A DNA stretch of 27,266 nucleotides from a virus. The stretch is from positions 1 through 27,266 of IMG/VR virus record IMGVR_UViG_3300031702_000041; one strand, written 5' to 3'. Every line of letters starts with the position of its first letter. Within the stretch, counting starts at the first letter, position 1. The position numbers were made by a program, and so were the translations under genes. The notes below the pieces were generated by a model. The model saw only the letters and a list, made by a program, of their open reading frames with translations, was not told where the DNA came from and searched no databases. Shown here piece by piece: positions 1-27,266 of this stretch.

Positions 1-378
1 GCTCTTGGGTTGCATAGGAGCAATAAACTCAGCATTAGTACCGTCATCTAAGTTAAGTCTAATTTTAAGCTTGCGTTGTCCACCTTCATTGTTAAACATT
101 TGCACAATTGCTCGCTTGACATTGTGTGGACCAAGGGGTGGTTCCTCCTCAGAAATTTCGTCTTCCATAACCACCTTTCTTTCTCTTGAGTCAAGACGCT
201 CTTGAGCAAGTAGACTATCTATTGAATTAGGCGAAGCCTTGTCAAGAGAGATCAGAGACGGAGTCGTTGCAATATGTTCTTCTTTGTTATTCTTTTGTTC
301 TTCTATGTTATAATACTCTACGCCATTTTGTCGTATCGCTGTATCTTTTGCAATTAGTTCCATTATTGCTGTACTCAT
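1..378 (-). CDS. Unrecognised protein, 3' end outside window
   Basis: Open frame of 126 codons running off the left edge. It starts MSTAIMELIAKDTAIRQNG at an ATG that overlaps the stop of the gene before it by four bases (ATGA), the sign of translational coupling. The middle is acidic (EDEISEEEPP near residues 76-85) and the visible end, KRAIVQMFNNEGGQRKLKIRLNL, is basic and looks folded. I do not recognise the family. It is the third gene of the unit that starts at the sigma70-type promoter near 870-898. The C-terminus is missing, so length and function cannot be judged. Confidence 0.7.
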   Translation of the reverse strand, partial: MSTAIMELIAKDTAIRQNGVEYYNIEEQKNNKEEHIATTPSLISLDKASPNSIDSLLAQERLDSRERKVVMEDEISEEEPPLGPHNVKRAIVQMFNNEGGQRKLKIRLNLDDGTNAEFIAPMQPKS

Positions 379-560
379 AACATCACCTTCTTTGCACTAT
401 TCAATACATTGGTTAGTTGCTTGTTATTAAGGTTTTCACCACAGTTGTATGTTTTAATTGCTGTACGGAATTGTTGCTTTTGTATAGGTGTTAGAAACTG
501 TTGTTGTTTCAGACAATTCAGACTTAGTAAAGCCGCTTGTGTTGTTTCATGATTAGCCAT
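375..560 (-). CDS. Small hypothetical protein (61 aa)
   Basis: A 61-residue, Gln/Asn/Lys-rich protein starting MANHETTQAALLSLNCLKQ, probably helical, without signal peptide or membrane segment. A strong ribosome binding site (AAGGAGA) lies about 8 bases before the ATG. The stop overlaps the next start as ATGA. Its initiation region is almost identical to that of the preceding 69-residue gene, and both proteins begin MAN. Function unknown. Confidence 0.65.
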   Translation of the reverse strand: MANHETTQAALLSLNCLKQQQFLTPIQKQQFRTAIKTYNCGENLNNKQLTNVLNSAKKVML

Positions 561-615
561 TAGTTTTCTCCTTCAAGTTTTAGGCAGTTTATACTCATGC
601 CTTAGGAGTGTTTGT

Positions 616-825
616 CTATTTTTTTTCTAGTGCGTCTGCGGTGCGAATATTCATTGCTTTACTGCAACGATCTGCCACGTCTGCGATGCGTTCTAGGTTG
701 ATTGCTATGTTGCTTAAACTATCTGCCACGGTCCAGTTTGTGCCGTCTGCTGTAGTGTTTAATGTTTTATCAATATCTGATAGCGCATCATATATATCTT
801 GCATTGAATATTCGTTGTTAGCCAT
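616..825 (-). CDS. Small hypothetical protein (69 aa)
   Basis: A 69-residue acidic protein starting MANNEYSMQDIYDALSDID. Hydrophobic spacing in DSLSNIAINLERIADVAD suggests amphipathic helices and perhaps a short coiled coil. It has a strong AAGGAG site before the ATG and is the first gene after the tandem sigma70-type and T4-type late promoters at 852-898, so it should be well expressed. No family recognised. Confidence 0.7.
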   Translation of the reverse strand: MANNEYSMQDIYDALSDIDKTLNTTADGTNWTVADSLSNIAINLERIADVADRCSKAMNIRTADALEKK

Positions 826-851
826 TTGTTTTCTCCTTGTTCTGACAATAG

Positions 852-859
852 TATTTATG
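852..859 (-). promoter_or_regulatory. T4-type late promoter box CATAAATA
   Basis: CATAAATAC on the minus strand, just before the ribosome binding site of the 69-residue gene. T4 late promoters (TATAAATA, positions about -13 to -6) need only this element; the start is predicted near 846. It lies just downstream of a sigma70-type promoter, so the same unit could be read both early and late. Confidence 0.55.
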
Positions 860-869
860 CAATACTACA

Positions 870-898
870 ATTTTAGCATGGTTTGTGGTTTGTGTCAA
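870..898 (-). promoter_or_regulatory. Sigma70-type promoter with extended -10
   Basis: On the minus strand TTGACA (898-893), a 17-base spacer and TAAAAT (875-870), with TGC directly before the -10 (extended -10). This is the best host-type promoter in the window. It drives the 69-, 61- and 126+-residue genes. The 152 bases upstream of it (899-1050), back to the terminator of the structural region, hold no gene that I can see. Confidence 0.75.
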
Positions 899-1050
899 GT
901 ATAAGTTATGGCTCTTAATTACACTGTTGTAGAGTATACGCTATAACGGCACACAACGACACATAAACTATATAAACTAACACAATCGCTTGTTAAGGCA
1001 CATTGCAACGGATTGCTTTCATAGTTAAAGCTTGAATTGAAGTTTAAGCC

Positions 1051-1094
1051 AAAAAAAGTCTGCCCTCAACACGCTTTTAAGTGTTTTAGCAGAC
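1051..1094 (-). terminator. Strong intrinsic terminator
   Basis: On the minus strand GTCTGC (1094-1089) pairs with GCAGAC (1063-1058). The stem is extended by partial pairing of AAACAC with GTGTTG, and seven T residues follow (1057-1051). It closes the long minus-strand structural region and separates it from the sigma70-driven unit to the left. Confidence 0.8.
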
Positions 1095-1227
1095 TATAAA
1101 ACGACTGGCGTTTTTATCCTTTTTATTCGTCAGAACTAAAAGATGTAGCAGAAGTTTTCCCAACGGAGTTGCCCAATGGCATTAGGACATATTCAGGAGT
1201 ACAGTGACAGCCATACACTTCTGCTAC
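1058..1227 (-). ncRNA. Candidate structured late small RNA
   Basis: On the minus strand a late box (GATAAATA, 1240-1233) predicts a start at about 1227. The sequence at 1228-1217 (TGTAGCAGAAGT) is the perfect complement of 1155-1144 (ACTTCTGCTACA), giving a 12-bp stem whose base lies at the predicted 5' end. The 61-nt loop can form smaller stems: ATGGC with GCCAT, and CAAC-TCC-GTTG. Then come a small AAAACG/CGTTTT hairpin and the strong terminator at 1094-1051. The transcript would be about 175 nt. A 39-codon ORF overlaps the segment, so it could instead be a short mRNA. No known RNA family is claimed. Confidence 0.4.
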
Positions 1228-1242
1228 AGTATTATTTATCAT
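1123..1242 (-). CDS. Possible 39-aa protein overlapping RNA-like structure
   Basis: ATG at 1242 overlaps the end of the zinc/AT-hook gene by 11 bases and opens 39 codons (MINNTVAEVYGCHCTPEYVL, then a Ser-rich acidic end). There is no good Shine-Dalgarno sequence, though overlap with the upstream gene could allow reinitiation. A Cys-His-Cys cluster gives a plausible small-protein look. The late box lies inside its first codons, so a transcript from that promoter would lack the ATG. Coding and RNA readings of this segment compete; I cannot decide between them. Confidence 0.35.
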   Translation of the reverse strand: MINNTVAEVYGCHCTPEYVLMPLGNSVGKTSATSFSSDE

Positions 1243-1699
1243 ATACGTTACATTTTGGCTTGTTCTTGGCCCCTGGTGGTCTACCAATTTTTTTCATAAA
1301 TTGTTGTTCTGAAGTTAGGGGATAATCTTTTCGTGGTCTACCAAGTGTTTTACCAGTGCTAGACTGGCGCTGTGTTTTATTTTTGCCAGCAATAATGTTG
1401 TGTTGGTTTCTTAATTCAACATTGTTTAGATTATATTCATTAGTGATTGGACATTTGTAGTTCTTACATACCAAACATTGACTAGTCCAATACTTGTAAG
1501 GTACTCTCAACCTTTTGTACTGTACAACTCTGCTTTCATTTAGATGCATATTGCAATCTTCGCAAGATATGTCGTATACTATTTCTTTAAGTTCTAAAGG
1601 CAAAGTGTTATTAACAATAGGGTCTTTAGTGTCTGGACCGTTTCTTGTTGGTGTTTCAAATAATAGTCTGTCAGATAGATCTTTTGGTATGTTCTTCAT
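1232..1699 (-). CDS. Zinc-binding AT-hook protein, putative DNA-binding
   Basis: 155 residues. Two CxxC pairs (Cys46/Cys49 and Cys75/Cys78, with Cys83 nearby) look like a zinc-binding knuckle. The C-terminal part carries two AT-hook-like motifs, GRPRK at 120-124 and GRPPGAKNK at 139-147, in a basic stretch. AT-hooks bind the minor groove of AT-rich DNA, so DNA binding is a reasonable inference; a regulatory or DNA-packaging role is only a guess. It follows the holin-like gene and precedes the candidate small RNA and terminator. The ribosome binding site is weak (TAAGG well upstream). Confidence 0.6.
   Translation of the reverse strand: MKNIPKDLSDRLLFETPTRNGPDTKDPIVNNTLPLELKEIVYDISCEDCNMHLNESRVVQYKRLRVPYKYWTSQCLVCKNYKCPITNEYNLNNVELRNQHNIIAGKNKTQRQSSTGKTLGRPRKDYPLTSEQQFMKKIGRPPGAKNKPKCNVYDK
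1233..1240 (-). promoter_or_regulatory. T4-type late promoter box GATAAATA
   Basis: GATAAATA on the minus strand, followed by A rather than the usual C. The predicted start near 1227 meets the base of the 12-bp inverted repeat. The box lies across the stop codon of the upstream gene, so chance occurrence is possible. Confidence 0.4.
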
Positions 1700-1733
1700 A
1701 CATCTATTTAAACAACCTTAAGATTGAACTTAG

Positions 1734-1973
1734 TTAAATTGGCATAGAACTTATGATTGTTGCAACAGCGCCTACTAGGGCAACAACAATAGTGCTTACA
1801 GCAACGATCATAGCTTTAACTAATCCTTTGTTGCCCTTAACAACACCTGTGTGTAACTCAGTAACTGCGGCTTCAACTTTTTCTAAACGTTCGTTCAAAT
1901 GTGCATACCTTATGGCGCACAAATCAACGTGTGCTTCTAGATGTTCGCGTTCGTATTCTGTAGTGTCTGGCAT
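1734..1973 (-). CDS. Holin-like small membrane protein
   Basis: 79 residues: a charged amphipathic N-terminal half (HLEAHVDLCAIRYAHLNERL, then EKVEAAVTELH) likely to form a coiled coil, followed by one hydrophobic segment at about 53-76 (MIVAVSTIVVALVGAVATII). Coiled coil plus a single C-terminal membrane helix resembles XhlA-type holins. Its place right after the tail-fibre genes, where lysis genes are common, fits. No endolysin is visible next to it, so a virion or host-membrane role is also possible. Confidence 0.5.
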   Translation of the reverse strand: MPDTTEYEREHLEAHVDLCAIRYAHLNERLEKVEAAVTELHTGVVKGNKGLVKAMIVAVSTIVVALVGAVATIISSMPI

Positions 1974-1975
1974 GT

Positions 1976-2314
1976 TTAGGCTGCCCTATCAACTACGTTT
2001 ACACGGAAGTTTCTTCTATCTACTAAGCCGTCTGTTGTTGTAACTTTTGCTGTAACAATATAAACCTTACCAGTTGCACCGCCGCTAAGTTCAACAAATG
2101 TATTTTTGTTTGCGTTTGATTTACCCTGGCTTTGAATTACCATTGGTGTTGGGTCATTGCGTCTTGCGGCAACTGAATATAATACTGTGTTAACTGCATC
2201 ACTGTTTGGAAGCCATTCGCTCCAATCAAATGTGTATGTTAATTGTGCTTCAACATCCTTATCAATTGTAAGCCCAACATTTGTTTGTTCAAATCCTGTT
2301 CTGTTAATCGCCAT
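1976..2314 (-). CDS. Fibre-tail adaptor-like protein
   Basis: 112 residues. The pattern YTFDWSEWLPNSDAV, a middle beta-rich part, then LSGGATGKVYIVTAKVTTTDGLVDRRNFRVNV is characteristic of the small beta-sandwich phage proteins annotated as fibre-tail adaptors (Gp77-like). Such proteins are thought to join fibres to the tail or act in virion assembly. The start has a clear AGGAG site. It sits directly after the largest fibre gene, consistent with a partner role. Identification is from memory of the family pattern. Confidence 0.6.
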   Translation of the reverse strand: MAINRTGFEQTNVGLTIDKDVEAQLTYTFDWSEWLPNSDAVNTVLYSVAARRNDPTPMVIQSQGKSNANKNTFVELSGGATGKVYIVTAKVTTTDGLVDRRNFRVNVVDRAA

Positions 2315-2315
2315 G

Positions 2316-4970
2316 TTATTCTCCTACCTTATATGATCTAATTTCGTTTGTAATTTTATGTGTTCTTCGTTCATTGTGTATTGTAAATATTCTATCTTCA
2401 CGTGGAATAACATATACAATTTCAGTAACGTGTACTAACTGTCCAAGTGCTGTTATGCTTACGCTAGTACTTATCAAACTTTCAAAATTTACTAGTTTAT
2501 CGCCGGTTGCAACTACTGTTACTTGTGCTGTTGGTGTACTACTTGCTGACAGAGTTGAGTTTGCTGTTGCACTAAGTTCTACAACATTGTTAATCTCAAT
2601 TTCGTTGTTGCGTGTTGCAACAATTATAGATGTAAATGCGTTTTCACTTGCAAGACTTGCTGTTGCGCCGACTATCTTAACCGGTGTTACGTCTAGGCTT
2701 GTGATAACTTCTTGATTAGATATTGCATCTTGACCAGCAGTTACAACAGTTGTTAAACTACTAACTGCAAACATATTAGTGTCAACAGTTCTAATAATGT
2801 TGCTAGTATCAATTCCAAGTGATGTTGTAGTGTCTAGTGTTGCCGCATTTCCGCTTGTTACTTGTGCTGTTATTGCTAAGGTTGCAACTGTTTGTGTGTC
2901 AACTAAGAAGTCACCTACTTTAGCAACTGCAACTAGTTGTGATGCAATAGACTCAGTGCTTATGTTAAAGTTTCTTATTGGACTTATTGTATTAGAAAGT
3001 GCAACTGTACTTGACATTTGTGCATCAGCATTTCTAAGAACACTTGTATTTGCAGCCATAGATGCTGTTACAGTTATAGTTGCATCAACATTATTGAATA
3101 CAGTTGACAATATGCCTAATGTACTTGTAACACCTAGTTGAGCACTTCCGCCAACAAAGCCGCCACTTACGTCTGCACTAAGTGTTGTTGTAGCGTTAGG
3201 CGTTGCTTGTGTGTCAGTTTGCTTGTGTACATCAATAGATGCTGTGTATGACGCTTGTGTGCTTGCTGTGACGCCAGCAATCTTGCTTATGTCAAGTGCT
3301 AGACTTGCAACAACATTAGCATTAATAAAGAAATCACCAATCATAGCAACAGCACTTATTTGGCTTGCAATACTGTCAGTGTTAATGTTTGCGTCTTTAA
3401 CAAATCCGGTTAATACTGTTAAACTTGCACTAGATGCAATGTCAGCACTTGCGCCTTGAATTATGTTAGCATCAGCAGTTAGTGTGCCACTTGACTGATG
3501 TATTGTAATACCGTCTAAGGTTGCGTTAGGAACAGCAACCATTGTTGATGTTGTTGCAAGTGTAGCAACGCCTTCAAGCAATGCTTGGAATGTTTCATCG
3601 TAATTATTGTTAAACTGGTAATGCCAAACTACATTGTCTTGGTTGTAAGGTTGTGTAGAACTAGATGTTAAATTTGATTCGCCTCTTCTAAAGTTCCAGT
3701 TATCATAATATGCTCTAGAGGTAAGGTGATTGCGAGTTATGTTGCTATACAATCCACCCCGGAGATCAAAAGTAGAAGAATCTATTTGTATTCTTCCATC
3801 ATATGAAGTACTGGCAATAACTGTAGTGTCTTTAATTAATTGTACAGTACCGCTACTATTTCTTCTTAATGCAACACGTTGCCAAGTGTTGCCTGATAGA
3901 GATGATGATCCATTTAATCGTAAAGTGCGAGGTTGACTACTACTGCCACTATTATCAATTGCGTTAACAAATGCAACAAAGCCACTACCATAGGGGCTAT
4001 AGTTAGTACCTATTGTCATACCTATCAGATGGTTATTTAACCAGGCAGCATTATAACCAAGACTTCCGCTTAATTTGGAGGTCTGGGTACCTAGCCCGTC
4101 AGATAGGGTAGAGTTTGTTGGTCGCCTTGCACCTACAGTTGCAATATATTCGTCAGAGTAGTTATTGCCATCTACATAGATCCAAAACTCTAATATAAAT
4201 TCTTCATCTTGTGCAATGTATCGTAGGGTTGGCGAGCCGTCTGTTAACACCAATCCTTGGTTATAGGTTCTCTGAGCCTTAAGAGAATGTGTGCCTTCTT
4301 GTACTATTGTAGTATCAAACGTTGTTTCAATATTTGTAGCAGATAGAGCAGTAGTTCTTGCGTTTGTATATGTGTTTGCAGAAGCAAAGTAATGCGGAAC
4401 TGTAATACGATTTGGATATGTTTTACCAGTAAAGCTCATTGGAGCAACTGTTAGTGTTGATATTACACTAATTGCAACATCTGCGTTAACAGTCATTAAT
4501 AATTCAAAGCCGCCTGTACTTGACAACAAAGCACCAAAGTCTTTGAAGACGGATGGTGCTGTTTGAATATCAATAGATACGGTTTGTGCAGAGTCTACAT
4601 CACGGACCCTATCGCCTTGCAAACTAGTATTAATAATACTGTCAAGTGTAATTACATTGCCTGCAATCTTGCTTACAGTAGCACTCATTGATATTACTGA
4701 GTCAAGTATGGCTGCGTGATTCTTTAATGCATCTGCAACTAGTGTACTGCCGCCAAACGCTTCAAGGTCAACTTGTGCTTCAAATATAAGTCCGGCAGCG
4801 GTAATACTAGTAACTTGTACTTCAAGTGCTACGTTAAACTCTTTAACTTGACCACCAACGATATAATCGTCATCAATGTAGCCTTCAATGTAATAACCAG
4901 TGGTGCTGATTACTTCATCAAAGTAATCGTTATCAATGTAACCTGGTTCGTAATATCTAATATCAGCCAT
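2316..4970 (-). CDS. Large LamG and repeat-containing fibre protein
   Basis: 884 residues. The N-terminus (MADIRYYEPGYIDNDYFDEV) is Tyr/Asp-rich. Residues about 180-450 look like a LamG/concanavalin-type jelly roll (EEFILEFWIYVDG, GNTWQRVALRRNSSGTVQLI). The remainder is low-complexity Ala/Ser/Thr beta-rich sequence with a degenerate repeat. One repeat pair is clear: INTDSIASQISAVAMIGDFF (about 527-546) and ISTESIASQLVAVAKVGDFL (about 667-686), 140 residues apart. The C-terminus ends in a charged motif (VIPREDRIFTIHNERRTHKI). It is probably a tail fibre or adhesin binding host surface glycans. No chaperone or protease domain is seen. Confidence 0.7.
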   Translation of the reverse strand: MADIRYYEPGYIDNDYFDEVISTTGYYIEGYIDDDYIVGGQVKEFNVALEVQVTSITAAGLIFEAQVDLEAFGGSTLVADALKNHAAILDSVISMSATVSKIAGNVITLDSIINTSLQGDRVRDVDSAQTVSIDIQTAPSVFKDFGALLSSTGGFELLMTVNADVAISVISTLTVAPMSFTGKTYPNRITVPHYFASANTYTNARTTALSATNIETTFDTTIVQEGTHSLKAQRTYNQGLVLTDGSPTLRYIAQDEEFILEFWIYVDGNNYSDEYIATVGARRPTNSTLSDGLGTQTSKLSGSLGYNAAWLNNHLIGMTIGTNYSPYGSGFVAFVNAIDNSGSSSQPRTLRLNGSSSLSGNTWQRVALRRNSSGTVQLIKDTTVIASTSYDGRIQIDSSTFDLRGGLYSNITRNHLTSRAYYDNWNFRRGESNLTSSSTQPYNQDNVVWHYQFNNNYDETFQALLEGVATLATTSTMVAVPNATLDGITIHQSSGTLTADANIIQGASADIASSASLTVLTGFVKDANINTDSIASQISAVAMIGDFFINANVVASLALDISKIAGVTASTQASYTASIDVHKQTDTQATPNATTTLSADVSGGFVGGSAQLGVTSTLGILSTVFNNVDATITVTASMAANTSVLRNADAQMSSTVALSNTISPIRNFNISTESIASQLVAVAKVGDFLVDTQTVATLAITAQVTSGNAATLDTTTSLGIDTSNIIRTVDTNMFAVSSLTTVVTAGQDAISNQEVITSLDVTPVKIVGATASLASENAFTSIIVATRNNEIEINNVVELSATANSTLSASSTPTAQVTVVATGDKLVNFESLISTSVSITALGQLVHVTEIVYVIPREDRIFTIHNERRTHKITNEIRSYKVGE

Positions 4971-4980
4971 TGGTTATTCC

Positions 4981-7092
4981 TTATGCATTGTCATCACTGA
5001 ATGTAGTGTCGCCGTCTGCGCCTTCAAAATGCAATAATATCATTGTGTCTGTGTCGTTGTTATGCTCAACAGTTTCAGGTGTAAAGTTACTACTGTGTCT
5101 ACTAATTGTTGACACTCTTATTTCGTCTATGTGCCCACGCCAAGATTCCATACCATCTCTACTAACGCCATATAGATATTCTGAGTTAGAAGACCAGTTA
5201 GTTGAATCTGCGTATGTGCTTCCTTCTTGAGTACCATTTAAGAACATTCTTGTGTTTCCACTGCTGTCTCTTGAGATTGCAACATGACACCAAGTATTAT
5301 TACTAATAGACGTTGAGCCTGTAATTCTTAACTGTGTGTCACCGTTGGCTTTGTATTCAAATCTATTGTTAACATCATTGTAATATAGAGATGCTTGACT
5401 GTTGGCGTTGAATAAGTATTGATTAGCTGAGGTATTTGTGTCTTTTCTTACCCACATTTCAACAGTAAATTCTCCTGTTCCAATAGCATCAAATCTATCC
5501 TTAGCGCCACCGCCTTGTTTTAATCCATAATACTCACTATCTTGATACCAACTTGCGGTACCAAACTTGTATTGTGCTGTATCAATTTCACCACCAAATA
5601 CTTCAGTAATACATGCTGGTTGTCTTGAACCGTTGTCATCAATGAATACAGTAGAGTTATTTTGGCCATCCATATGAACCAACAGTAATGTATCTGCGTC
5701 ATTTGCAAATGCTGTTGTGCTTGGTGTAAATCCACTGGTGTATCTTGCTGTGTTACTCCAACGCACTTCGTCTATGTATCCTAAAGTGGCATAGTTTGAG
5801 CCACCAGCCCAATCACCAATTCTACTAATGCCATCCCAACCTTTGTCTGTTGTCATTGTTCCTGCTGAACCGTTATTTGTTGTTAGTTCAGTTCCATCCC
5901 AAAACAGTTTTATACTTGCGCCGTCTTTAACTACAGCAACGTGATACCAAGTGTTGGCTGTAGGTGTTGACCCAATATTATATATTGGGTAATATATTGC
6001 TGAACCGTTGGAAAACGCACCGTGTAATGTCCAAGTGCCGCTTTTTTTGTAGATACTTAGGTAATCGCCTCTAGTGCTTCCTGTTGCTAACATAGTAAAC
6101 AAACTTGGTAAACTGTCTAAACGAACCCAACATTCATATGTAAAGTTGTCAGAGTATGCGTGACTAAACTGTGTATGATCCACAAGTATGTAATCATCAG
6201 TTCCACCGTCAAAGTATGCACTTACACCGCCTATCTTGCTTGCACTTGTCTTAATTTTTGCATTGCCACCTGCCGTAAGTGTAATTGCTGTTCTGCCAGC
6301 GGCTCCACCTCCACCTGCACCTGCACCTGCACCTGCACCTGCACCTGCAGATGCGGCACTATCGTCATCACTAAATGTAGTGTTGCCATCAGCGCCATCC
6401 ATGTGTAACAACAATTTAGTATCAGCGTCATCTGTAAATGCTGTTGACGGAACTGTTATTGATGTTTGTGTTGGATCGTATCTATTTGTAGAAGATACTC
6501 TAACTTCGTCAATCCAACATTGCGTCCCTGCGTTTGCTGGAATGACGCCATCTGTGTGAGCACCAATGCCAAATGATCCACTGCTTAAAGTACCGTCCCA
6601 AGTGCCATTAGCAACTCTTGTTCCACCAACAAATACCCCAACATTATTTGAACTATCTCTCACAAATGCATAGTGATGCCATGTATCAACTGCTAACACA
6701 CTTCCTACACCGTTGGCAGAGAAAGCTGAAGTTCCGCCGCCGGCATTAACTTGAATTTTCATATCGTAGTTTCTAAACAACATCATAATGTCGCCATTGC
6801 CAAAACCACCAGATCTGTTTGACAATATGGAAACTGTGCCACCGCCTGCGTCTATATCAACATTAAACCAACATTCCCAAGTAAATTCCCCAGTAATCGT
6901 TGAAGTGTCTAAATCAACGTTAAGATAATCGCCTGTTCCGTCTAGTAGAAGACTTCCGCCGCCAAATACTTGTCGTCCTGTATCAACTTGGGCATCGCCG
7001 TTTGTTGTTATTGTTCTTCCTCGGCCACCGGCTGCGGCTGCCTCTACAGCGGCTAGTGCCAAATAACTTAGTCTACTTGCTCCTAGTGGCAT
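4981..7092 (-). CDS. Triple LamG-domain tail protein
   Basis: 703 residues made of three LamG/concanavalin A-like lectin domains, at about 30-230, 265-475 and 490-695. Each carries the pattern F-(T)-x-E-(C/M)-W followed later by W-x-H-(Y/V)-A-(F/V)-x-(R/K)-D, and each ends with a linker like LLLHMDGADGNTTFSDD. The first two domains are joined by an Ala-Gly run (GAGAGAGAGAGGGG) encoded by a hexanucleotide repeat. LamG domains commonly bind carbohydrate, so this is a likely receptor-binding or decoration protein of the tail. The start follows an AAGGAGA site. Confidence 0.75.
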   Translation of the reverse strand: MPLGASRLSYLALAAVEAAAAGGRGRTITTNGDAQVDTGRQVFGGGSLLLDGTGDYLNVDLDTSTITGEFTWECWFNVDIDAGGGTVSILSNRSGGFGNGDIMMLFRNYDMKIQVNAGGGTSAFSANGVGSVLAVDTWHHYAFVRDSSNNVGVFVGGTRVANGTWDGTLSSGSFGIGAHTDGVIPANAGTQCWIDEVRVSSTNRYDPTQTSITVPSTAFTDDADTKLLLHMDGADGNTTFSDDDSAASAGAGAGAGAGAGGGGAAGRTAITLTAGGNAKIKTSASKIGGVSAYFDGGTDDYILVDHTQFSHAYSDNFTYECWVRLDSLPSLFTMLATGSTRGDYLSIYKKSGTWTLHGAFSNGSAIYYPIYNIGSTPTANTWYHVAVVKDGASIKLFWDGTELTTNNGSAGTMTTDKGWDGISRIGDWAGGSNYATLGYIDEVRWSNTARYTSGFTPSTTAFANDADTLLLVHMDGQNNSTVFIDDNGSRQPACITEVFGGEIDTAQYKFGTASWYQDSEYYGLKQGGGAKDRFDAIGTGEFTVEMWVRKDTNTSANQYLFNANSQASLYYNDVNNRFEYKANGDTQLRITGSTSISNNTWCHVAISRDSSGNTRMFLNGTQEGSTYADSTNWSSNSEYLYGVSRDGMESWRGHIDEIRVSTISRHSSNFTPETVEHNNDTDTMILLHFEGADGDTTFSDDNA

Positions 7093-7102
7093 ATTTTTCT
7101 CC

Positions 7103-7693
7103 TTAGGCTGTAAAGTTCGTTGCTACTGAAGTCCAGTATGTAGTTCCATCATAAAAGATGCTTATTACACTGTCGCTAACTAATGTTTTAGTACCATTTG
7201 CAAATTTGTAAGCGCCTGTACCAGAAACTGCACCACCACCACTAACAATTAATGTTACGCTTTGACCAGTTGCCGCATCACTAAATGCGCCTAGGGTAAG
7301 TCCAGATGTAATAGTAACTGTTTTTACATTGCCACTGGATACAGTTAATGTTGGTGCATCAGTAGATCCTAGTGTATCAATTGTTTCTGCATAATCTTGT
7401 AATATTGGATTAGATATAATCTCGCCTTGACAGTCTAATGCTCCGCCAAGTTGTGGACTTGCGTCATCAACGACATTTCCAATACCTGAACTTGGAACAA
7501 TTGGTGGAGTATATGTAAATGAACCTGTGGCGTTATTGTACGAAATGCCGCCAGTACCACTTGCTGAAGCGTCTGCTCCAACACTTAAATTTGTTAATTC
7601 TAATTTGTCGTTATTTAGGTTAGTGAAGTTTGCATCACCTTCCGTAAAGGATAACGCTGATCCTTTTGTGTTTCTTAATACTATTGTACTCAC
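7103..7693 (-). CDS. Tail fibre-like structural protein
   Basis: 196 residues with a GTG start (AGGAGA ribosome site about 8 bases before). The N-terminus, STIVLRNTKGSALSFTEGDA followed by NFTNLN, is the pattern seen at the start of many marine-phage tail fibre proteins. The C-terminal half is beta-rich, with Gly/Ser/Thr repeats and an ending like IFYDGTTYWTSVATNF, typical of trimeric fibre tips. It lies between a small tail protein and the LamG proteins. Confidence 0.65.
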   Translation of the reverse strand: MSTIVLRNTKGSALSFTEGDANFTNLNNDKLELTNLSVGADASASGTGGISYNNATGSFTYTPPIVPSSGIGNVVDDASPQLGGALDCQGEIISNPILQDYAETIDTLGSTDAPTLTVSSGNVKTVTITSGLTLGAFSDAATGQSVTLIVSGGGAVSGTGAYKFANGTKTLVSDSVISIFYDGTTYWTSVATNFTA

Positions 7694-7717
7694 GCCAATC
7701 TCCTATAAAGTTAAAGA

Positions 7718-7744
7718 GGATGCCTGCAGTTGTTGCAGACATCC
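7718..7744 (-). terminator. Hairpin, possible weak terminator or processing site
   Basis: On the minus strand GGATGTCTGCA and TGCAGGCATCC form an 11-bp stem (one G-U pair) around a 5-nt loop. The following sequence is only moderately T-rich (TCTTTAACTTT). It lies between the 135-residue tail protein and the 196-residue fibre gene and may reduce read-through or protect an mRNA end. Confidence 0.5.
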
Positions 7745-7754
7745 CTGCTATTAA

Positions 7755-8162
7755 TTAAGCTAGGCTGATTGTTAAGTTGCCTGAAGATACCTGGAAAGTA
7801 TCGCCATTTTCAATAGTTTTGGAAGTTGTTACTGCTCCCCAAAACAACACGTTGCCTGTTGCTGATGCGTCCATTACTGCTACGTGAGTAATTGTACCCC
7901 AGTTGCCAGTTGCCGCTGGAAATGTTACAGTACCGTTAGTAGCCGCTGAACCGCCTGACGCCCCAGCAAAAGTTACTGTTTGACGTGTATAGTTATTGCC
8001 GGAAATTTCGTCTGACAATGTTCCAGCTTCTAAATTAGCTGCCGCGTTGGTTGATGCGTTTGTGAACAATCCAAGGTAAAGTGTTGTTGCTGGAGTGTAA
8101 TTTGCTCCGCCTAGAACGTGGTCTAGTACTGCGTTTTCTGTGTAGTTTGATGCTGCCGACAT
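7755..8162 (-). CDS. Small phage tail/fibre-associated protein
   Basis: 135 residues from ATG at 8162, chosen because AGGAG lies just upstream; an in-frame upstream start at 8204 has no such site. The pattern YTENAVLDHVLGGANYTPAT, then LYLGLFTNA, EISGNNYTRQTVTF, WGTITHVAVMDA and LFWGAVTTSKTIENGDTFQV is a family common near tail fibre genes in many phages. The exact role is unknown; a virion structural component is likely. It is the first gene after the late box at 8232-8239, so strong late expression is expected. Confidence 0.7.
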   Translation of the reverse strand: MSAASNYTENAVLDHVLGGANYTPATTLYLGLFTNASTNAAANLEAGTLSDEISGNNYTRQTVTFAGASGGSAATNGTVTFPAATGNWGTITHVAVMDASATGNVLFWGAVTTSKTIENGDTFQVSSGNLTISLA

Positions 8163-8231
8163 GTTAATTCTCCTATGTTGTCTGCTTTTGATTATTACAG
8201 ACAAAGCTGCCTGTTTATTCGTCTTGCAATG

Positions 8232-8239
8232 TATTTAGC
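8232..8239 (-). promoter_or_regulatory. T4-type late promoter box GCTAAATA
   Basis: GCTAAATACATTG on the minus strand in the gap between the hub gene and the 135-residue tail protein. It is nearly the same as GCTAAATACAATG at 17810-17817. Phased T-tracts lie directly upstream. Confidence 0.55.
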
Positions 8240-8249
8240 CCCAAACGTC

Positions 8250-8276
8250 AAAAAACGTCTAAAAAAGGCTAAAAAA
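8250..8276. promoter_or_regulatory. Three phased A-tracts, likely DNA bend
   Basis: Three A6 tracts at 8250-8255, 8261-8266 and 8271-8276 are spaced 11 and 10 bases apart, close to one helical turn. Such phasing causes intrinsic DNA curvature. They lie just upstream of the minus-strand late box and immediately after the hub stop codon, so they may act as an UP-like or bending element; the T-runs could also aid termination. Confidence 0.55.
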
Positions 8277-8278
8277 GA

Positions 8279-10123
8279 TTAATATCCTCTAAGTGTAGAT
8301 GTTGTGCCTGTAATTCTTGTGTTAGGATATTGCGAAGGTGTGTCAAACGATGTAATTATATTTACATCAGTTCCACTTTGTCCGGTAGTTGTGTCAACAT
8401 TAACTGTTGAACCAACAACAATTGCCGCACTACTTGTTCCTGGTGATGTTACACTTACTGCTGAAGGTACTGCTGTGCCACCTGCACTTGCTAATGCAAA
8501 TGTCATTGTGCGTACTGAACTTAAACTTTTAAGATAGTTAGTGCTTGGGTCGTAACTTCCACACCAGGCAACTGGAACTGTTACTGTCCGGCAAGTGTTG
8601 TCAGGTGCTACATATGGTGGTGCAGTTTCGTCATCAGCAACACTAATATCAGCAGTAAGATCTGGTGGACTAATTGCACACGGATCTTGATAGCCAGGGT
8701 CAAGTGTAAATGTTAAACTTTGTCCGCCTGTGTATACACCGTCATTGTTTGTTGTAATATCTATTGTTGCGCCACCGCTAGTAATTGTTACTGTGCCTGA
8801 CAGTGATGGACTTGTTACTTTGCTACTTGCACTTCCGCTAATTGTATACGGAACAGTTGTGCCATCAGCAATGCCGGTTGTTGCAATTGTAATTGTTGAT
8901 GTGCCACCTTCTGTAGTTGCTGTTGGATTTGCTGTTACACTGTCATATGTAAATGCCTTAGGTGATTGGATAACAACATTGCTAGAGTTTTCACCACAAG
9001 TAAATGTTAATGTTTCGTATGCTATGTCACTATCTTCTGTAAGATCAAAAGCAATTGATCCTGTTTTACTTGTTATTTGCACTACCCCGGTCAACGGAAT
9101 GCTAATGTCACTTGCGTCTATGCCTGTAATTGTATATGGGTATTCATAGTCTGGAGTAACAAAGTAACAAGACTCACAATCATCTGTTAAGGAAATTGTT
9201 ACAGTTCCGCCTTCGCATAATGCTGTTGTGCTTGCTGAGTGTGTTAATGGTGGTTTCTTTGTGCTACTTAAGAAATCTGCTTGTTCTTGTGCTTCCTTAA
9301 CTTCATCTGCTGTTAAAGCACCTTCTGCTGTTGGATCACCAAACAAACTGCCAAGCAAACTGTTAAACATCTTAGCGGCAGCATTTGCTAACAGTAAACG
9401 TCCAATACTTGCACCAGCGTCAATATCGTCGCTTGCTTGGATTTCTTGGTTCATTATTTTAGGAACAACACCATTACGCTTGGTTCTTAGATCTCTTGTT
9501 AGGTCTGCTACATATACATCTGCATCATATTCCAATGCTGTAATGTTGTAAACTATTGCACCATCATCATCGTCTTGTTCTTCAATTTGTATTACTCTAA
9601 ACACTTTATTTGTGTAGTCATACATGCCAGCAGTAACATCAATTAAATCACCAGCTTTCAATCCGTTTGCTGTAAAGTCACTTGCAAACTGTATAATCTT
9701 ATCAATACGATTTTGTTTAAGTTCCTGTGTTGCAATAATTTGTGCTTGCACTGGATCATTAATACAATCAAGTTTAATGTTTAATTGGTTATCAAGTTCT
9801 TCAGCAAATCTATCAGCAGTCGGTGTTGTTACAGTAAGATAGTCAGTTGCGTCTCTTAGATCTTTGTGTGGATATTCTATTAGAACACTGTTGTATAATT
9901 CATTAACTCCACTGCCGCCGACATTTATACTACCAAGTATATTTGAGTCAGTAAAACTTTTAACACTTGCACCAGGTTCATTTACAATAACAACCCATTT
10001 GCCTAGACTAGGGTTCCAAGTAACAAAACACCCAGAACTAGTTGCTAGGAGTTCAATGTTGTCTAATACATTATTACTTGTATCTATAACACCGTTAATT
10101 TCAAATTTATTTCTACTCGCCAT
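8279..10123 (-). CDS. Tail hub (gpJ-like), C-terminal part with Ig-like domains
   Basis: 614 residues. Residues 1-220 (NKFEINGVIDTSNNVLDNIE, then GCFVTWNPSLGKWVVIVN, SNILGSINVGG and ITALEYDADVY near the end) match the central-to-late region of lambda gpJ-like tail hub/virion proteins, not their beginning. The residues after about 285 form repeated Ig/Calx-beta-like domains with several cysteines. It has its own AAGGA ribosome site. The N-terminal hub region appears to be encoded by the 255-residue gene at 12611-13378, with an 826-residue gene between them. It likely sits at the tail tip and takes part in host contact. Confidence 0.65.
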   Translation of the reverse strand: MASRNKFEINGVIDTSNNVLDNIELLATSSGCFVTWNPSLGKWVVIVNEPGASVKSFTDSNILGSINVGGSGVNELYNSVLIEYPHKDLRDATDYLTVTTPTADRFAEELDNQLNIKLDCINDPVQAQIIATQELKQNRIDKIIQFASDFTANGLKAGDLIDVTAGMYDYTNKVFRVIQIEEQDDDDGAIVYNITALEYDADVYVADLTRDLRTKRNGVVPKIMNQEIQASDDIDAGASIGRLLLANAAAKMFNSLLGSLFGDPTAEGALTADEVKEAQEQADFLSSTKKPPLTHSASTTALCEGGTVTISLTDDCESCYFVTPDYEYPYTITGIDASDISIPLTGVVQITSKTGSIAFDLTEDSDIAYETLTFTCGENSSNVVIQSPKAFTYDSVTANPTATTEGGTSTITIATTGIADGTTVPYTISGSASSKVTSPSLSGTVTITSGGATIDITTNNDGVYTGGQSLTFTLDPGYQDPCAISPPDLTADISVADDETAPPYVAPDNTCRTVTVPVAWCGSYDPSTNYLKSLSSVRTMTFALASAGGTAVPSAVSVTSPGTSSAAIVVGSTVNVDTTTGQSGTDVNIITSFDTPSQYPNTRITGTTSTLRGY

Positions 10124-10133
10124 CTTTTAATCC

Positions 10134-12614
10134 TTAAATTTGCTTAAACACAACTTGTGTTTTAGTTTCTGTATTTGATTCTGGTGTAGTTACATCGTAA
10201 TTAAGTCTTACATTGTATAAACTATCACTAGGAGTTGTTATTGACATTGTTTCAATATCTTGATTAACTTGTGCCTTTGTGCCAGTAATTGTTATCTCTC
10301 CAGTAACAGAATTAAACTCACCTGGTTTTGGACCGTACGAGTTTATCTTTAGGTCAGCGCCTAAGGCACCAAGTGCATATTTACTGCCGTCTGTGTTTAT
10401 AACAAACATAATAGATTGTAGGACGCTCTGCGATGATGAAGGACCTTCAACAGCAAGACTTCTAACATAAGTTAGTGTATGAGTTGATTGGTTAAAGGAA
10501 TGTTCTTCAACTATCTCATCTGCCTGCACCCGGATAAACACTTTTAATCCGTCATCACTTATTCGCATGTCTGCACCAAAGGAGTCATCGTTAGACGATA
10601 TTTGTGCATTAATTGTAGATGGCGATGACCAACTAGATCCATTGTAATTGTATTGTAGTATTTTACCTGGAACCCCTGACAGAGGTACCAACTGCCATAG
10701 CGTGTTACTATCAGGGCTTAGTAATACTAAGCCACTACCTGGAGTATCTGTTTGAACAGTATGTTCTATTGCCCAACTCGTTCCGTTGTGTTTGTAAATT
10801 TGAGTGTATCCGTATGCGGCAACACCATTGTACCAAGATGTTAGTGCAAATCTATTTCCGTTTCCACTAACAGTTGCATCCTCCCATTTGTCAAAGAGTA
10901 CACTAGTACCGTTAAATGTATTATCAACATTTATTACTTGTACGCGGCTATAACTGCCACTACCTGTTCTAGTCCAAACCTCACCAGTCATTTCATATGA
11001 TCTAGTCACGCCATCTGATCCGCTTCCGCTTCCAGCCTGCTGCCAGTGATTTATAATTAATAGTAAGTCACCGTCTGCACTGCTGTCCATTTTGTAGCCA
11101 AAGTTGCCGGTATATTGACCATTACTTTGTTGCCAACTAGATTCACCAACTAATGTTTGATCTAACGTAAAGGTATTTAGGCCAGCGTTTCTTTTGTATA
11201 TGTAAACTCGCCCAGCACTGTTAAAGTCCCATGGTGCGGCAATTATTAATGTGTCGTCTGTTGCAAATCTAACATTTTGTCCAAAGTATGATGTGCTTCC
11301 GCCAGTAAATGTTTGCACCCATGTCCAGGTGTTGTTTTGCAGATAGTATATTTCTAGTGCACCTTGCGGCTGCTGACCTAAACTGTTTAGGTTGTACTTG
11401 TATCCAACTGCCATAATGTCACCTGTGCTATTAAATGCAACACTAGGTCCATCACCCCTATCTTCATCTCTAAGGTAAATGTCTTTAGATAGTTCTTGAT
11501 CAGTGCCCCATCTAGTAATGCCAGTAGTAGACATACTTGTTAACTGTGATGGTGTAACGGCAGTAGCTTTGTAAACATAATTGCCAGCGTTTGTATAATC
11601 TGGATCTAATATGTTTGGAGCAACTGTGCCAAACACTGTTAGTACTCCCGGAGTATGATATGCTATTCCTCGTGGCTCAGACAAATAATCTATGTTTGAA
11701 CAGTTAGCAGTTTGTGATGCCTGGTATGCTCTATTTGTTAATTCTGTTGCATCCGACGTTGCTACATAAGTTAACACAAAATCTTGTTTAACACTAAGGT
11801 TAGTTATTGTTAGATTATTAAGATGCGTATTGACGTCAGTGAAGGTTCCGGTAATTGTTAATACTTTAGTAGTGGTGTCAAAACTAGTATTGCCACTTAT
11901 TGTAGATTGTATTGTATCAACCCTATCAATTTGATCTGGAGTTACAGTTACACTCCAAGACTCATTACTTGTGTTTTCATAAATTAACTGCGGAGCACCT
12001 GTGATTTGATTGGTAGCATTTGCAAGCCAATCAACAGTAATTGTGTCTGTAAATCCGCTTCTTGTTAATATTGCTTGATTAATAGTAAATGCACTAGTAA
12101 ATGCTTGCTGTATCCCTGTAATTTTATTTGCAATAACTGAACACGCTACACTTGTTTCCATAAGTGAATTAGGAACAAATACTCCTACAGTCCATTGTTG
12201 TTGTAGGTTTGATTGAATATCAGTATCATATAGGATTGTAGGATTGTAGTAAACAGTGCCAGCAAATCCAGCAGTTAATGTTATTAATGGACTCTTAACA
12301 GCATTCCAGTCACTTACACTGTCTATACCGTAGAATGTATAAGTGTTTCCGCTTTGTACTAATGTTACGCCAGCCGGTAATGAGCCTAAAGTTACAGTAG
12401 CATACGAACTACCTACTTCAATTTGGTATCGTACATTTGGAGAGCCAATTAATTCAATTATATTAATGCCTGCAATAACATTGAAGGATAGTGAAGTATC
12501 TGTAAATGCAATATCCTTTGCTTTAGGTCTATCAAATAAAACATTTGATGGTCTATTGTCAGTAAACGAAACAACTGTATCGCTTACTCCATTTAAGTAA
12601 TTTAAACTCTTCAT
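10134..12614 (-). CDS. Tail-tip protein with beta-propeller-like repeats
   Basis: 826 residues, no family firmly recognised. Residues 1-20 (MKSLNYLNGVSDTVVSFTDN) resemble the part of gpJ-like hubs that follows the segment encoded by the preceding gene. Related beta-sandwich modules occur near the N-terminus, at about 240-290 (KVLTITGTFTDVNTHLNNLT) and at the C-terminus (EITITGTKAQVNQDIETMSI). The middle, about 375-740, has repeated blade-like units (LEIYYLQNNTWTWVQTF, VYIYKRNAGLNTF, TQIYKHNGTSWAIEH) as in FG-GAP or Kelch-like propellers. The start overlaps the previous stop (ATGA) and has a GGGGAG site. Likely an exposed adhesion component. Confidence 0.6.
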   Translation of the reverse strand: MKSLNYLNGVSDTVVSFTDNRPSNVLFDRPKAKDIAFTDTSLSFNVIAGINIIELIGSPNVRYQIEVGSSYATVTLGSLPAGVTLVQSGNTYTFYGIDSVSDWNAVKSPLITLTAGFAGTVYYNPTILYDTDIQSNLQQQWTVGVFVPNSLMETSVACSVIANKITGIQQAFTSAFTINQAILTRSGFTDTITVDWLANATNQITGAPQLIYENTSNESWSVTVTPDQIDRVDTIQSTISGNTSFDTTTKVLTITGTFTDVNTHLNNLTITNLSVKQDFVLTYVATSDATELTNRAYQASQTANCSNIDYLSEPRGIAYHTPGVLTVFGTVAPNILDPDYTNAGNYVYKATAVTPSQLTSMSTTGITRWGTDQELSKDIYLRDEDRGDGPSVAFNSTGDIMAVGYKYNLNSLGQQPQGALEIYYLQNNTWTWVQTFTGGSTSYFGQNVRFATDDTLIIAAPWDFNSAGRVYIYKRNAGLNTFTLDQTLVGESSWQQSNGQYTGNFGYKMDSSADGDLLLIINHWQQAGSGSGSDGVTRSYEMTGEVWTRTGSGSYSRVQVINVDNTFNGTSVLFDKWEDATVSGNGNRFALTSWYNGVAAYGYTQIYKHNGTSWAIEHTVQTDTPGSGLVLLSPDSNTLWQLVPLSGVPGKILQYNYNGSSWSSPSTINAQISSNDDSFGADMRISDDGLKVFIRVQADEIVEEHSFNQSTHTLTYVRSLAVEGPSSSQSVLQSIMFVINTDGSKYALGALGADLKINSYGPKPGEFNSVTGEITITGTKAQVNQDIETMSITTPSDSLYNVRLNYDVTTPESNTETKTQVVFKQI

Positions 12615-13378
12615 TGACTGTAAATCTCCCCTGTACTAATACCAGCGCCGTATCGTGTATTGGTCATATAGTCAAACATTACATCTCCTGGCTTCTTCAT
12701 TGTATTAGATACTTTAAATTGCAAATTGCCTAATCCAGTAATCTTATTTTTAGCATTGTATTCTATTTTAATTAAGCAGAAGATTAAATTAGTCATGTCA
12801 TGGGCACTAGTCCAATTAGGGAACAAGTTGTAGGCTGCTACTGAGTTGCCACCTGATTCTGTTGTTAATTGTGCTGGTAAATCACTGTTGCCGTTATATG
12901 GATAAACTTTTAAATATCCACTCCATTTGTCAGTACTATTACCTTCTTCGTCATATGCAAGATCAACAGTAACGCCGTCTGGTTTAAAGTCTAGTCTAAG
13001 GCCATCCATGTAAACTTCTTTAAAGCTAAATGCACTAGCAGTACCGTCAATAAGGTTGCCTGTCTTTTCACTTAGTGTTACGCAAAACCACATATCTGTA
13101 TTGTTACCAATAAGTTCTGCATCTGTAACAACTCCGCCAACAAAAGCATCACCATATATTACTGGTACACTATTAGTTGTGTCTGGACTAACTGTTACAC
13201 GACTGCCTGTATCTGCGGCTGCTTGTGCGGCATCTGCACTTTTTCTAATACTGTCACTAACCTTCTTTAAGGCTAATCCGTATAGTGCTGTTTTGGCTAA
13301 ACTTGATCCAAGGCTATTACTTTTTAAGAAGCCACCAACGCCTTTTGCTATGCTGCCTAATGTACTTAAGAAACTCAT
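12611..13378 (-). CDS. Tail hub (gpJ-like), N-terminal part
   Basis: 255 residues. It begins with an Ala/Ser/Lys-rich helical segment, then VPVIYGDAFVGGVVTDAELI, WFCVTLSEKTG and FKEVYMDGLRLDF, and ends MTNTRYGAGISTGEIYSQ. This is the N-terminal architecture of gpJ-like tail-tip hub proteins, in which the TRYGAGI segment is normally followed in the same chain by the region found at the start of the 614-residue protein. It therefore looks like one piece of a divided hub. Both ends overlap neighbours by four bases (ATGA), suggesting coupled translation. Confidence 0.6.
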   Translation of the reverse strand: MSFLSTLGSIAKGVGGFLKSNSLGSSLAKTALYGLALKKVSDSIRKSADAAQAAADTGSRVTVSPDTTNSVPVIYGDAFVGGVVTDAELIGNNTDMWFCVTLSEKTGNLIDGTASAFSFKEVYMDGLRLDFKPDGVTVDLAYDEEGNSTDKWSGYLKVYPYNGNSDLPAQLTTESGGNSVAAYNLFPNWTSAHDMTNLIFCLIKIEYNAKNKITGLGNLQFKVSNTMKKPGDVMFDYMTNTRYGAGISTGEIYSQ

Positions 13379-13974
13379 TGTGGTGCTCCAAAGTTAAAGG
13401 ATGCATCTTTTAAGTTAGGTACTCTATCAAAGCTAACATCTGTTGAATAGTATTGTTTCATACTTTGTGGATTTGTCTTTCGTCCTGCTATCTTACTACT
13501 TAATATATCCACGTTTGACAAGCACTCAATCTGGAGACTGTTTGAAGCAGTTCTTGCACCAACGTCATACTCTTCATCAAGACTGTAATTGTTAACAGTG
13601 CCAATGTAACGTCCTTGTGTTGTTCCAATTTGTGTGCCACTTGTTGCATGGAAGTATGCACGGTAGATCTTAACCGGTGAACCTTTAATTTTACTGTAAA
13701 TTATTTCAGCAATGCTACTGTCTGGAATGCCGCTGAGTGTAATTGTAATTGTATTTGAACTTGATCTAAGTTCACTTGAACTTGATGTAATGTTTAATAA
13801 ACTTCCAATTGGAACATATGATTCTGCATCAATAGTAAATGTTGCGTCATGGTCACTAAATGTTAACACTTCGTTTGCAAACGATGCGCCACTTGTTGCT
13901 TTGTATTCAGCAACGTCAATTCTAACAAATAGTGATGTTCTAACTGCTTGTGAACTTGTTAAGTCTACACTCAT
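13375..13974 (-). CDS. Minor tail protein (tail-tip, gpL/DUF2163-like)
   Basis: 199 residues. A beta-rich N-terminal part is followed by LQIECLSNVDILSSKIAGRK and a C-terminal TDVSFDRVPNLKDASFNFG. The final pattern (FD.VPNL.D....FG) is shared with minor tail proteins placed just before the hub in many siphoviruses (DUF2163-type). Its position between the 126-residue tail protein and the hub fits. The stop overlaps the hub start as ATGA. Confidence 0.6.
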   Translation of the reverse strand: MSVDLTSSQAVRTSLFVRIDVAEYKATSGASFANEVLTFSDHDATFTIDAESYVPIGSLLNITSSSSELRSSSNTITITLSGIPDSSIAEIIYSKIKGSPVKIYRAYFHATSGTQIGTTQGRYIGTVNNYSLDEEYDVGARTASNSLQIECLSNVDILSSKIAGRKTNPQSMKQYYSTDVSFDRVPNLKDASFNFGAPQ

Positions 13975-13975
13975 G

Positions 13976-14356
13976 TTACACCTCTACAAACACAAAGGGG
14001 CCGCCCCAACTAACTTGATCTCTTGCAAATATTGTCCATTCTGGGAAGCTAATGCAGATTACATTATAAGTTTCAGCACTGCCGCCAGGGTCAACATTTC
14101 CGTAATACCAGGGGAAGTTTGCGTATGATAGTGTTATAGCATTAGCTGTAACTTTGTCTAATGCTTCAGCGGCAAGTATATTACTTCTAAGATCAGTCCA
14201 ACGTGGACCGTCTGGTAGTTTAACAGTAAACACCTTCTTAGCAGTACCTCTTGACGTTGCTCTTACAGTTCCGTCTCTTGCTGTAGTGCTTGCAACTACT
14301 TGCTTTCTATTAATGCTAAGTGTTTCAGCATTGTCAACTATCCATTGGAAGCTCAT
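13976..14356 (-). CDS. Minor tail protein downstream of tape measure
   Basis: 126 residues starting MSFQWIVDNAETLSINRKQV, beta-rich and ending FARDQVSWGGPFVFVEV. It lies directly after the tape measure gene, the usual place of gpM/distal-tail-like proteins that build the tail tip. No catalytic motifs. The assignment rests mostly on gene order and length. Confidence 0.55.
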   Translation of the reverse strand: MSFQWIVDNAETLSINRKQVVASTTARDGTVRATSRGTAKKVFTVKLPDGPRWTDLRSNILAAEALDKVTANAITLSYANFPWYYGNVDPGGSAETYNVICISFPEWTIFARDQVSWGGPFVFVEV

Positions 14357-14362
14357 ATCTGT

Positions 14363-16783
14363 TTATCTCCTTCTTGGTGACGCACTTGCGCCCTTGTTTG
14401 CTACTGCGTGTATAAAGCCTGGATCGGCTGCAACTAACTCCTTAAAGCTTCTTGCATCAACAGCATTAATATTATATGTAACTGCACCGCTGCCTAAATT
14501 AGGTGTTACATTTGCAGGACCACTTACTAGTTCAGGTCCATTTTCTCCAACAACACCAAAGCGTCCTGGAGGTATCATTCCGCCAGTTGCAAAAAAGCCG
14601 CCAAACATTCCGCCTGCTTGATTGCCAATTGTTCCTGTTCCGCCACCTAGTGCTGGTAGTTGGAATACACTTGCCATACTTTGTTGTATCTGTGCTCTAA
14701 GTAAATCTTCTAATAGACTTGCAACAAAGCTCTTAAATTCAAACTTACCAGTTTTAGCAAAGTTGACTATCATGTCTTCCATGCCCTTGGTTGTTTTAGC
14801 AAATACTTGTTCAGCACGTTTGGCTGCGTTAGTTGCATTGTCTTCGTATTCGTTAAACGCTTTCTTCCAACCTGATGCAAAAGTACGCTGTGTATTGTAT
14901 GATTGTGTAGCAAGTCCTTGCTGTGCCGTAATTGCTTCTTTTGTTGCTATTGTAATATTTTTTATTGCGGCATCGTAGTCTTTAGCTAACTCAGGGTTTA
15001 GTATCTTTGCATTTTCTAATTCTCTAACTGTATCGCGTAAGTCTCTGTTTAGAGTATGTTGAATTTCATCTATTTGACGTTCAAGCGGATCCATATTAAG
15101 TTGTGCAAATTCACGTTGTGCATCTTCTGTACTTGCACGTAGGGTACGTTGGAAGTCTAAACTTGTTGATGTCAAATCCATTAATGCTTCTTTTGATATG
15201 CCTAGATTTTCATTAACTACTTCTAATGCATTAAAGTACGCTTCTAAACTAATTGTGCCATTCATCATTGCTGATGTTAATTCTTCTGTTGCTCTTTTAT
15301 TAAATGCTAATTGGTCTGCTTGTGTCTGAGCACTTTCAGTTAAGTCCTTAAAGTATTCTGCAAACTTTTCATCGTTTGTTAATATTTTGTTGGCTTCATT
15401 AAGTTTAACAACTGCTCCTTCAGCAGCCTCTAACTCGTCTGTAACACCTTTAAGTAAGAATACAAAGTTTTCAACTTCGCCATTACTACGCTTGAATGCA
15501 AGATGTAACTGTTCCATAACAATTTGAGCATCTACAACACGTTGGTTAGCTTTTTCTAATGCTGTACGGTAATCTGTATCTACAAACTTCTGTGCTTGAT
15601 CAATAAATCTCTGATGAGGTGCAAGTACAGCCTTTAGTGCAGTTGCATGTGCAGATAATGCAGTGGTAGCCTTACCACTTAGTGGCCCGTCGCTTGGTCC
15701 GCCTTCATTAAGTTTATCAGTTTCGTCATTAAGGCCTTTAACACTTGCAGTAGCCTCATCAGTCATTTTATTAATAGATAATACTGCAACTCCTGCTGCC
15801 GCAATACCTGCCGCAACTTTAACTAAACCAATGCCAGTAACACCTTGTAATATAGTACCTGCAACTGCCGCTGCCTTAAATGCTGCCGCAAGTTTTAGAG
15901 CGGCTGCACCTAGTGTTATAATTCTAACTGCTACTGCACCTGCAAAGGCTGCGGCCATAACTGCTACTAGTATTTTAATATTATTAACTACAAGTGTAAT
16001 TGCCGTTCCTAGACCTTCACCAATTGATTTAATTAATGCTTTATTTTCGTCTATAAATGTTGTTATACTTCTAGTAGCTTCGCCTAGTGCTTCATTAAGT
16101 CCCGCTTGGCCAATTGCATCAAACGCATTGTCTACAGAATCTCCAAAGTTACTAAATGCTTGAGATAAACTGTTTGCTCTTGCCGCACTTGATCCGCCAA
16201 ACGTGTCTTTTAAGCCTTCTGATAATGCTGCCAATATACGGCCTGCGCCTTCAGCACTTTGACCTACTTTGGTTATTTCAAGTCTGCTTAACCCTAGTGT
16301 GTCTTTAAGAATAGTGAATACAGGGATACCTCTGTCTGCTAGTCTGTTTAAGTCTTCAAGACCTAATCCACCAGCAGTAGTTCTTGCAAACAAGTCTGTG
16401 ATTGCTTGTAATGCACCAACACTGTCTGCACTTACACTTGATACGTCAGCAAATAATTTCATTTGCTCTATAGTTGGATTTAATCCAGCGGCTTTTAATT
16501 TAACAACACTTTCAGTAAGGTTTTCTACGCTGAATACACTTTCAGCCGCAAACTTTTTAATTTGGTCAAATGCTTTAGCACCTGTTGCAGTATCTTTGTA
16601 TAGAATACCTAAAGTAATTCGTAAGTCTTCAAACCTTGCACTTGTTGCTGTAATAGAACTAATTGCAAATGCACTTGCAAGCGCCGCGCCTGCTGCCGCA
16701 ATAGTTCCTTTTAAACTAGTTAAACTGGATGATGCTCCAGATGTGTCAAGTACTAACTTATATCTGTCTATTGTTGTTGCCAT
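14363..16783 (-). CDS. Tail tape measure protein
   Basis: 806 residues. The N-terminal half is helical; a long Ala/Val/Ile-rich hydrophobic stretch spans about 260-336, and coiled-coil helices rich in Glu/Lys/Gln follow (about 370-690). The C-terminus FATGGMIPPGRFGVVGENGP, then ELVSGPANVTP and YNINAVDARSF, is the typical ending of lambda-type tape measures. It sets tail length; at about 1.5 angstrom per residue it predicts a tail near 120 nm. It follows the chaperone pair and gp10-like gene as expected. Confidence 0.9.
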   Translation of the reverse strand: MATTIDRYKLVLDTSGASSSLTSLKGTIAAAGAALASAFAISSITATSARFEDLRITLGILYKDTATGAKAFDQIKKFAAESVFSVENLTESVVKLKAAGLNPTIEQMKLFADVSSVSADSVGALQAITDLFARTTAGGLGLEDLNRLADRGIPVFTILKDTLGLSRLEITKVGQSAEGAGRILAALSEGLKDTFGGSSAARANSLSQAFSNFGDSVDNAFDAIGQAGLNEALGEATRSITTFIDENKALIKSIGEGLGTAITLVVNNIKILVAVMAAAFAGAVAVRIITLGAAALKLAAAFKAAAVAGTILQGVTGIGLVKVAAGIAAAGVAVLSINKMTDEATASVKGLNDETDKLNEGGPSDGPLSGKATTALSAHATALKAVLAPHQRFIDQAQKFVDTDYRTALEKANQRVVDAQIVMEQLHLAFKRSNGEVENFVFLLKGVTDELEAAEGAVVKLNEANKILTNDEKFAEYFKDLTESAQTQADQLAFNKRATEELTSAMMNGTISLEAYFNALEVVNENLGISKEALMDLTSTSLDFQRTLRASTEDAQREFAQLNMDPLERQIDEIQHTLNRDLRDTVRELENAKILNPELAKDYDAAIKNITIATKEAITAQQGLATQSYNTQRTFASGWKKAFNEYEDNATNAAKRAEQVFAKTTKGMEDMIVNFAKTGKFEFKSFVASLLEDLLRAQIQQSMASVFQLPALGGGTGTIGNQAGGMFGGFFATGGMIPPGRFGVVGENGPELVSGPANVTPNLGSGAVTYNINAVDARSFKELVAADPGFIHAVANKGASASPRRR

Positions 16784-16787
16784 GGGT

Positions 16788-17069
16788 TCACCTCAATATC
16801 TTGCTGACTTCATCTTTAAGAAAGTCAATTGTGGGCTCTGTCATGCCATCTTTTGCTTGTTTACTATATCCTGCGTTTAATCTATTAGCGTAATTGTAGT
16901 CTCCACTAATAGTGTCTTTATTGTTAAAGTTTGTATTGCGTTTAGCATTGCCTGATTTGATAGGTGTAACTTTCTTAAATTCGCCATACGCTTCTTTAGC
17001 AAGTCTACCAAAGTTTTTTTGAATCCTTTTCATTCGCGGATCAATTCTATTCGTCAACTTCTTTATCAT
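16788..17069 (-). CDS. HK97 gp10-like tail/neck protein
   Basis: 93 residues, very basic N-terminus (MIKKLTNRIDPRMKRIQKNF). The core TPIKSGNAKRNTNF and YNYANRLNAGYSKQAKDGMT matches the gp10-like family (T-P-x-x-S-G-x-A-x-x and YA-x-x-L-x-x-G-x-S-x-Q), tail-completion or head-tail joining proteins. Unusually, it sits between the chaperone and the tape measure rather than with the connectors. Its start overlaps the frameshifted chaperone frame by 23 bases, with GAGGG upstream. Confidence 0.65.
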   Translation of the reverse strand: MIKKLTNRIDPRMKRIQKNFGRLAKEAYGEFKKVTPIKSGNAKRNTNFNNKDTISGDYNYANRLNAGYSKQAKDGMTEPTIDFLKDEVSKILR

Positions 17070-17615
17070 TCTTGTGTGCCCTCGCTGTATTTAACATCTC
17101 TTGCATCTGGTCTTCAGTTAAGTTATCGCCGCTATTGCCTGTGTGACTATTACTTAAATAGTTTTCATATTGCAATGCAAAGTTTGCAATTTTAACGTCT
17201 ATTGTTGACCCGTCTCTAAGAACTTCAGTTGGCAACTTACCATAACGCTTGGCAACAAAGTCTAATGTTAACCAAGCGTATAATGCAGGTGTTAACTGGC
17301 TGAAGTCGGGGTCATTAAGTTTCCCAAGTGTGCTACCACCTTCTCAACAGTTTTAATTGTTAAGTCTAATGGTAAGACTTCTCCTTCTTTAAGTACTTGT
17401 TTACCCTTATCGTCAAGTACTAATTTGGCAACTACTTTAGCAATTTCGCCAAATTCTTGTTCACCTTCAAGTGACGCAAGACTCATAAATGTGTCCATGT
17501 TTTGTCTGTCGTAGACGTGGAATTCAACTGCTTCACCATAGGTGGCAATAATATCCTTATCGTCAATAGTAATTTTAATTAGTTTTGGTTTGCTTGCGAG
17601 TGCTTCTAGTTTCAT
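17047..17615 (-). CDS. Tail assembly chaperone, -1 frameshift product (gpGT-like)
   Basis: Predicted 189-residue fusion. Ribosomes read 99 codons from the ATG at 17615, slip back one base at GGGAAAC (17325-17319), and continue LNDPDFSQLTPALYAWLTLD for 90 residues to a stop at 17047. The extension has no proper start of its own (only a TTG at 17235) and would otherwise leave 56 bases of good coding sequence unused between frames. Lambda G/GT and many siphovirus chaperones use the same arrangement just upstream of the tape measure. The extension is expected to recruit tail tube protein. Confidence 0.8.
17292..17615 (-). CDS. Tail assembly chaperone, unshifted product (gpG-like)
   Basis: 107 residues (MKLEALASKPKLIKITIDDK). 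The protein would coat the tape measure during tail assembly. Reading without frameshift ends eight codons after the slippery site, at TAA 17294-17292. The start has AAGGA upstream. Size, position and the slippery heptamer support the assignment more than sequence does. Confidence 0.75.
   Translation of the reverse strand: MKLEALASKPKLIKITIDDKDIIATYGEAVEFHVYDRQNMDTFMSLASLEGEQEFGEIAKVVAKLVLDDKGKQVLKEGEVLPLDLTIKTVEKVVAHLGNLMTPTSAS
17319..17325 (-). promoter_or_regulatory. Programmed -1 frameshift site GGGAAAC
   Basis: Reads G GGA AAC in the frame of the 107-residue ORF, which is the X XXY YYZ form. Lambda uses GGGAAAG at the equivalent place. The -1 frame is open across the site and for 90 more codons. 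Confidence 0.8.
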
Positions 17616-17618
17616 CTG

Positions 17619-17792
17619 TTAATCCTTTTTTCTGTTAATCAAAGTGTTCGCAAGAACTAGAAGAAACTCTAGTCTGCTATTTGCTTTTGTTAAGTCACGC
17701 TGGGCGCAACTTAATTCGTTCTTTGCTTTTGCTGCCTCTGCAACAATGCTCAGATATATCTCTTGGTCTGTCTTTTTATCTATTGGGTCCAT
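17619..17792 (-). CDS. Small helical protein before chaperone genes (57 aa)
   Basis: 57 residues starting MDPIDKKTDQEIYLSIVAEA, then KAKNELSCAQRDLTKANSRL: a likely single long amphipathic helix or coiled coil with heptad-like spacing. AGGAAAG precedes the ATG, and the stop lies 3 bases before the chaperone start. It is the first gene after the late box at 17810-17817. Role unknown; a tail-assembly accessory is a reasonable guess from context. Confidence 0.6.
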   Translation of the reverse strand: MDPIDKKTDQEIYLSIVAEAAKAKNELSCAQRDLTKANSRLEFLLVLANTLINRKKD

Positions 17793-17809
17793 TAATCTTT
17801 CCTACATTG

Positions 17810-17817
17810 TATTTAGC
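17810..17817 (-). promoter_or_regulatory. T4-type late promoter box GCTAAATA
   Basis: GCTAAATACAATG on the minus strand. The predicted start (about 17804) leaves a leader of about 12 bases containing AGGAAAG before the ATG at 17792. It follows the terminator at 17827-17852, so it restarts transcription for the tail module. Confidence 0.6.
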
Positions 17818-17826
17818 ACATAGAAT

Positions 17827-17852
17827 AAAAGGGGGGCGCAAACCCCCCTTTT
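17827..17852. terminator. Strong symmetrical terminator
   Basis: A4G6 and C6T4 form a perfect 10-bp inverted repeat around a 6-base loop; both strands give a GC stem followed by T residues. On the minus strand it ends the scaffold-capsid-tail tube unit. The symmetry could also block opposing transcripts. Confidence 0.85.
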
Positions 17853-17875
17853 GTAGTGCCCTCACGCTCTACTTC

Positions 17876-18334
17876 TTAGCTTACGGTGTATTCGCCGTTC
17901 ACTGTGATAGTAACAGGAGATACCCAAACTGGGCTGTCTGCTGATACGCTTGGTGCTAAACCAGTAACAAATCCTGCACCAGACAACGTTTTATCACCAA
18001 TGTTGATGCTAAATGTTACTGCTGTTTTATCGTTACTTAGACCTAAAAGGCCTAATGTGTCTGCGGCACCAACTGATCCACCTGAATCACCAAAGAACAA
18101 CGTACCGTCAACAACCAAGTTAGTACTAATACTGTTGGTTGAAGTTGTAGCGATCTGTAGTTTTGCAGCCTGATCCAATTGTGTCCATGTAAACACATCG
18201 TTTGCACTGTTAATGGTCACGTCCTGGAGACCTGGTAATACTAAATTGCCTGAGACAGACGATGTTAGTGTTAAGATTGGTGGACTGGATGTTGCTCCTG
18301 TTGTTCCACCTGGACTAGTAATGTATGTAGCCAT
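17876..18334 (-). CDS. Major tail tube protein
   Basis: 152 residues (MATYITSPGGTTGATSSPPI), beta-rich and without cysteine, with a short final strand ending TITVNGEYTVS. It follows the tail terminator gene, precedes the terminator and chaperones, and has AAGGA upstream, the position of the tail tube gene in siphoviruses. No sheath gene accompanies it. The assignment depends on order, size and composition. Confidence 0.7.
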   Translation of the reverse strand: MATYITSPGGTTGATSSPPILTLTSSVSGNLVLPGLQDVTINSANDVFTWTQLDQAAKLQIATTSTNSISTNLVVDGTLFFGDSGGSVGAADTLGLLGLSNDKTAVTFSINIGDKTLSGAGFVTGLAPSVSADSPVWVSPVTITVNGEYTVS

Positions 18335-18347
18335 ATTGCTTTTTCCT

Positions 18348-18740
18348 TTATGTTAGCTTACTAAATGTATAGTCTATTTGCGTTACTAATAAGTCATTGA
18401 CGTAATCGCTTTGAACTTCAACAGCACGATTATTATATCCTGATGTTGTATTTACGTTCTTGCCTAATCTCAAACTTTGTATTAACGTTTCATAGTTTGC
18501 TGGTATTGTCTTCGCATCCGCAGTAAAGTAGATACTGACAGTTGTTGCTTCTGAGTGGATATCAAGTCCGTCTAGTGTTTGTATTAAAGGTTCCTCTGAA
18601 TACTGTTCTCTTTCAACATATATTCGTTTTGGATTCTTTATGTACATCATTAGTCCGGCTTCTTCTCTTGGCAGTTCATCACTTACAGTGAAGCTTCCCA
18701 AGCTAAGTGTTTTGATATAGTTTAGAATATCTTCTCTCAT
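18348..18740 (-). CDS. Tail terminator / tail completion protein
   Basis: 130 residues (MREDILNYIKTLSLGSFTVS) ending VQSDYVNDLLVTQIDYTFSK. Size, alpha/beta pattern and place between connector and tail tube agree with gpU-like tail terminators, which cap the tube and bind the head. It overlaps the connector stop by four bases (ATGA). Confidence 0.6.
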   Translation of the reverse strand: MREDILNYIKTLSLGSFTVSDELPREEAGLMMYIKNPKRIYVEREQYSEEPLIQTLDGLDIHSEATTVSIYFTADAKTIPANYETLIQSLRLGKNVNTTSGYNNRAVEVQSDYVNDLLVTQIDYTFSKLT

Positions 18741-19246
18741 CGCACCCTCTTCAAGTTAATGGCTCCTGGTGACTTCTCTGATGATACAATAGTACCGTCA
18801 TTATCAAAGTCATACCAGTCACCTGCACCTAGCAGTTCAGCCAGTAAGGCCTCTGCTTTAGTAGTGTAATATCCCATCTTCTGTCTTTCAGCGTCTTCTT
18901 CATTACCAAAGTCAGCAACCATGGGTAATATGAATTCACTTAGGGCAGTGTAAACGCACAAGTCTGTGAAGTCGTTTTGTCTTGCAACAATACGATCCAC
19001 ATCAAGTGCTGGAACATCAGCTACAGTGCGGTAGGTCTGACTACTAGATCTTGCGACATAGTAATCAGTCCACCAAGCACTTGAACGTATCTTAGATAGC
19101 ATACGTTCAGTAGCTCTAATTAAAGAAGTTTCTACAACATCGTCAGTAAGGCTTTCATTAGAATCAAATAGTCTTTGATCCCTTGCGATAACGTCATCAT
19201 ATTCAGCAAAGCTAATTACGGTTGAGTTTTCTGTTATAAAAGCCAT
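18737..19246 (-). CDS. Head-tail connector (adaptor) protein
   Basis: 169 residues. Helical N-terminal part with a conserved-looking LTDDVVETSLIRATERMLSK and a later DFTDLCVYTALSEFILPMVA, followed by a Tyr-rich segment. It sits right after the capsid gene, where head completion/adaptor proteins (gp6/gp15 type) lie. AAGGAGT precedes the ATG. Confidence 0.6.
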   Translation of the reverse strand: MAFITENSTVISFAEYDDVIARDQRLFDSNESLTDDVVETSLIRATERMLSKIRSSAWWTDYYVARSSSQTYRTVADVPALDVDRIVARQNDFTDLCVYTALSEFILPMVADFGNEEDAERQKMGYYTTKAEALLAELLGAGDWYDFDNDGTIVSSEKSPGAINLKRVR

Positions 19247-19259
19247 TCTATGTTACTCC

Positions 19260-20099
19260 TTAGGCTACTAAGTCAACGTTCATGATAAAACCATGTGCCG
19301 CTTGTAGCACACTTGCACCAGCAACGCCAGTTAGAACTACATCAGTAGCACGGCCGGCAGCTTGACGCTGTTCTTCCATAGTAATTGATCCACGCATTGC
19401 ATGTCCAATTGCAGAACCTGCAAATACAGCACAAGTAGCAACGCCGGTACTGGAATCATATGGAACCAAAGCAGATTCAATTATGCGGCATCCAGCAAGC
19501 TGACCAACAAAGTAGTTAGCAAGGATGTTGTCAGCAACTGAACCTGAAGCGGCATAGTTGTCTGAAGCAGTCAAGGACTTCTTGATTGCGTTGGCTGCTT
19601 TCGGGTGAATAACAGCGTAGAAAGGACCAGTTAGTTTGTTTCCTCTAAGATCAGCAACACGATCCATGATGTCGTCTTTACCAAAAGCGGCAAGTGCGAT
19701 AGCAGTAGTGGCTCCACCTAAGTTAGTAAATTCACCAAATGCTTGTGTGTCCATTGCTTCAGCAATAGCACGACCTGATTGGTCACCAAGTTGATTCATA
19801 ACATTGCCATAAGCACTGTCACGTAACATATCAGTTACTTTGTGGAATACAACGTGCTCACTCAAAGTGATTGAAGCAGAAGTTGTGTTAGTGTCAGCGG
19901 CTGTGGCTGCTGATTCGTCGCCAATTGTTTCAGCACTTACTGCTGACCATACTGGAACTTGTAGTACTTTACCAGCGTTTACTGGTGCATCAAATACAGT
20001 CATCATCTGACGTGCAACTGACTGTTCGTAAGCCGCAAACTGTGCCGCGGTTACTAGGGGTGCGAATAATTCGCTGTTTACCGATGTTGTGTTAGACAT
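19260..20099 (-). CDS. Major capsid protein (HK97 fold)
   Basis: 279 residues (MSNTTSVNSELFAPLVTAAQ). The E-loop-like region (about 40-85), a spine-like helix around 105-125, FYAVIHPKAANAIKKSL and the C-terminal SITMEEQRQAAGRATDVVLT agree with short HK97-fold capsid proteins without a prohead protease domain. The adjacent scaffold and strong ribosome site (AGGAGA) support it. It is in the unit started by the late box at 20850-20857 and ended at 17827-17852. Confidence 0.85.
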   Translation of the reverse strand: MSNTTSVNSELFAPLVTAAQFAAYEQSVARQMMTVFDAPVNAGKVLQVPVWSAVSAETIGDESAATAADTNTTSASITLSEHVVFHKVTDMLRDSAYGNVMNQLGDQSGRAIAEAMDTQAFGEFTNLGGATTAIALAAFGKDDIMDRVADLRGNKLTGPFYAVIHPKAANAIKKSLTASDNYAASGSVADNILANYFVGQLAGCRIIESALVPYDSSTGVATCAVFAGSAIGHAMRGSITMEEQRQAAGRATDVVLTGVAGASVLQAAHGFIMNVDLVA

Positions 20100-20124
20100 T
20101 TAAATATCTCCTAAGTTGTCTATT

Positions 20125-20805
20125 TTATAATTTGCCTTTGGCTCTTGCCTCAGCATATAGTTTTCTGTGGGCCGGGTTACTCATATCTAATTTAGAGACA
20201 TCAAAGCCATTACCTAGGTCACTTCCGTGACTGCTTTTAGTGTTGGCAGTTGCCGCAGTTGGTTGTACAAAGTGCGGATTGGAATCTAAGAATTCACGCA
20301 CAAGATCATCAACACCTAGAACACTTCCGTTATCTGTGTAACGTATTGCTCCTTTTGTATCAATGACTTCAACTTCACCGTCTTCATTAAGTCTTACATT
20401 TGAAGCTAATAACGCTTTAACTTGCTCTGGATTAACTGCACGATTATTTGCAGCCGAACTTAGCAATGGCGTATTAACTTTGTATTCCTTAATAACACTG
20501 TCTCGTTTTTGGATTTCAGCATCCTTTTTAGAAGCTAATTCTTTTAGAACAGTTTCAAATTCACCACGCTTTAATGCTTCCTCTTGCTTTAATTGTTCAG
20601 CTTGAGATTTCATATTGCGAAGTTCATCTACGTCACCTAGTTCTTCATATGGCTTTAATAGTTTTTTCTGAAGACTGCCTTTCATGCGAGCCATCATATT
20701 ATCTACTTCTTCCTGTGAATAAGATTTTGCTTCTATAGCCTGATTTTCAACTTCTAGAGTGTTCGCATCAGTCGCGCTTTCATTTACCAACGTATTTTCT
20801 GACAT
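20125..20805 (-). CDS. Capsid scaffold protein
   Basis: 226 residues, highly charged. A coiled coil spans about 28-108 (MMARMKGSLQKKLLKPYEEL, EQLKQEEALKRGEFETVLKE), followed by a small ordered part and a basic C-terminus (HRKLYAEARAKGKL) of the kind that binds the capsid protein. It lies directly before the capsid gene, has a strong GGGAGG site, and starts a new unit after the late box at 20850-20857. Confidence 0.8.
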   Translation of the reverse strand: MSENTLVNESATDANTLEVENQAIEAKSYSQEEVDNMMARMKGSLQKKLLKPYEELGDVDELRNMKSQAEQLKQEEALKRGEFETVLKELASKKDAEIQKRDSVIKEYKVNTPLLSSAANNRAVNPEQVKALLASNVRLNEDGEVEVIDTKGAIRYTDNGSVLGVDDLVREFLDSNPHFVQPTAATANTKSSHGSDLGNGFDVSKLDMSNPAHRKLYAEARAKGKL

Positions 20806-20849
20806 TGTAGCATCGCCTCCCTTTAAGAGTTTGTATTTTGTTATATTGT

Positions 20850-20857
20850 TATTTATA
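20850..20857 (-). promoter_or_regulatory. T4-type late promoter box TATAAATA
   Basis: Exact T4 late consensus TATAAATA on the minus strand in the 85-base gap before the scaffold gene; followed by ACAAT. Placing it directly ahead of scaffold and capsid fits a need for high late expression. Confidence 0.65.
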
Positions 20858-20890
20858 TAAGTTGTCTAAATTTTGGTTTAAACACGGTAC

Positions 20891-20953
20891 TTACTTCTTC
20901 TTTGTGCCTTTACCTCTACCTTTACCTTTAGGTTTCTTTTTTCCATAAGCCAT
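20891..20953 (-). CDS. 20-aa lysine-rich peptide
   Basis: ATG overlaps the stop of the head-morphogenesis gene (TAATG) and opens MAYGKKKPKGKGRGKGTKKK, with 10 basic residues in 20. The composition is like DNA-condensing peptides. It lies between the head-morphogenesis and scaffold genes, so packaging into the head with DNA is a plausible inference. Stop/start overlap supports coupled translation; being so short, it could still be chance. Confidence 0.5.
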   Translation of the reverse strand: MAYGKKKPKGKGRGKGTKKK

Positions 20954-21660
20954 TATACTGTTTCCTTTACTGGTACAAATATATGACGACAGTTGTATCC
21001 ACCACGGACTACAAACGGTGAGCCAGGTGCTTTACCACCCCAACTTCCACGCCATATTCTATTAATTTCTTTGACAGTCATTACTTGCCCATCGTGACTG
21101 CTACAGAAGCTTCTTGATGTCTTTATCAATCCACCTACATAACGATACTTGTCAATACCGGCAATGCTACCCCTAAGGATAGTTACTGCTCCATCAAAGT
21201 TTCTTACAATAGTGTTAAAGGTATTAGTAATAGTTTTAATACTTTTACTCACTATGGCCCGGAGGTCCTTAAGGATTACACCTATGGCGGCACCTGTAAG
21301 GCCTCCAAGCACAACACTATTAATAACAGTGTTCTGCTGAGTCTCTAGTGTCTTTTGCACATTGAATAATGTTTCTTGCATTATACTTTCAGTGTCTAGA
21401 CTTGTTATGCTAGAGTCAATGACATCAGCGTTCATTAGAATGTTGCTTGCATATATTTCATTAAGCAACTCTCTCTGATTTGCAACGTATGCACGAATAG
21501 GAGCAAACAATGCTAACACTTGCGTCCTTGAAGGGTTAGCTCCAAGAAATGCAAGTTCAGTAACTAGGCTAGTAAACAGTGGACGCAATCCTTTACCAAA
21601 CCTAGTACTAAGTTTATCTATTAGTGCATCGTGTGCATTTATCTGCGATTCAGTTGCCAT
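20953..21660 (-). CDS. Head morphogenesis (minor head) protein
   Basis: 235 residues. The N-terminal two thirds are helical. The C-terminal part SRSFCSSHDGQVMTVKEINR, then GGKAPGSPFVVRGGYNCRHI and FVPV, is the hallmark of Mu gpF / SPP1 gp7-like minor head proteins (paired Cys and the GG-x-x-C-R-H motif). It follows the portal gene with a one-base TAATG overlap. Such proteins enter the prohead in a few copies and help portal or DNA handling. Confidence 0.75.
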   Translation of the reverse strand: MATESQINAHDALIDKLSTRFGKGLRPLFTSLVTELAFLGANPSRTQVLALFAPIRAYVANQRELLNEIYASNILMNADVIDSSITSLDTESIMQETLFNVQKTLETQQNTVINSVVLGGLTGAAIGVILKDLRAIVSKSIKTITNTFNTIVRNFDGAVTILRGSIAGIDKYRYVGGLIKTSRSFCSSHDGQVMTVKEINRIWRGSWGGKAPGSPFVVRGGYNCRHIFVPVKETV

Positions 21661-23150
21661 TAGACTGCTTCAACCCATCCTTGTGACACAAGTAACTCAT
21701 GCTGTTCCATTGTGCTAACTGTACGAACATCGCCAGTAACTGGATCCATCATGTCGTGTACTTCCATCATCATATTTTCAACGCCATTTGGTTGTGATTC
21801 AATTTCATCTACAACTGCTTGCATTTCACTTTCGTCTTCAACGATAAGTTTAGCAATTTCTTTCTGTAAACCTTTAGCGAATGTTTTGCTGTTGATGTTT
21901 GCTGTTGATGCTTTCAGGTACAAGTCTAAGTCACTGTGGTTGTCACGAATATTAAAGCTGTCTGGATAATCAATTTCACCATCCCATACTTTGCCCATGT
22001 AGCGTGACCATAGCATCCATATCTGTTCTTCACCTAGTTCTAGAGCACCGCCCTTTTCGCTGAGTCTTGCATTAAGTAAACTAAATTCAGTTTGCATTGC
22101 AACGCCACTCAGTGTACGACTTTCAACTGCACGGATTGCTCCAGTGTTAGCCATCTTGTCAATGCTTTCAATTGTGTGTTCAATTGACGCTAGGATCTTA
22201 TCAATGCTTGCGCCACTAAACTCTAGTATGTAGGGCTTTAGTCCTGGATCTAAGTTCTCAGGCATGTGTATTAAACTACCAGCACCAATGCCAGCATTTG
22301 TTTCCGAAGTCTTAACTAAACTTGGGTGCGAGTCTAGTCTAATACTTTGATCTATTTCACTTGTAGCGTTATAGATAAACTTCTGTGCATCAGCTATGTC
22401 GCCAATGTCGCTAATACCAATGCCTCTAACTGTTGAGCGTTTGTTGTACACACATACGACCGGAACTGTTCCAAGTTGATTAGGTACTTGCTCATCACCA
22501 ATTAACACATCGTCTGTTGTATTAATTGTCATTGTGCGAACTGTTTCCATAGTCCATTCTTTAACAACACTTACATCACCATTTACTTCTTCAACATAAC
22601 GAATGTATTCTAAGTGATAACGTCCGCTTGGTGCTCTTGCATAACGCCAGTCTAGAACAACTAATGGAGTAAGTAAACTTAGGTATGGACGGACACCTTG
22701 TGCTAACTCGTCTGCTCTTGTAGTTGCACCAATGTCTGGCTTTGCTACTACAACCCAAGCATGACCAAACACACTTGCCCAAGTTGCCGCATCTTTCATA
22801 AAGCTGTTTAAACTGCGTCCATCAAAGTCTGCATCATTAAGAAAGTCTTCAAGTTCGGGCATATTCTTAACACTACCAAACGATCGTTGTGGTTGTTGTC
22901 CAAACAAGAAACTGTTGTATACACTAATAACACTTGAACAATGGTTCTGTAGTGGAGTAGTATCTAAACGGTTCTGGTATTCACTTTCTGTTTCTAATTG
23001 ATATTTTACAAGGTGTTGAGCATTCTGATACTCCATTCCACCCATGTATGATTCCAACATATAGCGCCATTGGCTTTTGTAAGCATTGTATATAGCGTTG
23101 CCACTTACTGCTTGTGCTACTTCTGTTGTTAATAATTGTATTGCGTCCAT
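21660..23150 (-). CDS. Portal protein
   Basis: 496 residues (MDAIQLLTTEVAQAVSGNAI). Features include an N-terminal helical part, NHCSSVISVYNSFLFGQQPQ, a middle beta region (HLEYIRYVEEVNGDVSVVKEW) and a long helical crown region (IDKILASIEHTIESIDKMAN). This agrees with SPP1 gp6-like portals. It sits between TerL and the minor head gene and has AAGGA upstream. Portals form the dodecameric ring for DNA entry and tail attachment. Confidence 0.85.
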   Translation of the reverse strand: MDAIQLLTTEVAQAVSGNAIYNAYKSQWRYMLESYMGGMEYQNAQHLVKYQLETESEYQNRLDTTPLQNHCSSVISVYNSFLFGQQPQRSFGSVKNMPELEDFLNDADFDGRSLNSFMKDAATWASVFGHAWVVVAKPDIGATTRADELAQGVRPYLSLLTPLVVLDWRYARAPSGRYHLEYIRYVEEVNGDVSVVKEWTMETVRTMTINTTDDVLIGDEQVPNQLGTVPVVCVYNKRSTVRGIGISDIGDIADAQKFIYNATSEIDQSIRLDSHPSLVKTSETNAGIGAGSLIHMPENLDPGLKPYILEFSGASIDKILASIEHTIESIDKMANTGAIRAVESRTLSGVAMQTEFSLLNARLSEKGGALELGEEQIWMLWSRYMGKVWDGEIDYPDSFNIRDNHSDLDLYLKASTANINSKTFAKGLQKEIAKLIVEDESEMQAVVDEIESQPNGVENMMMEVHDMMDPVTGDVRTVSTMEQHELLVSQGWVEAV

Positions 23151-23162
23151 TATTTTTTCCTT

Positions 23163-24404
23163 TTATGCTAATGCAATGCCCCAGCGTTGCGGTTGTTGAC
23201 TGTCAGGATCTATGTCCCGTGTTAGTGGGAATAGATATGCGATACAGTATGAAGCCGCATCAAACATATGATCGTATCCGCTATCTTTGTCCGGTACTTG
23301 TGTACCTTCCTTAAATGTAAATTTATCAAGACTCTCTATTGTATATTTAGCAGTGCTACTTATATAAAGGTTATTAGTGCCATCTGCTGAACATAAACGA
23401 GCATTGTATGCATTGATTCTGTCTCTTACTGGATCGTGCTTGCGTGGTGCTTTAAGTACAAACCCAGCGTTGGATAATATAGTGTGATCAGTCATGCCAC
23501 CGGCGCTCGTACGTCTTTGGTTACCACTTGGATCAGGATAAACAAATATCTTGCTCTTAGGGTAGCGTGTTTTAATTTCTGTAACTAATTCGTTGGTGTT
23601 TGATGAGTACATTAGTATCTCGTCTATTTGGTACATCTTTGCATCATCCTTAACAAAGATAGCGGCAGTTGCAGGACTTACGTTAAAGTCCATTCCAATA
23701 TGTATGATGCTGTGATCAATGTGGTCAGGTGCTTCTTTAATATTGTCATCTCTAATAAACGCCCAGGCAACTCTATTCTCTGTTGTTTCAAACGTTGCTT
23801 CAAACTCTTGTCGGAACTGTTTAAGACTCATGTCTGCACGAGCCTGTGTTATTTCTTCTTCATCAACAAAGCCACCTTCAATTGTTGTGTACTGCCAACT
23901 GGCCCATATGTTAGATTGTTCTTTTTCTATTAGGTACAAGTCGTAGAGCCAATTGCTTTTACCCTTAGGTGTACCAATAAACATTGCTCCGCCCTTTTGA
24001 TCAGCAAGAGCCGGACGTATAACACTAATCCATAAGTCTGCATCAACATCTGCAACTTCATCTATTACTACATAGCTTAAACTTGCACCACGTAAACTGT
24101 CTGGATTCTCTGCCCCTTTAAGACTTATTACACTGCCATTCTTGAGTGTGATGCTTAGTTCGCTTTCATTAACCTTGACTACCCACTTTAAGTTTAGCAA
24201 GCGTTCTTTAAGAGGCTTCCACACAATCATCTTTGCCGCGCGATAGGAACTTGTAATGTAAAAGATGTTTTGATTAGGTATCCTTGCATGGTAACACAAC
24301 TGTCGTATTGACAGAAAGGTTTTGCCAAAGCGTCTACCTGCAACTACTACCTTAAAGCGATGTTTGTCATTTGCGATGGATTGTTGGGGATCACTCAATA
24401 TCAT
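23163..24404 (-). CDS. terL: Terminase large subunit
   Basis: 413 residues. ATPase domain: Walker A VAGRRFGKT at 21-29, Walker B VVIDE at 112-116, coupling motif GTPKG at 144-148. RNase H-like nuclease domain: Asp239 in IGMDFNVSP, Asp291 in YPDPSG and Asp382 in HMFDAA, the expected three acidic residues. It drives DNA translocation and cleaves genome ends. All key residues are present, so it should be active. Its start overlaps the preceding small gene by 14 bases and has no strong ribosome site, suggesting coupled translation. Confidence 0.95.
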   Translation of the reverse strand: MILSDPQQSIANDKHRFKVVVAGRRFGKTFLSIRQLCYHARIPNQNIFYITSSYRAAKMIVWKPLKERLLNLKWVVKVNESELSITLKNGSVISLKGAENPDSLRGASLSYVVIDEVADVDADLWISVIRPALADQKGGAMFIGTPKGKSNWLYDLYLIEKEQSNIWASWQYTTIEGGFVDEEEITQARADMSLKQFRQEFEATFETTENRVAWAFIRDDNIKEAPDHIDHSIIHIGMDFNVSPATAAIFVKDDAKMYQIDEILMYSSNTNELVTEIKTRYPKSKIFVYPDPSGNQRRTSAGGMTDHTILSNAGFVLKAPRKHDPVRDRINAYNARLCSADGTNNLYISSTAKYTIESLDKFTFKEGTQVPDKDSGYDHMFDAASYCIAYLFPLTRDIDPDSQQPQRWGIALA

Positions 24405-24621
24405 TCATTAACTCATTTAACGCTTTACTAATTGTTACTATTTGGTTGCGGTCTACTTCGTGTTCGTGCCTTAGGAAGTTGTTTTGCTCTAATAGAGCAA
24501 GCAATGATCTTTCGTGTTTATTGTGTGCTCGTACTACTTCTTCAAGTAATCGTGCCTGCGAATTAACTGTTTCAATTAACTGCATCATTGTATCGTAAGG
24601 ATCAAAGCCGGGATCTATCAT
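24391..24621 (-). CDS. Small coiled-coil protein before terL (76 aa)
   Basis: 76 residues (MIDPGFDPYDTMMQLIETVN), then a long helix rich in Glu, Leu and His (QARLLEEVVRAHNKHERSLL). Start overlaps the previous stop as TAATG; the end overlaps terL by 14 bases. Overlaps on both sides suggest co-translation with terL. No family recognised; it may be a packaging accessory. Confidence 0.65.
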   Translation of the reverse strand: MIDPGFDPYDTMMQLIETVNSQARLLEEVVRAHNKHERSLLALLEQNNFLRHEHEVDRNQIVTISKALNELMNDIE

Positions 24622-24977
24622 TATCTATCAATCATCCGTGTGCCACTATAATGTGTTTTGCGAACTATTATTTCTACGTTGTCTATGGTCCATCCAATAC
24701 TGCGATCAAGTTGCGTAAGACAAACACTGTCTGGTCCTTTTCCACGACGTAAGAACAGGTCATCTGTCCAAAGCGTTTCCCATTGATCCCAAGTTAAAGT
24801 ATAAGGCTCTTTGCGATAGTTTGCTTGACTGCGGTGTTTAAGCCAAGCATAGTACTTATCGTGTCTAACAGGACAAGGACCTTTAATCCATTTGCTACGA
24901 TCAACAGTGCGTCCAGGACCAACTGCTGGGCTTGTACGTGTCTTGTTTAGTGCATATTTAAATTCGTAATTGTCCAT
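24621..24977 (-). CDS. HNH-like fold small protein
   Basis: 118 residues from ATG at 24977 (an in-frame ATG at 24992 lies upstream inside the late promoter). The C-terminal DSVCLTQLDRSIGWTIDNVE followed by IIVRKTHY is the pattern of small phage HNH-like proteins (x-L-D-R-I-D-x-x-x-G-Y-x-x-x-N-V). Residues YYAWLKHRSQANYR upstream are also usual. No complete HNH catalytic set is obvious, so nuclease activity is uncertain. HNH proteins next to terminases assist packaging in other phages. No ribosome site; leaderless initiation is predicted. Confidence 0.5.
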   Translation of the reverse strand: MDNYEFKYALNKTRTSPAVGPGRTVDRSKWIKGPCPVRHDKYYAWLKHRSQANYRKEPYTLTWDQWETLWTDDLFLRRGKGPDSVCLTQLDRSIGWTIDNVEIIVRKTHYSGTRMIDR

Positions 24978-24982
24978 AAAAG

Positions 24983-24990
24983 TATTTATC
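24983..24990 (-). promoter_or_regulatory. T4-type late promoter box GATAAATA, leaderless
   Basis: GATAAATACTTTTATG on the minus strand. With the T4 geometry (box at -13 to -6) the A of the ATG at 24977 is +1. The 19-base block TGATAAATACTTTTATGGA is identical at the small terminase gene (27061 region). Confidence 0.6.
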
Positions 24991-25019
24991 ATAATTCATT
25001 TTAAATGGTAGCAAAACGG

Positions 25020-25048
25020 TTAACAATGTAGCAATTTGACAGTATAGT
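25020..25048 (+). promoter_or_regulatory. Possible sigma70-type promoter, plus strand
   Basis: TTAACA (25020-25025), a 17-base spacer, TATAGT (25043-25048). The predicted start lies just before the UUCG hairpin and upstream of the methyltransferase. Moderate match; it may give an early or attenuated transcript. Confidence 0.45.
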
Positions 25049-25054
25049 TACGAG

Positions 25055-25076
25055 CAGGCTCTTCGGAGTCTGTTTT
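25055..25076 (+). terminator. Hairpin with UUCG tetraloop, possible attenuator
   Basis: CAGGCTC-TTCG-GAGTCTG (one G-U pair) then TTTT. The C(UUCG)G loop is exceptionally stable in RNA. Lying right after a sigma70-like promoter and before the late box, it could end early transcripts before the methyltransferase gene. No T-run follows on the other strand. Confidence 0.55.
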
Positions 25077-25097
25077 CGTGAGTACAATCTAAGTTTG

Positions 25098-25105
25098 CAT
25101 AAATA
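25098..25105 (+). promoter_or_regulatory. T4-type late promoter box CATAAATA
   Basis: The only plus-strand copy, GCATAAATACTACAAAGG. Predicted start near 25111, giving an mRNA that begins at the AAGGA ribosome site of the FkbM gene. Confidence 0.6.
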
Positions 25106-25124
25106 CTACAAAGGATACGTCATT

Positions 25125-25895
25125 ATGAACATAGAAGCAATACATAGCAAGGACGGAAATATTTACTGGATTGAGCAAGGTGATACAATGTATTACGGAA
25201 GACTTCAGCACGGACAGTATCAATCAACTAACTGGGACTTTGCACAAACAATTGTACAATCCTGGCAGCGTTGTATTGACATTGGCTCTAACAATGCTGT
25301 GAACGCAATACACTATGCTAAACGCTTTAACACTGTTGAGTGCTTTGAACCGACTCCGTTAGCACAAACATTATGGACAAACACTGTAAGAGACAACAGC
25401 GTATCTAACGTAACACTTCACACAAGTGCATTAGGCGAAACACCTAGGACAACACAAATAATAACACATCCTCGCAATGGCGGACATAACCACTTACAAC
25501 ACTTTGACAAGAACCCTAGAAGTAGAGGCACTACTAAAGCTACAGTAGATGTAGATGTGCGTACACTAGACTCATACAAGTTTACTCAAGTTGGCTTTAT
25601 TAAGATAGATGTAGAAGGGTATGAACTGTTTGTATTACAAGGAGCAATGCAAACTATAACAACCAATCGTCCAGTACTACAGTTGGAATTAGTTGAGAAG
25701 CAATGCCGTAAGTTTAACTATGCTCGCACTGACATTGCTGACTTGTTTGATGCTCTTAACTATCGTTGCTGTTCAAAGATTAACGGTTGGATTGACTTGC
25801 GAACTCACAAGGAAGGACGAGGCGAAATGGATTTGTTCTTTGTACCACAAGAGAAGATTAGATTACTTCCACCACATTTAGCACTATTTGTATGA
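25125..25895 (+). CDS. FkbM family methyltransferase
   Basis: 256 residues from ATG at 25125, with AAGGA 10 bases before; an upstream TTG start would lie in the late promoter. SAM-binding motif CIDIGSNN at 50-57 (the usual DIGANxG with Ala in place of the last Gly), acidic loop VECFEP at 71-76, and the family hallmark IKIDVEGYELFVLQGA at 159-174. FkbM enzymes methylate sugars and other small molecules; the phage substrate is unknown. It is the only plus-strand gene, divergent from the HNH-like gene and convergent with the gene to its right, as for a cargo (moron) insertion. Confidence 0.85.
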   Translation: MNIEAIHSKDGNIYWIEQGDTMYYGRLQHGQYQSTNWDFAQTIVQSWQRCIDIGSNNAVNAIHYAKRFNTVECFEPTPLAQTLWTNTVRDNSVSNVTLHTSALGETPRTTQIITHPRNGGHNHLQHFDKNPRSRGTTKATVDVDVRTLDSYKFTQVGFIKIDVEGYELFVLQGAMQTITTNRPVLQLELVEKQCRKFNYARTDIADLFDALNYRCCSKINGWIDLRTHKEGRGEMDLFFVPQEKIRLLPPHLALFV

Positions 25896-25932
25896 TCCAA
25901 TAATAACCAAGATTGTATTACAGGCTTTGAAC

Positions 25933-26223
25933 TTAACAAGAATGCTGTTGATGCATTCGTCGTTCATAACTTGCCTTAGCGTAACCATAGTCTTTATTAC
26001 GTCCATATGGCATTGTGCGCCATCCTGCATTGTCAGGTGTCCATCCTTTGGTCCAGTCATCTCTACAGAATTGATCAGTGCTGTTAGGTCTTGGGCCTAG
26101 TTCATTAAGCCAAGTTTCAAAGTCTTGCCAATCAGGATGTACGTGAGTTTCTTCTTTATTTGCTTTGTTAAACGCATTGTACCATATGCGCCATTCTGAT
26201 AAGTATTCTTTTCTAATTGACAT
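25933..26223 (-). CDS. Second HNH-like fold small protein
   Basis: 96 residues. The middle to C-terminal part ETWLNELGPRPNSTDQFCRD followed by WTKGWTPDNAGWRTM follows the small-phage HNH-like pattern (x-x-G-x-R-P-x-x-x-x-x-x-x-R-x-D-x-x-x-G-Y-x-P-x-N-x-x-W). The usual catalytic His residues are not evident. AGGAG precedes the ATG. Together with the 118-residue protein it flanks the methyltransferase. Function not established. Confidence 0.45.
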   Translation of the reverse strand: MSIRKEYLSEWRIWYNAFNKANKEETHVHPDWQDFETWLNELGPRPNSTDQFCRDDWTKGWTPDNAGWRTMPYGRNKDYGYAKASYERRMHQQHSC

Positions 26224-26232
26224 CTACTACTC

Positions 26233-26607
26233 CTATTGTCTTTTCTCTATAGTATTCATAACTTCTCTAACAACCATTAAGCATCTCCAAGCAATTCCTC
26301 TATGCTTCATAGTGGGCTTGTTGATGTGTAACACATTGTCGTAATAGTCGTAATACTTGTTGAGCGTTTCTAATCCTTGACGTACTGCACCTATCTGATG
26401 TAGGTCAAAGTAGTCAGGCTCTTGTTGGTGTAGGTCTAATAATGTTTCTAATACTCCACGCCAAATAACATTGTCCATCTGATGTAGGTACTTGTTCCAA
26501 ATAGTTTTGTTGTTAATACTAATTGAGCCTTGCTCAGTAACTATGTCATTAAGTGTCTTTTGCATATGACACATAATAGTTACACTAAGTTCGGCTGTAT
26601 TACTCAT
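26233..26607 (-). CDS. Hypothetical helical protein (124 aa)
   Basis: 124 residues (MSNTAELSVTIMCHMQKTLN), mostly helical with several aromatic/His-rich segments (YFDLHQIGAVRQGLETLNKY). Start overlaps the preceding 21-codon ORF as ATGA. No family recognised. It lies between the small terminase and HNH-like genes, so packaging-related work is possible. Confidence 0.65.
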   Translation of the reverse strand: MSNTAELSVTIMCHMQKTLNDIVTEQGSISINNKTIWNKYLHQMDNVIWRGVLETLLDLHQQEPDYFDLHQIGAVRQGLETLNKYYDYYDNVLHINKPTMKHRGIAWRCLMVVREVMNTIEKRQ

Positions 26608-26669
26608 TTCTTCTTAGGTGGTTTTACTACTACTGTACCACTGTCTACGATATTAGGCTTCTTTGTCAT
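26604..26669 (-). CDS. Possible 21-aa basic peptide
   Basis: ATG at 26669 opens MTKKPNIVDSGTVVVKPPKK plus one Lys, overlapping the end of the small terminase by 17 bases and the next start by four (ATGA). No good ribosome site, but it fills an otherwise empty 45-base gap exactly and links two genes by overlap. Short enough to be chance. Confidence 0.35.
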   Translation of the reverse strand: MTKKPNIVDSGTVVVKPPKKK

Positions 26670-27063
26670 TTTCAACTGTTTCTTCTTGTACTACTTCATT
26701 CCAAGGCAAAGCTTCATCACTGTTAGTAATGCCAGTGTCGCTCATCTGAAGTAGGTTCTTAGCGAGGAATATTTGTACTGCCGCACTCATATTCACGCAA
26801 GCGTTTTTGAACATTGCACGTCTAAGAGTTATCTTCATCTGCTCTCTACCTTTTACAAGATTGTCCGCAAAGTTATATCGTAGAGTGTCTTCTTTTACAC
26901 CATAGAAGTTTGCAATATCTCTATCTGAGCATCCAAGTTCAGCAAGTGCTTCTACTTGATCAGGAGGGACTACTGTTTTATTCCTACCAACAGTAAGTCC
27001 AGTAATGCTTCCTTCTACCAGTGTCTTTGGCTTTGGGCCAGTTTTGCTATTGTCTATTTCCAT
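26653..27063 (-). CDS. terS: Terminase small subunit
   Basis: 136 residues from ATG at 27063 (an upstream TTG at 27087 lies before the late box). A helix-turn-helix is visible at about 34-64 (VEALAELGCSDRDIANFYGV, EDTLRYNF), followed by LRRAMFKNACVNMSAAVQIF and LAKNLLQMSD, the usual TerS central helix pair. It recognises genome packaging sites and regulates TerL. It is separated from terL by about 2.2 kb, not adjacent as in most phages. No ribosome site is present; leaderless translation is predicted. Confidence 0.75.
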   Translation of the reverse strand: MEIDNSKTGPKPKTLVEGSITGLTVGRNKTVVPPDQVEALAELGCSDRDIANFYGVKEDTLRYNFADNLVKGREQMKITLRRAMFKNACVNMSAAVQIFLAKNLLQMSDTGITNSDEALPWNEVVQEETVENDKEA

Positions 27064-27068
27064 AAAAG

Positions 27069-27076
27069 TATTTATC
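27069..27076 (-). promoter_or_regulatory. T4-type late promoter box GATAAATA, leaderless
   Basis: GATAAATACTTTTATG on the minus strand, placing the A of the terS ATG at predicted +1. Preceded by a T6 run. Shares a 19-base identical block with the promoter at 24983-24990. Confidence 0.6.
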
Positions 27077-27099
27077 AAAAAAGACAATAAAGTGGTAAT

Positions 27100-27266
27100 T
27101 TATGACTTCTTTGCTTGCTTACGCTTCTCGGCCCAAGTCAAGGGTCTTTTGCGTTGGTCAAACTTAGGATTAATCCACAAGTATTGTCCACGTACTCCGC
27201 TTGCTTTTTGTTTGTCTGAGATGTAACCGTCGTCTAGTGCAAAAGCCCTAAGGTACAGTCCATACA
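27100..27266 (-). CDS. C-terminal end of an unrecognised protein
   Basis: 54 visible codons in the only open minus frame at the right edge, reading YGLYLRAFALDDGYISDKQK and ending in a basic tail (WAEKRKQAKKS). The start is outside the window. A short gap of about 35 bases to the terS start holds the late box. Family not recognised. Confidence 0.6.
   Translation of the reverse strand, partial: YGLYLRAFALDDGYISDKQKASGVRGQYLWINPKFDQRKRPLTWAEKRKQAKKS

Follow-up and report, generated by a model that had tools for sequence, protein, structure and literature searches.

A folded small-RNA family of uncultivated aquatic bacteriophages and its predicted pairing with an adjacent transcript

ColE1 RNAI/RNAII and R1 CopA/CopT are kissing-loop antisense systems, and the pRNA of phi29, a small phage RNA closed by a helix and bearing two loops, is found near packaging genes. 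Lambda OOP and P22 sar are phage antisense RNAs, the pairing of sar blocking translation initiation, and lambda PreS is a trans-acting phage sRNA with a host-gene target and a link to Hfq (PMC12197685). GOLLD and ROOL are large structured phage RNAs without a known protein (PMC12286853). As for promoters, the T4 late promoter is an 8-bp TATA box that precedes the start by one helical turn (PMC2988020). The element described here, RNA1, is, as judged from comparison of related loci by sequence, a new folded, non-protein-coding small-RNA family of uncultivated aquatic bacteriophages. Both the family and its predicted partner transcript, T2, are new with respect to the original prediction, which concerned a single candidate late small RNA.

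The window, meaning the whole stretch of DNA that was analysed, is a viral record of 27,266 nt whose terminase, portal, capsid and tape-measure genes identify a tailed phage, with nearly all genes on the - strand. Its ends, 27266 and 1, are bridged by ~235 nt in a relative contig (L001), so the map is circular and the record is a nearly complete circle. The nearest terminases, 46% identical, belong to phage DSL-LC06 and to Pelagibacter phages. RNA1 lies between the Cys4 gene (1699-1232), encoding 155 aa with a CxxC...CxxC pattern, and a 69-aa gene (825-616), all on the - strand. The elements from which the original prediction had been built were recovered. The proposed late promoter box, GATAAATA at 1240-1233, is present on the - strand, agrees with the T4-late TATAAATA at 7 of 8 positions and carries the stop codon (..DK*) of the upstream Cys4 gene. 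The perfect 12-bp inverted repeat is there exactly as claimed, TGTAGCAGAAGT (1228-1217) facing ACTTCTGCTACA (1155-1144) on the - strand, and forms the stem P1 that closes the structured core of RNA1 (1228-1144). The nested stems are P2 (GUAUGG-CUGUCA-CUGUAC, 1216-1199), with a conserved hexaloop, and P3 (UGUCC-UAAUGCCAUU-GGGCA, 1189-1170), the 10-nt loop of which (L3) would be the seed for T2 pairing in the family; a conserved unpaired word, CUCCGUU, follows at 1168-1162, and the second small hairpin, P4 (~1141-1121), exposes GUUCUGAC at 1136-1129 in its loop. The strong terminator, AGTCTGC...GCAGACT-TTTTTT at 1095-1051, was likewise confirmed and, on the basis of sequence and fold, is the predicted 3′ end of RNA1; it had been missed by a simple terminator scan because of its long loop. 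The predicted RNA is thus ~177 nt long, on the - strand. The fold of 1231-1045 reaches -57.3 kcal/mol, a stability that none of 200 dinucleotide-shuffled sequences equalled (-40.6 +/- 3.9 kcal/mol; z = -4.25).

Two near-identical relatives of the window, L001 and L002, offer little variation, for instance a U.G to U-A change within the P2 stem of L002. Distant relatives were obtained from terminase-fetched loci, where the element occupies the same syntenic position directly after the Cys4 gene, and the family was extended to 39 non-redundant members by a script scan and by a search anchored on an adaptor protein encoded 0.5-1 kb upstream, itself not found in an 84,980-species genome collection. 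A loose pattern scan was rejected as a source of members, as it yielded unrelated loci. In relatives, P1 is substituted by an unrelated but fully complementary sequence, the closing stem being GTAGCGGAGAA/TTCTCCGCTAC in L164 and TGTATAGTAAGAC/GTTTTACTATACA in L162. P3 with its 10-nt loop, mostly YANUGCCAUU, is present in 39/39 members, a count that is not independent since the P3-loop motif served to collect them; the loop variants CGCCAUU, UGCCAUG and UGCUAU occur in nearby Cys4-bearing loci outside the 39-member set. Many members also have P2 with the hexaloop CUGUCA, a free CUCCGUU and P4 with GUUCUGAC. The position of CUCCGUU is variable, lying 3′ of P3 in the window and on its 5′ side in L271, L302 and the freshwater group.

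With the loop as the only anchor for positions, 85% of P3 cells were paired, against 36-49% in slid registers and 48 +/- 3% after shuffling of partners, with 0/5000 shuffles attaining the observed value. P2 behaved in the same manner, with 72% pairing versus 55 +/- 4% shuffled (0/5000). MAFFT failed to align P1 of the diverged members, and equal-length blocks of P1 and P3 were used instead; among 25 members, two-sided changes were found at 14/14 pairs, of which only those of P3 count as unbiased because the P1 pairs had been chosen for pairing. Of the criteria for a trans-acting base-pairing sRNA, that of a structured RNA under covariation is therefore met, and on this comparative evidence we hold it as practically certain that RNA1 is a functional structured RNA. 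The original prediction had suggested weighing stem against codon constraint in homologous loci and searching Rfam. The outcome in relatives favours the stem, and in Rfam 15 nothing reached the curated threshold for RNA1, the best hits below it being at chance level. A structured late RNA is supported as the reading of the locus, given that the stems covary and the single 39-codon ORF is broken in relatives, although its start (near 1227) and its late timing are inferred from a motif and have not been measured.

Other RNA identities were tried and given up. The criterion for a tRNA or tmRNA (ARAGORN model) was not met. A hammerhead or other ribozyme was rejected, as CUGACGA at 1133-1127 lacks the remaining core and is not conserved, and no Rfam hit exists; so was kissing between the loops of P2 and P4 (UGUCA/UGACA), which co-occur inconsistently among members. 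A separate observation, unrelated to RNA1, is a conserved element (CAAAAGCATGAGG..TGTAGCAGAAGTGTAACGG..ATGCTTTTG) situated between a tRNA CCA end and an apparent tmRNA start in many contigs (L069, L068, L055, L059, L101 and others, by loose pattern scan).

Downstream of the RNA1 terminator and on the same strand, the predicted transcript T2 usually begins with TTGACA-TATAAT followed by another [AC]TAAATA, and was assigned by a fixed rule that takes the first box located 60 nt or more downstream. Between L3 and T2, the longest stretch of perfect complementarity averages 7.53 nt for own pairs versus 6.26 nt for the T2 of other members (0/20,000 permutations), and 7.5 versus 5.6 nt among 10 strongly de-duplicated representatives (p = 0.00015); as the members are related, these permutation p-values are approximate, most of the tree being ignored. 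Runs of at least 8 nt are found in 41% of own T2s, in 2.3% of other box-proximal sites of the same loci and in 1.8% of random windows (counting any of the three loops). Moreover, the match covaries. In the leader word GGCANUA, N matches the variable loop base in 11/11 members and across three variants (UACUGCC/GGCAGUA, UAAUGCC/GGCAUUA and UAUUGCC/GGCAAUA), and even the odd loop of L268, UAAUAUGCC, is matched by its leader, GGCAUAUUA. The match closely precedes the start codon in L162, L248, L249, L253, L261 and L302 and covers it (AUGGCA) in L164, L264, L282 and L165. In L188, L246, L258, L259 and L268 the target lies 7-8 nt after the box, at the extreme 5′ end of a non-coding T2 with no adjacent start codon. 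Ranking next-gene leaders against other leaders of the locus gave p = 0.024 by run length and no significance by energy (p = 0.18), and pairing of the P2 loop with T2 was only marginal family-wide (p = 0.07). Duplex energies across members seemed significant, but some next-gene calls fell within the RNA or its terminator, and the rule-based tests were used instead. Complementarity to a coevolving target is, as a criterion, met for the family and weak for L3 in the window; from these comparisons we are confident, short of certainty, that L3 pairs with T2 in the family.

In the explanation that we prefer, RNA1 would be an independent phage RNA, whose late transcription is driven by the T4-like box where the Cys4 gene ends and stops at its own terminator; it folds as two hairpins enclosed by a long stem. 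The loop of P3 (YANUGCC + AUU) would pair in trans with the 5′ leader or the translation-start region of T2. Since the loop matches and covaries with the T2 start, RNA1 probably controls T2, the simplest means being to keep ribosomes from the site or to mark the leader for decay. To the full statement, a late phage RNA controlling the adjacent transcript by loop-leader pairing, we incline without great firmness. Late transcription, action in trans and repression are inferred, the sign of the effect being unproven; independent expression and an effect on T2 are inferences too, as there are no expression data and the analysis compares only the sequences of metagenomic contigs. In addition, T2 is sometimes non-coding, and in those cases repression of translation cannot account for everything.

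In ~30 loci, T2 enters, directly or past a small ORF, a conserved RNA of ~400 nt (detected by nhmmer), here named RNA2, which lies between RNA1 and the small terminase gene (..CACAUAAGGUUGGCGGGCCAG..CCGCUGUGGAAAAACC..GGUUCCGUCUGACUGAAAC..). Examples are found at L164 7325-7723, L294 6228-6651, L272 6453-6875, L284 4162-4560, L246 2140-2559 and L302 3914-4270, among others, and RNA2 had no Rfam, tmRNA or named-phage match. Perhaps pairing does not repress T2 but joins it with RNA1 in a lasting complex of two parts, made of RNA alone or of RNA and protein. The position of RNA2 immediately after the L3 target in many loci would suit such a complex, as would the five loci where the target is at the extreme 5′ end of T2 without a neighbouring start codon. 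However, RNA2 was not detected by nhmmer in the window, L001, L144, L165, L264 or L282, all of which carry RNA1, and in several loci the target is at a start codon. A complex is an unlikely reading, albeit one that deserves to be kept in mind.

In the preferred explanation, the box would serve as the promoter of RNA1. [AC]TAAATA is found in the same place in 38/39 members, at a median of 4 nt before P1, and relatives keep it in two reading frames, the stop ending at box position 4 or 8, which argues for a function at the nucleotide level (bases, not amino acids). ATAAATA is not enriched in the window, with 6 sites versus 8.4 expected by chance; all six lie just upstream of genes or RNA1 (27069-27075, 24983-24989, 20850-20856, 1233-1239 and 852-858 on the - strand, 25099-25105 on the + strand). 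These sites are T4-late-like although the phage is not T4-like, and no recognising factor is known. Compared with a T4-type late promoter, the box is conserved and stands before genes, while the start is unmapped and no gp55-like factor was sought. The lack of a demonstrated sigma factor for the box counts against our explanation, and RNA1 could be a processed 3′UTR: a promoterless, structured end of the Cys4 mRNA freed by an RNase cut in the AU-rich box. In fact, the box overlaps the Cys4 stop codon in most members, and an AU-rich single strand ahead of a hairpin is a typical processing context. Yet the same [AC]TAAATA precedes T2 and other genes that have no upstream hairpin context, and the choice between ATAAATA and CTAAATA tracks the phage group at both RNA1 and T2. 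We find this origin improbable without being able to discard it; it would alter only where RNA1 comes from, not what it does.

The Cys4 gene directly precedes RNA1 in 36/39 members. Its protein matched no Pfam or PHROG family, and is possibly an RNA- or polymerase-binding partner. This protein and its homologs are fast-evolving and often show ..PHWxxxCxxC..YxNPxTG... On the 32-kb contig L237 (- strand, box at 4110), the gene ahead of RNA1 is holin-like and is not the Cys4 gene, to which RNA1 is thus not tied.

In the window, T2 has its predicted promoter and leader at 898-839 on the - strand (TTGACA 898-893, TAAAAT 875-870, CATAAATA 859-852 and GUCAGAAC 846-839), and its first gene is the 69-aa one, the start of which, AAAUGGCU, provides a complement of only 6 nt to L3 (the start-codon word AAUGGC). 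In the window, L001 and L002, the leader GUCAGAAC has an exact 8-nt complement in the P4 loop GUUCUGAC; L001 and L002 retain the same T2 leader with a different gene behind it, and the P4-T2 duplex in the window would comprise 10 bp with one G.U (-14.7 kcal/mol). In this one lineage, the P4 loop appears to have taken over most of the pairing, with L3 and CUCC possibly facing AAUGGC and GGAG of T2, again in one lineage only. The P4-T2 match remains merely suggestive, because it was rejected as a family rule (p = 0.94) and because 1.1% of 45-nt stretches of the window contain an 8-nt complement of some loop.

Another reading is that the conserved UGCCAUU and CUCC act as a general antisense to ribosome-binding sites (GGAG..AAUGGCA) of many phage or host mRNAs. 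A pattern scan did match, in antisense, apparent ordinary start sites of unrelated phages, and the L3J-T2 duplex in the window amounts to -16.2 kcal/mol. Nevertheless, the variable loop base tracks the adjacent transcript specifically and other box-proximal leaders of the same loci seldom match (2.3%), which leaves general antisense action doubtful in our view. More speculative still, and put forward only as a long shot, RNA1 and T2/RNA2 may constitute a hitherto unknown, aquatic-phage-wide two-RNA control system, with a hairpin RNA in command of a large structured RNA that is itself the working molecule. RNA2 could then be, for example, a structural RNA or a ColE1-like replication primer, the latter suggested because no replication gene was recognised in the ORF set of the near-complete 27-kb window genome.

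A DNA element near the packaging genes, such as a cos/pac site or a single-strand replication hairpin, would agree with the strong inverted repeats and with the site upstream of the small-terminase gene. However, with a strand-neutral choice of P1, the wobble-type exceptions in P1 are 23 G.U and 0 A.C, marking the - strand of the window as the functional folding single strand; besides, a promoter-like box and a terminator flank the element on one strand, and a dsDNA site has no use for loop-target covariation with a transcript start. We regard such a site as very improbable. The same test favours the other strand over an opposite-strand leader peptide (AUGGCA in the loop), which also lacks a conserved length. 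Lastly, the 39-codon ORF (MINNTVAEVYGCHC.., ATG 1242-1240, stop 1125-1123), with its ATG upstream of the predicted start as the original prediction had noted when it kept a coding option, is open in the window and also in L002, which carries 3 substitutions (non-synonymous versus synonymous, 3 to 1), but stops at codon 20 in L164 and codon 7 in L162, syntenic relatives that show the opposite of a peptide conserved at the expense of the stem, and its translation merits next to no credence.

What emerges is an RNA family of marine and freshwater phages, most of them uncultivated, together with a named partner transcript, a covariation rule of loop base versus leader base that is testable by two-point mutations, and a second, larger RNA, RNA2, revealed as the likely controlled transcript. 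Few regulatory RNAs of environmental phages have a predicted target. Like phi29 pRNA, RNA1 has a closing helix, two loops and packaging genes in its vicinity; unlike it, RNA1 has no evident loop-loop self-complementarity (on inspection, CUGUCA and UGCCAU need a mismatch to pair), P2 is absent in many members (e.g. L162, L249 and L253) and an ordinary terminase is present, hence a packaging RNA of this type was rejected. RNA2 is comparable to GOLLD and ROOL in being large, structured and phage-borne, but it has ~400 nt, precedes the small terminase gene and is not in a tRNA island, and neither RNA1 nor RNA2 has an Rfam match. PreS resembles RNA1 as a separate small RNA with short base-pairing, yet it involves a host gene and Hfq, whereas the evident partner of RNA1 is the adjacent phage transcript and a long closing stem dominates its structure. 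In ColE1 and R1, as proposed for RNA1, a hairpin loop recognises a partner that may be a long structured RNA; RNA1, by contrast, is neither overlapping nor counter-transcribed, and its target is a leader with no demonstrated complementary loop. OOP and sar are, like RNA1, phage-encoded regulatory RNAs close to their target; they are encoded on the strand opposite to it and complement it in full, whereas RNA1 and T2 share one strand, which excludes a cis-antisense RNA of that type, and RNA1 stands upstream with a loop-sized, covarying match only.
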